Below, in pieces: positions 1 through 64,000 of a stretch of 64,000 bases of DNA. Source of the DNA: Alistipes sp. (GTDB lineage Bacteria; Bacteroidota; Bacteroidia; Bacteroidales; Rikenellaceae); NCBI GenBank assembly GCA_017938765.1, contig JAGBAX010000007.1, forward strand, positions 109,772 through 173,771, read 5' to 3'. Position 1 is the first letter of the stretch, and every line of letters starts with the position of its first letter. A model generated the notes under the pieces. The model worked only from the letters and a program-made list of their open reading frames with translations, was not told where the DNA came from and did not search any database. Position numbers and translations under genes: made by a program.

Positions 1-280
1 CCGTGAGGGTACTTACGGCAAGGCCTGTAACCATATGCCAACGACCATTGATACGGTCTGCAAGCATACCATTAAGCAGCTTTGAGAGTCCATAGAGGAA
101 TCCTGCGGCTGTGATAACTGCTCCCAGGCTGGTCTTGCTAATACCATACTCCGCAGTAAGACCCGGCATAAGGAATGAGAAGTTCTTGCGGATAAGGTAG
201 AAGAAGATGTAGCCAATCATAGTACCAGCAATGGTTCTCCACTGCCAATACTTAAACTTTTTTTGCTGTTCTAAAGTCAT
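1..280 (-). CDS. MFS transporter, organophosphate:phosphate antiporter-like (3' part missing)
   Basis: The reading frame starts with ATG at 280 (minus) and is still open at the window edge, so only about 93 N-terminal residues are visible. After a short basic start comes a first membrane segment with YIFFYLIRKNFSFLMPGL, the typical opening of GlpT/UhpT/UhpC-type transporters, then the loop between helices 2 and 3 with LLNGMLADRINGR, matching the G-x-x-x-D-R-x-x-x-R MFS signature. Family members exchange phosphorylated sugars or glycerol phosphate for inorganic phosphate across the inner membrane. It lies 67 bp downstream of mtlD on the same strand, so co-transcription is likely and mannitol or hexose phosphate uptake is plausible. 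The substrate cannot be read from this fragment. Confidence 0.85.
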   Translation of the reverse strand, partial: MTLEQQKKFKYWQWRTIAGTMIGYIFFYLIRKNFSFLMPGLTAEYGISKTSLGAVITAAGFLYGLSKLLNGMLADRINGRWHMVTGLAVSTLT

Positions 281-347
281 TTTAGATAGATTCTATAAAT
301 TAGTGAATAGGTTTCTGTGTAGTTTTTAGTTCGTTGCAGAATATTAA

Positions 348-1505
348 CTATGCCAGACGCTTCTCAACCTCGGCATATGCAGCAACAATCTGGTCAAGGA
401 TTGGCGCATCAGCCTCAAGAGATGCGAACTCTGCTACGGCAGCCTTAAGACCAAGCTCTGCGATGCGCTCCTGCATCTTTACGCTCTGTGGGTCCTCGGC
501 GTTGTTGTAGTGCAGTGCAGCACCGATACCGAGCAGAAGGTCTGGAGTCTCTACGCCCGCAGCCTGTGCTGTAAGGGTAGGGTTGATAAGGCGGTCTGCT
601 GCCGAGAGCTTACGCAGTGGCTCACGACCTACGCGGGTAACATCGTCCTTGAGATATGGATTCTTAAAGCGGCTGATAATCTTGTCAATATACTTAAAGT
701 GAGCCTCCTTGTCAAAGCCGTGCTTAGCTACAAGACCAAGACCACTCTGCTGCATAGCTGCCTTAACAATCTCATAAATCTGTGGGTCAGCAATGCTCTG
801 GTCAATAGTCTTCAGACCCTTCATACAGCCAGTATAAGCGGTAATGGCGTGGCCAGTGTTGAGGGTAAAGAGCTTGCGCTCAACGTATGCCAAAAGGTTG
901 TCAGCAAGGTTCATACCTGCAATCTGTGGTACCTCGCCCACGAATGATGCCTGCTCAACATTCCACTCGTAGAATGCCTCTACAACAACATCAATAGGAT
1001 TCTCACTGCGCACTGGAGGCACGATGCGGTCTACAGAGCAGTCTGGGAAACCTACCCACTTTGCGCAGTACTCCTTGTCCTCGCCCTCCAGAAGTGCAAG
1101 AACATGCTCCTTGAGCTGTGAAGATGCGCGAACAGCATTCTCACAAGCGATAATGTTGAGTGGAGCCTCAACGCCCGCAGCACGACGAGCTGCAATGCCC
1201 TTTGCAATAGCAGGGGCGATGCGTGGAAGGATAACAACGCCAACAGCGGTGGTGATAATCTCAGCCTTGACAATCTCGTCAATAACTGCGTCAGTAGTAG
1301 AGTTTACGCCAGAGATGTTTGTAATCTTCTGCTCAACGCACTCTACATCCATTACATGGACAGTGTAGCACTTGTCCTGGTTAATCTTGTCAATTACAGT
1401 GGCATTCACATCCGCAAAAACGACATGATAGCCAGCTTGCTCCAACACTGCACCGATAAAGCCACGACCAATGTTGCCAGCTCCGAATTGAATAGCTCTT
1501 TTCAT
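348..1505 (-). CDS. mtlD: Mannitol-1-phosphate 5-dehydrogenase
   Basis: The protein (385 aa, the usual family length) oxidises mannitol 1-phosphate to fructose 6-phosphate with NAD in the cytoplasm. The Rossmann glycine motif GAGNIGRGFIG is at residues 8-18. Other family blocks are visible: ERIAPAIAKG-like RIAPAIAKGIAARR, NIIACENAVR, KLFTLNTGHAITAY and NPYLKDDVTRVGREPLRKLS. Similarity to enterobacterial MtlD is clear along the whole length. No mannitol PTS gene is seen; instead an organophosphate-antiporter-like MFS gene follows, which could import the phosphorylated substrate. A good promoter lies 40 bp upstream of the ATG. Confidence 0.95.
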   Translation of the reverse strand: MKRAIQFGAGNIGRGFIGAVLEQAGYHVVFADVNATVIDKINQDKCYTVHVMDVECVEQKITNISGVNSTTDAVIDEIVKAEIITTAVGVVILPRIAPAIAKGIAARRAAGVEAPLNIIACENAVRASSQLKEHVLALLEGEDKEYCAKWVGFPDCSVDRIVPPVRSENPIDVVVEAFYEWNVEQASFVGEVPQIAGMNLADNLLAYVERKLFTLNTGHAITAYTGCMKGLKTIDQSIADPQIYEIVKAAMQQSGLGLVAKHGFDKEAHFKYIDKIISRFKNPYLKDDVTRVGREPLRKLSAADRLINPTLTAQAAGVETPDLLLGIGAALHYNNAEDPQSVKMQERIAELGLKAAVAEFASLEADAPILDQIVAAYAEVEKRLA

Positions 1506-1544
1506 ATGAATTTAATTATATTTGGTGTATTTTCTTCTAACCTA

Positions 1545-1574
1545 CAAAGGTAATAAAAATTCTTGAGTTTCCAA
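1545..1574 (-). promoter_or_regulatory. Promoter of mtlD
   Basis: On the minus strand TTG (1572-1574), a 19-base spacer and TACCTTTG (1545-1552) match the Bacteroidetes housekeeping -33/-7 consensus. Transcription would begin about 35 bp before the mtlD ATG. Confidence 0.7.
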
Positions 1575-1615
1575 AATTTTGTATCCCTTTATTAGGGACT
1601 AAAGAGTCAACCGTT

Positions 1616-1695
1616 TTCAGGAAACGACAGTTAGGGAAGTTAGAGAGTTTAGGGAAGTTAGGAAAATTTCTCCCTAATTTCCTTAATCTCTTTAA
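1616..1695. repeat. TTAGGGAAG-type simple repeat between radC and mtlD
   Basis: The stretch between the radC stop and mtlD promoter contains GTTAGGGAAG twice and then its complement (CTCCCTAATTTCC), so it can fold back on itself. Similar CCTAA/CTTCCCTAACC tracts occur at about 34650 and 63500, next to GGCTAATGG-type repeat ends. It may act as a weak terminator for mtlD-facing or radC transcription; no T-tract is convincing. Confidence 0.5.
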
Positions 1696-1698
1696 CGG

Positions 1699-2331
1699 CT
1701 ATCTATCCAGTAGTCCGAACTTCTTGAAGGAGTAGGAGTCTGTTTGGGTGAGGATGATGTGGTCAAGCAGGATGATGTCAAACATCTCGGCAGCGCTGCG
1801 GATGCTGTATGTCATACTGATATCGGCATGGCTTGGCTCTGGACAGTCAGAGGGGTGGTTGTGGGCGATAATAATCTGCGTAGCAAGCAGTTCAATGGCT
1901 CGCTTGATGATGATTTTGTTGTCTACTGTTGTCGCTCGCACGCCCCCTTGGCTGATTCTCATCTTATCAAGGACTCTGCCTGAGTTTGTTAGATAGACTG
2001 CCCAGCACTCCTCGTGGTCTAACCCGTCAAAGATTGGGCGGAGGAGTTTCTCTGCCGCTTCAAGGCTCTGTATGTGGTCTACAACATCGGTTTTGCTCTT
2101 GGCTATGCGGCGAGCCAACTCTACGGAGGCGGCAATCTTAGCGGCCTTAGCCAATCCCATACCTGCGCTCATCCTTAGGCGTGACACCTCTTCTATAGGG
2201 AGTGTTTTCAGAGTGCACTGCTCTAAAATATTCTCGGCAATGCTCTGACTATCAATGATAATACCTAATAGCTCGCTATCGGTAAGCGATGTTGCTCCGT
2301 GCAGGGCTATCTTCTCGTGCAACTCTCTCAT
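1699..2331 (-). CDS. radC: RadC-like JAB-domain protein
   Basis: The protein is 210 aa, near the usual RadC length. The N-terminal part has a helix-hairpin-helix-like segment (MSAGMGLAKAAKIAASVELARR, about residues 54-75). The C-terminal JAB/MPN domain carries the metal-binding signature HNHPSDCPEPSHAD at about 155-168 preceded by a conserved region with RISQGGVRATTVD. RadC was first described as a DNA repair protein but its real role is unsettled; JAB domains are Zn-dependent peptidases in other proteins. Its ATG overlaps the folC stop by 4 bp, so it is the last gene of the def-lnt-folC-radC run. Confidence 0.9.
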   Translation of the reverse strand: MRELHEKIALHGATSLTDSELLGIIIDSQSIAENILEQCTLKTLPIEEVSRLRMSAGMGLAKAAKIAASVELARRIAKSKTDVVDHIQSLEAAEKLLRPIFDGLDHEECWAVYLTNSGRVLDKMRISQGGVRATTVDNKIIIKRAIELLATQIIIAHNHPSDCPEPSHADISMTYSIRSAAEMFDIILLDHIILTQTDSYSFKKFGLLDR

Positions 2332-3623
2332 TGTGGTAAAATCTCTGCTACGACAAATGTACTACCGCCAACAAAGAGCGTGTCGCTACTTGTCATCAGG
2401 CTCTTGGCTCTCTCTACAGCTGTAGCTACTGTCGGCTGGTACTCAAAGTCAAGGCCTAATGCTGAGGCTATAGCGGCGATACTCTCTGCGGTTGCGGCAC
2501 GGCGAGACTCTGCGCGGGTGAAGATGTAGTGCGCATCTTTTGGCATATAGCTGAGCATCTCAGTAATATTCTTATCCTCGCAGAAGCCCATTACGCAGTA
2601 GAGCTTACCCTCCTTGATACCCTCCAACTGCGCAGCCACAAGGCGAATGCCGTGAGGGTTGTGGGCAGTATCGCAGATAACTGTAGGGTCTGTAGATAGT
2701 CTCTGCCAACGACCTCGGAAGCCTGTAGTAAGGGTCGTATCTCGCAGACCCTCCACAAAGGCGCGACGGCTGATAGAGAGCGGCGTGTTCTCGTGCAGGT
2801 AGTCCGCAACGGCGCACACTGTAGCCACATTCTGGCGCTGATACTCTCCCAGTAGAGGTATGCGCAGGGTGTACTGCTGATTGTCGCGCGTGCGAATCAT
2901 ATCAAAGACCTGCACATCACCTTCGCGCTGCTGACGGTGGCACTCAAAGGCCTGCTCGGCATAGATAACCGTTGAGCGACAGTCGGCTGCAATATCCTCA
3001 ATAACAAGGTTATAGGCGCTATTCTTCTCGCCGACAACTACAGGAATTGACTTCTTGATAATACCGCCCTTCTCGCGCGCAATCTTAGGCAGTGAGTCGC
3101 CCAGCAAATCTGTATGCTCAAGGCCGACATTAGTAATTACGCTCACGGCAGGGATAACGATGTTTGTAGCGTCTAATCTACCACCCAGACCAGTCTCAAT
3201 AACGGCCACCTCAACATCATTCTGCGCGAAGTAGTCAAAGGCCATAGCCGTAGTCATCTCAAAGAATGAGAGCTCACACTCCTCCATATCCTTGCGGTGC
3301 TTGCTCACGAAGTTTACCACCTTCTGCTTAGATATCATCTCGCCATTTATGCGGATTCTCTCGCGGAAGTCTGTAAGGTGTGGTGAGGTATAGAGTCCCA
3401 CCTGATATCCCGCCTGTTGAAGCACCGAGGCGAGCATATTGCTTACCGAGCCCTTGCCATTTGTGCCAGCCACGTGGATAACAAAGTAGCTGCGCTGAGG
3501 GTTGCCTATCTTACGGCAAAACTCACTCACGCGCTCAAGGCCTGGCTTGTATGCTAATGCTCCATCCTGCTGAAAGGTCGGCAGAGAGGTAAAGAGGTAG
3601 TCAATGGTTTCTGTGTAGTTCAT
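2328..3623 (-). CDS. folC: Bifunctional folylpolyglutamate/dihydrofolate synthase
   Basis: The 431-residue cytoplasmic ligase adds glutamate to folates and makes dihydrofolate from dihydropteroate. It shows the Mur-ligase-type P-loop GTNGKGSVSNML (about residues 53-64), followed by LYTSPHLTDFRERI and the metal/ATP segment FDYFAQNDVEVAVIETGLGGRLDATN, all standard FolC motifs. The C-terminal domain contains CDTAHNPHG. It starts 3 bp after the lnt stop and overlaps radC by 4 bp, indicating translational coupling. Confidence 0.95.
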   Translation of the reverse strand: MNYTETIDYLFTSLPTFQQDGALAYKPGLERVSEFCRKIGNPQRSYFVIHVAGTNGKGSVSNMLASVLQQAGYQVGLYTSPHLTDFRERIRINGEMISKQKVVNFVSKHRKDMEECELSFFEMTTAMAFDYFAQNDVEVAVIETGLGGRLDATNIVIPAVSVITNVGLEHTDLLGDSLPKIAREKGGIIKKSIPVVVGEKNSAYNLVIEDIAADCRSTVIYAEQAFECHRQQREGDVQVFDMIRTRDNQQYTLRIPLLGEYQRQNVATVCAVADYLHENTPLSISRRAFVEGLRDTTLTTGFRGRWQRLSTDPTVICDTAHNPHGIRLVAAQLEGIKEGKLYCVMGFCEDKNITEMLSYMPKDAHYIFTRAESRRAATAESIAAIASALGLDFEYQPTVATAVERAKSLMTSSDTLFVGGSTFVVAEILPQ

Positions 3624-3626
3624 AGT

Positions 3627-5231
3627 CTAATCAAGGTAAAACTTTCTTTTGGATAGTATCGCTACGGTATAGAGCAGGCAGAGCAGGGCAATGTAGATTG
3701 ACAGACGGCCGATATAGTCTCCATAGCGAGTATATATTGTCTTGTGGTCGTTTAGGCGCAGGGTCGCACTTATCACACCTTGCTTGTCCCAACCAAGGCT
3801 CTCTATGCTGTCGCCACGCGAGTTGATAAAGCCCGATATGCCCGTATTGGCACTGCGGACAATATCTCTGCGGTGCTCAATGGCGCGTAGGCGGCAATAG
3901 GCGTAGAGGTACTTATACCCCCAAGTGTCGCCCCACCAACCGTCGTTGGAGATAACGCCGATAACTTGCGCTCCATTTCTGACAAACTCGCCCATATAGT
4001 CGCCATAAAGACCCTCATAGCATATTGCAGGGGCGATTTTGACACCATTATGCTCAAAAGGCTGGCAACTCTTTCCGATACCCAACTGACCCGATATGCC
4101 GCCAAGGTCTACACCAAAAATCTTATCCTTGCGGAACCACGCTGGCAGGGTCTCCACACCTATAACCAGCTTGCCCTTGTGGTGTACTGGCGTTACGGCA
4201 GGGTCACTACAGATGCCCAGCGCACTGTTGAAGATGTCGTAGTAGATGCCATTGCTTGAGAAGCGATTTGTGTCGCTTATGCGGCGATTGCCGTATGGGA
4301 CAATGCTCTGAGTACCAGCAATAACCATAGCCTCGCTCTTAGCAAAGCGCAACTGCGTGTTTATCGCCTGCACCACGCGTGTGGCGCTGATAAATCGCTC
4401 GTTAACTGTCGTGGCGAGAGATGTCTCTGGCATAAGGATAAAACTTGCCGACTCTACAGGTGCTTCAGATAGCAGTTTGACAAGGCTTTTCTGCTGCTGC
4501 GCCTCGCTGCCACTGAACTTCTCGTAGCAATCTACATTGGGCTGCACTGCCGCCACAGCAATCTGCTCTCGCGAGGTGTAACGCTCTGTTGTTGGGGCAT
4601 TTACGGCATAGAGTATAAGCGAAAAGAGTATCGGACAAACAACCTTTGCTGCTGCCATAATCCAACGACCCTTACCACCACTTTTAAGCGCCTCAAAAAT
4701 GAGTATGTTTGAGACCAACACCCATAGCGAGCCACCCAGTACGCCCGTATACTCATACCACTGCACCGCCCAAGTGTCAAAGGCAAAGGCGTTGCCCAGA
4801 GTCAGCCAAGGGAACGACATTGCTGGCGCCTTGATGTAGATATACTCGCAGGCTATCCACGCCGTTACGAGCAGGGTGTAGGCTATGCCCTTTGCCATTC
4901 GCTTGCTCACGATATGGAAGAGCATAAATGGTAGCAGAGCCCACCAACTACCCACTATCGTACCTGCAATAGTGCCTATCGCTGCGGCGTTCCACACCCA
5001 CCATATAGTGGATAGATGCCACAGTATGAATGTTAGCGAAGCCCATAGCGCAACCTTAACGCTGTCCCTGAATGAGCCAGAGTAGCTACTGCTCACCATA
5101 AGCAGCGGCACAAGGGCTACAAGCACTGTAAATCCGCTGACCGTCATCCACCCAAAGCCAAGCAGCAGGGCAGATAGCAGACAGAGTAGCAGTCGCTTTG
5201 TGGTTGATAGTTTGGTGGTGTTAGGTGTCAT
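3627..5231 (-). CDS. lnt: Apolipoprotein N-acyltransferase
   Basis: Inner-membrane enzyme (534 aa) that N-acylates the N-terminal cysteine of lipoproteins, the last step of lipoprotein maturation. Six to seven hydrophobic N-terminal segments are followed by a carbon-nitrogen hydrolase domain. The catalytic triad is visible: Glu in LMPETSLATT, Lys in HHKGKLVIGVE and Cys in PAICYEGLYGDYM. A last membrane helix precedes the lysine-rich C-terminus. Its substrates are plentiful here (many lipoproteins in this window). Tightly spaced between def (4 bp) and folC (3 bp). Confidence 0.93.
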   Translation of the reverse strand: MTPNTTKLSTTKRLLLCLLSALLLGFGWMTVSGFTVLVALVPLLMVSSSYSGSFRDSVKVALWASLTFILWHLSTIWWVWNAAAIGTIAGTIVGSWWALLPFMLFHIVSKRMAKGIAYTLLVTAWIACEYIYIKAPAMSFPWLTLGNAFAFDTWAVQWYEYTGVLGGSLWVLVSNILIFEALKSGGKGRWIMAAAKVVCPILFSLILYAVNAPTTERYTSREQIAVAAVQPNVDCYEKFSGSEAQQQKSLVKLLSEAPVESASFILMPETSLATTVNERFISATRVVQAINTQLRFAKSEAMVIAGTQSIVPYGNRRISDTNRFSSNGIYYDIFNSALGICSDPAVTPVHHKGKLVIGVETLPAWFRKDKIFGVDLGGISGQLGIGKSCQPFEHNGVKIAPAICYEGLYGDYMGEFVRNGAQVIGVISNDGWWGDTWGYKYLYAYCRLRAIEHRRDIVRSANTGISGFINSRGDSIESLGWDKQGVISATLRLNDHKTIYTRYGDYIGRLSIYIALLCLLYTVAILSKRKFYLD

Positions 5232-5235
5232 CCTG

Positions 5236-5781
5236 CTATTTGGTTTTGTAGGCGCAACGATACTTGCCCTTTGCGAGATTTAAGATTTTGCCCTTTAGCA
5301 GGTTACGACGCAATGGCGAGAGGTGGTCGGTAAATACCTTACCCTCAATATGGTCATACTCGTGCTGAATTACGCGAGCAGGATAGCCGTCAAACTCGTC
5401 GTCGTGCTCTACAAAGTTCTCGTCAAGGTAGCGCATACGAATCTTTACGGGGCGAGATACATTCTCATGTATGCCTGGCAGAGAGAGACAACCCTCCTCA
5501 AACAGACCTGTCTGCTCGCTACGCTCATAAATCTCTGGATTGACAAACACGCGGCGGAAGTTTGCCAACTCTGGCACCTCCTCTGCCCAAGGGGTGCAAT
5601 CAACGATAAAGAGTCGGATGTTCTTGCCAATCTGAGGGGCAGCAAGACCCACGCCCGACGCCTCATCAAGGGTCAGAAACATATCCTCAACGAGCTTCTT
5701 AAACTCTGGATACTCTGGTGTTATCTCTACCGATTGGTTACGCAGTACTGGCGAACCATAGATTACTATTGGGTATATCAT
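5236..5781 (-). CDS. def: Peptide deformylase
   Basis: Removes the formyl group from the initiator methionine of nascent proteins; a Fe/Zn enzyme of 181 aa. All three family motifs are present: GVGLAAPQ (43-50), EGCLS (96-100, Cys metal ligand) and HEYDH (140-144, two His ligands and the catalytic Glu). It opens the minus-strand run def-lnt-folC-radC. The upstream gap to ruvX is filled by a structured repeat rather than by a recognisable promoter. Confidence 0.96.
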   Translation of the reverse strand: MIYPIVIYGSPVLRNQSVEITPEYPEFKKLVEDMFLTLDEASGVGLAAPQIGKNIRLFIVDCTPWAEEVPELANFRRVFVNPEIYERSEQTGLFEEGCLSLPGIHENVSRPVKIRMRYLDENFVEHDDEFDGYPARVIQHEYDHIEGKVFTDHLSPLRRNLLKGKILNLAKGKYRCAYKTK

Positions 5782-5801
5782 TGCAAAATTATTTTTTATT
5801 T

Positions 5802-6012
5802 GGCTATTGGCTTTTAGCTATTAGCCGTTGGCTTACCTTTGGTAACCCGACCCTGCTCCGCCTCGGCAAAGTTCAAGCGAGTTTGACTTTGCCCTCAGCT
5901 TAATCGCAGCGTTGGCTTTTCTGTGGTATCCGCAAAGCGGATTTATATATGTCGGCAGAGCCGACGCCTCTATAAGGCTAATGGCTAATGGCTAACGGCT
6001 AACGGCTAATGG
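5802..6012. repeat. Structured intergenic repeat, family A, copy 1
   Basis: A ~210 bp element with a copy at 55580-55782. Both begin with TTGGC/TTAGC-type units and end in tandem GGCTAATGGCTAACGGC units. Inside, four hairpins are conserved as structures while arms differ: TTACC-TTT-GGTAA here against TCACC-TTC-GGTGA in copy 2; GGCAAAGT...ACTTTGCC against GGCAAT...ATTGCT; ATCCGC-AAA-GCGGAT against ATCCGC-ACT-GCGGAT; and GTCGGC-AGA-GCCGAC against GTCGGC-TTT-GCCGAC. The block CTCCGCCTCGGCAA is identical. The right edge supplies the ruvX stop codon (CTA at 6006-6008, read TAG on the minus strand). Confidence 0.8.
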
Positions 6013-6422
6013 TTAATGCTCTCCATATAGGATTGCAGGATTATTGTTGCGGCAACGCGGTCTACAATAGCCTTATCGCGGCGTGCCATTTTGCCAATAC
6101 CGCTCTCAAGGATTGTGCGCTGGGCCATAACAGATGTAAATCGCTCGTCGTGCAGCACCACCTCCTTATCGGGATATGCCCTACGCAGGCGCAGAACAAG
6201 TGGCTCGATATATTTCATCGTCTCCGAAGGCTCTCCGTTCATCTGCGACGGCTTGCCGACAACTATCGTTGAAACGTCATTTTCTGCGCAATATTGTGCG
6301 ATATATCGCTCCAACTCTTTGGTTGCCACAGTCTCAAGCGCTCCAGCGATAATGCGCAGAGGGTCGGATACTGCCAACCCCGTGCGCTTAACGCCGTAGT
6401 CTATAGCGAGGATTCTTGACAT
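6006..6422 (-). CDS. ruvX: Putative pre-16S rRNA nuclease / Holliday-junction resolvase-like protein
   Basis: YqgF/RuvX family, RNase H-like fold, 138 aa (normal size). The first acidic residue sits in AIDYGVKRTGLAVSD (Asp8), the second in DERFTS (92-97) and the last in RRDKAIVDRVAA (about 115-124). The family is involved in processing of pre-16S rRNA ends. The start codon overlaps the glyS stop by one base (TAATG arrangement), so both are translated from one message. The last codons and stop lie at the edge of repeat A copy 1. Confidence 0.93.
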   Translation of the reverse strand: MSRILAIDYGVKRTGLAVSDPLRIIAGALETVATKELERYIAQYCAENDVSTIVVGKPSQMNGEPSETMKYIEPLVLRLRRAYPDKEVVLHDERFTSVMAQRTILESGIGKMARRDKAIVDRVAATIILQSYMESINH

Positions 6423-7966
6423 TACGCCTTAATCTTCTTGTACAGAGGGCGGAATGATACAGCCTCGCCAATAATCTTCTCAAGGTCGGCAATAGCAACT
6501 CTCTGCTGCTCCATAGTGTCGCGGTGGCGGATAGTTACAGTGCCGCTCTCAAGGCTGTCGTGGTCTACAGTGACGCAGAATGGAGTACCTACAGCATCCT
6601 GACGGCGATAACGCTTACCGATAGAGTCCTTCTCGTCGTATGTTACAGTGTAGTCAAACTTCAGACTGTCAATAATCTGGCGCGCAAGCTCTGGAAGACC
6701 GTCCTTCTTAACAAGTGGCATAACGGCAACCTTTGTAGGAGCAAGACAAGCAGGTATGCGAAGCACTACGCGCTCCTCACCGTTCTCAAGCTTCTCTTCG
6801 CAGTATGCAGCAGACATAATCTGCAAGAACATACGGTCTACGCCGATAGAGGTCTCAACAACATAAGGAACATAGCTCTCGCCACGCTCTGGGTCAAAGT
6901 ACTGAATCTTCTTGCCAGAGTACTCCTGATGTCTACCAAGGTCAAAGTCGGTACGAGAGTGGATACCCTCAACCTCCTTGAAGCCAAATGGGAAGTTGAA
7001 CTCAATATCTGTTGCTGCATTAGCATAGTGAGCCAGCTTGTCGTGGTCGTGGAAGCGGTAGTTCTCATCGCCAAAGCCAAGTGCGCGGTGCCAAGCCATA
7101 CGGGTGTTCTTCCACTCATTCCACCACTGCATCTCTGTGCCTGGCTGTACAAAGAACTGCATCTCCATCTGCTCAAACTCGCGCATACGGAAGATAAACT
7201 GGCGAGCCACAATCTCATTACGGAACGCCTTACCAATCTGCGCAATACCAAATGGGAGCTTCATACGACCAGTCTTCTGCACATTAAGGAAGTTTACAAA
7301 GATACCCTGTGCAGTCTCTGGGCGGAGGTAGATTGTATTTGCACCCTCGGCAGTAGAGCCCATCTGGGTAGAGAACATAAGGTTGAACTGGCGAACATCT
7401 GTCCAGTTGCGAGTGCCAGAGATAGGGCATACAATCTCGCAGTCAAGGATAATCTGCTTCAGAGCCTCAAGGTCGTTCTTGTCCAACGCCTCAACAAAGC
7501 GAGCGTGAACAGCGTCGCGCTTAGCAGTAATCTCAAGTACGCGAGCGTTTGTTGCACGATACTGCGCCTCATCAAATGCCTCGCCAAAGCGCTTGCGAGC
7601 CTTGTCAATCTCCTTCTGAATCTTCTCGTCCTGCTTTGCCATCCAATCCTCAATAAGCACATCGGCACGATAGCGCTTCTTTGAGTCCTTGTTGTCAATC
7701 AGTGGGTCGTTAAATGCAGCTACGTGGCCAGAAGCCTCCCAAGTCTTTGGGTGCATAAAGATAGCCGCATCAATACCAACGATATTCTCGTGTAGCTTAA
7801 CCATTGAGTCCCACCAGTAACGCTTGATGTTGTTCTTCAGCTCAACACCATTCTGACCGTAGTCATAAACAGCGCCAAGACCGTCATAAATCTCGCTTGA
7901 AGGGAAAATAAAACCATACTCCTTGCAGTGAGCAATCAGTTTCTTAAAGAGTTCTTCCTGTGTCAT
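6422..7966 (-). CDS. glyS: Glycyl-tRNA synthetase, single-chain class II type
   Basis: The 514-residue enzyme charges tRNA-Gly. It is of the alpha2 (eukaryote-like) type, not the alpha/beta heterotetramer: N-terminal RGFIFPSSEIYDGLGAVYDYGQNG-like segment, a class II core with LRPETAQGIFVNF (motif 2 region), FRNEIVARQFIFRMREFEQMEMQFF, and motif 3 near EVVERIEGIH/ETSIGVDRMFL. The C-terminal anticodon-binding domain ends in SFRPLYKKIKA. It heads the minus-strand unit glyS-ruvX. Confidence 0.96.
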   Translation of the reverse strand: MTQEELFKKLIAHCKEYGFIFPSSEIYDGLGAVYDYGQNGVELKNNIKRYWWDSMVKLHENIVGIDAAIFMHPKTWEASGHVAAFNDPLIDNKDSKKRYRADVLIEDWMAKQDEKIQKEIDKARKRFGEAFDEAQYRATNARVLEITAKRDAVHARFVEALDKNDLEALKQIILDCEIVCPISGTRNWTDVRQFNLMFSTQMGSTAEGANTIYLRPETAQGIFVNFLNVQKTGRMKLPFGIAQIGKAFRNEIVARQFIFRMREFEQMEMQFFVQPGTEMQWWNEWKNTRMAWHRALGFGDENYRFHDHDKLAHYANAATDIEFNFPFGFKEVEGIHSRTDFDLGRHQEYSGKKIQYFDPERGESYVPYVVETSIGVDRMFLQIMSAAYCEEKLENGEERVVLRIPACLAPTKVAVMPLVKKDGLPELARQIIDSLKFDYTVTYDEKDSIGKRYRRQDAVGTPFCVTVDHDSLESGTVTIRHRDTMEQQRVAIADLEKIIGEAVSFRPLYKKIKA

Positions 7967-8036
7967 AAATCAATATTTTTGTTGTTGTTTTTACCAAAAT
8001 TTCGTAGCCATACGCTAAAAGCGTAGCTTCAAACTG

Positions 8037-8044
8037 CAAAGGTA
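8037..8044 (-). promoter_or_regulatory. Probable -7 element for glyS
   Basis: TACCTTTG on the minus strand, 71 bp before the glyS ATG. The leader then contains a small hairpin (TACGCT/AGCGTA, about 8012-8027). No good -33 box at the expected distance, so only moderately supported. Confidence 0.5.
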
Positions 8045-8108
8045 TAATTTTTTTTCGGATATATCGCCACTTTGGTTTTGAAACAGACTCTGTTTCCTAA
8101 ATTTTTTA

Positions 8109-8116
8109 TAACTTTG
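8109..8116 (+). promoter_or_regulatory. Probable -7 element for the Big_2 lipoprotein gene
   Basis: TAACTTTG lies 17 bp before the ATG at 8134 and is divergent to the glyS promoter. The -33 region is weak. Confidence 0.5.
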
Positions 8117-8133
8117 TTGTCAAATTTTTAGCT

Positions 8134-9582
8134 ATGAAGAGATTTAATCACTTACTGATACTGTTCTTTTTGGCGCTTTTTACGGCGTGTACAACTGGTG
8201 AAAATGAGCCAGAAATTGTCCTAACATCACTGCGTGTAGAGCCTCGCAGTATTACCCTTGAGGTGGGCGGAACAAAGAGTCTTAAGGCTGTATATGAGCC
8301 TGAAATAGAGGATATTCTATTCACTTGGTCATCAACAGATGTAGATGTTGCAAGGGTTACGGATGAGGGTGTTGTTACAGCACTCTCTGAGGGCTCTGCG
8401 CAGATTATATGCAAGTATGGAGAAGGCGCATCTGCCCGCTGTGCTGTGCAGGTTGTTCCAAAGAGTGTGCAAAAGCCTACACAGATTAATGTTGAGTCGC
8501 TTGCTGCGCCACTGAGCAAGAGTATGATTTTCTCCTCTCGCCAGCTCAGATATCCCGGAACGGTTATGCAGTGTTTTGACTTCTACGATAGCAGTCAGAA
8601 TGGCTATATATACTTTACGCAGTGTGGTGCTGATGCTACTACGGGTAATAAGTGGATTGTTGTTGCCAGTCGCGTAAAGAGAGGTGTTTATGGCGATAGT
8701 ACGCATAGTGGCGAGGCTATGTATCTACGCTGGTTTGGTCATGGAACAATAATGTGCATTGAGCATAGCCAGACAGACGGTAAGGACTATATCTGGGTCA
8801 ATACAAATGGTACACTCTCTGGTACAAGCTACACAAACCAGAAGACCGTTTCGCGCATCCTCTATGAGCCTGATAAGACCTATGAACATCGTGCGGGCGA
8901 GCACTTCTACCTTGATTCATACCGCGATAGTAGTGGTAAGACTTGGAGCAATCTGCTTGATTTTCAAGTAAATATAGACTTTAAGGCTCGCCGAATGCTT
9001 GCCGTCTGTCGCACAAGTGGCGTTAGGCATCTTATCGTCTACGACCTTGATAAAGTCCTTGCGCTCAAGGAGCAGGATGTTACTCTTACTCGCACTTGGG
9101 GTGGTGAGGGCGATACTGGCACAACGAAACACACCACGACGGAGACTATCAAGGCGCGCAATGTCGGCTCTTTGACCCCGATAGGCTCGTTTACCCTTAA
9201 GATACCATCTGGCACGACTGACTTCTCACAGACCCACTCAACATCATATCAGGGCCACGCCATTGCGGGCGATTATATCTACTGGTACGAGGGTAATGCG
9301 TATGAGAAAAAGTCGGGTAGTGGCATCTATGATAACTCGCAGGCATACCTTGAGGTCTTTGACTATACGGGCAAGCGCATAGTGCCCCGCACAAGGGTCG
9401 CTGCAGTCTCAGATATAGAGAATCTTACGGCACTTGTAAACCTCAACACAAACCTCTATTGCGAGGCTGAGGGTGTGCAGGTTAAGGGCGATAAACTCTA
9501 TATAGGAATCGTTACCCATAAGGCAGGAATGACCTCAAAGAATCGCGTGGCAACCATTCTGGAGTATACTATCTTCAAGTAG
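8134..9582 (+). CDS. Lipoprotein with N-terminal Big_2 (Ig-like) domain and an unknown propeller-like C-terminal region
   Basis: 482 aa. A signal peptide ends in the lipobox LFTAC with Cys19, so it is probably outer-membrane anchored. Residues ~30-110 form a bacterial Ig-like group 2 domain (RVEPRSITLEVGGTKSL, then WSSTDVDVARVTDEGVVTALSEG). The remaining ~370 residues alternate beta-rich blocks with aromatic and Asp/Gly turns (YPGTVMQCFDFYDS, YLRWFGHGTIMCIEHS, QVNIDFKARRMLAV, YLEVFDYTGKRI) suggesting a propeller. The layout weakly recalls helveticin-J-like proteins, from memory and unconfirmed. Function unknown. It precedes the RT unit on the same strand but that unit has its own promoter. 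Confidence 0.75.
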   Translation: MKRFNHLLILFFLALFTACTTGENEPEIVLTSLRVEPRSITLEVGGTKSLKAVYEPEIEDILFTWSSTDVDVARVTDEGVVTALSEGSAQIICKYGEGASARCAVQVVPKSVQKPTQINVESLAAPLSKSMIFSSRQLRYPGTVMQCFDFYDSSQNGYIYFTQCGADATTGNKWIVVASRVKRGVYGDSTHSGEAMYLRWFGHGTIMCIEHSQTDGKDYIWVNTNGTLSGTSYTNQKTVSRILYEPDKTYEHRAGEHFYLDSYRDSSGKTWSNLLDFQVNIDFKARRMLAVCRTSGVRHLIVYDLDKVLALKEQDVTLTRTWGGEGDTGTTKHTTTETIKARNVGSLTPIGSFTLKIPSGTTDFSQTHSTSYQGHAIAGDYIYWYEGNAYEKKSGSGIYDNSQAYLEVFDYTGKRIVPRTRVAAVSDIENLTALVNLNTNLYCEAEGVQVKGDKLYIGIVTHKAGMTSKNRVATILEYTIFK

Positions 9583-9605
9583 ACTAAATAAATCTGTCCA
9601 AAAAG

Positions 9606-9636
9606 TTGCAAAAGTTGATAAATTTTACTATGTTTG
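9606..9636 (+). promoter_or_regulatory. Promoter of the RT unit
   Basis: TTG (9606-9608), a 20-base spacer and TATGTTTG (9629-9636) fit the Bacteroidetes consensus. The predicted start at about 9643 is ~20 bp before the ATG at 9662, making the two paralogs, the RNA region and the RT a separate transcription unit. Confidence 0.65.
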
Positions 9637-9661
9637 TCAGACGATAGTTAGAATTATTGAT

Positions 9662-10069
9662 ATGGTAACATCTACCAAGGGTTTGACAGCAGAGCAGTGT
9701 GCTGACTACTTTAGGGGTATTCTTGCAAAGGAGTTTCCTGAGTGTAGTATCCGCGAGAATGTATCTGTAGCGGAACTTGTTGGGAATGTAGATGCCACTT
9801 TCCGCCTCTATAAGACCCGTCCATATCAGGCGTATAAGGCGGAGTGGGGTGCTCCATACACCTTTGTGGTTGCTCGTGAGGGTAGGGTTGTGGCTGTAAT
9901 TATGCTGGCCGAGAAGTGGAAGCAGTACAATAATGTCAAGTACCTTATCTCAAAGATGTATATGAAAAAGCTCGGCATTCCATATATCCCGTTTTATACA
10001 GAGATGAAAAACGATATAGGCTATGTTGTAGAGCGTTTGGCAAAGCATATTAATTTACAAAAACAATAG
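9662..10069 (+). CDS. Small protein of unknown function, paralog 1 of the RT unit
   Basis: 135 aa, soluble, no signal peptide. It shares a full-length domain with the next gene: G(L/M)(T/S)xEQC near the start, then EFPxxSxREN, VxxLVG, a block around RPxQxYKxEWGxPYxFV, a strand with RVVAxI, and a C-terminal segment with K(L/I)xIPxxxFYxxxxNxIxYVVxRxAK. The order (two strands, a Tyr/Lys-rich helix, then GIPxxxFY) resembles the topology of DUF2726/PD-(D/E)XK-type nucleases, but the acidic catalytic residues are not in place, so this is only an inference. I do not recognise the family. It lies 5 bp upstream of paralog 2. Confidence 0.75.
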   Translation: MVTSTKGLTAEQCADYFRGILAKEFPECSIRENVSVAELVGNVDATFRLYKTRPYQAYKAEWGAPYTFVVAREGRVVAVIMLAEKWKQYNNVKYLISKMYMKKLGIPYIPFYTEMKNDIGYVVERLAKHINLQKQ

Positions 10070-10074
10070 AGATT

Positions 10075-10638
10075 ATGGGAACATTACTTATTATTGTGGG
10101 CTTGGTGCTCGCTCTTGTCGTAGCTATTTTTGGCAAGAAAAAGAGTGCTGCAACACCTTCTGCTCCAGCGCAACCAACACAGCCGGTTGCACCTATAGAG
10201 CCTACGCCAGAGTTTCCGCCAGTGAATCTGAAGGCGGTTCACCTTGCTAATTCAACTAACGGTATGAGTTACGAGCAGTGTCTGCTCTACTTTAAGGATG
10301 TGCTTACAACGGAGTTCCCAGATTACAGCTTCCGTGAAAATGTGGCGGTGCAGGATTTGGTTGGTCCTCAGGGTGCATCGTTTAAGCTCTACGACACTCG
10401 TCCAGTGCAGGAATATAAGCCGGAGTGGGGTCTGCCATATAGCTTTGTTGCTTATAAGGGTACAAGGGTCGTGGCAGCGATACTTGTTGTCCGCACAAAG
10501 AAGGACTACAAAAAAGTAAAACTCCTTGTCTCTAAGGCATTTATGGATAAGCTGAATATTCCACTAATGGTCTTCTATGCTGATATTCCGAACAGAATAG
10601 AGTATGTTGTAACCCGCGTGGCAAAGGCATTGAAGTAA
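10075..10638 (+). CDS. Membrane-anchored small protein of unknown function, paralog 2 of the RT unit
   Basis: 187 aa. Residues 3-20 (TLLIIVGLVLALVVAIFG) are a membrane segment, followed by basic residues and a Pro/Ala-rich linker (to about residue 50) and then the same domain as paralog 1 (from GMSYEQCLLYFKD to the end). The topology suggests an inner-membrane anchor with the domain in the cytoplasm, since KKK follows the helix. The pair, one soluble and one anchored, probably arose by tandem duplication. Only 5 bp separate the genes. Function unknown; the same operon contains the RT. Confidence 0.75.
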   Translation: MGTLLIIVGLVLALVVAIFGKKKSAATPSAPAQPTQPVAPIEPTPEFPPVNLKAVHLANSTNGMSYEQCLLYFKDVLTTEFPDYSFRENVAVQDLVGPQGASFKLYDTRPVQEYKPEWGLPYSFVAYKGTRVVAAILVVRTKKDYKKVKLLVSKAFMDKLNIPLMVFYADIPNRIEYVVTRVAKALK

Positions 10639-10640
10639 TA

Positions 10641-10779
10641 GAGTAAGGGGGATGCACTCTGTTGTGCCTGTGGCGGATGCAGCATAGCTCAAACTGGGTC
10701 TTGCAGGCGACCGAGCTATGTACCATCTGGTGATAGGCGAAATTCGCCTATTCAAAATAACTCCCCCTTTCTTTTTTTT
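10641..10779 (+). ncRNA. Predicted multi-hairpin RNA directly upstream of the RT
   Basis: Between paralog 2 and the RT there is no gene but a dense fold. A closing stem pairs AAGGGGGA (10645-10652) with TCCCCCTT (10762-10769). Inside are GCAC/GTGC (10654-10667), a long hairpin CATAGCTC/GAGCTATG (10683-10690 with 10713-10720) extended by GGTC/GACC (10697-10700 with 10709-10712), and ATAGGCGAA/TTCGCCTAT (10733-10751). A T-rich tract (10768-10779) follows the closing stem and ends 2 bases before the RT ATG, so the 3' end looks like an intrinsic terminator. It could be a template or guide RNA of the RT, or an attenuator controlling it. Structure seen by eye; function inferred. Confidence 0.6.
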
Positions 10780-10781
10780 CT

Positions 10782-11990
10782 ATGGATAGCATTATTGAGC
10801 AACTTGCCTCGCAGAGGGTGTGGGAGGAGTACCTTGCCTATCGTCTGAAGAGGGGTCGTCTAAACTGGAACGAGTTTTGTGATACGGATACTTTTGTGGA
10901 GACAGAGCGGTATCTGCCCTTGGTGAGTAGCATCCTTGAGGGAGGCTCACTCTCTATTCCCTATAAGCGCGAGATAAACAAGATGGGAACGAATAAAAAG
11001 CGCGTTGTCTACTCTTTTAACGATGAGGAGATGACGTTGCTCAAGGTTATGTCCCACCTGCTCTATAAGTATGACGAGACTTTTGCTCCTAACTGCTACG
11101 CTTTTCGCCGAGGTGTTCGCGTGGCGGATGCAGTTACAAGGCTCTACCGAAAGGTGCGACATAGAGGTCTGTGGGCGTATAAACTCGATATCCACAACTA
11201 CTTCAACTCTATATCTATACCGATTCTTCTGCCACAGCTCAAGCAACTGCTTGCCGATGACAAGCCTCTGTATGACTTCTTTGAACGCCTGCTCTCGGAT
11301 GGTCGTTGTCTTACAAATGAGCAGGTTGTTGTGGAGCAGAGGGGTGTTATGGCTGGTGTACCAGTGGCTTCATTCCTTGCAAATGTATATCTTAACGAGG
11401 TGGACCACTACTTTGCTAATCAGGGAGTTATCTACGCTCGCTACTCAGACGATATAATACTTTTTGCTTCTGATAGTAGTCAGTTGCAGAGCCACAGGGC
11501 AAAGATTCTTGAGTTTCTTGATAAGTACCACCTTGAGGTTAATCCGACAAAGGAGAGAATCTACTCGCCCGACAAGCCGTATGAGTTTCTGGGATTTAGG
11601 TGTGGACAAAATGGTATTGACATCTCCCACTCTGGCGTAGAGAAGATGAAGGGTAAGATTCGCCGTAAGATGCGCGCCCTGCTACGCTGGAAAGAGCGCA
11701 ACGGCCACTCTGCCGAGCGCGCTATGACGGCTATGATAAGGTATTTTAACCGCAAGTTTTTTGATACTAACCTTGACGGTATGCTCACTTGGTCGCGCTG
11801 GTACTTCCCCGTAATCACGACTACTGAAGCTCTAAAAGAGATAGACCATTTTATGCAACAATCTATCCGCGTGCTATCTACAGGTCGCCACAATAAATCT
11901 AACTACCGCATAACCTACGAAAAAATCAAGGCTCTGGGCTATAGAAGCCTTGTGCACGAGTTTTATAAACAGAAAGAGCAGCGAGAGTAA
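10782..11990 (+). CDS. Reverse transcriptase, class not recognised
   Basis: 402 aa with a complete RT palm: KRVVYSFNDEEM (73-84), first catalytic Asp in YKLDIHNYFNSI (Asp136), QRGVMAGVPVASFLANVYL (186-204), the catalytic YARYSDDIILFA with YSDD at 221-224, EVNPTKE, and FLGF (269-272). The C-terminal ~120 residues are basic and helical (KGKIRRKMRALLRWKERNG, then WSRWYFPVITT). There is no group II maturase/HNH part, no DGR-type QGS/SQ motif 4, and no retron VTG. It may belong to the unknown-group or group-II-like RTs, some of which are phage-defence systems with an adjacent ncRNA. The upstream RNA fold and two paralogs support such a unit but do not prove it. Confidence 0.9.
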   Translation: MDSIIEQLASQRVWEEYLAYRLKRGRLNWNEFCDTDTFVETERYLPLVSSILEGGSLSIPYKREINKMGTNKKRVVYSFNDEEMTLLKVMSHLLYKYDETFAPNCYAFRRGVRVADAVTRLYRKVRHRGLWAYKLDIHNYFNSISIPILLPQLKQLLADDKPLYDFFERLLSDGRCLTNEQVVVEQRGVMAGVPVASFLANVYLNEVDHYFANQGVIYARYSDDIILFASDSSQLQSHRAKILEFLDKYHLEVNPTKERIYSPDKPYEFLGFRCGQNGIDISHSGVEKMKGKIRRKMRALLRWKERNGHSAERAMTAMIRYFNRKFFDTNLDGMLTWSRWYFPVITTTEALKEIDHFMQQSIRVLSTGRHNKSNYRITYEKIKALGYRSLVHEFYKQKEQRE

Positions 11991-12045
11991 CCAATTTTTA
12001 CACATTATTATATTGTCAAGATAGTGAAATATTAATATTTTTCGC

Positions 12046-12053
12046 TATCTTTG
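12046..12053 (+). promoter_or_regulatory. -7 element for gcvP
   Basis: TATCTTTG 28 bp before the gcvP ATG. No glycine riboswitch fold is visible in the short AT-rich leader; a -33 box at the normal distance is weak. Confidence 0.55.
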
Positions 12054-12080
12054 TGCTATTAACTATAAAATGAAATAATT

Positions 12081-14903
12081 ATGTTTGACAAGTTTTCTGC
12101 AAGACATATCGGCACTACAGATGACAATCAGCTCTCTGAGATGCTGGAGGTTATCGGTGTAAGTAGCGTTGAGGAGCTTATCGGAGAGGTTATTCCCGAC
12201 AATATCCGCCTTGAGCAGCCACTGGAGCTTAGTGAGGCGATGAGCGAGTATGAGTTCCGCGAGCATATCACACAGCTTGCCGACCTTAACGAGCCTTACC
12301 GCTCATTTATCGGTATGGGATACTATCCAAATGCTGTCAGCGCAGCCATTATGCGCAATGTTTTTGAGAATCCTGCGTGGTATACATCCTACACCCCTTA
12401 TCAGGCTGAGATTTCGCAGGGTCGCCTTGAGGCACTGCTCAACTTCCAGACCGCTATCTGCTCCCTTACGGGCATGGAGATTGCAAACTGCTCACTACTT
12501 GACCAAGGTACAGCTGTTGCCGAGGCTATGCTGATGATGTACTCCCTGCGCTCACGCGAGGCGGTCAAGGAGGGCAGAAATCAGATTTTTGTAGATGAAA
12601 ATATCTTCCCACATACCCTTGATGTGCTTCTGACTCGTTCAGAGCCATTCGGCATTGAGCTTATCATAGATAACTTTGCAGAGTATACATTCACTGGCAA
12701 GGAGTTCGGTGCTATACTTCAGTACCCTGCTGCTAATGGCGAGATTCGTGACTATAATGCCTTTGTCGCTGCGGCACACGCTGCGGGCGCGCTGGTGGCT
12801 GTAGATGCAGACCTGCTCTCGCTTGCCCTGCTGACCCCTCCAGCCGAGTGGGGTGCAGATATCGCTGTGGGTACTACCCAGCGTCTGGGTTGCCCTATGG
12901 GCTTTGGTGGCCCATCGGCGGGCTATATGGCTACTCGCGAGGCTTACAAGCGTAATATGCCTGGTAGAATTATCGGCGTCTCTGTAGACCGTCTGGGTAA
13001 TAAGGCTCTGCGTATGTCGCTCCAGATGCGTGAGCAACATATTAAGCGCGAGCGCGCAACATCAAACATCTGTACAGCCTCTGCCCTTATGGCCTCTATC
13101 GTGGGCTTCCACTGCGTATATAACGGTGCTGAGGGTCTTGCTCGCGCAGCGATGACGGCTCATACCGCCGCTGTGTCGGTTGCCAAAAACCTTGAGGATA
13201 TGGGTTATGAGCTTGTCTGCGACACCTTCTTTGATACTATTGAGGTTGTTGCCGATGCGGCTGTCGTTGAGTCTGTGGCCCTTGAGAACGGTATTAACTT
13301 CTACTATCCTACTGAGGACCGCGTGCGTATAGCCTTTGACGAGGTTACAACTATTGAGGAGATTGTCTCCGTAATTGGCATATTCGCTACTGCTGCGGGT
13401 GTGGATATGGGCGAGATGATGATTGCCGCTAACCATAACATCCCTGTAGAGCTGCGCCGAACAACGCCTCTGCTTGCCGAGCCAGTGTTCAACCGCTACC
13501 GCTCTGAGAGCGACCTTATGCGATATATCAAGCGCCTTGAGCTGAGAGATATCTCACTTGCCAACTCAATGATTTCATTAGGTAGCTGTACTATGAAGCT
13601 CAATGCGGCAGCTATTATGCAGCCACTATCTCTTGCGGGCTTCCAGAATGTACACCCATTTGCTCCTGCCGACCAAGCGGAGGGCTACCTGCAGCTTATT
13701 GAGGAGCTTGAGCGCGACCTTGCTACTATCACAGGCTTTGAGGCCTGCTCACTGCAGCCAAATTCGGGTGCTGCGGGCGAGTATGCGGGACTTATGGTTA
13801 TCCGCGCATACCACCAGAGTCGCGGTCAGGGATACCGTAATGTGGTGCTTATCCCAGCCTCTGCACACGGCACAAATCCAGCCTCGGCAGCTATGGCGGG
13901 CATGAAGATAGTTACTGTCGCTTGCGATGCTAACGGAAATATTGATGTTGAGGATTTGAAGGCCAAGGCGGCTCAGCACTCTGCCGAGCTGTGCGCACTG
14001 ATGGTTACATACCCATCTACTCACGGTGTGTTTGAGAGCCGTATTCGCGAGATTGTAGACGCTGTTCACGATGCGGGTGGCGAGGTATATATGGATGGCG
14101 CAAATATGAATGCACAGGTGGGTCTAACTAATCCAGGCTTTATCGGTGCTGATGTCTGCCACCTTAACCTGCATAAGACCTTTGCAATGCCTCACGGCGG
14201 TGGTGGTCCAGGCGTAGGTCCAATCTGCTGTGCAAAGCACTTGGCGCCATTCTTGCCGTCACACTCTGTCGTGGCTACAGGTGGCGAGCAGGGCATAACT
14301 GCCGTATCTTCAGCACCTTGGGGCTCGGCTATGCTTCTGCCAATAACCTATGGATATATCAAGATGCTTGGCGAGGAGGGTCTGCGCGCTGCTACGCAGA
14401 TGGCAATTGTCAATGCTAACTATATGGCTTCGGCAATCAAGGAGGAGTTCCGCACATACTACTCTGGCGAGACTGGCCGCGTGGCACACGAGATGATTCT
14501 TGACCTTACACACTTCAAGCGCGAGTATGGCGTAGATTGTGGCGATATAGCCCACCGCCTTATGGACTACGGCTTCCACGCACCAACCCTCTCATTCCCA
14601 GTGCATGAGACCCTTATGGTTGAGCCTACCGAGAGTGAGCCTAAAGAGGAGATGGACCGCTTTATTGAGGCTCTTGTCGCTATCAAGCGCGAGTGCGAGG
14701 CTATCGCGGGCGAGGCAGATAATGTCGTTGCTAATGCCCCTCATACCGCTGCCGAGATTGCGGGCGAGTGGAACCACCCATACTCCCGCCAGCAGGCTGT
14801 GCTGCCACTTGCGTGGGTCGGCGTGTCCAAGTTCTTCCCTTATGTCTCAAAGATTGATAACGGCTACGGCGATAGAAACCTTGTGGCAGTAAATAGGGAT
14901 TAA
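12081..14903 (+). CDS. gcvP: Glycine dehydrogenase (decarboxylating), P-protein
   Basis: 940 aa, the fused single-chain form of the glycine cleavage P-protein. It decarboxylates glycine with PLP and passes the aminomethyl group to the lipoyl H-protein. N-terminal FxxRHIGTTDDNQLSEML-type start, YTPYQAEISQGRLEALLNFQT, and in the second half the PLP lysine in HLNLHKTFAMPHGGGGPGVG. YPSTHGVFE and EVYMDGANMNAQVGLTNPG are further family blocks. The other components (gcvT, gcvH, lpd) are not in the window. Confidence 0.97.
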   Translation: MFDKFSARHIGTTDDNQLSEMLEVIGVSSVEELIGEVIPDNIRLEQPLELSEAMSEYEFREHITQLADLNEPYRSFIGMGYYPNAVSAAIMRNVFENPAWYTSYTPYQAEISQGRLEALLNFQTAICSLTGMEIANCSLLDQGTAVAEAMLMMYSLRSREAVKEGRNQIFVDENIFPHTLDVLLTRSEPFGIELIIDNFAEYTFTGKEFGAILQYPAANGEIRDYNAFVAAAHAAGALVAVDADLLSLALLTPPAEWGADIAVGTTQRLGCPMGFGGPSAGYMATREAYKRNMPGRIIGVSVDRLGNKALRMSLQMREQHIKRERATSNICTASALMASIVGFHCVYNGAEGLARAAMTAHTAAVSVAKNLEDMGYELVCDTFFDTIEVVADAAVVESVALENGINFYYPTEDRVRIAFDEVTTIEEIVSVIGIFATAAGVDMGEMMIAANHNIPVELRRTTPLLAEPVFNRYRSESDLMRYIKRLELRDISLANSMISLGSCTMKLNAAAIMQPLSLAGFQNVHPFAPADQAEGYLQLIEELERDLATITGFEACSLQPNSGAAGEYAGLMVIRAYHQSRGQGYRNVVLIPASAHGTNPASAAMAGMKIVTVACDANGNIDVEDLKAKAAQHSAELCALMVTYPSTHGVFESRIREIVDAVHDAGGEVYMDGANMNAQVGLTNPGFIGADVCHLNLHKTFAMPHGGGGPGVGPICCAKHLAPFLPSHSVVATGGEQGITAVSSAPWGSAMLLPITYGYIKMLGEEGLRAATQMAIVNANYMASAIKEEFRTYYSGETGRVAHEMILDLTHFKREYGVDCGDIAHRLMDYGFHAPTLSFPVHETLMVEPTESEPKEEMDRFIEALVAIKRECEAIAGEADNVVANAPHTAAEIAGEWNHPYSRQQAVLPLAWVGVSKFFPYVSKIDNGYGDRNLVAVNRD

Positions 14904-14933
14904 TTGTAAATCCAAATAAAAGCACTATATTTG
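14904..14933 (+). promoter_or_regulatory. Promoter of slyD
   Basis: TTG (14904-14906), 19-base spacer, TATATTTG (14926-14933); the ATG of slyD is at 14962, giving a ~20-base leader. Confidence 0.65.
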
Positions 14934-14961
14934 CAAACCAAAATTTAAAAATATCAAGACG

Positions 14962-15507
14962 ATGAAAGTAGAAAACAGCAAAATGGTTGCGGTAAACTAT
15001 ACCCTTACCGTAGACGGAGAGATTGCAGATAGAAATCCAGAGGGCAAGCCACTGGAGTTTGTATGTGGCGCAGGTATGCTCCTTCCAAAGTTTGAGGGCG
15101 CGCTTATGGGCAAAGAGCCAGGCGATAAGGTCTCATTCACCCTTGAGCCAGCAGATGGCTACGGCGAGGTTATCGCAGATGCTATCGTAGACCTTCCAAA
15201 GAATATCTTTATGATTGACGGCAAGATTGCTGAGGATATCCTCTTTGAGGGCAATATCGTGCCAATGTCAGACGCCGAGGGTCACCGTATGAACGGTATT
15301 ATCCGCGCTGTTAAGGAGGAGACCGTAACTATGGACTTCAACCACCCTATGGCAGGCAAGACCCTTAACTTTGATGTTGAGGTAGTCTCTGTTCGCGATG
15401 TTACACCTGAGGACCTTCAGGGTAGCTGTGGTTGCGGTTGCGGCGATGGCTGCGACTGTGGCGAGCACGAGTGCGGTGATGGTTGCGACTGCGGCGGCTG
15501 CCACTAA
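14962..15507 (+). CDS. slyD: FKBP-type peptidyl-prolyl isomerase with metal-binding tail, SlyD-like
   Basis: 181 aa cytoplasmic chaperone/isomerase. FKBP part interrupted by an insert-in-flap domain: LTVDGEIADRNPEGKPLEFVCGAG, then FEGALMGKEPGDKVSF and the GHxMNGxI-type segment EGHRMNGIIRAV, and DFNHPMAGKTLNFDVEV. The last ~30 residues are Cys/Gly/His-rich (CGCGCGDGCDCGEHECGDG and a final GGCH), the nickel/zinc-binding tail of SlyD. Followed by its own terminator. Confidence 0.92.
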   Translation: MKVENSKMVAVNYTLTVDGEIADRNPEGKPLEFVCGAGMLLPKFEGALMGKEPGDKVSFTLEPADGYGEVIADAIVDLPKNIFMIDGKIAEDILFEGNIVPMSDAEGHRMNGIIRAVKEETVTMDFNHPMAGKTLNFDVEVVSVRDVTPEDLQGSCGCGCGDGCDCGEHECGDGCDCGGCH

Positions 15508-15522
15508 ACAGCATCCACCCAT

Positions 15523-15560
15523 AAAAAATCGGCAGGAGACACCCTCTTGCCGATTTTTTT
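15523..15560 (+). terminator. Intrinsic terminator after slyD
   Basis: AAAATCGGCA...TTGCCGATTTTTTT hairpin with T-tract. Nearly the same hairpin recurs at 16029-16061 after the PH-domain gene, so the terminator was duplicated. Confidence 0.85.
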
Positions 15561-15571
15561 GTTCTGTATGG

Positions 15572-15602
15572 TTGCATTTATCGTCTAAAAGATGTACATT
15601 TG
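15572..15602 (+). promoter_or_regulatory. Promoter of the PH-domain gene
   Basis: TTG (15572-15574), 20-base spacer, TACATTTG (15595-15602), ATG at 15629. Confidence 0.65.
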
Positions 15603-15628
15603 TATTACTAACCAAAAACTAATATACT

Positions 15629-16003
15629 ATGTCACTTTTTGATGCCATACTGGGTAATGCAACCGCAGTAAACCTTGAGGAACTAACACAGGAGTTCAGC
15701 GATATCCTTGTTCCGGGCGAGGTTATAGAGTCCGCCTTTGTTGTAATCCGCGATAAGTGGGTATTTACTAACAAACGCCTTATTCTTCTTGATGTACAGG
15801 GACTTACAGGTAGAAAGCGCGAGTATATGACCATCCCTTATCGTTCTGTAGACCGCTTCTGTATTGAGACAGCCGGCACGCTTGACGACGACTGCGAGAT
15901 GAAAATTTGGGTCAAGGGCATGGCCGAGCCGCTTGTTAAGGAGTTCAAGCGCAACACCGACATCAAGGGACTCCAGCGCGCTCTGGCTTCACACGTGCTG
16001 TAA
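15629..16003 (+). CDS. Bacterial PH-domain protein
   Basis: 124 aa, a single bacterial pleckstrin-homology domain (YvbH/PH_1-like). Typical features: ILVPGEVIESAFVVIRDKW, FTNKRLILLDVQG, then IPYRSVDRFCIETAG and the C-terminal helix LQRALASHVL. Such proteins are common single-gene units; the ligand is unknown. Own promoter and own terminator. Confidence 0.85.
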   Translation: MSLFDAILGNATAVNLEELTQEFSDILVPGEVIESAFVVIRDKWVFTNKRLILLDVQGLTGRKREYMTIPYRSVDRFCIETAGTLDDDCEMKIWVKGMAEPLVKEFKRNTDIKGLQRALASHVL

Positions 16004-16028
16004 TCCCATCCCCAAAACCAGAAAACAC

Positions 16029-16061
16029 AATCGGCAAGAGACCCCTCCTGCCGATTTTTTT
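16029..16061 (+). terminator. Intrinsic terminator after the PH-domain gene
   Basis: AATCGGCA/TGCCGATT stem followed by seven T; close copy of the terminator at 15523-15560. Confidence 0.85.
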
Positions 16062-16124
16062 GTCTACACCGCTACAGGTTGAACCGACCTCTCATTTTGA
16101 TTTTACCTACTTTTACGCAACCGT

Positions 16125-16320
16125 CCGAGGGGTTGAACGGTCGCCGCAGGTTTGAGCAGAGCGAACAAGGCAGATGCAATCGCAGATTGTTGTGGTTGAA
16201 GAACGATGTATGAAAATCTATTTTCAAGTACAATCGTTTTTCAAACACGAAAGTTGCGCAGCAACCATCTGCCCAAGAGCCGACAACTCTGCCACACCGC
16301 CACCGACTGAACGACCTCGG
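16125..16320. repeat. Long nested inverted repeat (family E) before the integrative element
   Basis: About 200 bp in which arms pair progressively inward: CCGAGG (16125-16130) with CCTCGG (16315-16320); GGCAGATG (16169-16176) with CATCTGCC (16266-16273); a central arm around 16190-16255 with AACGATGTATGAAAAT opposite ATTTTCAAGTACAATCGTT. An open frame of 86 codons runs through it on the minus strand but is a by-product of the repeat. It belongs to the chromosome side of the tRNA-Leu attachment site. Confidence 0.6.
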
Positions 16321-16330
16321 CTTCGGGAAC

Positions 16331-16364
16331 AAAAAAAAGAGAAGTCCTAAGAACTTCTCTTTTG
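16331..16364 (-). terminator. Displaced native terminator of tRNA-Leu
   Basis: On the minus strand AGAGAAGT-loop-ACTTCTCT followed by a run of eight or more T. No gene reads into it in the present arrangement. If the element 16366-27425 is removed at its GTACCC cores, this hairpin falls two bases behind the tRNA-Leu 3' end, where a tRNA terminator is expected. Confidence 0.75.
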
Positions 16365-16365
16365 C

Positions 16366-16371
16366 GTACCC
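16366..16371. other. Left attachment core
   Basis: GTACCC direct repeat. Outside it lies the tRNA terminator, inside it an open frame in register with the integrase gene at the other end. Short cores are normal for serine integrases. Six bases alone is weak, but both flanks agree. Confidence 0.6.
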
Positions 16372-16479
16372 TATGATGTCCTATTTTCGAACGAGTTTTT
16401 GCGGGACTTGGGTCGTCTTTGGTCTTTGAGGGATATTATACCTGACCCGAATAATCTTCCGTGGATTGAAAAAAATTGA
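16372..16479 (+). other. Open frame that would become the integrase C-terminus after excision
   Basis: Directly after the GTACCC core there are 35 sense codons and a TGA, in the frame the integrase uses at the right core. The encoded tail begins YDVLFSNEFLRDLGRLW and ends in NLPWIEKN. In the integrated state it has no start codon of its own. In a circle, integrase translation would run through the core into this frame instead of the tRNA-derived tail. Confidence 0.5.
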
Positions 16480-16515
16480 GTGATTGTGAAAAAACGCTTG
16501 ACTTTGAGATATGAG

Positions 16516-16567
16516 CCTACTATATTTTAGTAGGTTTACATACCTAACTGCGCCGATGGTGTCGGCG
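16516..16567 (+). promoter_or_regulatory. Paired hairpins upstream of the DUF6291 gene
   Basis: CCTACTA/TTAGTAGG (16516-16534) and CGCCGAT/GTCGGCG (16551-16567) sit 40-90 bp before the ATG at 16605. They may be leader hairpins or binding sites at the element end. No T-tract follows. Confidence 0.4.
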
Positions 16568-16604
16568 TGGTTTAATAATAATTCTATGTATAAATATTAA
16601 AAAG

Positions 16605-17498
16605 ATGTCGAAAAATGAAGACAAAAAGAAATCATTTGTAATGTACGACTCCTTTTTGGAGGCAATGAAGCACCTCAACGATGCAGAGTTTCGTGAGTGT
16701 GTATTGAAAATTAGAGATTATGCTCTTGAAGGAGTAGATGAGGAGAGCAGTAGTCCTATGGTTAATGTAATAATGGAGTTGGCGAAACCCAATCTTGATA
16801 GTGCCAAGCGGCGGTATATGGCGAGTGTTGAGAATGGTAAGAAGGGTGCCGAGTTTGGTAAGTTAGGTGGTGCACCGAAGGGAAATCAGAACGCTCGCAA
16901 AAACAACCCCCAATCAACCCCGAAACAACCCCTTGATGTAGATGTTAATGATAATGTTGAAGTAGATGAAAATGAAGAAGTAAATGTTGAGGTTGATGCT
17001 GATGCTCCATCAGGTTCAACAGCGTTTCAATATTCTTTTTCTAATTCTTCAAATAGTTCTTTAACTTACGAAGCGAACGAGAGTGAGCTATTGGAAGAAG
17101 AGGAAGAAAATAATGAAAGAAATCTGGGTTTAGACCTCAAGGGTCTTGTGTTTGTTCCAGCGAGCGAGGTGGAGAAAGAAATCCATATATACTCCAAGAG
17201 TGAAAGTGATAATACTCCTCCCGTCAGCCCTTGTTCTGAAAAGGAGCCAGAGTGTTCCGCCGCCCGTCCTCAACAGCAGAAAGATTCTGGTATGGATATG
17301 AGCAAATATTTAGAGGAGTGTATCATTAAGAACGCCACAAGACTTGCTTGCCTCCGCAAAAATGCCCTGCCCCAAGATGACAATCTCTTTTGGAGAACAG
17401 TAGGTTTATATTGCGACCTATATGGGGATAGCAAGAAAGATGCAGCGAGATTCTTGAATAAACTTATTAGTGAACAAATAAGGAAAGGTATAGTTTAG
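16605..17498 (+). CDS. DUF6291-domain protein
   Basis: 297 aa. Residues ~10-95 (VMYDSFLEAMKHLNDAEFRE, then ALEGVDEESS, then SVENGKKGAEFGKLGGAPKGNQNARKN) match the DUF6291 proteins found in Bacteroidetes phages and integrative elements, often near replication genes. The middle (about 105-195) is acidic, low-complexity and probably disordered; the C-terminal ~90 residues (MSKYLEECIIKNATRLACLR and GLYCDLYGDSKKDAARFLNKL) are helical. It may be a replication-related or primosome-like factor, but the role is not established. First gene of the element from the left end. Confidence 0.75.
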   Translation: MSKNEDKKKSFVMYDSFLEAMKHLNDAEFRECVLKIRDYALEGVDEESSSPMVNVIMELAKPNLDSAKRRYMASVENGKKGAEFGKLGGAPKGNQNARKNNPQSTPKQPLDVDVNDNVEVDENEEVNVEVDADAPSGSTAFQYSFSNSSNSSLTYEANESELLEEEEENNERNLGLDLKGLVFVPASEVEKEIHIYSKSESDNTPPVSPCSEKEPECSAARPQQQKDSGMDMSKYLEECIIKNATRLACLRKNALPQDDNLFWRTVGLYCDLYGDSKKDAARFLNKLISEQIRKGIV

Positions 17499-17523
17499 TG
17501 TATTCAACTCTTGTCTGTATTCA

Positions 17524-17556
17524 GAAAAATCGGCTGCCGCAATTAAGTGACTGCCA
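17524..17556 (-). terminator. Terminator of the XRE gene
   Basis: On the minus strand TGGCAG...GGCAGCCG hairpin with one mismatch and a run of T. It is an inverted, slightly decayed copy of the terminator at 24454-24486: the loop CACTTAAT-GCGG is shared. Confidence 0.65.
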
Positions 17557-17631
17557 TTTCTGTACTCGGATTATTCAAAGATTTATTTGCTCTCAACAAA
17601 TCTTTTGGGCATTTGCTACTTTGAATTGCTT

Positions 17632-17922
17632 TTATAAACCTTTTGCCGTCTCCAAAGCCCTCTCCAAGTCTGCCACCGAAGAGACCTCAATAACCTCTGT
17701 TCCCAACTTTATAAAACCGCTGATGGTCGGTTTGTTCTCTACCTCTATCAAATCCACAACATCAACTTGCAGCACTTCGGCAATGCGCGATAAAGTGCTT
17801 AGTGTTGGATTTCCATTCAATGTTGTAGACAAATTTACAGGGTGAACATCAAGCATTTCGGCAACCTTTGCCAATGTCCAACCCTTCTGCTTTACGATTT
17901 CTTTTACTCTCAGTTTTGCCAT
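17632..17922 (-). CDS. XRE-family helix-turn-helix regulator
   Basis: 96 aa. The N-terminal half is an HTH_3 domain: VKEIVKQKGWTLAKVAEML then DVHPVNLSTTLNGNPTLSTLSRIAEVLQVDVVDLIE. The C-terminal tail (SGFIKLGTEVIEVSSVADLERALE) is short and may dimerise. It is transcribed divergently from the gene at 18083, so it probably controls that shared intergenic region and perhaps the integrase side, where a palindrome with the same CCATGTAA half-site occurs (25382-25399). Confidence 0.9.
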   Translation of the reverse strand: MAKLRVKEIVKQKGWTLAKVAEMLDVHPVNLSTTLNGNPTLSTLSRIAEVLQVDVVDLIEVENKPTISGFIKLGTEVIEVSSVADLERALETAKGL

Positions 17923-17941
17923 AATGGTCCTATTTTAATCA

Positions 17942-18041
17942 CAAAGATAGAAAATAAATATCAAAATACTAATTATTTCCATGTAAATTAAAAGAAAACA
18001 CTAAAATAATTTGGATTATTAATATTAAAATATTATCTTTG
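17942..18041. promoter_or_regulatory. Divergent promoter region of the XRE gene and the SH3-like gene
   Basis: Minus strand: TATCTTTG (17942-17949) close to the XRE ATG. Plus strand: TTTG (18010-18013), 20-base spacer, TATCTTTG (18034-18041). Between them is CCATGTAA (17979-17986), the half-site of a palindrome found again at 25382-25399, a candidate operator. Confidence 0.6.
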
Positions 18042-18082
18042 TAGTAGAAAATAAAGGGTATAATACTAGTAAAACTACAGCT

Positions 18083-18412
18083 ATGACAAACACATTGGTA
18101 ATTACAAATCAGACAGCAACAAGAATGGCGGTTATTGCAGCTCGTACAGGTAATGAGCTAATAACGGGAGCAAAGGCGATGATGATTGAGAACTTGAAGC
18201 ATAAGCTTCGTACAGGTGTGGCCCATTTTCTCTACATCAAAAAGAACGGAGAAGTAAGAGAAGCGTGGGGAACAACTAATTCTGCTCTTGCCTACAAATA
18301 TACCAACGGTAGGGGTGTTAGTCGTGAAATTTACTCCACCACCGCCTATTTTGACATTGAGAAATCCGCTTGGCGTTCGTTCCGTTGGGAGTCAATTGTA
18401 AAGGTGTTCTAA
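18083..18412 (+). CDS. Small SH3-beta-barrel-fold-like protein of mobile elements
   Basis: 109 aa. An N-terminal helical part (AVIAARTGNELITGAKAMMI) precedes a beta-rich segment (LRTGVAHFLYIKKNGEVREAWGTTNSA) and ends with TTAYFDIEKSAWRSFRWES. This resembles the small SH3-barrel proteins annotated in Bacteroidetes phages and conjugative elements (WGT.N... TTAYFD.EK..WRSF). Function unknown. Divergent from the XRE gene. Confidence 0.7.
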   Translation: MTNTLVITNQTATRMAVIAARTGNELITGAKAMMIENLKHKLRTGVAHFLYIKKNGEVREAWGTTNSALAYKYTNGRGVSREIYSTTAYFDIEKSAWRSFRWESIVKVF

Positions 18413-18549
18413 CGGGCACCTTTTATTATTTTTCTATACAATGTCCCATCGGGTGTTGTTCGTTTAGGAAATATTTTTTAATTTTGTCAGTGTAATCATT
18501 TGATTACGGACATATAGAAAGTGTTTTCGCAGTCCTGAAATGGAAATGT

Positions 18550-18690
18550 GGTAGTTTTCAATTGACTAAGGGATAACGAACAGCACTCATTTCTTGTACA
18601 TATGCTATTGGTGTACCCACACCAATCTATTGGCATATTACAGGTGTGGGGCATTGTATCGTTTATTTTAGTCAAGGTTTTACCACAACC
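18550..18690. repeat. Long imperfect hairpin upstream of the leucine-rich-repeat lipoprotein
   Basis: The 367 bp gap between 18413 and 18779 has no credible gene. Arms pair inward: TGTGGTA (near 18548) with TACCACA (near 18681), TTGACTAA (near 18562) with TTAGTCAA (near 18669), and a perfect apical hairpin ATTGGTGT/ACACCAAT (18607-18626). The result is a rod of about 140-170 bases that could be a small RNA or a long leader structure. Strand not determined. Confidence 0.45.
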
Positions 18691-18779
18691 TCCATTTTGA
18701 TAAACGGAAATCATCTCCACACTTTCTTTTTGTCATAACAGCGCAAACATTATAAACTAAATTTTAATACTTTACTGTT

Positions 18780-21700
18780 ATGAAGAGACTATTCTTTATT
18801 ATTGCAGCAATGACAATGGTATTGTCAAGCTGCTCTGAAATCAACGACCGTCTAGACGGATTGGAGCAGACTGTTGATGCGATTCAAAACAACCAAATCG
18901 CAACAATTCAACAACAGATTACATCTATCAAATCATCAATCTCTAAATTGGAACAGGCTGATGTAGAGCTTAAAGGATATATCACAACTCTTCAGAACAG
19001 AGCCATAGAACTGGAGAATGAGATTGCATCTACAAACAATAAAATCAAAGAGTTGAAAAATTCATTAGAGGGTGAAATCGACTCTGAAACAGCACGAGTA
19101 ATTGCACTGTTAGAGACCGCAAAGAGAGATATTCAATCTGAACTAAATTCCATCAACAACATTATTGGCAACTTAGAGCAGAAAGACAAAGAACTCTCAA
19201 GTAAAATCAATCTGTTGACTGATTATGTTGATAATAGCATTGCCAACACTAAGAATTGGGCAACCGCGACCTTCGCAACCCTTGACCAGTACAATGAATT
19301 GGCAAATATAGTAGCCAGCATTGGCATTGATGCAAAAACTGTAAACAAACTACTTAGCGAGCTGGAGGAGCGTATTGAACAGAAGCTAGCAGACGCAACA
19401 AAGGGTGTTAAGGCGGATGTAGCAAATGCTGTTAAAGAGATTACAAAGGAATATAAAGATGCTATCTCAAAGGCCAACTCAGATATTACTACTGCGTATA
19501 ACGAAGCCATCAAAACAGCTATTGACGAGGTTGAAGCTTCAATCAAGTCTTGGGTAAATAGTCAACTTTCTGGCTATTACACTATAGCTGAGGCTAATGC
19601 CAAGTTGGAGGCATTAAAAGTAGCCTTGGAGAGTAAAATCACCGCTTCAGAGAACTCTATCAAGGAGAGTATTTCAGAATTAGAAACACAGATTAACACC
19701 AAGATTAACGAGAATAGCAAGCTTATCTCAGCTCTTGAGAATGACCTCTCATCACTCACTGCAGAGGCTGCAAAAAATGCCAATGACATTATTGCTAACG
19801 CCAATGCAATCGAGGCTAATGCCGAGAATATTCGCAAAAACGCTCAGGCTATTTTGGATAACGATGCCGATATTGAGGCTAATGCACAGTTGATTGCTGC
19901 TAACAAAGCTCTCATTACAGCAAATAACTCTCTTATCAACCAGAACCAGGCTGCTATTGCTCAACTTCAAAGTCAGGTAAGCGCCAACGAGCAAGCAATC
20001 GTAGCTAACGCAACAACCATCGCAAAGAATGCAGCCGACATTAGTGCCAACGCAGCTCAGATTGCAAACAATGCCGCTGCTATTGCTGATAATTTGGCGG
20101 CAATTACTGCCAATGCGGCAGAAATAGCTGCACTTCAAGAGGAGTTGGTTGAGACTACAAAGGAGATTACTCAGGCTTATAAAAATGCTATCTCAAATGC
20201 AATTACAACCCTTAATGGCGAACTGCGTGACCACATTGCTTCGGAGGTAGATGCTGTAAACTCTACAATCGAGGCGCTAACTACTCGTGTCACCGCTTTG
20301 GAGAAGGAGGTAAAGAATATCAAGGCTGCTATTTACAACATTCAGGGCGATATTTCAACCCTTCAGGAGCAGGTTGCCGCTATCTTGGCTCGTATTCAGT
20401 CTATCAGCTATGTGCCAAAGTATGCCGACAACAATGCAACAATGTACTACACCAATAGCAATGGTAAAATTACCGCTGGTAAAGCAACATTGGACTTTGA
20501 GATACAGCCAGCATCTACAGCCGCTGAGCTTATACCTGTTTGGCAGAGCGCACTGAGCGCTAAGGCTGTCTATACCCTTACACGCGCGTCGGCAGGTGAG
20601 TTTGTAAACCTTGCTATCGAGAGCGCAACCGCTAAGGATGGTATCTTGACCGTAGTTATCTCAGGCGCAGCCCTTGATGAGGCATTCTTCCGTAGCGAGA
20701 TTTCTGCAAATGTTCGCCTTCAGGTCTCTGACGGCAACAATCAGCGAGCTTCGGAGTATGTAAATATGGTGCCATGGACTATTGACAACATCGCCTTCAC
20801 TGATGCGAACTTCAAGGCGGTGCTCTTGGAGAAGTATGATACAAATAGCGACGGTGAGATTTCTGCCGACGAGGCTGCTGCAGTTACCTCTCTTGATGTC
20901 TCTGCAACTATTCCTCAAATCACATCTCTTGAGGGTATTGAGTACTTTGCCAACCTTGAGACTCTCGACTGCTCTTATAATAAGATTGGCTCGCTTAACC
21001 TTGCAAGTAATACCAAACTCACAACTCTCACCGCAGCTACTAATGCACTGGAGTCTGTCGCTCTGCCTTCGTCAGTAACGACGCTCGACTTGTCGAACAA
21101 CAAACTCGCAACCGTCGATGTTAGCAAGATGAAGGGCCTCACCTCGCTCAATGTATCTATCAACAAGCTCGGCTCGCTCAATGTGTCGCAGAATAAGCAG
21201 CTCACCTCGTTGCTCTGCCTCAAAAATGAGCTTGTGTCGCTCGATGTGACCAACCTCACACTCCTTACCGCGCTCAACTGCTCTAACAACCATATCGAGA
21301 GCCTCAACCTCGGCAAGAATACTGCACTCACAGCGCTCGATGCGTCTAAGAATGCACTGACCCTGCTCGATGTTACTAAATCTGCAGAACTTACAGAACT
21401 GCTCTGTAATGACAATCAGCTCACAAAGCTCTATGTTGTCGGCTTGGTTAAACTCGCAACTATCAACTGCTCTACCAACAACCTTGCAGAGCTCTCTCTG
21501 GCTGGCTGCACCGCACTCACCGACCTCGATTGCTCGAAGAATGCGCTTGAGTCACTCAATATTATCCCTGCGCAGAAGTTGCAGACCCTCAACTGCTCTG
21601 CCAACGCACTCACCGCGCTCGATATCAGCAATAATGCAGCCCTTACCACCCTCGACTGCTCGGAGAATCCGAACCTCGTGAAGCTCTGGGTGAAGAATGA

Positions 21701-23348
21701 GGAGCAACTCTCGGCTGTGGCTATCACCAAGGATAACACCACCACAACCTATTTCAACAATGGCGGTCTGCACATTCCTGATGCAAACTTGAAGGCTTAC
21801 CTCGTGAATAACTACGACGACGATGGCGACGAGGAGATTTCTATCGTTGAGGCTGATAATATCACTCTGGTAAATTGCTCGGGCAAGGGCGTGGCTGATT
21901 TGACAGGCTTGGAGTCTTGTACTAACCTCGCAACTCTCAACTGCTCGAACAATAGCATCACTAAGATTGAACTGCCAAACCTCTTGAAGCTCCGCACTCT
22001 AACTTGTAACGACAACCCTATCGAGCGTATCAACCTCGATAACTGCGCAGCGTTGGAGTATCTCAACTTGCAGGGTGTAACAACCAACGCTATCAATGGA
22101 ACCGCAATTACACTTGATAACTACACCCAGGCTGACAACCTCTATTTCACTGCTAAATTCACTCCGTTTACATCGTTTACGGTAAAGAATACACCTACTC
22201 TTACCGACCTTGAATTCTATGGTGACTTTACTGATGTTGCCGTAACTGACAATACCGCACTTACTTCGTTGGTATTCTACTCACCAGCGGTTAATGCTAC
22301 TTTGTCGGGCAATAGCGTGTTGGAGGGCGTTGATGTTTCGGCGCTCGCTGACCTCCAAACTCTCGATGTGCAGAAGTGTAACTTGCAGTCGCTCGATGTT
22401 GCCAAGAATCTTGCTCTTACATCACTTATCTGTAACAACAACTCCCTCACTACGCTCGATGTATCGAACAACACCTCGCTTGTGAAGTTCTATTGCAATG
22501 ACAACCAATTGCCTAAAATCAATGTTACGGCAAACACCGCACTCGAAGAGTTTGATATTTCTAATAACTTACTCTCTGCACTCAATATCCGTAGCAATAC
22601 TGCACTTACCTATCTTAATGTAAGCAACAATGCTGAACTTTCGATGGTGGATGTGAAGTATAATACCGCATTGCAGAAATTGTATTGTAACGGTATCGCT
22701 ATTGGCGAGTTGAATATCGCAAACAATACGGCATTGACTAAATTGGAGTGTCATACTAATTCAAATTTGACGACTCTGACTTGTGACGATGCTTTTGATT
22801 TTACAACTACCCACATTAGCATCAATAAGGGGTTGGATATTCTTAGCACAAGCGGCAATGTATTAACACCTTCTGTTGGCGATTTAATCACCGTAAATCT
22901 TGGTGCAGGAGTCGTATTCTCTGCCACAAGTGATTCATTTAAGATGGTGTCGGTTTGCGCAGATAATCTAAAATGGAGTAGTAGGTTCACTGTCGAAGGT
23001 ATAACTTCACAAGATGATGGTTTGGCAAATATGAATACCGTAAAGGCTCTAAATCCCGATTTAGGCGCCTACCCTGCATTCAAATGGTGTGCAGATTATG
23101 GCGTAGATTGGTATCTTCCTGCTAAAGTAGAGATGATGACAATTTGCGAACTTAGATTAACTATTAACTCAACCCTCTCTGCTAATGAATATACTAATCT
23201 CGATGAAGGAGAGTATTGGTCTTCAACTTGGAGTAATGATGATGGCCGATATGCGACCGCAGTTTATTTCCAGTTTGGCTCGCCCTACTCTCACAACGGT
23301 ATGTATAAGCATAATGTAAGACAGGTGCGTGCTGTCCTCGCTTTTTAA
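18780..23348 (+). CDS. Giant lipoprotein with coiled-coil stalk, leucine-rich repeats, EF-hand-like loops and C-terminal lectin-like domain
   Basis: 1522 aa. Signal peptide with lipobox LSSC (Cys18). Residues ~20-510 are helical/coiled coil, including NA-x-x-I repeats (ANAAQIANNAAAIADNLAA). About 515-640 resembles the DUF4988-type transition (IQSISYVPKYADNNATM). Two calcium-loop motifs, DTNSDGEISADE (~687) and DDDGDEEISIVE (~1013), each open a block of leucine-rich repeats of the LTxLDCSxNxL type. From ~1360 a C-type-lectin/Lcl (DUF1566-like) domain ends with WYLPAKVEMM, EYWSSTWSNDDG and VRQVRAVLAF. It looks like a surface adhesin on a long stalk; binding target unknown. It is the main cargo of the element. 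Confidence 0.88.
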   Translation: MKRLFFIIAAMTMVLSSCSEINDRLDGLEQTVDAIQNNQIATIQQQITSIKSSISKLEQADVELKGYITTLQNRAIELENEIASTNNKIKELKNSLEGEIDSETARVIALLETAKRDIQSELNSINNIIGNLEQKDKELSSKINLLTDYVDNSIANTKNWATATFATLDQYNELANIVASIGIDAKTVNKLLSELEERIEQKLADATKGVKADVANAVKEITKEYKDAISKANSDITTAYNEAIKTAIDEVEASIKSWVNSQLSGYYTIAEANAKLEALKVALESKITASENSIKESISELETQINTKINENSKLISALENDLSSLTAEAAKNANDIIANANAIEANAENIRKNAQAILDNDADIEANAQLIAANKALITANNSLINQNQAAIAQLQSQVSANEQAIVANATTIAKNAADISANAAQIANNAAAIADNLAAITANAAEIAALQEELVETTKEITQAYKNAISNAITTLNGELRDHIASEVDAVNSTIEALTTRVTALEKEVKNIKAAIYNIQGDISTLQEQVAAILARIQSISYVPKYADNNATMYYTNSNGKITAGKATLDFEIQPASTAAELIPVWQSALSAKAVYTLTRASAGEFVNLAIESATAKDGILTVVISGAALDEAFFRSEISANVRLQVSDGNNQRASEYVNMVPWTIDNIAFTDANFKAVLLEKYDTNSDGEISADEAAAVTSLDVSATIPQITSLEGIEYFANLETLDCSYNKIGSLNLASNTKLTTLTAATNALESVALPSSVTTLDLSNNKLATVDVSKMKGLTSLNVSINKLGSLNVSQNKQLTSLLCLKNELVSLDVTNLTLLTALNCSNNHIESLNLGKNTALTALDASKNALTLLDVTKSAELTELLCNDNQLTKLYVVGLVKLATINCSTNNLAELSLAGCTALTDLDCSKNALESLNIIPAQKLQTLNCSANALTALDISNNAALTTLDCSENPNLVKLWVKNEEQLSAVAITKDNTTTTYFNNGGLHIPDANLKAYLVNNYDDDGDEEISIVEADNITLVNCSGKGVADLTGLESCTNLATLNCSNNSITKIELPNLLKLRTLTCNDNPIERINLDNCAALEYLNLQGVTTNAINGTAITLDNYTQADNLYFTAKFTPFTSFTVKNTPTLTDLEFYGDFTDVAVTDNTALTSLVFYSPAVNATLSGNSVLEGVDVSALADLQTLDVQKCNLQSLDVAKNLALTSLICNNNSLTTLDVSNNTSLVKFYCNDNQLPKINVTANTALEEFDISNNLLSALNIRSNTALTYLNVSNNAELSMVDVKYNTALQKLYCNGIAIGELNIANNTALTKLECHTNSNLTTLTCDDAFDFTTTHISINKGLDILSTSGNVLTPSVGDLITVNLGAGVVFSATSDSFKMVSVCADNLKWSSRFTVEGITSQDDGLANMNTVKALNPDLGAYPAFKWCADYGVDWYLPAKVEMMTICELRLTINSTLSANEYTNLDEGEYWSSTWSNDDGRYATAVYFQFGSPYSHNGMYKHNVRQVRAVLAF

Positions 23349-23361
23349 GTAATGATTAACT

Positions 23362-23389
23362 AAGGTTGGTGGTTTCCGCCACCAACCTT
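23362..23389 (+). terminator. Hairpin after the leucine-rich-repeat gene
   Basis: Perfect 11-bp stem AAGGTTGGTGG/CCACCAACCTT with a short loop. No T-tract, so it may stabilise the 3' end or act as a factor-dependent stop. Confidence 0.55.
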
Positions 23390-23412
23390 ATGTGAAGATT
23401 AAATATACAACT

Positions 23413-23616
23413 ATGGAGAAATGTAAATACCAAGTTATAAAAAAAGATAAAGATGGTCTTTTAATATATAAATGCAAACTAAATACTGAACCTAATGAGA
23501 ATGTATTTAGAATAAAAGAGCATTTTGAAGAGCAGTTCCCTGGAAAGACTTTTTGCATAAACAGTGGAGTATGTTATTATATTGGATATGAAAATGAATG
23601 CCCTTGTTGCAAATAA
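23413..23616 (+). CDS. Small Cys-containing protein of unknown function
   Basis: 67 aa from the ATG at 23413 (an in-frame ATG lies 7 codons earlier, but MEKCKYQVIKKD looks like the natural start). Lysine-rich and beta-like, with an FRIKEHFEEQFPGKTFC helix and a C-terminal ENECPCCK that could bind metal. Unknown family. AT-rich codon use like the next gene. 43 bp before the next ORF. Confidence 0.55.
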   Translation: MEKCKYQVIKKDKDGLLIYKCKLNTEPNENVFRIKEHFEEQFPGKTFCINSGVCYYIGYENECPCCK

Positions 23617-23659
23617 TTCATTTAATGAAAAATTATGACACTAAAAATTTAACAAGATT

Positions 23660-24010
23660 ATGACAGAAGAAAAACACAATGAAATTACAAGGCGCATAGA
23701 AGAACTAAAAAAGGCAAAAATCAGAGTGCGAAAATATACCTCAGAACCAGCAGTCGAGGTTGAATGCGTCATTGCCAAAACTACGATAACTGAAATAGGA
23801 GAAGATATTATTGACCCAAAAACAAATAAGCCTCATCCATTATCTGCACGAACATATTGTTTATTAAAAGAAGTGAATACAGATGGTGTGTCTGATATAG
23901 AATTCGAAAATCATCCATTTGACTTAAAAGAAGTTTATAGGGCTTATAAAAACAACGATTTTATAATTTATAATCCGCAGAAAAAACGAGTTATAATGAA
24001 GAGTATATAG
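23660..24010 (+). CDS. Hypothetical protein
   Basis: 116 aa, charged, no membrane segment. N-terminal helix TEEKHNEITRRIEELKKAKI followed by beta-like segments (VEVECVIAKTTITEIGEDI, CLLKEVNTDGVSDIEFENH) and a terminal YNPQKKRVIMKS. Not recognised. It sits 9 bp before the next lipoprotein gene, so the three small genes 23413-24448 may be one unit. Confidence 0.6.
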   Translation: MTEEKHNEITRRIEELKKAKIRVRKYTSEPAVEVECVIAKTTITEIGEDIIDPKTNKPHPLSARTYCLLKEVNTDGVSDIEFENHPFDLKEVYRAYKNNDFIIYNPQKKRVIMKSI

Positions 24011-24019
24011 AACTATATT

Positions 24020-24448
24020 ATGAAAAAACTACTTTTCTGCCTAATGGCATTGGCTGCGCTGGTATTGAGCGGATGCGAAGAAGGGGGTAGGCTCTCAACC
24101 GATTTTAGTGGTATGTGGGCTTTTGTTGCCGACTATAATAGTGGGAGTGGCAAGACGACATACGATAAGGTTGATGAGGTTTTATCTTTTGAGGGCAGTC
24201 GCATCAAGCTATACTATACCAAGAGAGACGAGGGGTATAATTTCAAAAATGGTTACATGGAGTGTTCCAAAAGAGACCTTTACGACCCTTCAATATACAC
24301 CTTTGAACTTCACAACGATAAATGTTATCCCTATTATGACGGCGATGGTTTAGGTTACATCCAGATTAGGGGCAACAAGCTCTACTGGTACTACGACCGT
24401 GGTGACTACGATGTTTACGAGCGCATCAAAGGTTTTACAGAAGGTTAA
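24020..24448 (+). CDS. Small lipoprotein of unknown function
   Basis: 142 aa with signal peptide and lipobox VLSGC (Cys19). The mature part is rich in Tyr/Asp/Gly beta strands (MWAFVADYNSGSGKTTYDKV, FEGSRIKLYYTKRDEG, YIQIRGNKLYWYYDRGDYD), like a lipocalin-type small barrel. Function unknown. Followed by a clear terminator. Confidence 0.7.
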   Translation: MKKLLFCLMALAALVLSGCEEGGRLSTDFSGMWAFVADYNSGSGKTTYDKVDEVLSFEGSRIKLYYTKRDEGYNFKNGYMECSKRDLYDPSIYTFELHNDKCYPYYDGDGLGYIQIRGNKLYWYYDRGDYDVYERIKGFTEG

Positions 24449-24453
24449 AAAAA

Positions 24454-24486
24454 CGGCAGTCACTTAATGCGGCTGCCGATTTTTTT
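24454..24486 (+). terminator. Intrinsic terminator after the small lipoprotein gene
   Basis: CGGCAG/CTGCCG stem, loop of 13 bases, then seven T. Related in sequence to the inverted copy at 17524-17556. Confidence 0.85.
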
Positions 24487-24516
24487 GATTTATTTTATAT
24501 TATCACACTAATTTTA

Positions 24517-24548
24517 TTTGCTTATGTTAATAATATAATATATCTTTG
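24517..24548 (+). promoter_or_regulatory. Promoter of the resolvase gene
   Basis: TTTG (24517-24520), 20-base spacer, TATCTTTG (24541-24548), ATG at 24579. Confidence 0.7.
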
Positions 24549-24578
24549 TATTATTAAACAAATGATATAATACTAAAT

Positions 24579-25217
24579 ATGGATAGTGTGAAAACCGCAG
24601 TAATTTACGCGCGAGTATCATCGGTTGGTGACCGTCAATCAACAACCCGTCAAGTTGAGGATTTGAAGCGATACATCTCCTTCAATGACATGGAATTGAT
24701 AAATATCTACGAGGAGAAGATGAGTGGGGCAAAGGAGAATCGTCCTATCCTCACCGAGTGCATAGAATTTTGTATTAAGAACCATGTAAACACACTATGT
24801 GTATCAGAGATTTCCAGACTTGGTAGAAGTGTTAAAATTGTAGTTAATACCATTGACCAACTCACAAAATCTGGTGTAAACATCTATATTCAGAACATTC
24901 AACTATCCACTCTTGATAGTGAGGGGCAGCCCAATGCCATTGCCAAGATGATTACTGCCGTATTGAGTTCTTTTTCAGAAATCGAGAGGGATGGGATTGT
25001 CTATCGTTTACAGTCTGGGAGAAGAGTCGCCATTGAGCAACGCAAAGTAAAGCTCGGTCGTAAGGTTGGCTCGGTAAAGAGTAGGGAGCGTAAACAGGAA
25101 GAGTATAGCAAGGTTATACGCTCATTGAAGGCTGGTAAATCAATCCGTGATACAGCGGCGATTTGTGGAGTGTCAGTATCGACAGTTCAACGAGTAAAGA
25201 AGGAGTTTGCCATATAA
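24579..25217 (+). CDS. Serine recombinase of the resolvase/invertase type
   Basis: 212 aa. N-terminal catalytic domain with the nucleophile Ser in AVIYARVSSVGDRQST, then EKMSGAKENRP, SEISRLGRS and the E-helix region KMITAVLSSFSEIERD. A C-terminal Hin-like HTH follows (KAGKSIRDTAAICGVSVSTVQRVKKEF). Likely resolves or inverts DNA at a nearby site; the palindrome at 25382-25399 is a candidate. It is distinct from the integrase at 25884. Whether it acts on multimers of the excised element or on an invertible segment cannot be told. Confidence 0.92.
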   Translation: MDSVKTAVIYARVSSVGDRQSTTRQVEDLKRYISFNDMELINIYEEKMSGAKENRPILTECIEFCIKNHVNTLCVSEISRLGRSVKIVVNTIDQLTKSGVNIYIQNIQLSTLDSEGQPNAIAKMITAVLSSFSEIERDGIVYRLQSGRRVAIEQRKVKLGRKVGSVKSRERKQEEYSKVIRSLKAGKSIRDTAAICGVSVSTVQRVKKEFAI

Positions 25218-25381
25218 GATGTCTAATTTTTCAGGGGCGAAAATCTTCGGAAAAAATTTTTTGACCCAACAGCTAGAACGGGGGTGTTAGGGGACACAAA
25301 TTTCATTTTTAAGGCGAGGGACTCTTTTGAAAAACACTCACTACCCCCATCCTCAGTCCCTTAATATTTACAAAAAAATAT

Positions 25382-25399
25382 CCATGTAAACTTACATGG
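25382..25399. promoter_or_regulatory. Palindrome CCATGTAA-AC-TTACATGG
   Basis: Perfect 8-bp arms. A single CCATGTAA occurs at 17979-17986 in the XRE divergent region. Candidate operator for the XRE protein or a resolvase site. Confidence 0.5.
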
Positions 25400-25516
25400 T
25401 AAAAATAGCATAATCGTCAATAAGTCTGAATGTTATGGATATATAGAAATAATAGTGTTTAGGCTTACTTGTAATAGGAGGCAAGTCGCAATCAAGATAG
25501 ATATGTATAAATTGAA

Positions 25517-25548
25517 TTTGTTTTTCTCGTTTTTTATTTGTATATTTG
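25517..25548 (+). promoter_or_regulatory. Promoter of the integrase operon
   Basis: TTTG (25517-25520), 20-base spacer, TATATTTG (25541-25548). The start would be near 25555, leaving a leader of about 190 bases before the small ORF at 25745. Confidence 0.7.
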
Positions 25549-25599
25549 CCTTACTTCGATTCTTAACACGAACCGATGTCTTGAATAATTTCAACAATA

Positions 25600-25730
25600 C
25601 ATACGCTGATGAAGTAACATAGGATAACTGCGCTCAGAGCGCAAGGGTTCTACGCATATCCCTGCCGACCAGAAGTCTTTCCGAGAATGGAGAGAGGCAC
25701 AAAAGCAAATAACCCCTTCGGGGGATTGAA
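25600..25730 (+). promoter_or_regulatory. Structured leader of the integrase operon
   Basis: Within the leader I see GCGCTC-A-GAGCGC (25630-25642), CTTTCC/GGAGAG (25677-25694) and CCCC-TTC-GGGG (25713-25723). The arrangement looks like a folded RNA, more than chance hairpins, but I do not recognise a riboswitch class. The rest of the 527 bp gap 25218-25744 shows nothing else except the palindrome at 25382. Confidence 0.45.
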
Positions 25731-25744
25731 ATACTTGATTTTCA

Positions 25745-25915
25745 ATGTTAAGTATAGAAAGATGTAAAGAGATTATAAAACCATATAACCATAAATTAAC
25801 TAATGATGAAATAAAGCAAATCAGAGAGATATTATATCTGTTTGCTGAGATACAAATAAGCGCTGAAAAACAATTACTTGAAGATGAAGAATGTGATATT
25901 ATATTGCAGAGTTAG
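25745..25915 (+). CDS. Small ORF overlapping the integrase start
   Basis: 56 aa: begins MLSIERCKEIIKPYNHKL, continues with DEIKQIREILYLFAEIQIS and ends with EDEECDIILQS. The acidic helical protein overlaps the integrase ATG by 32 bp in another frame, so translation is coupled. Small ORFs of this kind precede serine integrases in other Bacteroidetes elements, as far as I recall; it may be a directionality or regulatory partner. AT-rich codon use like the element. Confidence 0.6.
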   Translation: MLSIERCKEIIKPYNHKLTNDEIKQIREILYLFAEIQISAEKQLLEDEECDIILQS

Positions 25916-27455
25916 TTCTGACGAACAAAAGACAAATACGAGCCTCGATTTCCAGGAAAAGAAGTTGAGAGAGCATTGCGACAAACACGGATATAATGTT
26001 GTAGAGTGCTATCACGAAGACTTCTCGGGAAAGCATCACGACTTTGTGCGCCCTGAAATGAAGAAGATTCGTGACTATTGCAAGAAGCATAAGCACGAAG
26101 TGGATTTGATTTTATTTCTTCGATGGGATAGATTTAGTCGTAATCCCGAATTTGCCTATATGTTCAAGCGAATCTTTATGGATGAATGGGGAATTAACTT
26201 TAATGCCATAGAGAGTCCAATTGATTTTTCGTCAACAGAATGGTCTACATTGTTGAGCAATTATTGCGCTGCAGCACATACAGAGAACAATAAGATTAGT
26301 CGCAGAACTCGTGACGGAATCCGTGAAACGATGTTATCAGGTCGATGGGCTAACTCTGCACCAAGAGGGTATAAGAATGTCCATATTGTTGATAGCAATG
26401 GTATTACAACCGCCAAAACCATCGAAATTGACGAGGAGAAGGCTCCGCTTATTCGTGCTATTTTTCACGAAGTTGCAAAAGGGGTGGAGGCTCCGTGTGC
26501 AATCCGCAGAAGGATTGCTCCTGAAATTCCTGAAAGTACTTTCCTTGACATATTGCGTAATATATTTTATAAAGGTAAGATTCGAGTTCCTGCTACCAAA
26601 ACAGAGCCTGAAGTGATTGTCGATGGGTTACATACTCCATTGGTGACTGAGGAGTTATTTGATACCGTTCAGGATATTATGGATGGCAAGCGCAAGAAGC
26701 AACCTAAGCTTACAAAGCCTGTACAACCCGAATTTTATTTGCGTAAGTACCTAATTTGCCCGCATTGTGGTCGTGCAATTACAGGTGCATTTAGCACAGG
26801 TGGAAGTGGTGGCAAGTATCCATATTATTTCTGTCCAACATCAGGTAAGCACCTACGAATGTCTGCCGATACAGTCAATGATGCCTTTGTGGATTATGTG
26901 AGTGGTTTGCGTCCTAATGAAGCGATAATGCAACTATATTATGAGATATTGAACGACCTGCGCAAAGAGAATGCCCGTGATATTCGTGCAATGATTGATA
27001 AGATTGACGGTGAGATATATGAAATGAACGAGCGTATGAATAAGATTGAGGATAAGTATCTCGATGGAGAAATCGATAAAGATGCCTATAATCGTATGAT
27101 TAACAGGCAGAAACAGCAGGTAAAGGCTGCGGAAGACAGAAAAGAGCTGCTTGAAACCCCGAACCGTGGTAAAATCGAACCACAGTTGAAGTACTCTATG
27201 AGCCTGATAGACAATATAGATAAGTTCTTTCAGTATGCCCCTGCCGAGGTCAAAATTAGGGCGTTGAGTTCGATTTTTTCAGGAAAATTGGAATTTGATG
27301 GGAAAATTTTTCGAACTGATAGTATGAATAGTGTGCTTGCTCTAATATATCAGCAAACCAATGAGTTACGAAATCCCAAAAAAGAAAACGGGGAAAATCT
27401 TTCGACTTTCCCCGCTTCTGTACCCGGAGCCGGGGTCGAACCGGCACAGGGGTGA
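25884..27455 (+). CDS. Large serine recombinase (integrase) of the element
   Basis: 523 aa from the ATG at 25884 (a TTG two codons earlier is possible). Catalytic domain with VILYCRVSSDEQK, the arginines in LFLRWDRFSRNPEFA, then a recombinase domain (GYKNVHIVDSNG, FLDILRNIFYKGKI) and a zinc ribbon (YLICPHCGRAITGAF ... YYFCPTSGKHLRM). A coiled coil (~370-425) follows. The last ~12 residues (VPGAGVEPAQG) are encoded by the attachment core and the inverse strand of the tRNA-Leu gene, so the present C-terminus depends on integration. It should integrate and excise the 11-kb element. Confidence 0.93.
   Translation: MKNVILYCRVSSDEQKTNTSLDFQEKKLREHCDKHGYNVVECYHEDFSGKHHDFVRPEMKKIRDYCKKHKHEVDLILFLRWDRFSRNPEFAYMFKRIFMDEWGINFNAIESPIDFSSTEWSTLLSNYCAAAHTENNKISRRTRDGIRETMLSGRWANSAPRGYKNVHIVDSNGITTAKTIEIDEEKAPLIRAIFHEVAKGVEAPCAIRRRIAPEIPESTFLDILRNIFYKGKIRVPATKTEPEVIVDGLHTPLVTEELFDTVQDIMDGKRKKQPKLTKPVQPEFYLRKYLICPHCGRAITGAFSTGGSGGKYPYYFCPTSGKHLRMSADTVNDAFVDYVSGLRPNEAIMQLYYEILNDLRKENARDIRAMIDKIDGEIYEMNERMNKIEDKYLDGEIDKDAYNRMINRQKQQVKAAEDRKELLETPNRGKIEPQLKYSMSLIDNIDKFFQYAPAEVKIRALSSIFSGKLEFDGKIFRTDSMNSVLALIYQQTNELRNPKKENGENLSTFPASVPGAGVEPAQG
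27377..27414 (-). terminator. Replacement terminator for tRNA-Leu inside the integrase gene end
   Basis: On the minus strand CGGGGAAA/TTTCCCCG (27389-27396 with 27407-27414) followed by TTTTCTTTTTT. It lies just beyond the tRNA 3' end, within integrase codons, and replaces the native terminator displaced to 16331-16364. Confidence 0.7.
27420..27425. other. Right attachment core
   Basis: GTACCC, in integrase frame (Val-Pro codons) and covering the last bases of tRNA-Leu. Direct repeat of 16366-16371. Confidence 0.6.
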
Positions 27456-27504
27456 ACCTACTGGTGTTTGAGACCAGCGCGTCTACCGATTCCGCCATCC
27501 GGGC
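27421..27504 (-). tRNA. tRNA-Leu (anticodon CAA)
   Basis: 84 bases on the minus strand. Acceptor GCCCGGA/TCCGGGT with A73, D-arm GGCGGAATCGGTAGACGC, anticodon stem CTGGT/ACCAG around loop CTCAAAC (anticodon CAA), a long variable arm typical of Leu, and T-arm CCGGTTCGACCCCGG. CCA is not encoded. It is intact despite the adjacent insertion. Confidence 0.95.
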
Positions 27505-27522
27505 TGTTGCGTTTTGCGAGGG

Positions 27523-27552
27523 CAAAGGTAGATATTTTTTTTTGATTTACAA
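27523..27552 (-). promoter_or_regulatory. Promoter of tRNA-Leu
   Basis: Minus strand TTG (27550-27552), 19-base spacer, TACCTTTG (27523-27530), about 20 bp before the tRNA 5' end. Confidence 0.7.
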
Positions 27553-27612
27553 TAGTTTGTCAAAAAAAATCACTATCTTCGTACCTACTATTTGACAAAA
27601 CCTTAAACTACT

Positions 27613-28032
27613 ATGGGAAATTTAACTTTTACTATGATTAAGCCAGATGCCGTTAGGGCTGGCAACCACGCAAAGATTCTTCAGCACCTTGTTGATGCTG
27701 GCTTTAGAATCGTGGCACTGAGAATGTGGTGTATGTCGCGCAACGACGCAAAGCGCTTCTATGCCGTTCACAATGGCAAGCCATTCTTTGATGGTCTTAT
27801 TGACTTTATGACCTCAGGACCGATTGTTGCAGCGGTGCTTGAGAAGGAGAATGCCGTAGCCGAGCTTCGCAAGACTGTGGGCGCAACAAACCCAGAGGCG
27901 GCAGATGAGGGTACTGTTCGTAAGCTCTATGGTAGTAGCGTTCAGCAGAATGCCATCCACGCATCTGACAGTGACGAGAATGCCAAAATTGAGTGGCAGC
28001 TCCACTTTAAGGATAGCGATATTATGTTGTAG
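27613..28032 (+). CDS. ndk: Nucleoside diphosphate kinase
   Basis: 139 aa, the normal length. Transfers the terminal phosphate between nucleoside tri- and diphosphates through a phosphohistidine. [18 protein letters not shown] at the start, [21 protein letters not shown], and the catalytic His116 in [15 protein letters not shown]. Single-gene unit followed by a series of inverted repeats. Confidence 0.96.
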
Positions 28033-28090
28033 TAGGCAACAAATGCTCATTTTGGCTACAAAAATGTTCACTTTGGGCATATCGCACAAT

Positions 28091-28280
28091 TTTAACCCAA
28101 GCTGTTCGTTATTGGTATGAAGATTGCACTTCAAAACAACAGCTGCGGTGGAAACTGCAAGCCGCAGTGAGGTTTCTTCATTTATTTAAGTTTGGGTTAG
28201 TAGTTTAGGAGGGGCTACCCTCCGAGGTAAGAGGTCGTTGTGAAACGCCCTCTTATTTTTTTATGCCCCTCCTAAACTAC
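28091..28280. repeat. Two adjacent nested inverted repeats after ndk
   Basis: First element: TTTAACCCAA (28091-28100) with TTGGGTTA (28192-28199), inside it TGAAGA/TCTTCA (28118-28123 with 28175-28180) and CTGCGG/CCGCAG (28143-28148 with 28162-28167). Second: a perfect 16-bp pair GTAGTTTAGGAGGGGC (28200-28215) and its complement (28265-28280), enclosing AAGAGG/CCTCTT with a T-tract, a terminator-like core. Their boundaries touch at 28199/28200. The design, outer arms round a terminator hairpin, matches families B and C. Confidence 0.7.
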
Positions 28281-28316
28281 TTTCAACCTGTTTACGCAGC
28301 AACCCTCTGCTCGTTT

Positions 28317-28427
28317 GTGGGCAAATGGCTCTACGAGCCTATAACGATATTGGCGAATTGCTATTCGTGCAAGCCCGATAGTCATTCGCCAAAATCGTCA
28401 AACTACTATGTAGTTTTATTTGCCCAC
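28317..28427. repeat. Third nested inverted repeat between ndk and the DUF4468 gene
   Basis: GTGGGCAAAT (28317-28326) pairs with ATTTGCCCAC (28418-28427); inside, TTGGCGAAT (28350-28358) pairs with ATTCGCCAA (28384-28392). No credible gene in 28033-28553. Confidence 0.65.
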
Positions 28428-28553
28428 TGCTCTCGGAGCCTTTGTCCTGCTCCTGCGGTCGTTAGTAGTTTTATAGGTGCTGCGCAATGGTTCTGCATAC
28501 TCTGTTTACTGCCTGTTTAAGCACTATTGATTGCCTTCTCCTTTCTAATGTTT

Positions 28554-29249
28554 CTACCAATTTTGACTTTCTGTACCTGTAATACCAAATTTAGTTGCTT
28601 TCTCAATCTTGTCCACTAGAACTTTTGAATAAACAATACCGCCAACATATCCTATGGCTGCCTCATTTTTATACGACTTATGTTGTTTTTTGTCAAATGG
28701 ATAACAACTATAAACAGGTAATGTAATATCTTGTAGAGCAACACCTCCAAATAAAATTTGCCCTACGCCCACAGAGGTATCCATATAATACTCTTGAATA
28801 GAGGTAATTATTCTAATCTTTTCATCTTTAATATCGATTCTAATAATGATATACTCTCCAACAACAACGGACTTCATAAAACCCATTCTACTGCCAACAC
28901 CTGACAAATAACCTTTAGCTAGAATAACCCCTTGCTCTTTGTCTACCATTTGAATAACAGATTTGCCACTATTAAAGGATGACACAAACCAATTATTGAG
29001 CATAATAAACAACTCATCTTTCTGCTTGCCCGGAATTTCTAGTACGGTAGTAAATGATATTTGATTATTAGCATCAAGGGGATATTCAATAATTATCTTA
29101 TCTGCCAATTCTCTATACTCTTTTCCAGTTTGGGGTTGTGTGCCATATAATTTGGCTATTTGGTCTTCCACATCTTGAGTAGTAATAATTTGAGATTTTG
29201 CACCAAAAGTGCAAAAAATGGCTAATACGCACAAAAATAGTCGTTTCAT
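28554..29249 (-). CDS. DUF4468 (TBP-like fold) secreted protein
   Basis: 231 aa from the ATG at 29249, chosen because MKRLFLCVLAIFCTFGAKSQ is a good signal peptide with cleavage after a Bacteroidetes-type SQ; an upstream in-frame ATG would put charged residues before it. The mature protein has the DUF4468 pattern: FTTVLEIPGKQKDELFIMLNNWFV, QMVDKEQGVILAKGYLS, then EYIIIRIDIKDEKIRIITSIQEY. Function of the domain is unknown. AT-rich codon use compared with neighbours suggests acquisition or low expression. Confidence 0.8.
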   Translation of the reverse strand: MKRLFLCVLAIFCTFGAKSQIITTQDVEDQIAKLYGTQPQTGKEYRELADKIIIEYPLDANNQISFTTVLEIPGKQKDELFIMLNNWFVSSFNSGKSVIQMVDKEQGVILAKGYLSGVGSRMGFMKSVVVGEYIIIRIDIKDEKIRIITSIQEYYMDTSVGVGQILFGGVALQDITLPVYSCYPFDKKQHKSYKNEAAIGYVGGIVYSKVLVDKIEKATKFGITGTESQNW

Positions 29250-29310
29250 AAAATAATAATTTAAGTTAAACAATAAATTTCGTAGCCTTCAGATAGCAAC
29301 CGTTTAACTC

Positions 29311-29503
29311 AAAAAAAGAGAAGCGTGGATTATGCCTTTGTTGACAGGTACGACCAAGCACCCCACTTACGAAAGCACGTACCCACGCCATACAGCGTGA
29401 GCATTTAGCGTGCCTATTGTTCGTAAGTTGTTAAATTTGGTCGTTTTGTCAACTAAACAATAGCCTAAATGCCATCTAAACCACTGCGTATTCCACAATG
29501 GTA
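29311..29503 (-). ncRNA. Predicted ~190-nt rod-shaped small RNA, 6S-like
   Basis: A strong promoter (TTG-N20-TATATTTG) fires on the minus strand at ~29503 and the region ends in a T-tract (29311-29317 complement). Between them the RNA folds as a rod: closing stem GTGGAATACGC with GCATAATCCAC, a large asymmetric bubble of ~30 bases on the 5' side, then GTTGAC with GTCAAC and ACGACCAA with TTGGTCGT, CTTACGAA with TTCGTAAG, and an apical GCACG/CGTGC with CACGC/GCGTG. Closing stem, open central bubble and apical rod are the architecture of 6S RNA, which binds RNA polymerase; a Bacteroidetes 6S family (6S-Flavo) is known. No ORF is present. Identity is inferred from structure only. Confidence 0.65.
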
Positions 29504-29506
29504 GTG

Positions 29507-29537
29507 CAAATATACAAAAAGCTACCAACATTCGCAA
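29507..29537 (-). promoter_or_regulatory. Promoter of the 6S-like RNA
   Basis: Minus strand TTG (29535-29537), 20-base spacer, TATATTTG (29507-29514). Confidence 0.7.
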
Positions 29538-29725
29538 CATTTTCAAATTTATTTCAGATTATAAATAATGTTTTTTGTCGTTTGTACTTGAGGTGGTGTG
29601 GTAGAGTTGCCTGGGAACAATATTTGCGCGATGGGCGCGTTGTTGTACAGAAAAGGTTTATAGGAGTGTAAATTTTTTGGTATTCATAAAAATTTACTAC
29701 CTTTGTACGATATTTTTGGATAACT

Positions 29726-32700
29726 ATGGATTTACAGAGATTTAAGTTTTTGAACAGATGCGTTGGCTGGGGTGTTTTTGCCGTAGCGGCCATCGTCTAT
29801 CTGCTTACTATAGAGCCGAGTACAAGTTTGTGGGACTGCTCGGAGTTTATAGCTACCTCATACAAGCTTGAGGTGGGTCATCCACCAGGTGCGCCGCTGT
29901 TTATGCTGCTTGCCCGTGTAGCGACGATGCTTGCCCCGTCGCCATACTATGTGCCGCATATGGTAAATGGTATGAACGCCCTTGCAAGTGCATTCTGTAT
30001 TCTTTTCCTTTTCTGGACTATTACGCATATTGCTCGCCGCCTCTATACTCGTGGTGGTCAGGAGCTTACAGCGTCAAAGGCCTATGCAGTATTGGGCGCA
30101 GGTGCTATTGGTGCGTTGGCATACACTTTTACAGACACCTTCTGGTTTTCGGCTGTTGAGGGTGAGGTGTACGCTCTCTCGTCAATGTTTACCGCCCTTG
30201 TTGTATGGCTTATGTTGCGTTGGGAGGAGGAGGCTGAGAGTAGCCACTCGTGGCGTTGGATAATCCTTATTGCCTATCTTATGGGACTGAGCATTGGTGT
30301 GCATATTCTTAACCTGCTCACTATCCCTGCGTTGGTGTTTATCTACTACTTCCGCACCACAAAGGCTGTGACGTGGAAGGGGCTACTCTATGCGACCCTT
30401 ATTGCAGGTGCTATACTGTTGGCTATCAATGGAATAATCATCCCGTATACTGTTCTTATCGGTATGCATGTGGATATATGGTTTGTAAACAGTCTGGGGC
30501 TGCCTGTAAACACTGGTATCGTGGTCTTTGTGCTGCTGATGTTCGTGGCTCTTGGCTGGGCGGTGCTCTTCACGCACAAGCGCGGGTATAGGGTGTGGAA
30601 TATGATTGCCGTATGCGTTACGATGATTATGCTCGGCTTCTCCTCTTACGCCTCTGTTACTATTCGCGCGCTGGCAAACCCACCGATGAACTCCAACAAT
30701 CCGAACAACCCTGCGGCGTTGCTCTCTGTCCTTAACCGCGACCAGTATGGCAACCGCCCGCTGATTTATGGAGCCTCTTATGCCGCGCCGATAGAGAGTT
30801 ATACTGAGAAGACGGTCTACAACTATAACCCCGCAACCGAGCAGTACGATGAGCTGACAACGGTAGATAAGTATCTCTACCCAGATCGCTTTATGCACCT
30901 GTTCCCACGCATGTGGAACTACTTGAAGAAGGAGCACGACTACAAGCCTTGGGCGGCATATCGTACAAAGGAGGACTTTGTGCGTGACGAGAATGGAGAC
31001 CTTGTGCGCGACGAGAAAGGACGCCCACTGCGCCAGACAGTTATGGACTACGGCAAGGAGGTGCGCTACCACGACGGGTATGAGACTCAGACAGTTATTG
31101 AGCCTACATTTATGGAGAATCTGCACTACTTCTTCTCCTACCAGCTCAACTATATGTACTGGCGATATTTCCTCTGGAACTTCGTGGGTCGTCAGGACGA
31201 CATACAGGCTGAGGGGGTGACCCTTACACATGGCAACTGGCTCTCAGGCATTGACTTTATAGATGAACTATACCTCGGTCCTCAGGATAACCTGCCTGCC
31301 GAGATGGAGAATAACCGCGCAAGGAACACCTACTACTTCCTGCCATTTATTCTCGGCCTTGTGGGCTTAATTTACCAGCTCAACCGCGACAAGCGAGGCT
31401 TTACTATCGTTATGTGGCTCTTTATAATGATGGGCGTAGCCCTTGTTGTCTACTTCAACTCTTCGCCTGGCGAGGTGCGTGAGCGAGACTATGTATATGC
31501 CGGCTCTTTCTACGCCTTCTGTATGTGGATAGGCCTTGGCGTGCTGGCTATATATGACATGCTCTGCCTTGTGCTTAAGCGCAATAAGAGAGTTGCAGCT
31601 CTTGCAGCTACTGCTATAGCTGCCGTTGTGCCAGGTATCCTCTGCGCTGAGAACTGGGACGACCACGACCGCTCTGGCAGAACATGGGCGCGCGATTCGG
31701 GACATAACTACCTTAACTCTGTTGTTGAGGTTGAGGGTGTAAGCCCGATAATTGTAAATTATGGCGATAACGACACCTTCCCACTCTGGTTTGCGCAAGA
31801 GGTGGATGGTGTCCGTCCAGATATCCGCATTATGAACAGCAGCTACCTTGATGGCGAGTGGTATGTGGACGAGATGAAGTGCAAGGCTAATGGCGCCGAG
31901 GGTATTCCATTCTCACTGCCGCGTGAGAAGTACACCTTTGTAAATGACTGGATACCAGTTATTGACAAACTTGAGCGCGCAGTAGATGCTAAGGAGGTTA
32001 TGGAGTTTATCCGCAGCAACGACTCCCGCACAAAGTACGACATCGGCATGGGCGAGCCTGTGGACTTTATCCCTACAAAGCAGATTGCCCTGCCAGTGGA
32101 TAAGGATGCGGCTATCGCTTCGGGTATTGTCAAGGAGTCAGACCGCGACCTTATGGTGGATACGGTCTACATAAACCTCAAGAAGAGTTCACTCTCCCGC
32201 TCGGAGCTTATGCTGTTTGATATGTTCGCTAACTTTGACTGGAAGCGACCTATATACTTCACGCAGGCCTATATGCTCAACGCCTTTGGCCTTGTGGACT
32301 ACCTCCAGTTTGACGGATATGCTTACCGCTTTGTGCCAATTCTCACCCCGCTGCAGGATAGCTGGGAGGTTGGTCGTGTAGATGCAGATTACGCCTATGA
32401 TATATTGATGAATAAGACAAAGTATGGCGGCGTAAGCAACCCGAAGGTCTATGTAGACTCCTTTATGCAGCACAATATTATGGTTGCTCGCACCCGTGAG
32501 GCCTTTGCTCGCGTGGCTAAGCAGTATATCTTCCAGCAGCAGTATGATAAGGCGGAGGAGCTACTTGACCGAGGCCTTGAGGTGCTGCCAATCTCTCAGG
32601 TGCGCTTCACAATGGAGAATACCTATCCGTTCCTTGAGGGATACTACTCTCTTGGTGCTGACGAGAAGGGCGATGCTCTGCTGATGGCATATGCCGACAC

Positions 32701-32938
32701 GCTGATAGGGTATATAGAGTACTACATACAGTTTGACGGCTTCTATGGCGACCTTGTGACAGATATTATAGACGAAAAACTGGGCGAGCTCTCCGAGCTC
32801 TACTACCTTGCAGGCCTTGCCGACCGTAAAGATGTGGTGCGTAGCTTTAACGAGTACTACCGCGAGGCGTTTGGCCTTACAGACGATGAGTTGATGAACC
32901 CAGATGCCGATACAACAACAGAAAATAGTAAACAGTAA
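29726..32938 (+). CDS. DUF2723 multi-pass membrane protein, glycosyltransferase-like
   Basis: 1070 aa. N-terminal ~230 residues with many membrane helices and the DUF2723 hallmark [35 protein letters not shown]; the acidic residues and the HPPG motif are like those of protein O-mannosyltransferase-type GT-C enzymes. Further membrane segments at about 510-600, and a large periplasmic C-terminal part ([25 protein letters not shown]) with helical repeats at the end. It probably acts in Bacteroidetes protein O-glycosylation or envelope assembly; the activity is inferred from the family. A -7 element (TACCTTTG, about 29698) precedes it. cysS follows by 4 bp. Confidence 0.88.
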
Positions 32939-32942
32939 CAAT

Positions 32943-34415
32943 ATGAAACCGACACTAACACTCTACAACACCCTCACACGCCGCAAGGAGGCGTTTGAGA
33001 CTATCAACCCTGGCCGCGTAGGTATGTATGTCTGCGGACCTACTGTCTATGGCGATCCACACTTGGGACACACTCGCCCAGCAATTACCTTTGACCTTCT
33101 GTTCCGCTACCTGCAGGCTGAGGGGTATAAGGTGCGCTATGTGCGTAACATTACTGATGTGGGCCACCTTGAGCATGATGCCGACGAGGGCGAGGATAAA
33201 ATCGCAAAGAAGGCTCGCCTTGAGCAGCTTGAGCCTATGGAGGTAGCGCACTACTACACAGAGCGTTACCACAAGTATATGGATATGCTTGGCGTGCTCA
33301 GCCCATCTATTGAGCCACACGCTTCGGGACATATTATGGAGCAGATAGACTTCGTAGAGCGTATCCTTAATGAGGGACTTGCGTATGAGTCTAATGGCTC
33401 TATCTACTTTGATGTTGAGAAGTATAACGAGAAGTATAACTACGGCTGCCTGTCGGGTCGTAACCTTGACGATATCGTAACCGACACCCGCGCCCTTGAT
33501 GGCCAGAGCGACAAGCGCCACTCATACGACTTTGCGCTGTGGAAGAAGGCCTCTCCAGAGCATATTATGCGCTGGAAGAGCCCTTGGAGCGATGGCTTCC
33601 CAGGTTGGCATATGGAGTGCTCGGCTATGAGTACTAAGTACTTAGGCGAGAAGTTTGATATTCACGGTGGCGGTATGGACCTTATGTTCCCACACCACGA
33701 GTGCGAGATTGCACAGTCTACAGCCGCGCTGGGTCACGACTCTGCTCGCTACTGGGTGCATAACAATATGATTACTATCAACGGCAAGAAGATGGGTAAG
33801 TCGTATAACAACTTTATCACTCTTGAGCAGATGTTCAACGGAGAGCATCCAGCCCTTGAGCAGGCATATAGCCCGATGACTGTGCGCTTCTTTATTCTGC
33901 AGGCACACTACCGCTCAACCCTTGACTTCTCAAATGATGCTCTTCAGGCTGCCGAGAAGGGTCTTGACCGCCTTATGAAGGGTATTGAGGCACTTAATAA
34001 GGCTAAGCCAGCGGCTACATCAACCTTCAACGCCGCAGAGCTTAATGAGCGTTGCGAGGCTGCTATGGCAGACGACCTTAACTCTCCAATGGTTATCTCC
34101 GCGCTGTTTGACTATGTTAAGATATTCAACTCGCTTACTGATGGCAGCCATACCGCAACGGCAGAGGACCTTGATACACTTAAGGCTACCGTAAAACGCT
34201 GGGTGTACGACATCCTCGGACTGAAAGACGAGAAGGCCGCATCTGCAGGTGGTAAGGATATGGTTACACCACTCGTGGAGATGCTCCTTGATATGCGCCT
34301 TGAGGCTAAAGCGAATAAGAATTGGGCGCTTTCAGACCAAATCCGCGACCAGCTCACCGCCATCGGCATCCGTGTCAAAGACCGCAAAGACGGCTACGAC
34401 TGGGAGATAGAGTAG
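32943..34415 (+). CDS. cysS: Cysteinyl-tRNA synthetase
   Basis: 490 aa from the ATG at 32943, 4 bp after the DUF2723 stop; an earlier in-frame ATG would overlap that gene. Class I synthetase: [18 protein letters not shown] holds the HIGH-type HLGH motif and a zinc Cys, further zinc ligands in WHMECSAMS and [11 protein letters not shown], and KMSKS variant KMGKS in [12 protein letters not shown]. Attaches Cys to tRNA-Cys. The stop is followed at once by structured repeat B copy 1. Confidence 0.96.
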
Positions 34416-34417
34416 GC

Positions 34418-34615
34418 TGACGCGAACTGCCCGCTTTTTGAAAAAAGCAGGGCGTGCAAAAACTTTATGCGAAACTTTGTTTCGCTTCCGTGCTGATGCG
34501 GATTTAGGGTAGCCTTACGGCTATTACGACAAAAAATAGAGCCATTCACTTTCAAGCAAGCTTGAGTGAGGCTCTATTTTTCATCGTACTCTCTACGAGA
34601 GTTTTCCTAAATCCG
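34418..34615. repeat. Structured intergenic repeat, family B, copy 1 (inverted orientation)
   Basis: Compared as its reverse complement with copies at 44783-44990 and 59033-59254. Core: arms CGGATTTAGG (34499-34508) and CCTAAATCCG (34606-34615) enclosing three hairpins: TAGCC/GGCTA, a central terminator-like AATAGAGCC...GGCTCTATT, and ACTCTC/GAGAGT. Outside the core a tail with GCGAAAC/GTTTCGC and CCCGCTTTTTG/AAAAAAGCAGGG. In the other copies the same hairpins occur with different, still complementary arms. Lies between convergent cysS and the sigma factor gene, where it can stop transcription both ways. Confidence 0.8.
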
Positions 34616-34642
34616 AATAAACACTTTCAGACGAAGTTCCGT

Positions 34643-34732
34643 CACTAAATTCTTTAACTTCCCTAACCTCCTTAAATTCTCTGTTCTGCGTTAGCCAGCC
34701 AACGGCTAATGGCTAATGGCTAATAGCTAAAG
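34643..34732. repeat. Family A right-end fragment with CTTCCCTAACC tract
   Basis: TTTAACTTCCCTAACCTCC, CTCTGTTCTGCGTTAGCC and tandem GGCTAATGG units. The same order is seen at 63455-63571. The last unit contributes the stop codon of the sigma factor gene (CTA at 34727-34729, TAG on the minus strand). Confidence 0.6.
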
Positions 34733-35284
34733 AAAAAATATCACACTCCACGCGGTAAGTACCGAGCGGAGAGTTCTCAGAGCGAGGGTTAGATGGTTCT
34801 CAACAGTCTTCTTAGAGAGGTTGAGTGTTGTGGCGATAGTCTGGTTATCCAAGCCCATGTAGCGGCTCATCTCAAAGATGCGGCGGCGCTGCTCTGGCAT
34901 ACGACAGACAGTAAGGCGGATGATGAGCTCCTTCTCGCGAGCGTAGTAGTCCTCCTCAAGAGATTGTGGAGAGGCGCTGCTCATACTCTCCTCGGCCAGT
35001 GGAGCGATGCGACCAGTGCGACGCAGGGCGTTGATTGCCGCGTTGCGCGACATAACATAGATGTAGTTGTTAAAAGAGTGCACCTCAATGCCAAACATCT
35101 CCCTTCGCTCCCAAATTTTCACGAAGATATCCTGTGTAACATCCTCAGCAACAGTATCCGACTTGACTATTCGGCGCACAAACTCCCACACGCGAGGGAA
35201 GTAGTGCTCAAACACAATACGAAAAGCACTCTGGTCACCTTCAGAGAGCCTACGAATTATCGTCTGGTCTAATTGTTCGGACAT
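34727..35284 (-). CDS. ECF-type RNA polymerase sigma factor
   Basis: 185 aa, group of Bacteroidetes sigma-70 factors partnered by FecR. Sigma2: ALRIVFEHYFPRVWEFVRRIV-like AFRIVFEHYFPRVWEFVRRIVKSDTVAEDVTQDIFVKIWERREMF; sigma4: RLTVCRMPEQRRRIFEMSRYMGLDNQTIATTLNLSKKTVENHLTLALRTLR, with a short hydrophobic tail. Divergent from fecR-susC-susD, which it presumably activates after a signal through the STN domain of SusC and FecR. A -7-like TATATTTG is at 35304-35311 (minus). Confidence 0.94.
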   Translation of the reverse strand: MSEQLDQTIIRRLSEGDQSAFRIVFEHYFPRVWEFVRRIVKSDTVAEDVTQDIFVKIWERREMFGIEVHSFNNYIYVMSRNAAINALRRTGRIAPLAEESMSSASPQSLEEDYYAREKELIIRLTVCRMPEQRRRIFEMSRYMGLDNQTIATTLNLSKKTVENHLTLALRTLRSVLTAWSVIFFL

Positions 35285-35412
35285 AGGTAGTTACACTTTA
35301 TCACAAATATAGACATTTTATTTAACATTTACTCCTAAACGATAAAAAATTTTTCCGATTAGGTGTATTTCTATGGTTATGTGTCTTATATATACAATAG
35401 AAAGAACAGAAT

Positions 35413-36402
35413 ATGTCTAAGATTAAGAGAATAATAAATTACTACCTTCTGCATCAGTATCCAGATGATGTAACTCGCGAGTTTGCGGATTGGTTTACAG
35501 ATGATCAGGATAGCGATATAAAGAACGAGCTTCTGCGTCAGGAGTGGGAGGCTATTGATGCAAAGGATAGTGCTCTACACACTCGTCGTAGTTACGAGGC
35601 AGTGGTGTCAAGAATCCACACAAATGGAGCCAAGGAGCGCCGCACAACTATCGTAAAGAGCATTCTTCGCGTGGCGGCAGTGTTTATCGTGGCAGTTGCT
35701 GTTACGGCTGTTATTGGGATGTTTGTCGCTACTTCTGAGCGTGTAGAGTGGCGAGAGGTCTATACTCAGCGTGGCGAGACTCGCACAGTAGAGCTTGCCG
35801 ATGGCTCAACTATCCACCTCTCTCCTTGCTCAAGGCTTATCTATCCAAGTAAGTTTACTGACGACATTCGCCGTGTATACCTCTCTGGCGAGGCTTATGC
35901 TGATATTGCTAAAGATGAGATGCACAAGTTTGTGGTCTCTGCCGAGCAGGTAGATGTTGTTGTTCACGGTACACGATTCAATGTCCGCTCATACGACTCA
36001 AATAGTGAGGTTGAGGTTATGCTGCTTGAGGGCTCTGTGGATATGGAGACCAAGAATATGCGCCAAAATCGCACTGTGCGTATGCGCCCAGGAGATTTTG
36101 TGAAGCTGGACAAACGCTCTGGTCGTCTTACTTGCGAGAATATCCCAGAGGATGTCTTTAACCGAGGTGCTAACGCCCGCTCGCTCTCATTCTTCAACTC
36201 CCGACTGGGTGATATTGCGGTACAACTTGAGCGAGTGTTTGATGTAAGGATTATCATTGACCACGCATCGCTTGCCGAGGAGCGCTACTACTCAGCCTTC
36301 GTGAACAACGAGTCTCTTGACCGCATACTCTCAACTCTTGAGCAGAATGGTAAGATGTGCTACTACTGGCGCAATGGTGAGATACACCTATATATAAAGT
36401 AG
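35413..36402 (+). CDS. FecR-family anti-sigma factor
   Basis: 329 aa. A cytoplasmic N-terminal part (~1-80) ends before one membrane helix (VAAVFIVAVAVTAVIGMF, ~85-105). The periplasmic FecR domain shows TQRGETRTVELADGSTIHLSPCSRLIYP, RVYLSGEAYADIAKDEMHKFVV and GTRFNVRSYDSNSEVEVMLLEGSV; the C-terminal DUF4974 region has FFNSRLGDIAVQLERVFDVRI. It should hold the sigma factor and receive the signal from the STN domain of SusC. Divergent from the sigma gene, 61 bp before susC. Confidence 0.95.
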   Translation: MSKIKRIINYYLLHQYPDDVTREFADWFTDDQDSDIKNELLRQEWEAIDAKDSALHTRRSYEAVVSRIHTNGAKERRTTIVKSILRVAAVFIVAVAVTAVIGMFVATSERVEWREVYTQRGETRTVELADGSTIHLSPCSRLIYPSKFTDDIRRVYLSGEAYADIAKDEMHKFVVSAEQVDVVVHGTRFNVRSYDSNSEVEVMLLEGSVDMETKNMRQNRTVRMRPGDFVKLDKRSGRLTCENIPEDVFNRGANARSLSFFNSRLGDIAVQLERVFDVRIIIDHASLAEERYYSAFVNNESLDRILSTLEQNGKMCYYWRNGEIHLYIK

Positions 36403-36463
36403 TATACCCTGCGTATTTTAAATACACTATAATTAACCTATTTTCTAATCAAAACTTAACACT

Positions 36464-39400
36464 ATGAGAACAAAACTTTTCTCTCATCGTCGTTTGTGGA
36501 GCATTCTGCTAACGATGTGTGTGTTGGCTCTTCCGCTCTCTGCAGAGGCGCAGAAGGTCAACTTGAAGTTGAAGGATGCAACTGTTCAGCAGGCTATCCA
36601 GTCACTGCAGAAACAGGGCTACTCAATTTCTGTTAAGCTCAGCGATGTCAATATGGACGCCGCTGTGACTATCGATGCCAAAGACGAAGAGCTTTCAGCT
36701 GTTCTGGGCAAAATCTTTGCTGGCCAGAATGTTGAGACTACCGTTGATGGCAAGAGCATTATCGTAACAAAGCGTGCTGCTGTGGCTGCTGCCCCTGCTC
36801 GCACTGCAACTGTTACAGGTACAGTAAAGGACGCTGCTGGCAAGCCGCTCATCGGCGTTACTGTATGGGTTGAGGGTACTACAAATGGTACTACAACCGA
36901 TATGTCAGGTAACTACTCCCTGACTGCAAAGAGCACAGACACTCTGGGCTTCTCTTATATCGGTTATACCGATGTTATGGAGCTGATTGGTCGCCGCTCA
37001 ACTATTGATGTTGTTCTTAAGGAGGCTGCAACCTCTATGGATGAGGTTGTCGTTGTAGGTTACGGTACTCAGTCACGCCGTACCCTTACTACTGCTGTGT
37101 CAAAGATTGACGGTGCAGAGCTCTTTGATGCTCCTGTATCAAATGTCGGTGACGCTCTGAAGGGTAAGGTTGCTGGTCTGAGAGTTCAGACTGCCGATGT
37201 GGCTTCTGGTTCTGCACCTCGTTTCCTTATTCGTGGTGGTTCATCTATCAATATGTCTAACGACCCAATCGTGATTGTTGATGGTGTGCTTCGTACTATG
37301 GATGATATCAACCCTAACGATATTGAGTCTATTGAGGTACTTAAGGATGCTGCTTCTGCTGGTATCTATGGTGCTCGTGCATCTAACGGTGTAGTACTCA
37401 TCACAACTAAGAAGGGTTCTGTAGGTCAGGGTCCTCAGATTGTCTTTGATGCTCAGGTAGGTTGGGCAGAGGCTTCACGCAAGTGGGACCTTATGAATGG
37501 TGAGGAGTTCCTCTCTTGGGTTCGTCCAGCACTTGCTGAGGTTCGTGGTGGTGCTGAGGCTCTTGCAGGCGCAAATGCTGCAGGTACTGGTAACACCCTC
37601 GGCACATCTATGTTTACAACTCGCTACCTCAACCCAGGTGAGGAGGTAGAGGCTGGTTGGAAGTGGATGGTTGACCCACTTGACCCTACAAAGTACCTTA
37701 CATATCGTGATACTGACTACCAGAGCCAGTGGTACTCTCCAGCACTCTGGCACAAGGAGTATGTTGGTGTAAATGGTGGTAACGAGAAGATTCGCTATGC
37801 AGCTTCTGTAAGCTACCTTGAGGATGACGGTTATATCGCTGGTACAGGTTACAATGTATTTACTATGCACGGTAATACAACCTTCAAGATTTCAAAGCGC
37901 CTTGAGGCTTCTACAACATTTGACCTCTCTCGTTCAGTTCGTCAGGTTCCATTTGGTGACTACTTCACATCTATCGGTCGTGGTCTGATGATGGGTCCTA
38001 CAACTCGTAACTTTGACACTGATGGCAACTACATCACTGGTGGTACAAACAAGTTCCAGCAGACAGCTTGGTTCTATGAGAACTTCTTTGACCGTGAGGC
38101 TGCAACAACTCGTATGACAGGTAACTTCAACCTGAAGTGGAACATCTGCGACGGCCTTACTGCAACTGCACAGTATGCAATCTTTGACAACCAGTATCGT
38201 GGTAGCTACTACAACCGAGGTGAGTTTGAGGGTCACAAGAACTTCGTTTACTCTGACCGCTCAACTACTGAGACTCGTACCGAGACCCTGCGTAACACAT
38301 TCCAGGCTTACCTTAACTATAATAAGACCTTCAATGATGTTCACACAGTAAACGCTACTGCTGGTTACGACTATATGCACCAGCGTTATTGGTACCTTAC
38401 TGCAAATGCAACTGGTTCAGTATCTGACAAGGTGCCAATCCTCGGCTCTGGTGTAAACTTCACCGCTTCAAATGAGGATGAGCAGCAGGCTCTTATCTCT
38501 TACTTCGGTCGTGTAAACTATGACTATGCTTCTCGCTATGTTGCATCGTTTACATTCCGTGCCGATGGTTCATCAAAGTTCGCTAAGGGCAACCAGTGGG
38601 GCTTCTTCCCTGCAGGATCTGTTGCTTGGATTATCTCTGAGGAGCCATTCTGGGATTCTGACAAGAGCAAGATGAACACATTTAAGTTCCGTGCTTCTTA
38701 TGGTCAGACTGGTAACAACGGTATCGGCCTCTATGACACTTACGGTGCATTTGCTTCAAGCCTCTATGCTGGCAACTCAACAATGCTCCCAAGTGCGATG
38801 ATGAACTCTGGTATGAAGTGGGAGACCACTACTCAGCTTGACCTCGGTCTTGATATGGGCTTCTTTAAGGATCGTCTCCGCTTTGTTATTGACTACTACA
38901 ACAAGCGTACTGACAATATGCTCTTCTCTATCACCCTGCCTGATACAGGCTCTTTCAGCAGCGTAAAGGCAAACATCGGTTCTGCACGCTTCTACGGATT
39001 TGAGGTTGAGATTAGCTCTGTAAACATCCAGAAGAAGAACTTCACTTGGACAACCGACTTCACTTATACCTTCTCAAAGAACAAGGTTCTTTCACTTCCA
39101 GACGAGTATAAGTACACTGACATCAACGGCAACGATGCTTGGCGAATTGGTGGTTACACAATGTCTGAGAGCGGTTACCGCTTTGGTGGTACTGCAGTTG
39201 GCGAGCCATTGGGCCGTATCTGGGGTTACAAGATTTCTCATGTAATTGAGAATCAGGCACAGGCAGACGCAGCTTACTACGATAGCCAGGCACACGGTCA
39301 CCGTCGTTCAGACAAGTACTCTGATAAGGACGATGCTAAGTATAAGGGCCGTAAGGATATCGGTGACTACGAGTGGGTAAACCGCGAGGGTTCTGCACGC

Positions 39401-40009
39401 CGTCCAGATGGCTCTGAGCAGATTGATGGCGAGGATATGTTCCACCTCGGTAATGTAGTACCTCACTCTGTCGGTGGTCTGAACAACACATTCAAGTACA
39501 AGAACTTGACTCTGTCAGTTTACTTGGATTACGCTATCGGTCACTCTATCTACAACTATATGAAGACTCGTTTCTTCCAGAATACTCTGGGTAACAGTAA
39601 CTCAAATGTTGATAAGATGGTTTATGACTGTTGGACACACCCTGGTTGCGACTATAAGTACGCACGCTTCTTCCCTAACGACGCAGACTTTGGTAACCGT
39701 AACTTCAGCCGTGCATCAGACTTTAACGTTGAGCGCGCTGACTACCTCTGCTTGCGTGATGTATCTATCTACTATGACCTTCCATCAAAGTGGACCAAGA
39801 AGATTGGTATCAAGAAGGTAACTGTAGGATTTACAGGTAATACTCTTTGCTACTGGACAGGCGTTAGCGGTGGTGCTAACCCAGAGACAGGTATCAGCCG
39901 TGAGAGTGGTTCAAATATGTACTCTTCATCAAACAATGCTGATGCTGCAGGCGGTACATTCAACCCACCAGCTCGTAAGTTCTTGTTCAATGTAAAGCTC
40001 ACTTTCTAA
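36464..40009 (+). CDS. SusC/RagA-type TonB-dependent outer-membrane transporter with STN domain
   Basis: 1181 aa. Signal peptide to about residue 29 (LALPLSAEA), STN domain ~30-105 (VNLKLKDATVQQAIQSLQKQ ... GKSIIVTKRA) for contact with FecR, a carboxypeptidase-regulatory-like domain (TVTGTVKDAAGKPLIGVTV), TonB box region MDEVVVVGYGTQSRRTL and plug (IRGGSSINMSNDPIVIVDG), then the barrel ending with KFLFNVKLTF. Imports a large nutrient with the SusD partner. Codon use is strongly biased, suggesting high expression. The substrate is not readable; the downstream phosphodiesterase hints at a glycerophospho-compound or phosphorylated glycan. Confidence 0.96.
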   Translation: MRTKLFSHRRLWSILLTMCVLALPLSAEAQKVNLKLKDATVQQAIQSLQKQGYSISVKLSDVNMDAAVTIDAKDEELSAVLGKIFAGQNVETTVDGKSIIVTKRAAVAAAPARTATVTGTVKDAAGKPLIGVTVWVEGTTNGTTTDMSGNYSLTAKSTDTLGFSYIGYTDVMELIGRRSTIDVVLKEAATSMDEVVVVGYGTQSRRTLTTAVSKIDGAELFDAPVSNVGDALKGKVAGLRVQTADVASGSAPRFLIRGGSSINMSNDPIVIVDGVLRTMDDINPNDIESIEVLKDAASAGIYGARASNGVVLITTKKGSVGQGPQIVFDAQVGWAEASRKWDLMNGEEFLSWVRPALAEVRGGAEALAGANAAGTGNTLGTSMFTTRYLNPGEEVEAGWKWMVDPLDPTKYLTYRDTDYQSQWYSPALWHKEYVGVNGGNEKIRYAASVSYLEDDGYIAGTGYNVFTMHGNTTFKISKRLEASTTFDLSRSVRQVPFGDYFTSIGRGLMMGPTTRNFDTDGNYITGGTNKFQQTAWFYENFFDREAATTRMTGNFNLKWNICDGLTATAQYAIFDNQYRGSYYNRGEFEGHKNFVYSDRSTTETRTETLRNTFQAYLNYNKTFNDVHTVNATAGYDYMHQRYWYLTANATGSVSDKVPILGSGVNFTASNEDEQQALISYFGRVNYDYASRYVASFTFRADGSSKFAKGNQWGFFPAGSVAWIISEEPFWDSDKSKMNTFKFRASYGQTGNNGIGLYDTYGAFASSLYAGNSTMLPSAMMNSGMKWETTTQLDLGLDMGFFKDRLRFVIDYYNKRTDNMLFSITLPDTGSFSSVKANIGSARFYGFEVEISSVNIQKKNFTWTTDFTYTFSKNKVLSLPDEYKYTDINGNDAWRIGGYTMSESGYRFGGTAVGEPLGRIWGYKISHVIENQAQADAAYYDSQAHGHRRSDKYSDKDDAKYKGRKDIGDYEWVNREGSARRPDGSEQIDGEDMFHLGNVVPHSVGGLNNTFKYKNLTLSVYLDYAIGHSIYNYMKTRFFQNTLGNSNSNVDKMVYDCWTHPGCDYKYARFFPNDADFGNRNFSRASDFNVERADYLCLRDVSIYYDLPSKWTKKIGIKKVTVGFTGNTLCYWTGVSGGANPETGISRESGSNMYSSSNNADAAGGTFNPPARKFLFNVKLTF

Positions 40010-40041
40010 GAGTATTGTAATTTTAAAAACGAAAAAAGAGT

Positions 40042-41538
40042 ATGAAACTTAAAAATATAATGAGATTGGTCCTGCCCGCTGTTGCACTGACAATGGTAGC
40101 AACATCTTGTCACGGCGATCTTGACATTATGCAGGACAACCGTCTCTCTGCATCCAACATGTGGCAGGATGCGACAGACGTTACACAGTCTACCTACGGT
40201 ATCTACCAGCGTATGCGTTCTTGCTTCGTAAACTCTACTTGCAACGTTTTCTACTGGGGTGAGGTTCGTGTAGGAACTTATATGTGGGGCTCTTCAATTG
40301 TAAACTTGGCACACGATAACGATATGATCGGTGTTGAGAGTAGCACAATGAACGGCTCAAACGCATCTACAAACTGGTCAGCACTCTATACAACTATTGA
40401 CCAGGCTAACGCAGTGCTTAAGTATGCTCCAACTGTTCAGATGTCAGACAAGGAGCGCGGTTTTGCTATCGGTCAGGCATCATTTGCTCGTGCATACTGC
40501 TACTTCTGGGCTGCTCGTCTGTGGGGTGATGTGCCTCTTAACCTTGTACCAATTGAGTCAGTATCACAGCCAGAGTGCTATCCTGTTCGCGCTCCAAAGG
40601 CTGAGGTTTATGCTCAGATTGGCGTAGATATCCAGACTGCTCTTGACAATGCAGAGTATCTGGGTGGTGACTGCTACTTCGCAACAAAGACTGCTGTAAA
40701 CCTTCTTAAGGCTGAGTACGCTCTTTGGATGTACACAAACCAGAATGGTGGTGCTGACTACCTTACCCTTGCTCAGGAGGCTATAGATGCTCTTGACCTT
40801 ACATCTAACGCCCTTCTTGCAGACTACGGTCAGGTATTCGTAAACTCAAATAAGAAGAATAAGGAGATTGCATTTGCACTCTGCAACAGCCAGGATGAGA
40901 AGCTGACAGGTGGTTTCTACCCATACTTCTACCTTGGTAACTCTTCTGTAGCACCTGCATTCCAGAACAAGCCAGTACCTATGAAGTCTACTCAGTGGTG
41001 GGGCTTCCAGCCTACATTCATGAAGCGTCTTCGTGACAGCCGCGATATTGAGGGTGATAAGCGTGTAGCAACTAACCTCGGTGATGGCCCTTACGGAGCA
41101 AGTGGCGAGAACATTACTTGGTGTAACAAGTATATCGGCGACCAGAGCGGTGCAATCGCTATTGAGGACTGCGATATCCCTTACTACCGTACAGCTCTTG
41201 GTATTATGATGGCTGCAGAGCTTGCATACTACAAGAAGGATTACACAAAGGCACTTGGTTACCTCAATGTTATTGCAAAGCGTGCTTATGGCAAGGATAA
41301 CTACTACACAGATGCAGCTCCAAGCGCAGTTCTTAAGGCAATTGAGAACGAGTACTTCCTTGAGTTCCCTGCTGAGGGTGTTATCTGGTGGGCACTTATC
41401 CGTCTTGACACTATTTGGGATTACAACAGCTATCTGAAGGAGCAGAAGGCTACAAATCCAAACATTCTGTTGTGGCCTATCTCTAACTCGGCTCGTAACA
41501 AGAACTACAAGCTTGTTCAGACCGAGGGTTGGAACTAG
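40042..41538 (+). CDS. SusD/RagB-type nutrient-binding lipoprotein
   Basis: 498 aa. Lipobox VATSC (Cys23). Helical TPR-like SusD fold: DIMQDNRLSASNMWQDATDV, LYTTIDQANAVLKYAP, KERGFAIGQASFARAYCYF with the typical LRAxxYFxL-like helix, GDVPLNLVPIES, and the C-terminal IENEYFLEFPAEGVIWWALIRLD plus LLWPISNSARNKN. Acts as lid of the SusC channel. 32 bp after susC, same biased codon use. Confidence 0.95.
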   Translation: MKLKNIMRLVLPAVALTMVATSCHGDLDIMQDNRLSASNMWQDATDVTQSTYGIYQRMRSCFVNSTCNVFYWGEVRVGTYMWGSSIVNLAHDNDMIGVESSTMNGSNASTNWSALYTTIDQANAVLKYAPTVQMSDKERGFAIGQASFARAYCYFWAARLWGDVPLNLVPIESVSQPECYPVRAPKAEVYAQIGVDIQTALDNAEYLGGDCYFATKTAVNLLKAEYALWMYTNQNGGADYLTLAQEAIDALDLTSNALLADYGQVFVNSNKKNKEIAFALCNSQDEKLTGGFYPYFYLGNSSVAPAFQNKPVPMKSTQWWGFQPTFMKRLRDSRDIEGDKRVATNLGDGPYGASGENITWCNKYIGDQSGAIAIEDCDIPYYRTALGIMMAAELAYYKKDYTKALGYLNVIAKRAYGKDNYYTDAAPSAVLKAIENEYFLEFPAEGVIWWALIRLDTIWDYNSYLKEQKATNPNILLWPISNSARNKNYKLVQTEGWN

Positions 41539-41559
41539 TGTTTAACGCGCAAATAAAAA

Positions 41560-43587
41560 ATGAAAACTATGAAATACACTAAATTTTTAGTTCTCTGTGC
41601 GGCTGTTCTGGGATTAGCATCTTGCCACGAGGTTGATATTACCGAGCGTGATAAGACTACCCGTGTGAGCTTGTCTCCAGCTACAACAGAGTTTGCAGCA
41701 ACCGCTACAACATTTGTTGCTGCAGTTCAGGTAAATAGCGGTAGCTTGCTTTCTGATATGGGTTGGGAGGCTGAGATTACCTCTTCTACCCCTTGGGTTA
41801 CTCTATCAAAGAGTACTGTAGAGCAGACCTTCACCCCAACATTTGACAAGGAGTCTACCTATACAAATGTTGTAGAGGCTGTAGAGCTTAAGATTGCTGC
41901 TAATACAGAGTATAAGCGTACTTTTGAGCTTACTTTTACCGTTGCTGATGGTACAGTAGTTCCATTTACCTTTACACAGCTCGGCCAGAAGGCTGACGCT
42001 GCTGTATCTACTGACCGTAAGAATGTAGAGTTCCTTGCAGCTGGTGGCTCTGAGGTTGTAGAGTATACAACTAACATGGGCGATGTTGCATCCTTCACAT
42101 TCACAAATGGCGATGGCAGTGCTGCTACATGGCTTACTGCTGAGGCTGTTGAGGTTGGTAAGGTAAAGGTTACCGCTACTGAGTGGACAAGTAAGGAGTC
42201 TGGCCGTAATGCTACTATGGTTATCACTGTAGGTACTGCTGCAACTTCTATTGCTTCTGTATCAATTCCAGTTTCACAGCTCGCTGCTGAGGATCACTAC
42301 TTCCTCTATGGCTCAGCTGCTGGCGACATTGCAATTAAGGATGCCGTTCAGATGGAGAAGACCGAGACCGATGGCGTATTTGTTCTTAAGAACTTCTTCT
42401 GCGAGGATGCAAAGAATGAGATTCTTATCAACAAGAACTCTCGTGAGCTTACTTACCCTTGCTATGCACTTGCTGCTGACGGTAAGGTAGCTGTTCTTGA
42501 GTCTGCATCTACAACTTACACAGCTCCAACTATTGAGGCAAACGGTGTTCGCTCTCTGACTGTAAACTTCAACGACCTTACTTGGTCTTGGGAGCGCATT
42601 ACAACCCAGTATGCAATGCCAGATTCAGAGCTTCCAAACTACCCTACAAAGGCATTCGTTGCTCGCGATGGCTCTATGAAGGTTTGGATGATTCGCAATA
42701 TGGCTTGGGATGGTGGCGACATTAATCCTAAACTCGGTACAGGTATGGTTAAGCACTCAGGTGCTGGTGGAAGCGGTACTGGTGGTTATGCTGCTGCTGA
42801 CTTCCCAACAGTTTGGAACGATGCTGCAAAGCTCAACCCAGCTTATGAGACTAAGGAGAGCGGTCTTGGTAACCTTGAGACCTACAACGATGACGGTCGC
42901 GTATATACATACCACGAGATGCTCGGCTATGAGGCTCGCTTCGGTATCGGTTACGCTCGTTACGAGCAGGGTCCTTGGGTTCTTGGTGAGAAGTATACCG
43001 ATGCACGCGGTACTACTTACACAATCGCTGAGGCTCCACTTAAGGCTCAGATTGACCAGTACACTGGCGACAATGCAAAGGATGAGGAGCTCTATCCAAT
43101 GCTTAATGTTCAGGCACAGGGTATCTGTCCTTACGGCTGGCATGTTGCAAACGCTGCTGACTGGCTTGACCTCTTCTACGCTATGTCACAGGCTTCTAAG
43201 AGTGGTACTCATACATACCCTGTTGCAGAGGCAGATTGTACTTACAAGAAGATGATTAACGGTGGTGTGCCAAACATCAACGGTTGGTTGCGTAACACCA
43301 AGTATTGGGGTGACCAGTACATTGACGAGGGTGCAGATGCATTCGGCTTTGACTACTATCCACTCGGCTTCCGTTATATGACTCAGGGCTTCCAGTGCTG
43401 GAGTATGCGTTGCCAAATGTGGGTACCACTGCCAATGGCAGGTAGTAAGCCAGCTGACTATCCAAGTGCTGGTGGTGGTCGTATTAATGTTACTATTAAG
43501 GGTAACTCTACTATGACTACTGCTCTTGCTAACCTTGATATCGGTCAGGCTGTTTGCCCATTCCGTTGCGTTAAGAATTATAAATAA
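41560..43587 (+). CDS. Surface lipoprotein with two BACON domains and a C-terminal FISUMP domain
   Basis: 675 aa; lipobox GLASC (Cys22). Two BACON-type Ig-like domains (about 45-140 with GWEAEITSSTPWVTLS, and 145-240 with VEFLAAGGSEVVEYTTN), then a beta domain (HYFLYGSAAGDIAIKDAV) that recalls SusE/F, and from ~350 a FISUMP domain (MKVWMIRNMAWDGGDIN, QGICPYGWHVANAADWLDLF, AVCPFRCVKNYK). Such proteins take the SusE/F place in atypical loci and probably bind the ligand at the cell surface. The position right after susD supports that. Followed by a terminator. Confidence 0.88.
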   Translation: MKTMKYTKFLVLCAAVLGLASCHEVDITERDKTTRVSLSPATTEFAATATTFVAAVQVNSGSLLSDMGWEAEITSSTPWVTLSKSTVEQTFTPTFDKESTYTNVVEAVELKIAANTEYKRTFELTFTVADGTVVPFTFTQLGQKADAAVSTDRKNVEFLAAGGSEVVEYTTNMGDVASFTFTNGDGSAATWLTAEAVEVGKVKVTATEWTSKESGRNATMVITVGTAATSIASVSIPVSQLAAEDHYFLYGSAAGDIAIKDAVQMEKTETDGVFVLKNFFCEDAKNEILINKNSRELTYPCYALAADGKVAVLESASTTYTAPTIEANGVRSLTVNFNDLTWSWERITTQYAMPDSELPNYPTKAFVARDGSMKVWMIRNMAWDGGDINPKLGTGMVKHSGAGGSGTGGYAAADFPTVWNDAAKLNPAYETKESGLGNLETYNDDGRVYTYHEMLGYEARFGIGYARYEQGPWVLGEKYTDARGTTYTIAEAPLKAQIDQYTGDNAKDEELYPMLNVQAQGICPYGWHVANAADWLDLFYAMSQASKSGTHTYPVAEADCTYKKMINGGVPNINGWLRNTKYWGDQYIDEGADAFGFDYYPLGFRYMTQGFQCWSMRCQMWVPLPMAGSKPADYPSAGGGRINVTIKGNSTMTTALANLDIGQAVCPFRCVKNYK

Positions 43588-43596
43588 TCTATAATC

Positions 43597-43628
43597 AAGG
43601 GGTGGCAATATTGCTGCCACCCCTTTTT
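43597..43628 (+). terminator. Intrinsic terminator after the BACON/FISUMP gene
   Basis: AAGGGGTGGCA/TGCCACCCCTT perfect stem followed by T5. The glycerophosphodiesterase gene starts 26 bp later, so it is read by partial readthrough or from its own weak promoter. Confidence 0.85.
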
Positions 43629-43654
43629 ACTAAAAAACAAACAAGAGAGAAAAA

Positions 43655-44602
43655 ATGGTAAAAAGACTGTCAATTTTGTCACTCGTTGCAGTGGCAATGT
43701 TCTTTGTCGGATGTGATACCGAGGATGGACCAGACTCTCCTTGGGGTCCTGGTTATGTACCACCACAGGGTGGAGGAGACGATAATAAAGAGTTTGTTGC
43801 CAAGCCTATTGAGAAGGCCGACAATATCGTTGTTGCACACCGAGGCGCAGTTAAGGAGTTCGGTGGAACGCCAGATAACTCATTAGCTTCACTTCGTAAT
43901 GCGATATCGCTTGGCTGCTATGGCTCGGAGCTTGATATCTATTGGACAAAGGATAATGATGTGATTGTTGCACACGCAGACAGTAACTGCCAGATAAATC
44001 GTCTCTATCCTTGGGAAAATACGGTGGCAGAGCTACGACGCGGCGGTGTGCTGTCTAATGGCGAGGTGCTCCCAACACTTGAGGAGTATATTAAGGTTGC
44101 CGTTACTGAGGGTAAGTGTACAAAACTCGTTCTTGATATTAAGAATATCACAGGCCCATCGACAGTAAGTGCCGATAAGCGCGCACAGTACTGCATCAAT
44201 GCTTGCCGTCGCTCTATTGAGATTGCACAGAAACTTGGTGCCGAGGAGTGGATTGAGTTTATCTGCACTGGTAACGCTACAGTAATGACAGGTTGCGCAC
44301 CTCTGTGCGAGTCAGCGCAAATTCCTATCGGTTGGATGGCAAATAAGCCGGCTTCAGAGTACGAGAAACTCGGCGTTGGTTGTAAGTATGCCTACCGTTG
44401 GGCAAACCTCTCTCTTGAGCATATGAACGACGGCTTTAGTGGCGGTAAGCGCACTATTGATGAGTTTGTCTCTCGTGGCATTGAATTCAGTGTCTACAAT
44501 GTAGATACTGACCAGCAGATGGCATACTATGTCAGCCGCGCAGATAAGCTGAAGTGTATCTGCAGCAACTATCCAAAGAAGTTACTCTCAAAGATGCGCT
44601 AA
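43655..44602 (+). CDS. Glycerophosphodiester phosphodiesterase family lipoprotein
   Basis: 315 aa; lipobox FFVGC (Cys20). GDPD TIM barrel: VVAHRGAVKEFGGTPDNSLASL (catalytic His-Arg and the Glu/Asp-N-S), ELDIYWTKDNDVIVAHADSNC (metal acidic residue and second His), LPTLEEYIKVA, LVLDIKN, and C-terminal FSVYNVDTDQQMAYY. Hydrolyses glycerophosphodiesters to glycerol phosphate plus alcohol. As an envelope lipoprotein behind SusCD it probably trims the imported nutrient. The HRG/ENS/ELD pattern is as in the family with DNS for ENS. Confidence 0.9.
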   Translation: MVKRLSILSLVAVAMFFVGCDTEDGPDSPWGPGYVPPQGGGDDNKEFVAKPIEKADNIVVAHRGAVKEFGGTPDNSLASLRNAISLGCYGSELDIYWTKDNDVIVAHADSNCQINRLYPWENTVAELRRGGVLSNGEVLPTLEEYIKVAVTEGKCTKLVLDIKNITGPSTVSADKRAQYCINACRRSIEIAQKLGAEEWIEFICTGNATVMTGCAPLCESAQIPIGWMANKPASEYEKLGVGCKYAYRWANLSLEHMNDGFSGGKRTIDEFVSRGIEFSVYNVDTDQQMAYYVSRADKLKCICSNYPKKLLSKMR

Positions 44603-44682
44603 AAATAGGATATCGCACAACTAAACTGTATATATAATAGGGATTCACCTCTGGTTGATACAAATTAAGGGCGTGTTTCCTT

Positions 44683-44714
44683 GAGTTGGGGATGTCTCCC
44701 CAACTCTTTTTTTT
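44683..44714 (+). terminator. Intrinsic terminator after the phosphodiesterase gene
   Basis: GAGTTGGGG/CCCCAACTC stem (44683-44691 with 44698-44706) and a run of eight T. Confidence 0.85.
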
Positions 44715-44715
44715 G

Positions 44716-44761
44716 TTTTGTCGTGATAGTGTGCCAGATATGGCAAACTCTGACGACAAAA
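44716..44761. repeat. Family C outer arms without the core
   Basis: TTTTGTCGTGATAGTG ... CTCTGACGACAAAA with only a short TGCC/GGCA hairpin inside. The same arms surround a ~90-bp core at 55453-55579, so this is the empty or short version. Confidence 0.75.
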
Positions 44762-44782
44762 TGCGGTGCGCTGATTGATGTT

Positions 44783-44990
44783 CGGATTTAGGTTGCTGCC
44801 ATAAGGCAGTGAAATGAAAAATAGACCTTTCAGGTCAAGCTTGCTTGAAAACTGAAAAAGGTCTATTTTTTATTTCAATAACTCGTAGAGTTACCCTAAA
44901 TCCGCATCAGCGCATAAGCGAAACAGAGTTTCGCCAAGAGTTTTTGGGCGCCTTTTTGCAAAAAGGCGCGGTACACGCTTTCTGCGTAGC
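44783..44990. repeat. Structured intergenic repeat, family B, copy 2
   Basis: Arms CGGATTTAGG (44783-44792) and CCTAAATCCG (44895-44904) with hairpins TGCC/GGCA, central AAAAATAGACCTTTCAG opposite CTGAAAAAGGTCTATTTTT, and AACTC/GAGTT; then GCATCAGC, GCGAAAC/GTTTCGC, and GCGCCTTTTTG/CAAAAAGGCGC (44948-44969). It ends exactly at the stop codon of the ABC permease gene. Lies between convergent genes. Confidence 0.85.
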
Positions 44991-46313
44991 CTAATACTTC
45001 AACCAGCGGTAGAGGTCTTTGAATGATGGCTTTTTGCCGTGCATAAAGATACCCACGCGGTAGATTTTGCCTGCAATCCAGACCATAAACACAAATGTTG
45101 CGTAGAGAAGTACAAGTGACAGAACAATCTCCCATGTAGGTATTCCGCTTGGTATACGGCCCATCATGACGATTGGAGAAGTGAACGGAATCATTGAGCA
45201 CCATACAATCAGAGGACTATTAGGGTCGTTCATAACCATTGTAAGGATTATGAAGGCGAAGATAATAGGTATTGTAATCGGTGTTGTGAGCTGCTGTGCA
45301 TCCTGAGCCTCGTCCACGCTTGCACCTACGGCTGCGTACATTGCTGCATAGAGCAAAAATCCACCGACCATAAAGAGCAGCAGCAGACCTATAATCTGTG
45401 CGATATATCCCGTATCCATTATAGAGGCCATAGCGGTAACCATACCAGTATCAACGCCACTGGCAGCCATAGCTGTCACATCGGCACCAGCCTGAAGAGC
45501 CTCCACGCTTGCCATAATATCGTCTGGAATAAGAGCCGGAATTACAAAGGCACTCATAGTCACAATAAGCAGTCCCCAGACAATAATCTGTGTTGCTGCT
45601 ACAGCCGCTACGCCCAGAATCTTACCCATCATCATATCAAAAGGTCTGACAGTTGAGACAAGCACCTCAAGGATTCGTGAGTTCTTCTCCTCAATAATGC
45701 TCTGCATAACTATTGAGCCGTAGATAACAAGGAAGAAGTAGAGCACAAAGCCCAGAATGATACCTACGATGCTTGATGCCGCTGAAGAGGAGGCTGTACT
45801 CTGCTCGTCGTCGCCGTTGCGGAATGTAGAGAGTGATATATCTACCTCTACCTTGTCAAGTATCTGCTGAAGGTTTTCAAGGTTGTACTCCTTAAGTCGC
45901 TCATTTTTAATAATTTGCTCTACTTGGTCGGCAATATTGTCCTCAATAAGCATTGACGAGGAGGTGTTTGTGTATAGCTGAATATTGTTCGGATTTGTGA
46001 CAATATCCTCGCCTATGTATAGTACACCAAACTCATCCTTCTCTAACGAACTTTTAAGCTCCTGTTGCAAATCTGCATTGACAAGAGTGATGAAGCTAAC
46101 CTCCTCGTTGCTTTCGAGCTTATCGGCCACAATGCCGCTATTGTCAATCACAGAAATCTGCTTCGTTTCTCCCTTGGCAAAGATCATTATCAGCGTCGGC
46201 GCTACACTTACAAGTGCCAGTAGAAGTGGCATAAGTAGGGTAGTGATGATAAACGATTTTTTGTATACGCGCTCCTTAAACTCGCGCATTATTATCAATC
46301 CTATATTTCTCAT
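44991..46313 (-). CDS. ABC-2 type transporter permease, NatB-like
   Basis: 440 aa. First helix after MRNIGLIIMREFKERVYKKSF, a large extracytoplasmic loop (~45-170), then five to six helices (IVGIILGFVLYFFLVIYGS, ILGVAAVAATQIIVWGLLIV, IIGLLLLFMVGGFLLYAAMY). The segment SIIEEKNSRILEVLVSTVRPFDMMMGKI is a signature of Na+-efflux-type ABC-2 permeases. Partner of the ATPase encoded 21 bp upstream. Substrate unknown. Confidence 0.9.
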   Translation of the reverse strand: MRNIGLIIMREFKERVYKKSFIITTLLMPLLLALVSVAPTLIMIFAKGETKQISVIDNSGIVADKLESNEEVSFITLVNADLQQELKSSLEKDEFGVLYIGEDIVTNPNNIQLYTNTSSSMLIEDNIADQVEQIIKNERLKEYNLENLQQILDKVEVDISLSTFRNGDDEQSTASSSAASSIVGIILGFVLYFFLVIYGSIVMQSIIEEKNSRILEVLVSTVRPFDMMMGKILGVAAVAATQIIVWGLLIVTMSAFVIPALIPDDIMASVEALQAGADVTAMAASGVDTGMVTAMASIMDTGYIAQIIGLLLLFMVGGFLLYAAMYAAVGASVDEAQDAQQLTTPITIPIIFAFIILTMVMNDPNSPLIVWCSMIPFTSPIVMMGRIPSGIPTWEIVLSLVLLYATFVFMVWIAGKIYRVGIFMHGKKPSFKDLYRWLKY

Positions 46314-46334
46314 AACCTGTTGATTGCTAATTTA

Positions 46335-47264
46335 TTACTCTGTTAGTGTGCCATTTACGGCGCGGATAAAGATGTCGTTCATACTTGGGATAATCTCGGT
46401 AAAACTACGCAGCTCAACGGCGTTGTTTATTGCAGAGATAGCGCTACGGACGTTGTCGTTGCTCTCAATATGAATCTTGGCAGTAGTAAGGCCAGTAATC
46501 TGGTCGTGGTTGTACTCCATAATCTCAGCCATCGTAGCACTCTGACGAAATTCGCTCTCATTGCCTCGGAACTGTATGGAGAAGATGTTGTTTCCATGAC
46601 TGTGGCGAATCTCGTCTACGCGACCAGAGAGAATGTTCTTTGACTTGTTAATCAGGGTAATATGGTCGCAAATCTCCTCTACACTGGACATATTGTGTGT
46701 TGAGAAAATCACCGTTGCACCCTTATCTCTGAGGCGCAAAATCTCGGTCTTGAGCAGCTCTGCATTGATTGGGTCAAAGCCTGAGAATGGCTCGTCAAAA
46801 ATAAGCAGTCTTGGCTCGTGGAGCACAGTTACGATAAACTGCACCTTCTGCGCCATACCCTTAGATAGGTCCTCAACCCTCTTATCCCACCAATCCTCAA
46901 TACCAAGGCGGGTAAACCACTCCTTGAGGCGTACCAGAGCCTCGTGGCGAGACAGACCCTTGAGACGAGCAAGGAAGAGAGCATGCTCGCCCACCTTCAT
47001 CTTCTTGTAGAGTCCGCGCTCCTCTGGTAGGTAACCAATTCGGTATATATCTTGCTGTGTGATTGGCTTGCCGTCAAAAAGTACACGACCTTCGTCGGGA
47101 ATAGTTATACGGTTAATTACGCGGATAAGAGTCGTCTTTCCTGCTCCATTTGGTCCTAAAAGACCATAGACCGAGCCAGTAGGAATCTCTACCGAAACAT
47201 CATCAAGAGCAGTATGCTCAGTAAAACGTTTAGTGATGTGTTCTGCAATAATAATGTTGCTCAT
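46335..47264 (-). CDS. ABC transporter ATP-binding protein
   Basis: 309 aa from the ATG at 47264 (MSNIIIAEHITKRF), the conserved start; a longer open frame continues upstream into the galE promoter but is not protein-like. Walker A GLLGPNGAGKTTLIRV, Q-loop YLPEERGLYKKMKV, signature LSKGMAQKVQF, Walker B LLIFDEPFSGFD, switch His in STHNMSS. The C-terminal ~80 residues are the DUF4162-type extension of exporters. Pairs with the permease at 44991. Confidence 0.95.
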   Translation of the reverse strand: MSNIIIAEHITKRFTEHTALDDVSVEIPTGSVYGLLGPNGAGKTTLIRVINRITIPDEGRVLFDGKPITQQDIYRIGYLPEERGLYKKMKVGEHALFLARLKGLSRHEALVRLKEWFTRLGIEDWWDKRVEDLSKGMAQKVQFIVTVLHEPRLLIFDEPFSGFDPINAELLKTEILRLRDKGATVIFSTHNMSSVEEICDHITLINKSKNILSGRVDEIRHSHGNNIFSIQFRGNESEFRQSATMAEIMEYNHDQITGLTTAKIHIESNDNVRSAISAINNAVELRSFTEIIPSMNDIFIRAVNGTLTE

Positions 47265-47287
47265 AATACTAACTTTAAAGATATATA

Positions 47288-47316
47288 CAAAGATATTGAT
47301 TTTTTTTGTATATTTG
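47288..47316. promoter_or_regulatory. Face-to-face -7 elements of galE and the ABC transporter
   Basis: TATCTTTG on the minus strand (47288-47295) and TATATTTG on the plus strand (47309-47316), 13 bp apart. The two promoters must overlap, so transcription may be mutually exclusive. Confidence 0.55.
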
Positions 47317-47343
47317 TACCGAACTACGTAAAAAACATTTAGT

Positions 47344-48372
47344 ATGGCAAAAAAATCAGTTCTTGTCTCTGGCGGTGCTGGATATATTGGCTCACACACG
47401 GCAGTAGAGTTAATCGCTGCGGGCTATGATGTCGTTGTGGCAGATAATCTCTCTAATTCTGATATGTCAGGCGTTGAGGGCGTACGCGCAATTACAGGTG
47501 TAGATGTGCCGTTTGTTAATGTAGATTGTTGCGATAAGGCTGCATTTGCAAAGCTCTTTGAGCAGTACGATTTTGACTCGGTAATCCACTTTGCAGCCTT
47601 CAAGGCGGTGGGTGAGTCGGTGGCTGACCCTATGAAGTACTATCGTAACAACCTGCTCTCGTTCCTCAATATTATTGACCTTATGCGAGAGTATGGAAGA
47701 CATAATATTGTCTTCTCTTCGTCAGCTACGGTCTATGGCGAGGCCGATGAGTTGCCTGTAACAGAGGCTACAGAGCGTAAACCTGCAACAAGTGCCTATG
47801 GAAATACAAAGCAGATGTGCGAAGATATCCTTCGCGATTCTGTGACGGCCTATGATGACCTGAAGGGTATTGCGCTGAGATATTTTAACCCTATAGGTGC
47901 TCACCCATCTGCACTTATCGGCGAGCTTCCTCGCGGAGTACCACAGAACCTTGTGCCATATATCACACAGACAGCGGCAGGTGTTCGTGAGTGCCTCTCT
48001 ATCTTTGGCGACGACTATCCGACAGAGGATGGTAGCTGTCTAAGAGACTATATTGACATTGTTGACCTGGCTAAGGCTCACGTTGCGGCTATAGACCGTA
48101 TGGTGGAGGGTAGAAACGAGGAGAGCTACGAGATTTTCAATGTCGGCACAGGTCGTGCAGTGTCGGTCTTTGAGCTTGTTAAGACCTTTGAGAAGGTTAA
48201 TAACCTCAAACTTAATTATAAGGTTGCCCCTCGTCGTGCGGGCGATGTTGTTGCCGTGTGGGCGGATACGACACTTGCCAATAAGGAGCTTGGCTGGAGG
48301 GCTGAGCGCACACTTGAGCAGACATTGCAGTCAGCTTGGGAGTGGGAGAAACATGTGAGAAATATAAAATAG
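47344..48372 (+). CDS. galE: UDP-glucose 4-epimerase
   Basis: 342 aa, extended SDR. NAD-binding GGAGYIGSH (10-18), FAAFKAVGES, catalytic Tyr/Lys in YGNTK with SSSATVYG upstream, and RYFNPIGAHPSALIGE. Interconverts UDP-glucose and UDP-galactose for polysaccharide synthesis and galactose use. 7 bp before deoC. Confidence 0.95.
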   Translation: MAKKSVLVSGGAGYIGSHTAVELIAAGYDVVVADNLSNSDMSGVEGVRAITGVDVPFVNVDCCDKAAFAKLFEQYDFDSVIHFAAFKAVGESVADPMKYYRNNLLSFLNIIDLMREYGRHNIVFSSSATVYGEADELPVTEATERKPATSAYGNTKQMCEDILRDSVTAYDDLKGIALRYFNPIGAHPSALIGELPRGVPQNLVPYITQTAAGVRECLSIFGDDYPTEDGSCLRDYIDIVDLAKAHVAAIDRMVEGRNEESYEIFNVGTGRAVSVFELVKTFEKVNNLKLNYKVAPRRAGDVVAVWADTTLANKELGWRAERTLEQTLQSAWEWEKHVRNIK

Positions 48373-48379
48373 ATATATT

Positions 48380-49258
48380 ATGGAATACAGTAACATCCTT
48401 AATCAGTACGCTGCGGCAGCAACCGCAGAGCAGGTGGCAGAGCAGGTGGCTGCGGCACGTGCTCAACAGTCAAAGAACGAGAATACAGAGGTCTATAAGT
48501 TCTGCCTCTCAGCTGTTGACCTTACTACACTTACCTGCAACGACTCTGTAGAGTCTGTGACAGACTTTGCTCGTCGCACAGTGACCTTTGCCGAGAAGTA
48601 CCCAGAGATTCCAAATGTGGCATCTATCTGCGTATACCCATCATTTGTGGAGACTGTGGGCGTGGCGGTTGACGGTACACCTATGCGCATTACAAGCGTG
48701 GGCGGTGGTTTCCCATCTTCGCAGACCTTCCTTGAGGTTAAGATGCTTGAGGTGGCTATGGCCGTTGAGAATGGTGCCGATGAGGTGGATATCGTGCTTA
48801 ATGTGGGTAAGATGCTCACTGGCGCATATGACGAGGCGGCAAATGAGGTGGAGATGATTCGCTCAGAGATGGATGAGGATGTTATTCTGAAGGTTATCCT
48901 TGAGACTGGCGCGCTGAAGACCCCAGAGCTTATTCACAAGGCATCTATAATCTCTATGGCTGCCGGTGCTGACTTTATCAAGACCTCTACCGGTAAGATT
49001 GATGTCGCTGCAACACCAGAGGCAGCCGTTGTAATGTGTCAGGCTATCAAGATGTTCTACGAGAAGACGGGCCGTAAGGTGGGCTTCAAGGCCGCTGGTG
49101 GCGTTAAGACTCCGCAGGATGCTGCGCTCTACTACACTATCGTAGAGCAGATTCTGGGCGAGGAGTGGCTCACAACAGACCTCTTCCGCATCGGTGCATC
49201 ATCAGCAGCAAATAACCTCCTATCTGCTATTGTTGGTCAGAAGGTATCACATTTTTAG
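48380..49258 (+). CDS. deoC: Deoxyribose-phosphate aldolase
   Basis: 292 aa. Cleaves 2-deoxyribose 5-phosphate to acetaldehyde and glyceraldehyde 3-phosphate. DLTTLTCNDS, ICVYPSFVETV, EVDIVLNVGKML, KVILETGALKT and the Schiff-base Lys in DFIKTSTGKI with GFKAAGGVKTPQDA. An N-terminal extension of ~40 residues is normal for the Bacteroidetes form. Coupled to galE (7 bp). Confidence 0.94.
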   Translation: MEYSNILNQYAAAATAEQVAEQVAAARAQQSKNENTEVYKFCLSAVDLTTLTCNDSVESVTDFARRTVTFAEKYPEIPNVASICVYPSFVETVGVAVDGTPMRITSVGGGFPSSQTFLEVKMLEVAMAVENGADEVDIVLNVGKMLTGAYDEAANEVEMIRSEMDEDVILKVILETGALKTPELIHKASIISMAAGADFIKTSTGKIDVAATPEAAVVMCQAIKMFYEKTGRKVGFKAAGGVKTPQDAALYYTIVEQILGEEWLTTDLFRIGASSAANNLLSAIVGQKVSHF

Positions 49259-49283
49259 GCTGTTGGCCATTGTCCATTAGCTT

Positions 49284-49360
49284 TTGAGTGCTGCTGCGAG
49301 GCAGTGAAAGAGAAAATATCCACCGAGGGTAGTTCGCTGAACCCAAAGGTGGATATTTTT
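49284..49360. terminator. Bidirectional terminator between deoC and DUF3098, with family-B-like left part
   Basis: TGCTGC-GAGGCAGTGAAA resembles the left hairpin of family B (TGCTGCCATAAGGCAGTGAAA). It is followed by AAAATATCCACC (49313-49324) opposite GGTGGATATTTT (49349-49360), with GTTC/GAAC at the tip. Confidence 0.7.
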
Positions 49361-49369
49361 ATTTTAGTA

Positions 49370-49412
49370 GCACACGCCGTTGTTCCTATCTTCAGGAGGC
49401 GTGTGCCTTTTT
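49370..49412. terminator. Second terminator between convergent deoC and DUF3098
   Basis: GCACACGCC (49370-49378) with GGCGTGTGC (49398-49406), T6 after it on the plus strand. Confidence 0.75.
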
Positions 49413-49426
49413 TACACCAACCGCGC

Positions 49427-49675
49427 CTAAAATCGTTTTAGGATGGCGTATATTTCGAAGGCGAAGCCTGCGATGACTACGATAGGGGCAAGGGTGATAC
49501 GGCGGAAGGAGAATATATCCTCGTTGAACTGCTCTGGCGTTGCTGCCGTACCGCCAGCCATAAGTATAAAGCCGATGATAATAATTACTGCGCCAATGGC
49601 AATGAGAGCGTAGTTTTTCACTGTCAGGGGCATCTTATTATCGTTTTGGTCGTTTAGATTATTCAGCCACTTCAT
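49427..49675 (-). CDS. DUF3098 small membrane protein
   Basis: 82 aa with two membrane helices (YALIAIGAVIIIIGFILMAGG and ITLAPIVVIAGFAFEIYAIL) joined by a loop with EQFNEDIFSFRRIT, the DUF3098 pattern. It is found next to ftsX in Bacteroidetes. Starts 1 bp after the ftsX stop. Role unknown. Confidence 0.9.
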   Translation of the reverse strand: MKWLNNLNDQNDNKMPLTVKNYALIAIGAVIIIIGFILMAGGTAATPEQFNEDIFSFRRITLAPIVVIAGFAFEIYAILKRF

Positions 49676-49676
49676 A

Positions 49677-50555
49677 TTAGTACATATATATTTTGTTAGA
49701 CCTCATATTGACAAACTTATTCACCGCTATAAGCGTGAAGAGCATTGCTATAACCACTCCGCAGGCAATCATTATGCCCGCTATTACGGCTATCAGCTTT
49801 GCCTGCTCCAGTATGCCCAGCTCTGGCAGTGTGTGATTAATGCCAAAGAGTGCAGCTATAAATAATAGTGACGCTATAGCGCCCGCAACAGCACCCTGCA
49901 GTGCGCTACGGCCAAGGAATGGTTTTACTATAAACCACTTTGTTGCTCCGACAAGTTTCATCGTATTTATCGCCTCGCGGCGGGAGTATATGGCAAGGCG
50001 AATGGTGTTGTTCAGCAGTACCACTGATACTACAAGCATTGCTCCACCAAAGAGAAGCAGCAGACACTGCATCGTATCTAACACCGAGTGCACATCGTCA
50101 ATCATACTCTGGGGGTATGATATGTGCGTAACCTCCTGTAGAGCAGATGTCTGCTCAACAAATGTAGCGAGGGCTACTGAGTCTGCCGCCATAGCAGAGA
50201 GAGTGATGTCAAAGCTGTCTGGTAGCGGGTTTGTGCCTAATGCTTGCTCCACATCTACATCAAATGCTTGACGGAAAGCAGGGTCGGCAATCTTATCCTC
50301 CTTAGATGAGAATGCGATGTGAGCCACTATTGCGTTCTGCGCAATGTGGGTGCTTAGGCTGTCGCGCTCAGCCTCTGAGAGTCCATCTTTAAGCTCTACG
50401 AGCATCACTACGCCCTCGCGCACACCGCGTGCCGATTGGAATATAGATATCATGGCGTAGGATATGCTGCCAAGTAGGAAGAGCACCAGCGCGATGCTTA
50501 TTGTGGCAACGCTATATGAGCGTAGTACCTTGCCTTTTGTCGGTCTATTGTTCAT
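49677..50555 (-). CDS. ftsX: Cell-division ABC permease FtsX
   Basis: 292 aa. N-terminal cytoplasmic start and first helix (VATISIALVLFLLGSISYA), a periplasmic loop of ~130 residues (VELKDGLSEAERDSLSTHIA and DPAFRQAFDVDVEQALGTNPLPDSF), then three helices with MKLVGATKWFIVKPFLG, the FtsX C-terminal signature. With FtsE it controls peptidoglycan hydrolases at the septum. Overlaps the YfhO gene end by 11 bp; ftsE is not adjacent. Confidence 0.92.
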   Translation of the reverse strand: MNNRPTKGKVLRSYSVATISIALVLFLLGSISYAMISIFQSARGVREGVVMLVELKDGLSEAERDSLSTHIAQNAIVAHIAFSSKEDKIADPAFRQAFDVDVEQALGTNPLPDSFDITLSAMAADSVALATFVEQTSALQEVTHISYPQSMIDDVHSVLDTMQCLLLLFGGAMLVVSVVLLNNTIRLAIYSRREAINTMKLVGATKWFIVKPFLGRSALQGAVAGAIASLLFIAALFGINHTLPELGILEQAKLIAVIAGIMIACGVVIAMLFTLIAVNKFVNMRSNKIYMY

Positions 50556-53043
50556 CTCTTTTTCTTCTATTATAAATTATCGCTCCGATAATGGATAGTA
50601 TCACAAGTATTGAGCAAAGTGCCGTAATAGTCTCTGTAACTCCCCAGTAAGGTGCGCGGAAACTCCATACAACAGTATGCTCGCCCGCAGGAAGTGCCAT
50701 ACCTCTGAGGATATAGTCTACACGCACAGCCTCGGCCTCTTTGCCATCTATAGTCACGCTCCAGCCCTTGTCGTAGAATATCTCCGAGAAGACAGCAAAA
50801 GTATCCTCAGGGGCTGAATATTGATATACAAGACGATTTGGTGCATACTCAGTAAGGGTAATGCTACCCTCAGTAGAGTAGGCGGTAACCTCTGGCAGAT
50901 CGCGCTCAGCAACTACGGCTGTTGAAGCAAGGTCTACAAGGCCGAGCGACTGAATCTCCTCTGCTGCGCCTCTTACACCAAGCACCGAGTCCACAAACCA
51001 CGCCGCACCAAGGGCTGTTGGACGCTGAACGACCTGACTCTCTGGAGAGATGATATACTTTGTGTTGAGCATATCCAAAATACCCTCGTGAGGAAGGTTT
51101 GTTGGCAGATAGTAGTCTATAATATCCTGATAACGAGATAGTTTCGCGCCGTGATAACCACCAACAGAGCGGTGGAACATTGATGTTGTTGCATCGTTAA
51201 ATGGCGAGACGGAGAGGTTAAAAACTCGGTAGCCGAGCTCTTTATCCTTCATAATGGCTTTGTCCGCCTCTGTGGCGACAATTTGTGTCTTGCGCGGTGC
51301 TACAAAGTCATCATGGCTGAGATATCTGAACGCCACAGGGGTCATATCGGCCACAACAAGTAGCGCAAGGGCAGCAATCGCGTAGCCTTTTTTGAGTTTG
51401 CCGTATATTACAAGCGCAACTACTCCTACTGCCAGAAGTACGAAGATAAGCGAGCGTAACGAGTCGGCGCTCATCATCTGCTCTCGCTCGGTGGCTATAG
51501 CACCCGCTAAGCTCCAGCCAATCTCGTCGTGAAGACCCTGCTTTACAAGCTCCTCAGCTCCACCGCCAGTAAATATCTGCTCAAAGCGACTGCTTATGCG
51601 CAGAGCTGTCTGCTCCTCGCCGAAGTCAAAGAAGAAATCGCCCTTGACACTAAAGAGCAGTAGTATAGTCGCCGTTACGCCGCCACTCCACAGCAGGGCC
51701 TTGCGAAGGGTCTGCTTGCTTTCACACTTAAAGAGATTCCAGAGCGCTATGGCCGCCAGTAGTGGCACTGTCCACTGTAGAACAACAAGGGCCATAGATA
51801 CTGTTCTGAACTTGTTGTACATCGGCAGATAGTTGTAGCACAACTCTGTGAACCACATAAGGTTACTGCCCCAACTAAGCAGCAGTGCAAAGATGCTTGT
51901 GCCTAAAATCCACCAACGATTTCTGTTGCTTGACAGTATCAGACCAAGAATAGCAAGAAAAACAGCCACCGCACCCAGATATGTCGGGCCAGCAGTGTAA
52001 GGTTGCTTACCCCAGTAGGTCGTATCTGTAAGATATGGAACGACATACTGCTTTGGCAAACCAATAAAGTCAAAGTAGTCCCACTCCTTCAGTGCGCTGT
52101 TGAGAGGCGAATTTCTATCCTCGCTATAGCCCTCAAAGCCACTCTCGCCACCCATAAAGTCGGGGACAAGCATTGTCCAACTCTCATTAATGCCGTAGCT
52201 CCACGCCGTAGCGTAGTCAAGGTCAAGGCCATTGCTCATATCGCCTTCCACTGCCGCCACCTCGCTGCCACCTCGGATAGTATCTTTGGTGTGCTGCATA
52301 GTGTAGAAGAGCGACGAGAAGTTGGCACCAACGGCAATCACAGCCGCCGCTGCAAGTATAGCTGTGCGCTTGCCAAAATCTCTAAGTACCCTGTCTTTGA
52401 TAGCAAAAACAAGGTCGTTAATCCACAGCGCCAGCGCCGCCAGTAGGAAGTAGTATGTTATCTGCGGATGGTTTGCGCCAATCTCTAATGTGGCAAAAAG
52501 TGCCGCCAAAGCGCCCCCTAAAGGTGCATTGCCCCTCAGAGTCATATATATTGCACCCATCATTGCAGGGGCATATACCGCCGCCCACATCTTTGTGATA
52601 TGGCCCGCGCCTATGATAAGGAAGAAGTATGTAGATAGTCCATACGCCAGTCCCGCGATAATGCCTATCCAAGGGTTTATGCCCATCATCACCACCATCA
52701 GCCACATCGCCACCATAGCCAGAAATGTCAGCACCAGTGGCTCTCCCAGACTACCAAGTATCTTGTCTGTTGCCGTCTTGATAAACTGCGCGGGGTAGCG
52801 TATATTAATAAGGTATGCCGGCATACCTCCAAACATAGCACCTGTCCACTGCGGGTCCTCGCCCTCTGTGGCGCGATGGTTGCGGATATCGCTACTCATA
52901 CCATCAAACTGCTGTATGTCGTGCATAGCAATCTTGCGACCCTCAAACTGTGGGTAGAAGTGCACCGCCGAGATGGTAAAAAATATGGCTATAGCCACAA
53001 GAGTAGGGATAGATTTAGAAAATATTCTCTTAAAAAACTCCAT
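50545..53043 (-). CDS. YfhO-family multi-pass membrane protein
   Basis: 832 aa from the ATG at 53043 (MEFFKRIFSKSIPTLVAIAIFF); an in-frame ATG 16 codons upstream lacks support. About 12 membrane helices in the first 560 residues, with DPQWTGAMFGGMPAYLINIRYP, GINPWIGIIAGLAYGLSTYFFLI and GAGHITKMWA; the C-terminal periplasmic region has GYHGAKLSRYQDIIDYYL and a last helix. The family is GT-C-like and linked to glycosylation of cell-wall polymers in Gram-positives; its Bacteroidetes role is unknown. Confidence 0.9.
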   Translation of the reverse strand: MEFFKRIFSKSIPTLVAIAIFFTISAVHFYPQFEGRKIAMHDIQQFDGMSSDIRNHRATEGEDPQWTGAMFGGMPAYLINIRYPAQFIKTATDKILGSLGEPLVLTFLAMVAMWLMVVMMGINPWIGIIAGLAYGLSTYFFLIIGAGHITKMWAAVYAPAMMGAIYMTLRGNAPLGGALAALFATLEIGANHPQITYYFLLAALALWINDLVFAIKDRVLRDFGKRTAILAAAAVIAVGANFSSLFYTMQHTKDTIRGGSEVAAVEGDMSNGLDLDYATAWSYGINESWTMLVPDFMGGESGFEGYSEDRNSPLNSALKEWDYFDFIGLPKQYVVPYLTDTTYWGKQPYTAGPTYLGAVAVFLAILGLILSSNRNRWWILGTSIFALLLSWGSNLMWFTELCYNYLPMYNKFRTVSMALVVLQWTVPLLAAIALWNLFKCESKQTLRKALLWSGGVTATILLLFSVKGDFFFDFGEEQTALRISSRFEQIFTGGGAEELVKQGLHDEIGWSLAGAIATEREQMMSADSLRSLIFVLLAVGVVALVIYGKLKKGYAIAALALLVVADMTPVAFRYLSHDDFVAPRKTQIVATEADKAIMKDKELGYRVFNLSVSPFNDATTSMFHRSVGGYHGAKLSRYQDIIDYYLPTNLPHEGILDMLNTKYIISPESQVVQRPTALGAAWFVDSVLGVRGAAEEIQSLGLVDLASTAVVAERDLPEVTAYSTEGSITLTEYAPNRLVYQYSAPEDTFAVFSEIFYDKGWSVTIDGKEAEAVRVDYILRGMALPAGEHTVVWSFRAPYWGVTETITALCSILVILSIIGAIIYNRRKRDEQ

Positions 53044-53123
53044 TCTTAGTTCAATATTAGTTGCAAACCACACAAAAATACAAAAAAACATTCATATTTC
53101 TGAACTCTCTGCTAAAATTTGCT

Positions 53124-53131
53124 TATCTTTG
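53124..53131 (+). promoter_or_regulatory. -7 element for the polyprenyl synthase gene
   Basis: TATCTTTG, 30 bp before the ATG at 53162; divergent from the YfhO gene. Confidence 0.55.
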
Positions 53132-53161
53132 CTAAAATATACGACTATTTGATACAATTTT

Positions 53162-54148
53162 ATGGTTACACTTGACGATATACGCCGACCTATAGCCGAT
53201 AGAATTGAGGAGTTTGAGGAGTTTGTGCGTAGCTCATTCTGCGAGAAGGAGGGCTCGTTACTTGCCGATATGGTGGAGTATGTCCTTAGCTCCAGAGGCA
53301 AGGGTCTGCGCCCAATGCTTACTATGCTCAGTGCTGCAGCTGTCTCTACAACAGGAGACTTTGGTAAGCGCACAATGCTTGCGGCTATGCTTATAGAGAT
53401 GATTCATACCGCCTCGCTTGTGCATGATGATGTTATTGACGAGTCCAATATGCGTCGCGGTCAGGCATCGGTCAATGCTCGCTGGCAGTCTCGTAATGCT
53501 GTTATTGTGGGTGACTATATCCTTGCACGAAATATGGATATTGGCCTAAGAAGTGGTCAGTACGACCTTCTGACACATATTATCGGCAATATGGCAGTGC
53601 TGTGTGAGGGCGAGATTCTGCAGAGCGACCACGCTGGCAAGCTCGATATCTCAAAGCAGGACTATTTTGATATTATCTACAAGAAGACCGCCTCGCTTTT
53701 TGCCTCTTGTGCCTCGTCAGGTGCTATCTCTGTCGGTGCACAGCGCAGAACGGTTGAGAGTATGCACCGCTTCGGCGAGATGGTGGGTATGGCGTTCCAG
53801 ATTGTAGACGATATACTGGACTATACGCCCGATAATAATACTGGTAAGCCTGCAGCCAACGACCTGCAGGAGCGAAAAATCACCCTGCCACTCATTGAGG
53901 TGCTTGAGAAGGTCACCCCTGAGCTCAAAAGCGAGATTTTGAGTGCCGTTGAGCGCGCAGCGACAGATAGTGCTGCTGTGGATTTTGTCCGACAGCAGGT
54001 TGTAGAGTATGGTGGCGTTGAGGCTGCCCGCGCAACGCTGCAACGATTCCTCCAGCGCGCACTCTCGGAGCTGTCAGCGCTTGAGGATACCCCTTATCGC
54101 CAGGCACTTATAGACCTCTGCACCTTTGTTGCCGAGCGTGATAGATAG
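53162..54148 (+). CDS. ispB: Trans-polyprenyl diphosphate synthase (octaprenyl type)
   Basis: 328 aa. First Asp-rich motif in ASLVHDDVIDESNMRRGQAS (DDxxD), RGKGLRPMLTML upstream, second Asp-rich motif in FQIVDDILDYTPDN, and NDLQERKITLPLI. Builds the side chain of quinones (menaquinone in Bacteroidetes) from IPP. The chain length is not readable. The MFS gene follows at 26 bp. Confidence 0.9.
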   Translation: MVTLDDIRRPIADRIEEFEEFVRSSFCEKEGSLLADMVEYVLSSRGKGLRPMLTMLSAAAVSTTGDFGKRTMLAAMLIEMIHTASLVHDDVIDESNMRRGQASVNARWQSRNAVIVGDYILARNMDIGLRSGQYDLLTHIIGNMAVLCEGEILQSDHAGKLDISKQDYFDIIYKKTASLFASCASSGAISVGAQRRTVESMHRFGEMVGMAFQIVDDILDYTPDNNTGKPAANDLQERKITLPLIEVLEKVTPELKSEILSAVERAATDSAAVDFVRQQVVEYGGVEAARATLQRFLQRALSELSALEDTPYRQALIDLCTFVAERDR

Positions 54149-54174
54149 AACAAACAACTTAAAACTAAATAGTT

Positions 54175-55443
54175 ATGACAAAGAAAAACGGAAATGTATT
54201 TGCAATCGGAGTGATGTTCTTGCTCTTCTTTATGATTGCATTTGTGACCAACTTCGCTGGCTCTATGGGCGTTATCGTCAAGAACCAGTTCGGCGCCTCT
54301 AACGCTATGGCACAGCTCGGTACTCTTGCAAACTTTATCGCCTATGCGTGTATGGGTATCCCTGGTGGACTTATCCTTAAGCGTAAAGGTTATAAGTTTA
54401 CCTCTCTGCTCGCTGCAGCAGTAGGTTTTGTGGGCGTGGCTATTCAGTTCGCCTCTGGCTATGCAGAGTCTTTTGCAGTCTATGTGCTCGGCGCATTTGT
54501 TGCAGGTTTCTCTATGTGTCTGCTCAACCTTGTTGTAAACCCTATGCTTAATACCCTCGGTGGTGGCGGTAATCGCGGTAACCAGCTCATCCAGCTCGGT
54601 GGCTCTTGCAACTCTATCGGTGGTACTATCGCTCCTATCTTCTTGGGCTATATGATTGGTGGTCAGGCTGCTACAGCAAGCGTTGGCGATGCTGCTCCTG
54701 CAATGATTACCGCTATGGCAATCTTCGCACTTGCATTTATTATCATTGCCCTCTCTGCTATTCCAGAGCCTCATATGGAGACAGCGGAGGAGAAGGCTGC
54801 TCGCAAGGCTGGTAATGTGGCGAAGGACCCTCACGGCCCACTCTCTTTCCGCCACTTCGTGCTTGGCGCTTTGGCAATCTTCTTCTATGTAGGCGTTGAG
54901 GTAGGTATTCCAAATACTGCAAACCTCTATATGTCAGGCCTTGAGGGCGTAGGTCCAGCTGTTGCAGGTACCCTTGTGGGCTTCTACTGGTTCCTTATGA
55001 TGTGCGGCCGACTTATCGGTGGTGCTGTTGGCGGTAAGGTCTCTTCAAAGGCAATGCTTACAACTGTTTGCCTTGTTGCCCTTGTGTTTGTCTTCGCACT
55101 TATGTATATCCCAGAGTCAGTGCGCGTTACAATTCCAGTTGTTGAGGCTCAAGTGCCTGTAAGTATGCTGTTTATGTTCCTCTGCGGTCTGTGCACATCT
55201 GTTATGTGGGGCGCAATCTTCAACCTCGCTGCTGAGGGTCTGGGTAAGTACACTCCACTTGCATCAGGTATCTTTATGACCCTTGTTTGCGGTGGTGGTA
55301 TCCTTCCATTCATTCAGGGCTTCGTTGCTGACTATGTAGGCTATATCGGTAGCTACTGGGTTATAGTTGCCGGCCTCGTTTATATGCTCTATTATGCACT
55401 TGTCGGCTCTAAGAATGTTAATACTGACATCAAAGTAGACTAA
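54175..55443 (+). CDS. MFS sugar transporter, FucP/GlcP-like
   Basis: 422 aa, 12 membrane helices. FVTNFAGSMGVIVKNQFGAS and GIPGGLILKRKGYKFT (loop 2-3), NLVVNPMLNTLGGGGNRGNQLIQLGGSCNSIGG with the N-rich pattern of the fucose/glucose-galactose:H+ symporter family, and GVEVGIPNTANLYMS. A hexose or hexosamine is likely. Codon use is biased (well expressed). Followed by family C and A repeats. Confidence 0.88.
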   Translation: MTKKNGNVFAIGVMFLLFFMIAFVTNFAGSMGVIVKNQFGASNAMAQLGTLANFIAYACMGIPGGLILKRKGYKFTSLLAAAVGFVGVAIQFASGYAESFAVYVLGAFVAGFSMCLLNLVVNPMLNTLGGGGNRGNQLIQLGGSCNSIGGTIAPIFLGYMIGGQAATASVGDAAPAMITAMAIFALAFIIIALSAIPEPHMETAEEKAARKAGNVAKDPHGPLSFRHFVLGALAIFFYVGVEVGIPNTANLYMSGLEGVGPAVAGTLVGFYWFLMMCGRLIGGAVGGKVSSKAMLTTVCLVALVFVFALMYIPESVRVTIPVVEAQVPVSMLFMFLCGLCTSVMWGAIFNLAAEGLGKYTPLASGIFMTLVCGGGILPFIQGFVADYVGYIGSYWVIVAGLVYMLYYALVGSKNVNTDIKVD

Positions 55444-55452
55444 TTTTGTAGA

Positions 55453-55579
55453 TTTTGTCGTGATAGTGGCACATTTCCTGCCGCTAATAAAAAATGCCTG
55501 CTGGGCTGTACTATTTGGTACTATCCTGCGCAGGCATTTTTTTATTGAGCGTTGTAAATGCACCACTCTGACGACAAAA
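55453..55579. repeat. Structured intergenic repeat, family C, copy 1 (arms plus core)
   Basis: Outer arms TTTTGTCGTGATAGTG (from 55453) and CTCTGACGACAAAA (to 55579) as at 44716-44761. Between them a core with CCTGCCGCTAAT, then AAATGCCTGC...GCAGGCATTT enclosing GTAC/GTAC, a terminator with T-tract, and ATTGAGCGT-GTAAAT. The core is almost identical to that at 58738-58862, where the outer arms are different. Confidence 0.85.
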
Positions 55580-55782
55580 TAGCTTTTAGCTATTGGCCAT
55601 TAGCCATTGGCTCACCTTCGGTGACCCTTCACCGCTCCGCCTCGGCAATTCAAACAAGTTTGATTGCTCTCGGCTCAATCGCGGCGTTGGCTTTAACAAG
55701 GTATCCGCACTGCGGATGTATATATGTCGGCTTTGCCGACACCGCTATAAGGCTAATAGCTAATGGCCAACGGCTAATAGCC
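55580..55782. repeat. Structured intergenic repeat, family A, copy 2
   Basis: Same order as copy 1 (5802-6012): left TTAGCTATTGGCC units, TCACC/GGTGA, CTCCGCCTCGGCAA, GGCAAT with ATTGCT round CAAAC/GTTTG, CGGCGTTGGCTTT, ATCCGC/GCGGAT, TATATATGTCGGC/GCCGAC and right GGCTAAT units. It abuts family C copy 1 directly and ends 10 bp before the -7 element of the GH25 gene. Confidence 0.85.
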
Positions 55783-55792
55783 AAAAAATTCC

Positions 55793-55800
55793 TATCTTTG
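55793..55800 (+). promoter_or_regulatory. -7 element directly before the GH25 ATG
   Basis: TATCTTTG ends 4 bp before the ATG at 55805. If used, transcription starts at or within the first codons, so the mRNA would be leaderless. Confidence 0.45.
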
Positions 55801-55804
55801 TGCT

Positions 55805-56473
55805 ATGGAAGTAAGAAAGGCGATTTTAGCGATTTTGGCGGTTTTGGTCTCGGTGGTGGCGCTGGGGCAGGGGCGTGGCATTGATGTGTCGCGCTATCAG
55901 AAGAAGATTGAGTGGAGTAAAGTTAAGGGTGCGGGCATAAAGTTTGTCTACATAAAGGCTACGGAGGGGGCGACATACACAGACCCCTACTTTGAGCGCA
56001 ACTTTGCGGGGGCGAAGCGTGTGGGGCTGCCTGTGGGCGTCTACCACTTTTTCCGTATGACGAGTACGGCCTCGGAGCAGTTTGCGCACTTCAAGCGCAC
56101 GATGGCGGGAAAAAGTATGGACTTGGTGCCGATGATAGACATTGAGGTGTCGGATGGATACTCCAAAGCGGCGATACAGAGGCGGCTGGATGAGATTATT
56201 GCCCTATTCAAGCGTGAGTATGGCTGCACACCGATGATATATAGTTCGCAGGTATTTTATAATAGGTATCTTGCGCCCAAGTACAACCGTTATCATCTCT
56301 ACTTGGGTCGTTATGGCGGCAAGAGGCCGGTGATAGATGGCAAGGGAATGTACACCATTTGGCAGTATACCCGTCACGGGCGTATTGCGGGCATATCTAC
56401 GGCGGTGGATATCTGTCGCTTCAATCCTAAATATAGCGTTGATGATATAAAAATCCGAAAAGATGGTAAATAA
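55805..56473 (+). CDS. GH25 muramidase (lysozyme), secreted
   Basis: 222 aa. A signal peptide (AILAILAVLVSVVALGQG) is followed by the GH25 barrel: GIDVSRYQKKIEWSKVK, FVYIKATEGATYTDPYF, YHFFRMTSTASEQ, the catalytic acidic pair in VPMIDIEVSDG, PMIYSSQVFYNRYL, and TIWQYTRHGRIAGI-TAVDICRFN. Cleaves the glycan strand of peptidoglycan; probably remodelling or attack on other bacteria. Single gene, no partner. Confidence 0.92.
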   Translation: MEVRKAILAILAVLVSVVALGQGRGIDVSRYQKKIEWSKVKGAGIKFVYIKATEGATYTDPYFERNFAGAKRVGLPVGVYHFFRMTSTASEQFAHFKRTMAGKSMDLVPMIDIEVSDGYSKAAIQRRLDEIIALFKREYGCTPMIYSSQVFYNRYLAPKYNRYHLYLGRYGGKRPVIDGKGMYTIWQYTRHGRIAGISTAVDICRFNPKYSVDDIKIRKDGK

Positions 56474-56579
56474 TTGCAGATTTTCGGTAAAACGCTTGGC
56501 AGTTCAAAAAAAAGTCTTTAATTTTATAGACTGAAAAGGGACTTTTGTCCAAATTTGTAATCCTTAAAACTACGAAAAT

Positions 56580-58733
56580 ATGAAAAACTATTCACCAAAA
56601 GAGATTAAGAACATCGTTCTTGTGGGAGCCCCAGGCTCGGGTAAGACTACTCTTGCAGAGGCAATGGCTTACGAGGGTAAGGTTATTGACCGTAGGGGTA
56701 GTGTAGAAAACAACAACACACTGTCAGATAACACTGACATTGAGCACGAGTACAAGCGCTCAATATACGCGACTACACTCTTTACTGAGTTTATGGGTCG
56801 CAAGCTCAATATTATTGACTGTCCAGGCTCAGACGACTTCTGCGGTAACCTCTTCTCTGCTTTCAAGGTAGGTGACGTGGGCGTTATGCTCGTAAATGCA
56901 CAGACTGGCTGGGAGGTTGGTAATGAGATTCAGGGTCGCTATGCAAGCATCCTTAATAAGCCACTTATCGGTGTAATTAACCAGCTCGATGCTGAGAAGG
57001 CTAACTACGAGGCTACCCTTGAGAGCATCAAGGCTGACTCTGTCGTTAAGCCTGTTGTTGTTCAGTATCCTGTAAATCAGGGCGTTGGCTTTGACTCGTT
57101 TATTGACGTTCTGATGATGAAGATGTACCGTTTCACTGACGAGAATGGTACTCGTGAGGAGCTTGAGATTCCTGCTGACGAGTTAGAGCGCGCAAAGGCT
57201 TACAACCAGGAGCTTGTTGAGACCGCTGCAGAGTATGATGATGCTCTTATGGAGCTCTACTTTGACAAGGGTACTCTTACACAGGATGATATCCGCTCTG
57301 GTCTGAAGCTCGGCGTTGCTAACCGCAAGGTTATGCCTATCTTCGTTACCAGTGGTAAGCGCGACATCGGTACAAAGCGTCTTATGGAGTTTATCATCAA
57401 CGTAGCACCAGGCCCAACTAAGGCTCCAGACTTCCTTACTGTTGATGGTGAGGCTATGCCTGCAGACGAGACCGCTCCAGTAGCTCTCTTCGTATTCAAG
57501 AGCCAGATGGAGCACCACATTGGTGAGATTAACTACTTCCGCGTAGTTCGTGGTACTGTTACTGAGGGTATGGAGCTTGTAAACTCTCGCACAGGTAATA
57601 AGGAGAAGCTCTCGCAGCTCTTCGCTGTTGCTGGTAAGAACCGTATCAAGGTTACTCAGCTCTCTGCTGGTGATATCGGCTGTACTGTAAAGCTCAAGGG
57701 CACTCGTACAAACGACACCCTCGCTGCTCCAAGTGCTGTTGTTGCTGTTGAGCCTATCGTATTCCCAGAGCCACGCTACCGCGCAGCTGTTAAGGCTAAG
57801 GATCAGTCAAACGAGGAGAAACTCGGCAAGTTGCTTCTTGATGCTCGCTTTGAGGACCCAACAATCCTTGTTGAGTACTCTAAGGAACTTAAGCAGACCA
57901 TTATCCAGGGTCAGGGTGAGCACCACCTCAACATCCTCCGCGCTCGTATCCTTGCAGATAGTAAGGTGGAGATGGAGTTCTTCGCTCCAAAGATTCCATA
58001 TCGTGAGACTATTACTAAGGTCGCTATGGCAGACTACCGCCACAAGAAGCAGTCTGGTGGTGCAGGTCAGTTCGGCGAGGTACATATCGTTATTGAGCCT
58101 TACTATGAGGGTATCGGCGAGCCTTCAAAGTATAAGTCAGGCGGCAAGGAGGTTACTGTGAACATCAAGGGTAAGGAGGAGTATGACCTTCCTTGGGGCG
58201 GTAAACTTCAGTACTACAACTCAATCGTTGGTGGTGCTATTGACGCTCGCTTTATGCCAGCTATCCTTAAGGGTATTATGGAGAAGATGGACGAGGGCCC
58301 ACTCACAGGTTCTTACGCTCGTGATATCCGCGTAATTGTTTACGATGGTAAGATGCACCCAGTAGATTCAAATGAGCTCTCATTTAAGCTTGCAGCTCGT
58401 AACGCCTTCAAGGAGGCATTCCGCAACGCAGGTCCAAAGATTATGGAGCCTATCTATAGCGTAGAGGTTCTCACTCCATCAGAGTATATGGGTTCAGTGA
58501 TGAGCGACCTGCAGAACCGTCGTGCAATGATTATGGGTATGGATCACGATAAGGGCTTTGACCGCCTCCAGGCTCGTGTGCCTCTGGCTGAGCTCTATCG
58601 CTACTCTACAACCCTCTCTTCACTCACCTCTGGCGCAGCTACCTACACCATGCGCTTTGAGTGCTACGAGCAGGTGCCAGCGGATGTGCAGGATAAGTTG
58701 TTGAAGGCTTATACTGACACCGACGAGGAGTAA
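56580..58733 (+). CDS. fusA2: EF-G paralog (EF-G2 type) with altered GTPase centre
   Basis: 717 aa, all five EF-G domains. G1 GAPGSGKTT (16-24) is intact. Switch I reads EYKRSIYATT in place of the ERGITI block, and G3 is DCPGSDDF (80-87): the His that activates water in EF-G (DTPGHVDF) is Ser84. G4 is NQLD (134-137). Domain IV has YRHKKQSGGAGQFGEVHI. In Bacteroides an EF-G2 paralog without GTPase activity is known to support translation in carbon limitation and gut colonisation; the changes here fit that type. The canonical EF-G should be elsewhere. High codon bias. Followed by C and B repeats. Confidence 0.9.
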   Translation: MKNYSPKEIKNIVLVGAPGSGKTTLAEAMAYEGKVIDRRGSVENNNTLSDNTDIEHEYKRSIYATTLFTEFMGRKLNIIDCPGSDDFCGNLFSAFKVGDVGVMLVNAQTGWEVGNEIQGRYASILNKPLIGVINQLDAEKANYEATLESIKADSVVKPVVVQYPVNQGVGFDSFIDVLMMKMYRFTDENGTREELEIPADELERAKAYNQELVETAAEYDDALMELYFDKGTLTQDDIRSGLKLGVANRKVMPIFVTSGKRDIGTKRLMEFIINVAPGPTKAPDFLTVDGEAMPADETAPVALFVFKSQMEHHIGEINYFRVVRGTVTEGMELVNSRTGNKEKLSQLFAVAGKNRIKVTQLSAGDIGCTVKLKGTRTNDTLAAPSAVVAVEPIVFPEPRYRAAVKAKDQSNEEKLGKLLLDARFEDPTILVEYSKELKQTIIQGQGEHHLNILRARILADSKVEMEFFAPKIPYRETITKVAMADYRHKKQSGGAGQFGEVHIVIEPYYEGIGEPSKYKSGGKEVTVNIKGKEEYDLPWGGKLQYYNSIVGGAIDARFMPAILKGIMEKMDEGPLTGSYARDIRVIVYDGKMHPVDSNELSFKLAARNAFKEAFRNAGPKIMEPIYSVEVLTPSEYMGSVMSDLQNRRAMIMGMDHDKGFDRLQARVPLAELYRYSTTLSSLTSGAATYTMRFECYEQVPADVQDKLLKAYTDTDEE

Positions 58734-58737
58734 AAGT

Positions 58738-58862
58738 AAATCTAATTTTAAGCGGTATTTCCTGCCGCTAATGATAAATGCCTGCTGGGCTGTACGTTTT
58801 AGTACTATCCTGCGCAGGCATTTTTCATTGAGCGTGGTAAATCCTCGCCTAAAATTAGATTT
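58738..58862. repeat. Structured intergenic repeat, family C, copy 2 (same core, other arms)
   Basis: Core as in copy 1: TTTCCTGCCGCTAAT, ATGCCTGCTGGGCTGTAC, GTACTATCCTGCGCAGGCAT, ATTGAGCGT-GTAAAT. The outer arms are here AAATCTAATTTTA (from 58738) and TAAAATTAGATTT (to 58862), unrelated to TTTTGTCG. So core and arms are separate modules. Confidence 0.85.
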
Positions 58863-58869
58863 CTTTTTT

Positions 58870-59017
58870 ACTCCGAGGAGGTGCCTGTCCCAATAGGGGT
58901 TACTCTGAGGAGGTGTCCCACTCTAACTGCAAATAGGACTTATTCTGAGGAGGTGTTGTGCTCTGACGATAAATAGGTACTTATTCTGAGCTGGTGCTCT
59001 AATTGAACTAAAAGTAG
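58870..59017. repeat. Four imperfect tandem repeats
   Basis: Units start with ACTCYGAGGAGGTG (58870, about 58902, about 58942) and ATTCTGAGCTGGTG (about 58983), spaced 32-41 bp, with related middles (CTCTAACTGCAAATAGGACTT, CTCTGACGATAAATAGGTACTT). No reading frame. Purpose unknown. Confidence 0.6.
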
Positions 59018-59032
59018 TGAATATTTTTTGTT

Positions 59033-59254
59033 CGGATTTAGGTTGCTGCCATAAGGCAGTGAAACGAAAAAAGAGACCTTTCAGTTTTCAAGCTCGCTTG
59101 AAAACTGAAAAAGAATCTCTTTTTTGTTTCAATAACTCGCAGAGTTATCCTAAATCCGCATCAGCACGGAAGAAAAACGGAGTTTTTCACAAAGTTTTTG
59201 GTGAAGCTTTTTTCAAAAAGCTTCGGTTCTCGCTTTCTGCAAAGCAGAAATTGT
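59033..59254. repeat. Structured intergenic repeat, family B, copy 3
   Basis: Arms CGGATTTAGG (59033-59042) and CCTAAATCCG (59149-59158). Hairpins TGCC/GGCA, central AGAGACCTTTCAGTTTTC opposite GAAAACTGAAAAAGAATCTCT, AACTC/GAGTT; then GCATCAGC, GAAAAAC/GTTTTTC, GAAGCTTTTTT/AAAAAGCTTC and TTTCTGC/GCAGAAA. Between convergent fusA2 and the surface-protein gene. Confidence 0.85.
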
Positions 59255-59257
59255 CAT

Positions 59258-59289
59258 AAAAAACACCGAGACTATTCTCGGTGTTTTTT
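59258..59289 (-). terminator. Bidirectional terminator of the fimbrillin-like gene
   Basis: AAAAAACACCGAGA/TCTCGGTGTTTTTT, perfect stem with T-runs on both strands. Confidence 0.85.
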
Positions 59290-59306
59290 ACTTGATTTAC
59301 AATATT

Positions 59307-62300
59307 TTACATAACGCCACCACCGTTGAGATTAACCTCACCAGTGTAGATAGTACAAGGGCCATTGCCTGGCATACCAATCATATTTGTACAATCAATA
59401 GTTACAGACTCTTCTGTAAGATTAGAGTAAGGAACATTTGTTTTAACTGTATCTCCAAAGTGATCAGTTGTAGCAAGCACGATGTTTCCAGAAGTTGCAT
59501 CTGTAGCCTCTATTGTGTATGCTGCCTGTACCATTGGAGCCCACATACCTGCAGCTTGCGCACCATAAACAGACTCATAATCAACAGCTATGTAGAGCAT
59601 GCCAGGAGTAGTAACACCAAGGTCTGCTACAACAACTGCTGTTGCAACGCCAGTAATCTCTGCTGCAATATCAGCAGGCAACTGCCAACGCTTACCATCT
59701 ACAGAAAGTGCAGAAGTTGCGCCCAGCTCTGTGCCGTTTACAGTTACAACGCCAGTGTTTGTACATGCAGACTCATCAACAATTGCAGTCTCATCAGCCT
59801 TGTGACCCACGAAGATGCCAATGTTCTCAGTGTTGCCAGCATTCACAATTGTGAGGTTACCAGTGTTATGACAAGCAGAGAAATGTGCGCCAGCCTTCTT
59901 GTTGTCAGCCAATACGGTTGCAGCATAGAATGCGCCTGTAGAATTGAACATGTCAACGGTAATATTACCATTGTTTGTACAGCCACTCATATCCTCCTGC
60001 TGTGCTGCTGCAATACCTGCAACATAAGTAATATCGTTGTCTTCAAACAACTCTGTAACCTTAATATCAATATCACCACCATTAACACAATCCTTGATGC
60101 CATTATTAGCAAGACCAATAATACCACCACAGTAATTAGCCTTACCATTGTCAGTTACGAATGTGAGCTTCACACCCTCCTTAACGGAGCAATTGCTGAT
60201 TGTAGCCTGGCGAGTAGAAGCGGTCTTAATCTGACCTACGATACCAGCAAAGCGGAGTGAACCGTCAGCATTGTTGGTCTTAGCAGTAAAGTCTGCATTG
60301 AGGTGGCAATTCTCAACCGCAATTGTAGCGTAACCAATAATACCACCAAGGTATATTGCACCTCCAGCCTTAGATACATTTACAACTTCGGCATATACAG
60401 GCGCGTTTGAAGAGCAGTTGTAAATACCACCCAGAGTCTGACCTGCAACACCTGCGGTAAAGTTCTCATAGGTGTTATGCTTTAGTGTTACCTCTCCATT
60501 GTTGTGGCAGTTCTTAATGTCGTTTGCAGTGAAAGCAACAACACCTGCATGCCAACCCTTAGTGCCACCATCTGTCTTACAGTTGTTAAAAATATTGACC
60601 TTGCCGTAGTTGTTGCAATTCTCAACAGGGTAATCTGCGTTGTAAGCGTTGTAAATACCGCTACAACCAATAACACCTCCAAATGATGAGCCTGCCTGAG
60701 AACCAGCACCAGCAGCATCATTTGTACCAGCAGCCCAAACGCCCTCTACGAAGAGCTCGCCGTAGTTGTTACAGTTCTGAACGCCGAAGATGTTACAAGC
60801 AACAACACCACCTGCCGCACCGCGAGTACCGCCTTGAGTTAAATCCTCTATAGGAGTAGTAAAAGATACATAACCGTGATTGTCGCAACCCTCCATATTA
60901 GCCTGAGAGTAACCTACAACACCACCAACATTTGCATATGTACCACTGCTAAGAACCTCAAAGCGATAAGTTACCTTACCATAGTTCAGACAGTTAACAA
61001 TCTGACCCTGATATACAGCAGCTGTTGAAGCGGCTGTCTGGGTACCACCAAGCACACCACCTACATAGCTCTTATTAGGCTTGCAAGGGAAGAGAACCTT
61101 TATCTCACCATAGTTGATACAGTTTGCAAGGAAGTCTGTACCAAGGGCCTCCTTTGTTCCTGCGTTGGTATTTGTGTAACCTACAACACCACCAACATAC
61201 TGACCGTTGTTAACTGCCTCTGAGGTTACATCAATCTTACCATAGTTTACGCAGTCGCGTACAGTACCATAAGATACACCAGCAACACCACCGATACGGC
61301 GACCTGTTGCGCTAACATCTGTTACGACAATATTACCCTTGTTTACGCAGCCCTCTACGATACCTGGCTCCTCGTTGTCCTCAACAATAAGAGATACGTT
61401 GTTACCCTCTGATGGAGCAGTAAGGGTACAAGTTGAGTCGATAACGATATTCTTAACAGTACCGTGATTAAGAATAAACAGACCGCGACTTGTGTTCCAG
61501 TTCTTAATTGAGTAGCCCTGACCATCAAATACGCCGTAGAAGTCTTCTGCAGAGACAAGCTCAACGCCTGTAAGGTCAATGTCTGCATCCAGAACGATGT
61601 GTGGAAGAGGATCAGGAATAACCTCTTTCTGGAACTGTGCAAGAGCAGCCTGAAGCTCAGTAGCGTTGGTTACAGAGATTGTAGTCTGCTCAACGCCTGC
61701 GTATGTAAGCTCTGGCATATTAAGAAGCATACCTGCAGGAACCTCAATGCCTGTAGCAGTAAATGCGCTCTTTGTCATAGCCTTACCAGTAGCATCAACA
61801 ATCTTTACGCTGAAGCCCTTTGCATATTTACCAGCAGGAACAGCAATAACAACCTCTGCCTTGTCGCCTACGTAAGGGATACCATCTGCAGAAGATACGC
61901 GGATAACATCCTTACCAGCCAGTGGAGTGATTGTTGCAGCCTTGTAGTCAACAGCGAAAGTACCAGAGATAGCCTCGCCATCCAGTGCTGTAAGAACTAC
62001 AGAACGAAGTGTCTCGTCGCCGCCCTTCTTAACAACGACCTTTACAAAGCTGTAGAGGTTGTGAAGTGAAGCAGCAGTACCCTCTGTGTAGCCTACCAAA
62101 ACAGCAGAGCCAGTAGCAAAAGAGCCTGCAGTATAAGCCTGCTCAGTCTCAACATAGATGTTACCATCTGCGCCAAGAATCTCAGCAGGGTAGAGAATAG
62201 AGTAAGGAGCAGTTACGTCTACAACCTCAAACTGTGCGTAAGAGGTACCTGCATACTTTGCATCTACTGCAGATGATGCAACGCCGTTTACGGCAATCTT

Positions 62301-62486
62301 GTCGCCAGCGCTCCATACTACATCATACTTATTTCCATTAAGAGTACCCAGTGCAGTACGAGTATCCTCAATACCTACACCCAGAACTACCTTACCGCCT
62401 ACAATAGCGTCCTCGGTTGCGTCTTTTGCACAACCAGCGGTCAGCATAGCCAATGCCAGACCGAAAATAGCATAAATCTTTTTCAT
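59307..62486 (-). CDS. Fimbrillin-like lipoprotein with long beta-helix-type repeat region
   Basis: 1059 aa. Lipobox LTAGC (Cys19). Residues ~30-270 follow the fimbrillin/Mfa-like pattern (VWSAGDKIAVNG, QFEVVDVTAPYSILYP, LYSFVKVVVKKGGDETLRSVVLTAL). A linker (ISVTNATELQAALAQFQKE) leads to many repeats of C-x-N-x-G-x-V/I type (ENCNNYGKVNIF, NCINYGEIKVL, GCTNNGNITVD) with GGVVGYS-like turns, i.e. GLUG-like beta-helix. Surface adhesin or matrix protein probable. It is the second gene behind the 46-residue peptide gene under one promoter. Confidence 0.85.
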   Translation of the reverse strand: MKKIYAIFGLALAMLTAGCAKDATEDAIVGGKVVLGVGIEDTRTALGTLNGNKYDVVWSAGDKIAVNGVASSAVDAKYAGTSYAQFEVVDVTAPYSILYPAEILGADGNIYVETEQAYTAGSFATGSAVLVGYTEGTAASLHNLYSFVKVVVKKGGDETLRSVVLTALDGEAISGTFAVDYKAATITPLAGKDVIRVSSADGIPYVGDKAEVVIAVPAGKYAKGFSVKIVDATGKAMTKSAFTATGIEVPAGMLLNMPELTYAGVEQTTISVTNATELQAALAQFQKEVIPDPLPHIVLDADIDLTGVELVSAEDFYGVFDGQGYSIKNWNTSRGLFILNHGTVKNIVIDSTCTLTAPSEGNNVSLIVEDNEEPGIVEGCVNKGNIVVTDVSATGRRIGGVAGVSYGTVRDCVNYGKIDVTSEAVNNGQYVGGVVGYTNTNAGTKEALGTDFLANCINYGEIKVLFPCKPNKSYVGGVLGGTQTAASTAAVYQGQIVNCLNYGKVTYRFEVLSSGTYANVGGVVGYSQANMEGCDNHGYVSFTTPIEDLTQGGTRGAAGGVVACNIFGVQNCNNYGELFVEGVWAAGTNDAAGAGSQAGSSFGGVIGCSGIYNAYNADYPVENCNNYGKVNIFNNCKTDGGTKGWHAGVVAFTANDIKNCHNNGEVTLKHNTYENFTAGVAGQTLGGIYNCSSNAPVYAEVVNVSKAGGAIYLGGIIGYATIAVENCHLNADFTAKTNNADGSLRFAGIVGQIKTASTRQATISNCSVKEGVKLTFVTDNGKANYCGGIIGLANNGIKDCVNGGDIDIKVTELFEDNDITYVAGIAAAQQEDMSGCTNNGNITVDMFNSTGAFYAATVLADNKKAGAHFSACHNTGNLTIVNAGNTENIGIFVGHKADETAIVDESACTNTGVVTVNGTELGATSALSVDGKRWQLPADIAAEITGVATAVVVADLGVTTPGMLYIAVDYESVYGAQAAGMWAPMVQAAYTIEATDATSGNIVLATTDHFGDTVKTNVPYSNLTEESVTIDCTNMIGMPGNGPCTIYTGEVNLNGGGVM

Positions 62487-62498
62487 AGTTTTAGTCCG

Positions 62499-62639
62499 TT
62501 ATTGGTTATCCTCATCCCATACGCCATCCATAGAGGTGACGCCGTCAATTGTTGCACTTGTTGCGAAGCCCGCCTCTACACGAACTCCCAACTCTCTTAG
62601 TTGTGGTGCTCTGTAAGCACCCGTTGGAAAATGTTTCAT
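62499..62639 (-). CDS. 46-residue peptide gene at the head of the surface-protein operon
   Basis: Begins MKHFPTGAYRAPQLRELGVR, continues with VEAGFATSATIDG and ends acidic with MDGVWDEDNQ. The 12-bp gap to the surface-lipoprotein gene and the promoter just upstream make it the first cistron. No signal peptide. Peptides with a central (E/Q)xGFAxS and an acidic tail occur before surface genes in other Bacteroidales, from memory. Function unknown: a leader-type or secreted peptide is possible. Confidence 0.65.
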   Translation of the reverse strand: MKHFPTGAYRAPQLRELGVRVEAGFATSATIDGVTSMDGVWDEDNQ

Positions 62640-62698
62640 AGGTCTAAATTTTAGGTAAATATTAAAAAATTTTATAATTATATGCCGTATATTGCTAC

Positions 62699-62729
62699 CA
62701 AAGTTAATATATTTTCAAATAATAAGCAA
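62699..62729 (-). promoter_or_regulatory. Promoter of the peptide/fimbrillin-like operon
   Basis: Minus strand TTG (62727-62729), 20-base spacer, TAACTTTG (62699-62706). Leader of ~50 bases to the peptide ATG. Confidence 0.7.
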
Positions 62730-62748
62730 TTTTTTTGCCAATAAAATG

Positions 62749-62776
62749 AAAAAGCCCTTCAGAAATTCTGAAGGGC
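62749..62776 (-). terminator. Terminator of lspA
   Basis: GCCCTTCAGA/TCTGAAGGGC with T5 on the minus strand, 20 bp after the lspA stop. Confidence 0.85.
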
Positions 62777-62796
62777 ACTAATGTTTTGACTCTCTT

Positions 62797-63402
62797 TTAT
62801 TTGAAGAATTTGTACTGGAAAATCAGTAGGTAGACCACTGCAACCGATATATAGGCATCAGCAAGGTTGAAAATTGCGCCGAAGAAATAGTTGCGCGAGT
62901 CAACAAGGAAGCTCAGCCACTCTGGACAGCTCTTCCACTGGAATAGCGGGAAGTAGAACATATCAACCACGCGCCCCATCATAAATGGAGCATAGCTACC
63001 GCCAAACTCTGCAACGGTCGTAGGTGTAGATGCTGAGAAGATAAGTCCGTAGAAGGCGCTGTCAAGAATATTGCCAACAGCTCCCGCGACAATAAGTGTC
63101 AGACCGACAATGACTCCCTTCGGAGCCTTCTGCTTAAGAAGGTAGTTGATGTAGTACAACATCGCACCCACAAGCCCTACGCGGAAAATGCTCAAACAGA
63201 GCTTGCCCCAGTCAAAAGCTCCACTGCCAGATATCTGCATTCCAAACGCAGCGCCGTTGTTCTCCACAAAGCGAAGCTGAAACCAATCTGGGAAAACTGT
63301 TATCGCCTCGTCAAGATGCATATTGGTCTTAACCCAAATCTTGAGCAGCTGGTCAGCTACTAACAAGATTACCATAAGTATCGAAATCTTCTTCCAGTTC
63401 AT
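62797..63402 (-). CDS. lspA: Lipoprotein signal peptidase (signal peptidase II)
   Basis: 201 aa, slightly longer than E. coli LspA through an insert. Four membrane helices; the catalytic aspartates are in VGNILDSAFYG and GRVVDMFYFPLF, with NNGAAFG and NLADAYISVAVV as other family blocks. Cleaves prolipoproteins before the lipidated Cys; functionally linked to lnt at 3627. Promoter TATCTTTG at 63422-63429 (minus). Confidence 0.95.
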   Translation of the reverse strand: MNWKKISILMVILLVADQLLKIWVKTNMHLDEAITVFPDWFQLRFVENNGAAFGMQISGSGAFDWGKLCLSIFRVGLVGAMLYYINYLLKQKAPKGVIVGLTLIVAGAVGNILDSAFYGLIFSASTPTTVAEFGGSYAPFMMGRVVDMFYFPLFQWKSCPEWLSFLVDSRNYFFGAIFNLADAYISVAVVYLLIFQYKFFK

Positions 63403-63421
63403 AGTCGTCTCTTATTTAGTG

Positions 63422-63429
63422 CAAAGATA
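63422..63429 (-). promoter_or_regulatory. -7 element for lspA
   Basis: TATCTTTG on the minus strand, 20 bp before the ATG. Confidence 0.6.
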
Positions 63430-63454
63430 GTGAAATTTACCGAAATGCAAAATG

Positions 63455-63571
63455 TAGCCGTTAGCTATTGGCCGTTGGCCATTGGCTGGTAGAGAGCAGA
63501 GTCCTAATATCCTTATAATCCCTAATCTCTCTATTCTGCGTTTGCCAAAGGCGAGCCTACGGCTAATGGCC
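63455..63571. repeat. Family A ends flanking a CCTAATCTCTC tract
   Basis: Left TAGCCGTTAGCTATTGGCC units and right ACGGCTAATGGCC units enclose CCTAATATCC...CCCTAATCTCTCTATTCTGCG, as at 34643-34732. No family A hairpin core. Confidence 0.6.
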
Positions 63572-63659
63572 CTTATATATAATATATATAGGTATAACCT
63601 CCTATTTTTAAGAAATATTAAAAAATCTTCAAAAAATGTGTAAAAAAGTTTGAAAAACA

Positions 63660-63691
63660 TTTGCACAGTAATTTTTTTGTCTCTATCTTTG
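63660..63691 (+). promoter_or_regulatory. rRNA promoter P1
   Basis: TTTG (63660-63663), 20-base spacer, TATCTTTG (63684-63691). Upstream 60 bp are A/T-rich, like an UP element. Confidence 0.75.
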
Positions 63692-63797
63692 CACCCGCAA
63701 TCAGGAAATAACACCGGTTGCAGTGGTTCTGAAAAGGGTTTCAATAGTGATGAAAACAAACTGTTGAAAAATTTTTCAAAAAAAAGTTTCAAAAACA

Positions 63798-63829
63798 TTT
63801 GGTGGTTTAAAAAAAAGGTCTTACCTTTG
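63798..63829 (+). promoter_or_regulatory. rRNA promoter P2
   Basis: TTTG (63798-63801), 20-base spacer, TACCTTTG (63822-63829), again behind A/T tracts. About 155 bases of leader follow, with GGTTCTTTGA resembling a boxA. Confidence 0.75.
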
Positions 63830-63980
63830 CACCACTGTTCGCTCCGAAAAGGAGAGAGCAATTTTGAAAACGGTTCTTTGATTTACTGGTTATAAATTGA
63901 GAGAAAGTGTAGTATTTATCTGTCAATTTCCTTTAAGGAAAAAGAGGTAGTCAGGACTCTAACGATACATTTAATTTTTT

Positions 63981-64000
63981 TACAATGGAGAGTTTGATCC
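63981..64000 (+). rRNA. rrs: 16S ribosomal RNA, first ~20 bases
   Basis: ACAATGGAGAGTTTGATCC is the conserved 5' end of bacterial 16S rRNA; the gene continues past the window. Confidence 0.9.

Follow-up and report, generated by a model that had tools for sequence, protein, structure and literature searches.

What kind of system is built from a reverse transcriptase (RT), a structured RNA directly upstream of it, and two related small proteins encoded upstream of both? This arrangement occurs in a 64,000-nt stretch of DNA from Alistipes sp. (Rikenellaceae), referred to here as the window (assembly GCA_017938765.1, contig JAGBAX010000007.1, forward strand, positions 109,772-173,771). A sequence-only reading of this DNA had called the unit undescribed-looking, a description that does not hold for its parts, as the RT clade (UG26), the RNA (RT-5) and relatives of the small companion proteins (RTasCOG2852) are all catalogued. 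In the open-licence literature searched, we found no paper joining UG26, RT-5 and the companion, and the only paper found to name UG26 RTs gives their roles, in the passage concerned, as 'remaining unknown' (PMC10504277).

Architecture of the locus

The unit comprises the following elements (window coordinates):

9606-9636, + strand: promoter-like site, TTG-N20-TATGTTTG, exact in the sequence and 25 bases before the first ORF
9662-10069, + strand: companion copy 1, 135 aa (ORF, paralog comparison, hydropathy)
10075-10638, + strand: companion copy 2, 187 aa (ORF, paralog comparison, hydropathy)
10640-10779, + strand: structured RNA (Rfam RT-5 match at 10662-10764, plus closing stem and U-tract)
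10782-11990, + strand: UG26 RT, 402 aa, with the YSDD motif at 11442-11453

The promoter that had been proposed at 9606-9636 is present as an exact TTG-N20-TANNTTTG element. This is the Bacteroidales promoter type, and the site is a putative promoter. Allowing spacers of 19-21 bases, TTG-N19-21-TANNTTTG matches 15 times on the two strands of the window, compared to a mean of 1.9 and a highest count of 5 in 30 mononucleotide shuffles. A terminator scan of the window with a tool that permits loops of 3-8 only found none, the 3' end of the RNA included. Of eight neighbouring ORFs compared with PADLOC, seven gave no match and the eighth encodes an HTH protein. The flanking genes read mostly as housekeeping when their ORFs are read without family searches. 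The loci L064, L065 and L067 have the same kinds of neighbouring genes, and close relatives have flanking genes in common.

The reverse transcriptase belongs to the UG26 clade

Placement of the RT, which the sequence-only reading had proposed as a check, assigns it to UG26. Specifically, the PADLOC profile RT_UG26 (PDLC03764) matches with 532.4 bits (1.4e-160), residues 3-399 aligning to profile positions 2-397, and the protein is a full-length member of the clade in which no distinguishing feature was found. UG26 is a candidate DRT clade. The next specific PADLOC groups are UG27 (8.5e-34), UG17 (8.3e-32, 108.6 bits) and Drt9 (2.8e-27). Each of the 39 full-length RT homologues that were scanned reaches 1e-50 or better with UG26, and nothing else does. 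The YSDD motif, described earlier as intact, occupies residues 221-224 of 402; its Y221, D223 and D224 are invariant in the 39-row alignment, as is Y379 near the C-terminus. That alignment omits the frameshifted, truncated, split or cut RTs of L018, L029, L030, L031 and L068, which were counted as UG26-like by tblastn, by PADLOC (L029) or by genome search (L068). A profile search against solved structures returned 9ioa (3.6e-23), DRT2 (1.8e-14) and telomerase (1.6e-06); the sequence group of 9ioa includes 9NLV and 9NLX, which PMC12483538 identifies as DRT9. In a tree of the 39 UG26 RTs and one UG17 outgroup, the companion-less loci require three changes; the root is uncertain, since the outgroup joins at L025 through a very long branch.

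Structure and covariation of the RT-5 RNA

The region between the companions and the RT had been described as a closed multi-hairpin domain, and both its fold and its homologues bear this out. The segment 10636-10781 folds at -58.3 kcal/mol, compared to a shuffled mean of -38.5 (z -5.35; none of 200 shuffles as low), and Rfam RT-5 (RF03026) matches 10662-10764 at gathering level with 87.6 bits against a cut-off of 45.7, covering model positions 1-104 of 104. The elements of the domain are:

10645-10652, + strand: closing stem, 5' strand (AAGGGGGA; fold, and covariation of helices 1-2)
10654-10665, + strand: stem-loop 1 (consensus pairing, helix 3)
10666-10671, + strand: pseudoknot 5' strand GCCUGU, pairing with 10703-10708
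10675-10728, + strand: stem-loop 2, with the pseudoknot 3' strand GCAGGC in its loop (10703-10708)
10732-10752, + strand: stem-loop 3, immediately 5' of the candidate template
10762-10779, + strand: closing stem, 3' strand (10762-10769), then a T-rich tract (sequence, fold, covariation)

For stem-loop 1, the single-sequence fold instead pairs 10654-10657 with 10664-10667. The RNA model (R1) was built on 28 RNAs, and pairs were counted on 40; the RNA of L067 emerged only once filters were switched off and lies outside the 40-RNA alignment. Over the 34 pairs, 94.6% of cells are paired and 31 pairs have two-sided changes. The RNA is a genuine, conserved fold whose stems covary in homologues. The pseudoknot is absent from the model used to build the alignment; all six of its pairs have two-sided changes and 99.2% of its cells are paired. 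For the pseudoknot, one of five measures, the count of further pair types, does not exceed that of shuffles (8 versus a shuffled 7.2; 198 of 500 as high). A T-rich stretch lies at the 3' end of 35 of the 40 RNAs, compared to 12% of random stretches from the same loci, and in the window it ends 2 bases before the RT ATG, as had been noted. The RT-5 RNA was reportedly first described by Weinberg and colleagues in 2017. To the 103 bases of the Rfam hit the present analysis adds the closing stem, the pseudoknot and the U-tract, although Rfam or the first description may already note the pseudoknot.

The unit recurs, with one companion

The RNA adjoins 41 of 44 UG26-like RTs and has no match in five loci with more distant RTs (L033-L035, L056 and L057, set apart by weak partial match only). 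It was not found in L024, where 550 nt upstream are visible, or in L029, whose RT is truncated; L068 is cut at the contig edge. Of 393 genomes of the order, 11 carry UG26, and the 7 that have RT-5 all belong to these. A companion lies upstream in 31 of the 44 loci and is absent from 10 of the 41 in which it would be visible. The unit that had been proposed stands, as a recurring one, for the RT, the RNA and the companion, but not for the companion pair as its defining feature: two copies are seen only in the window, and 30 of the 31 companion-bearing loci have one. We consequently rejected a conserved two-protein partnership, noting that a second copy is possible in L014, where the contig starts inside the companion. 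On whether homologous RTs occur free of their associates, the evidence is mixed. Nine loci retain the RNA with no companion found, so the companion is separable from the unit, whereas the RNA seldom is, L024 and L029 being the loci without it. Across 28 of the 31 companion loci (L014, L018 and L030 were left out), RT and companion distances correlate with r 0.93, and with r 0.80 among the 19 closest, with none of 2000 permutations as high and species relatedness uncorrected.

UG26-like loci are found in Bacteroidota, in Bacillota and in a single assembly of Actinomycetota. Within the order UG26 is patchy (11 of 393 genomes), and there is no other match in the window's family, for which four genomes are listed. 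Neither a plasmid collection (at 1e-20) nor a phage collection (at 1e-15) contained a match; viral contigs gave two weak partial RT matches (31% and 42%) with the RNA absent, and companion copy 2 had no viral match. Carriage of the unit by phages or plasmids was rejected on these results. UG26 RTs have been reported in cold-seep viruses, in the relevant part of PMC10504277, which counts against a strictly non-viral habit.

A possible link of the companions to a nuclease family

The two small genes had been read as paralogs, one soluble and one membrane-anchored. Their products are 50% identical over 130 residues (E 2e-46), and hydropathy agrees with the predicted locations: the 19-residue Kyte-Doolittle maximum is 1.21 in copy 1 versus 2.95, at residue 1, in copy 2, whose N-terminus is strongly hydrophobic. 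Copy 2 consists of this N-terminal hydrophobic anchor, a linker and a diverged companion domain. Over the shared domain, identity to single-copy companions averages 47% for copy 1 and 37% for copy 2, copy 1 being higher in 20 of 20 loci. In a test for an amphipathic N-terminus, the hydrophobic moment exceeds that of ~95% of shuffles in 19 of 30 companions; copy 2 and 10 others fall below, and copy 1 and the truncated L014 protein were left out.

The PADLOC profile RTasCOG2852 (PDLC03793) matches 24 of 32 companions at 0.1 or better. The Bacillota-type companions of L019 and L030 match positions 1-166 of 167, nearly the whole profile, whereas the window's two companions do not match. The profile matched two of the seven genomes behind the loci, both at the companion; its lack of matches in 198 genomes of the order is uninformative, since the positive control was silent too. 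Alignment of the companions to 19 DUF559 proteins is weak (hhalign P 0.029, probability 1.7%; P 0.25 for an unrelated RT profile). In the register of this weak alignment, 30 of 32 companions have M where the nuclease has E. The D position, located by eye outside the aligned stretch, is S, T or N in 30 of 32 and D in 2 of 32. Judged from these sequences, the catalytic D and E appear to have been lost. Pfam gave scattered weak matches only on all 32 companions, and a PDB profile search returned nothing better than E 0.43. RTasSLATT, a profile that works on the UG17 (DRT10-type) yardstick locus L104, has no match in the companions or the eight neighbouring ORFs.

A candidate template follows stem-loop 3

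DRT10 likewise combines an RT with a short closed multi-hairpin RNA and a small membrane-linked companion, although its RT is UG17 and its partner SLATT, whereas the window RT is UG26 and its companion is not SLATT. In L104, an RNA-like closed fold lies between the RT and SLATT; after its last large hairpin come CAUC-GUCGUGGA-CAUC, the closing stem and a U-tract, in that order. Taken alone, the L104 repeat is equalled by 10.7% of shuffles. Model R1 matched none of three UG17-type loci, L104 included. The window RNA has a template-like segment in the same place, immediately after the hairpin:

10752-10763, + strand: candidate template, A-B = UCAAAAUAAC (10752-10761) and A' = UC (10762-10763)

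If copied, this segment would give the predicted cDNA repeat GTTATTTTGA. The A/A' match in the window is 2 nt only; the first U of the segment belongs to the pair that closes stem-loop 3, and A' is itself part of the closing stem, an overlap that differs from DRT10. Among the 40 RNAs, a match of at least 2 nt at a spacing of 8-13 occurs in 36 (shuffled mean 28.8, p 0.003) and one of at least 3 nt in 23 (shuffled mean 15.9, p 0.0115), p-values that are optimistic because the sequences are related. Part of this identity is expected, as A' lies at the top of the closing stem, where pairing keeps UC, and the 3' strand is pyrimidine-rich. L017, L026, L027 and L060 lack the 2-nt match, and in the loci with a changed A (L011, L025, L026, L027) the change is not fully mirrored in A'. 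From the hairpin and the A-B-A'-like segment we infer, on modest statistics, the template layout of DRT10 and telomerase. DRT10 primes from a C-terminal Ser or Tyr; in the window RT, the observation that bears on this is the invariant Y379 of the 39-row alignment.

A model for the UG26 system

We see about an even chance that the UG26 RT, RT-5 RNA and small companion together form a defence-type system of the UG/DRT kind, so far uncharacterised, in which the RT produces cDNA of short tandem repeats. The RNA, whose closed pseudoknotted fold is supported by covariation, would bind the RT. By analogy with DRT10 and telomerase, the enzyme would copy the short stretch that immediately follows stem-loop 3 and stop at that hairpin, whereupon the new DNA end would slip back onto A' and synthesis would repeat, yielding single-stranded tandem repeats, (GTTATTTTGA)n. 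The companion may be a COG2852/DUF559-like nuclease fold without the acidic residues, tethered by its hydrophobic or amphipathic N-terminus, that, at the membrane, binds either the DNA or the RT-RNA complex. It could act as sensor or effector, the roles proposed for SLATT in the portion of PMC12632851 that treats DRT10. The outcome would be protection from phage, probably by abortive infection; according to the discussion of PMC12632851, every UG enzyme characterised by experiment is implicated in defence against phage. In the window, the soluble and anchored copies perhaps divide the binding and effector roles.

A more specific version is possible, and we offer it tentatively: a telomerase-like repeat-adding RT with a pseudoknotted template, whose DNA repeat of ~10-12 nt with a conserved TTTGA core would be read by a membrane-tethered, nuclease-derived protein without an active site. 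To our knowledge, a DNA-sensing membrane effector of this nuclease-dead kind has not been described for any DRT system.

Alternative explanations

Two ncRNA-templated relatives offer a different use of the RNA. DRT9 (UG28) and DRT2 (UG2) are profile and solved-structure kin of the window RT, and, as in those systems, the RNA might template some other segment or product (longer, homopolymer-like or unique), with UCAAA serving only as a site of RT or structural contact. UUCAAA is nearly invariant in the 28 aligned RNAs, unlike the DRT10 template loops, which are poorly conserved according to the DRT10 part of PMC12632851, and the DRT2 RNA is also pseudoknotted, as the section of PMC12039810 on it states. 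Inside the closing stem, however, neither a long low-conservation template between conserved trinucleotides, as in DRT2, nor a conserved poly-U loop, as in DRT9, is evident in the RNA alignment, and we regard this explanation as somewhat unlikely. That the RNA is no template at all, but a protein cofactor or cis-regulator of RT expression, with the RT making untemplated DNA, strikes us as improbable. Its T-rich 3' end often stands right before the RT start, and the abstract of PMC13174585 credits Class 1 DRTs with untemplated synthesis. Yet L026, a locus with no companion found, has a TTGACA-17-TACAAT site whose last base is 7822, and its RNA match starts at 7836, as would suit a stand-alone RNA; in L059 the RNA and RT are 3 kb apart; and the profile kin of the RT include the RNA-templated DRT9, DRT2 and UG17, though other UG groups too.

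Defence itself may be questioned, as the RT could be domesticated for a housekeeping role such as DNA repair or stress signalling. The mostly housekeeping-like neighbours, the neighbour kinds shared by L064, L065 and L067, and the near absence of mobile-element matches favour this reading, which we nevertheless consider quite unlikely given the patchy occurrence of the clade, its spread across three phyla and the report of UG26 RTs in cold-seep viruses. A retron or diversity-generating retroelement also has an RT adjoining a structured RNA, but we hold this origin to be extremely improbable and rejected the retron reading: NCBIfam retron_St85 scores 53.4 bits, far below its cut-off of 235, and at gathering level the window RNA is RT-5, with no retron RNA found in the window. 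The sequence-only reading had likewise set the RT apart from retrons, and its nearest profile kin are indeed UG/DRT RTs.

For the repeat-making defence system that we favour, the analysis links three database entries that had stood alone, for the UG26 clade, RT-5 and the companion family, in one testable system, and adds a covariation-supported pseudoknot and the exact bases predicted to be copied. If tandem-repeat synthesis extends beyond UG17, repeat addition of the telomerase type would be a more general trait of these bacterial RTs, as is suggested in the discussion of PMC12632851.

Composition of the UG26 locus

The unit consists, all on the forward strand, of a 135-aa ORF, a 187-aa ORF, a 143-base gap that holds an RNA, and a 402-aa reverse transcriptase (RT).

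Features of the unit and its neighbours in the window
8134-9582: 482-aa gene with a Big_2 domain, left neighbour
9662-10069, +: 135-aa companion (copy 1)
10075-10638, +: 187-aa companion (copy 2)
10640-10779, +: RT-5-type RNA; closing stem pairs 10645-10652 with 10762-10769, followed by a T-rich stretch
10782-11990, +: UG26 RT
12081-14903: 940-aa gene, right neighbour, which we take to be glycine dehydrogenase

Residues 3-399 of the RT match the PADLOC RT_UG26 profile with 532 bits, followed among the specific groups by UG27 (115 bits), UG17 (109 bits) and Drt9 (94 bits); Pfam assigns the protein to RVT_1, and no NCBIfam model scores above its cut-off. With UG26, each of the 39 aligned RT homologues reaches 1e-50 or better, which no other PADLOC profile does with any of them. 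Among solved structures, the best matches to the profile of these 39 RTs are those of group II introns and related RTs, followed at lower rank by 9ioa (3.6e-23), DRT2 (1.8e-14) and, weakly, telomerase (1.6e-06); 9ioa is taken as DRT9 because 9NLV and 9NLX, both DRT9 (PMC12483538), share its sequence group. Judged by this profile and structure kinship, UG26 would be a member of the RNA-templated 'Class 2' RTs. The closest relatives of the RT come from Alistipes-like Rikenellaceae assemblies, and a search of the window's own genome assembly (2.1 Mb, 87% complete) with the RT found this UG26 copy only.

Two further observations concern the window at large. The two strands together hold 15 occurrences of the pattern TTG-N19-21-TANNTTTG, as compared to 1.9 in shuffles, and these sites are perhaps a set of Bacteroidales-type promoters. 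A small HTH protein at 17632-17922 weakly matches several PADLOC candidate-defence profiles (best 1.5e-06).

A conserved RNA with a covarying pseudoknot

Positions 10662-10764 match Rfam RT-5 with 87.6 bits (cut-off 45.7). The folded RNA that the sequence-only reading had placed beside the RT held up in a covariance search across RT homologues, in which its stems covary. The consensus fold of 28 aligned homologous intervals shows two-sided changes in 21 of 28 pairs, and the covariance model built from them yielded 40 matches in 49 sources, all at loci that carry a UG26-like RT; five loci whose RTs are more distant gave no match. With L067, detected with filters off (31.4 bits, 8.9e-05), the RNA is present in 41 of 44 UG26-like loci; it was not found in L024 (550 nt visible upstream), L029 (truncated RT) or L068 (RT cut by the contig edge). 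Among 393 surveyed genomes of the order, UG26 occurs in 11 and RT-5 in seven (six above the curated cut-off), all within those 11; in the other four (L063, L064, L065 and L067), missed by the Rfam search, our model recovers the RNA. Loci L063-L067 form a divergent UG26 branch with the RNA below the Rfam RT-5 cut-off, the fold kept and no companion found; kinds of flanking genes are common to L064, L065 and L067. At L059:5944-8997, the RT stands about 3 kb away from its RNA and companion, with ORFs of 330 and 512 aa in between, through an insertion or a misassembly.

In the 40-row RNA alignment, 94.6% of cells in 34 pairs are paired, with two-sided changes in 31, as compared to 42-51% paired in a control with slid partners. 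Six of these pairs form a pseudoknot between 10666-10671, after stem-loop 1, and 10703-10708 in the loop of stem-loop 2; it is absent from the model that aligned the rows and was therefore not built into the alignment. Its pairs are 99.2% paired (slid controls 21-48%) with two-sided changes in all six, and one of five pseudoknot measures, further pair types, is no higher than in shuffles. Near the RNA 3' end, at least six T in eight bases occur in 35 of 40 RNAs, versus 12% of random same-locus stretches. In L026, a locus with no companion found, a TTGACA-17-TACAAT site that ends at 7822 precedes the RNA match, whose first base is 7836; this is consistent with a stand-alone transcript.

A candidate template 3' of the hairpin

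PMC12632851 reports how DRT10 (UG17) makes tandem-repeat cDNA: an A-B segment just 3' of a hairpin is copied, and the new DNA end re-anneals at A'. As a yardstick we fetched L104:3121-5291, a DRT10-type locus from the same phylum (UG17 439.7 bits; RTasSLATT 1.1e-37) in which an RNA-like fold comes after the RT gene and before the SLATT gene. This intergenic stretch is predicted to fold as a closed domain (z -4.11); downstream of its last large hairpin come CAUC-GUCGUGGA-CAUC (an A-B-A' repeat, period 12), the closing stem and a U-tract. The predicted fold places one 3-pair hairpin within the repeat loop. Such a repeat arises in 10.7% of shuffles and therefore illustrates the layout, and is no proof alone. 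Two defining features of DRT10 are missing from the unit, a UG17 RT and, among the companions and eight neighbouring ORFs, a SLATT partner, and its assignment to DRT10 was rejected.

In UG26 RNAs the hairpin, placed by a simple search that failed to detect it or set it wrongly in several rows, generally ends just 5' of UUCAAA or UCAAA, after which come about 4-8 bases and then UC at the closing stem. At a spacing of 8-13, A and A' share a suffix of 2 nt or more in 36 of 40 RNAs (p 0.003), 24 of them with period 10; in 23 of 40 the shared suffix reaches 3 nt or more (p 0.0115). A template site 3' of the hairpin is likely. Slippage by re-annealing at A', by analogy with DRT10, is possible, but A' is base-paired in the predicted fold, four of the 40 RNAs fall short of a 2-nt A/A' match, and A' follows a varying A incompletely.

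A companion protein, duplicated in the window

A companion homologue stands upstream of the RT in 31 of 44 loci, from Bacteroidota, Bacillota and one Actinomycetota assembly, and the window alone shows two copies, so the companion pair, put forward earlier as part of the unit, is not a conserved feature. The iterative profile search of ORFs found no companion in 13 loci, three of which (L024, L063 and L068) are cut too short for a judgement; nine keep the RNA (L020, L022, L026, L027, L031 and L064-L067), and L029 showed neither. RT distances track companion distances (r 0.93, n=28; 0.80, n=19; 0 of 2000 permutations as high), a measure that ignores species kinship, and close relatives have common flanking genes. 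The window's copies are paralogues (50% over 130 residues, 2e-46). In the shared domain, copy 1 is 47% and copy 2 37% identical to companions from 20 close loci, copy 1 being closer in all 20, and the closest relative (L001, 74% RT identity) shows a single copy within the 1.4 kb that can be seen 5' of its RT; for these reasons we read the pair as a recent tandem duplication in which copy 2 diverged. Only copy 2 starts with a strongly hydrophobic N-terminus, a predicted anchor, and 19 of 30 companions have an amphipathic N-terminus by hydrophobic moment. At L060:6868-7553 the order is companion, RT-5 RNA, an additional ORF of 158 aa and UG26 RT; the N-terminus encoded by this ORF is hydrophobic and resembles that of a lipoprotein.

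The PADLOC profile RTasCOG2852 is matched at 0.1 or better by 24 of 32 companions (best 3.1e-08), those of L019 and L030 covering nearly all of it; a PADLOC search gave no match to it for copies 1 and 2. Aligned by hhalign with 19 DUF559 (COG2852) proteins from the window's order, the companions are co-linear with a weak P of 0.029 (unrelated profile, 0.25). In the register of this weak alignment the nuclease E position is M in 30 of 32 companions. The first D position falls beyond the aligned stretch and was located by eye; there, 30 of 32 companions carry S, T or N. On this basis the companion may, with caution, be regarded as a nuclease fold without catalysis.

Relation to known systems

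The unit had looked undescribed, a view that does not stand, as its RT clade (UG26), RNA (RT-5) and companion relatives (RTasCOG2852) are already catalogued. In the open-licence literature searched, the only paper found naming UG26 RTs reports them from cold-seep viruses with roles unknown (PMC10504277); none was found on RT-5 or RF03026, on COG2852 joined with a reverse transcriptase, or on the three-part combination, and nothing on UG26, Rfam or COG2852 was found in the DRT3 preprint (PMC13174585). The unit combines a DRT-type RT, an ncRNA and a membrane-linked companion, a known category and not a new one; its parts are already known, and it is the function of the unit that we infer. Three orphan entries are joined here; together with a pseudoknot supported by covariation and a template predicted to the exact base, this makes the system directly testable.
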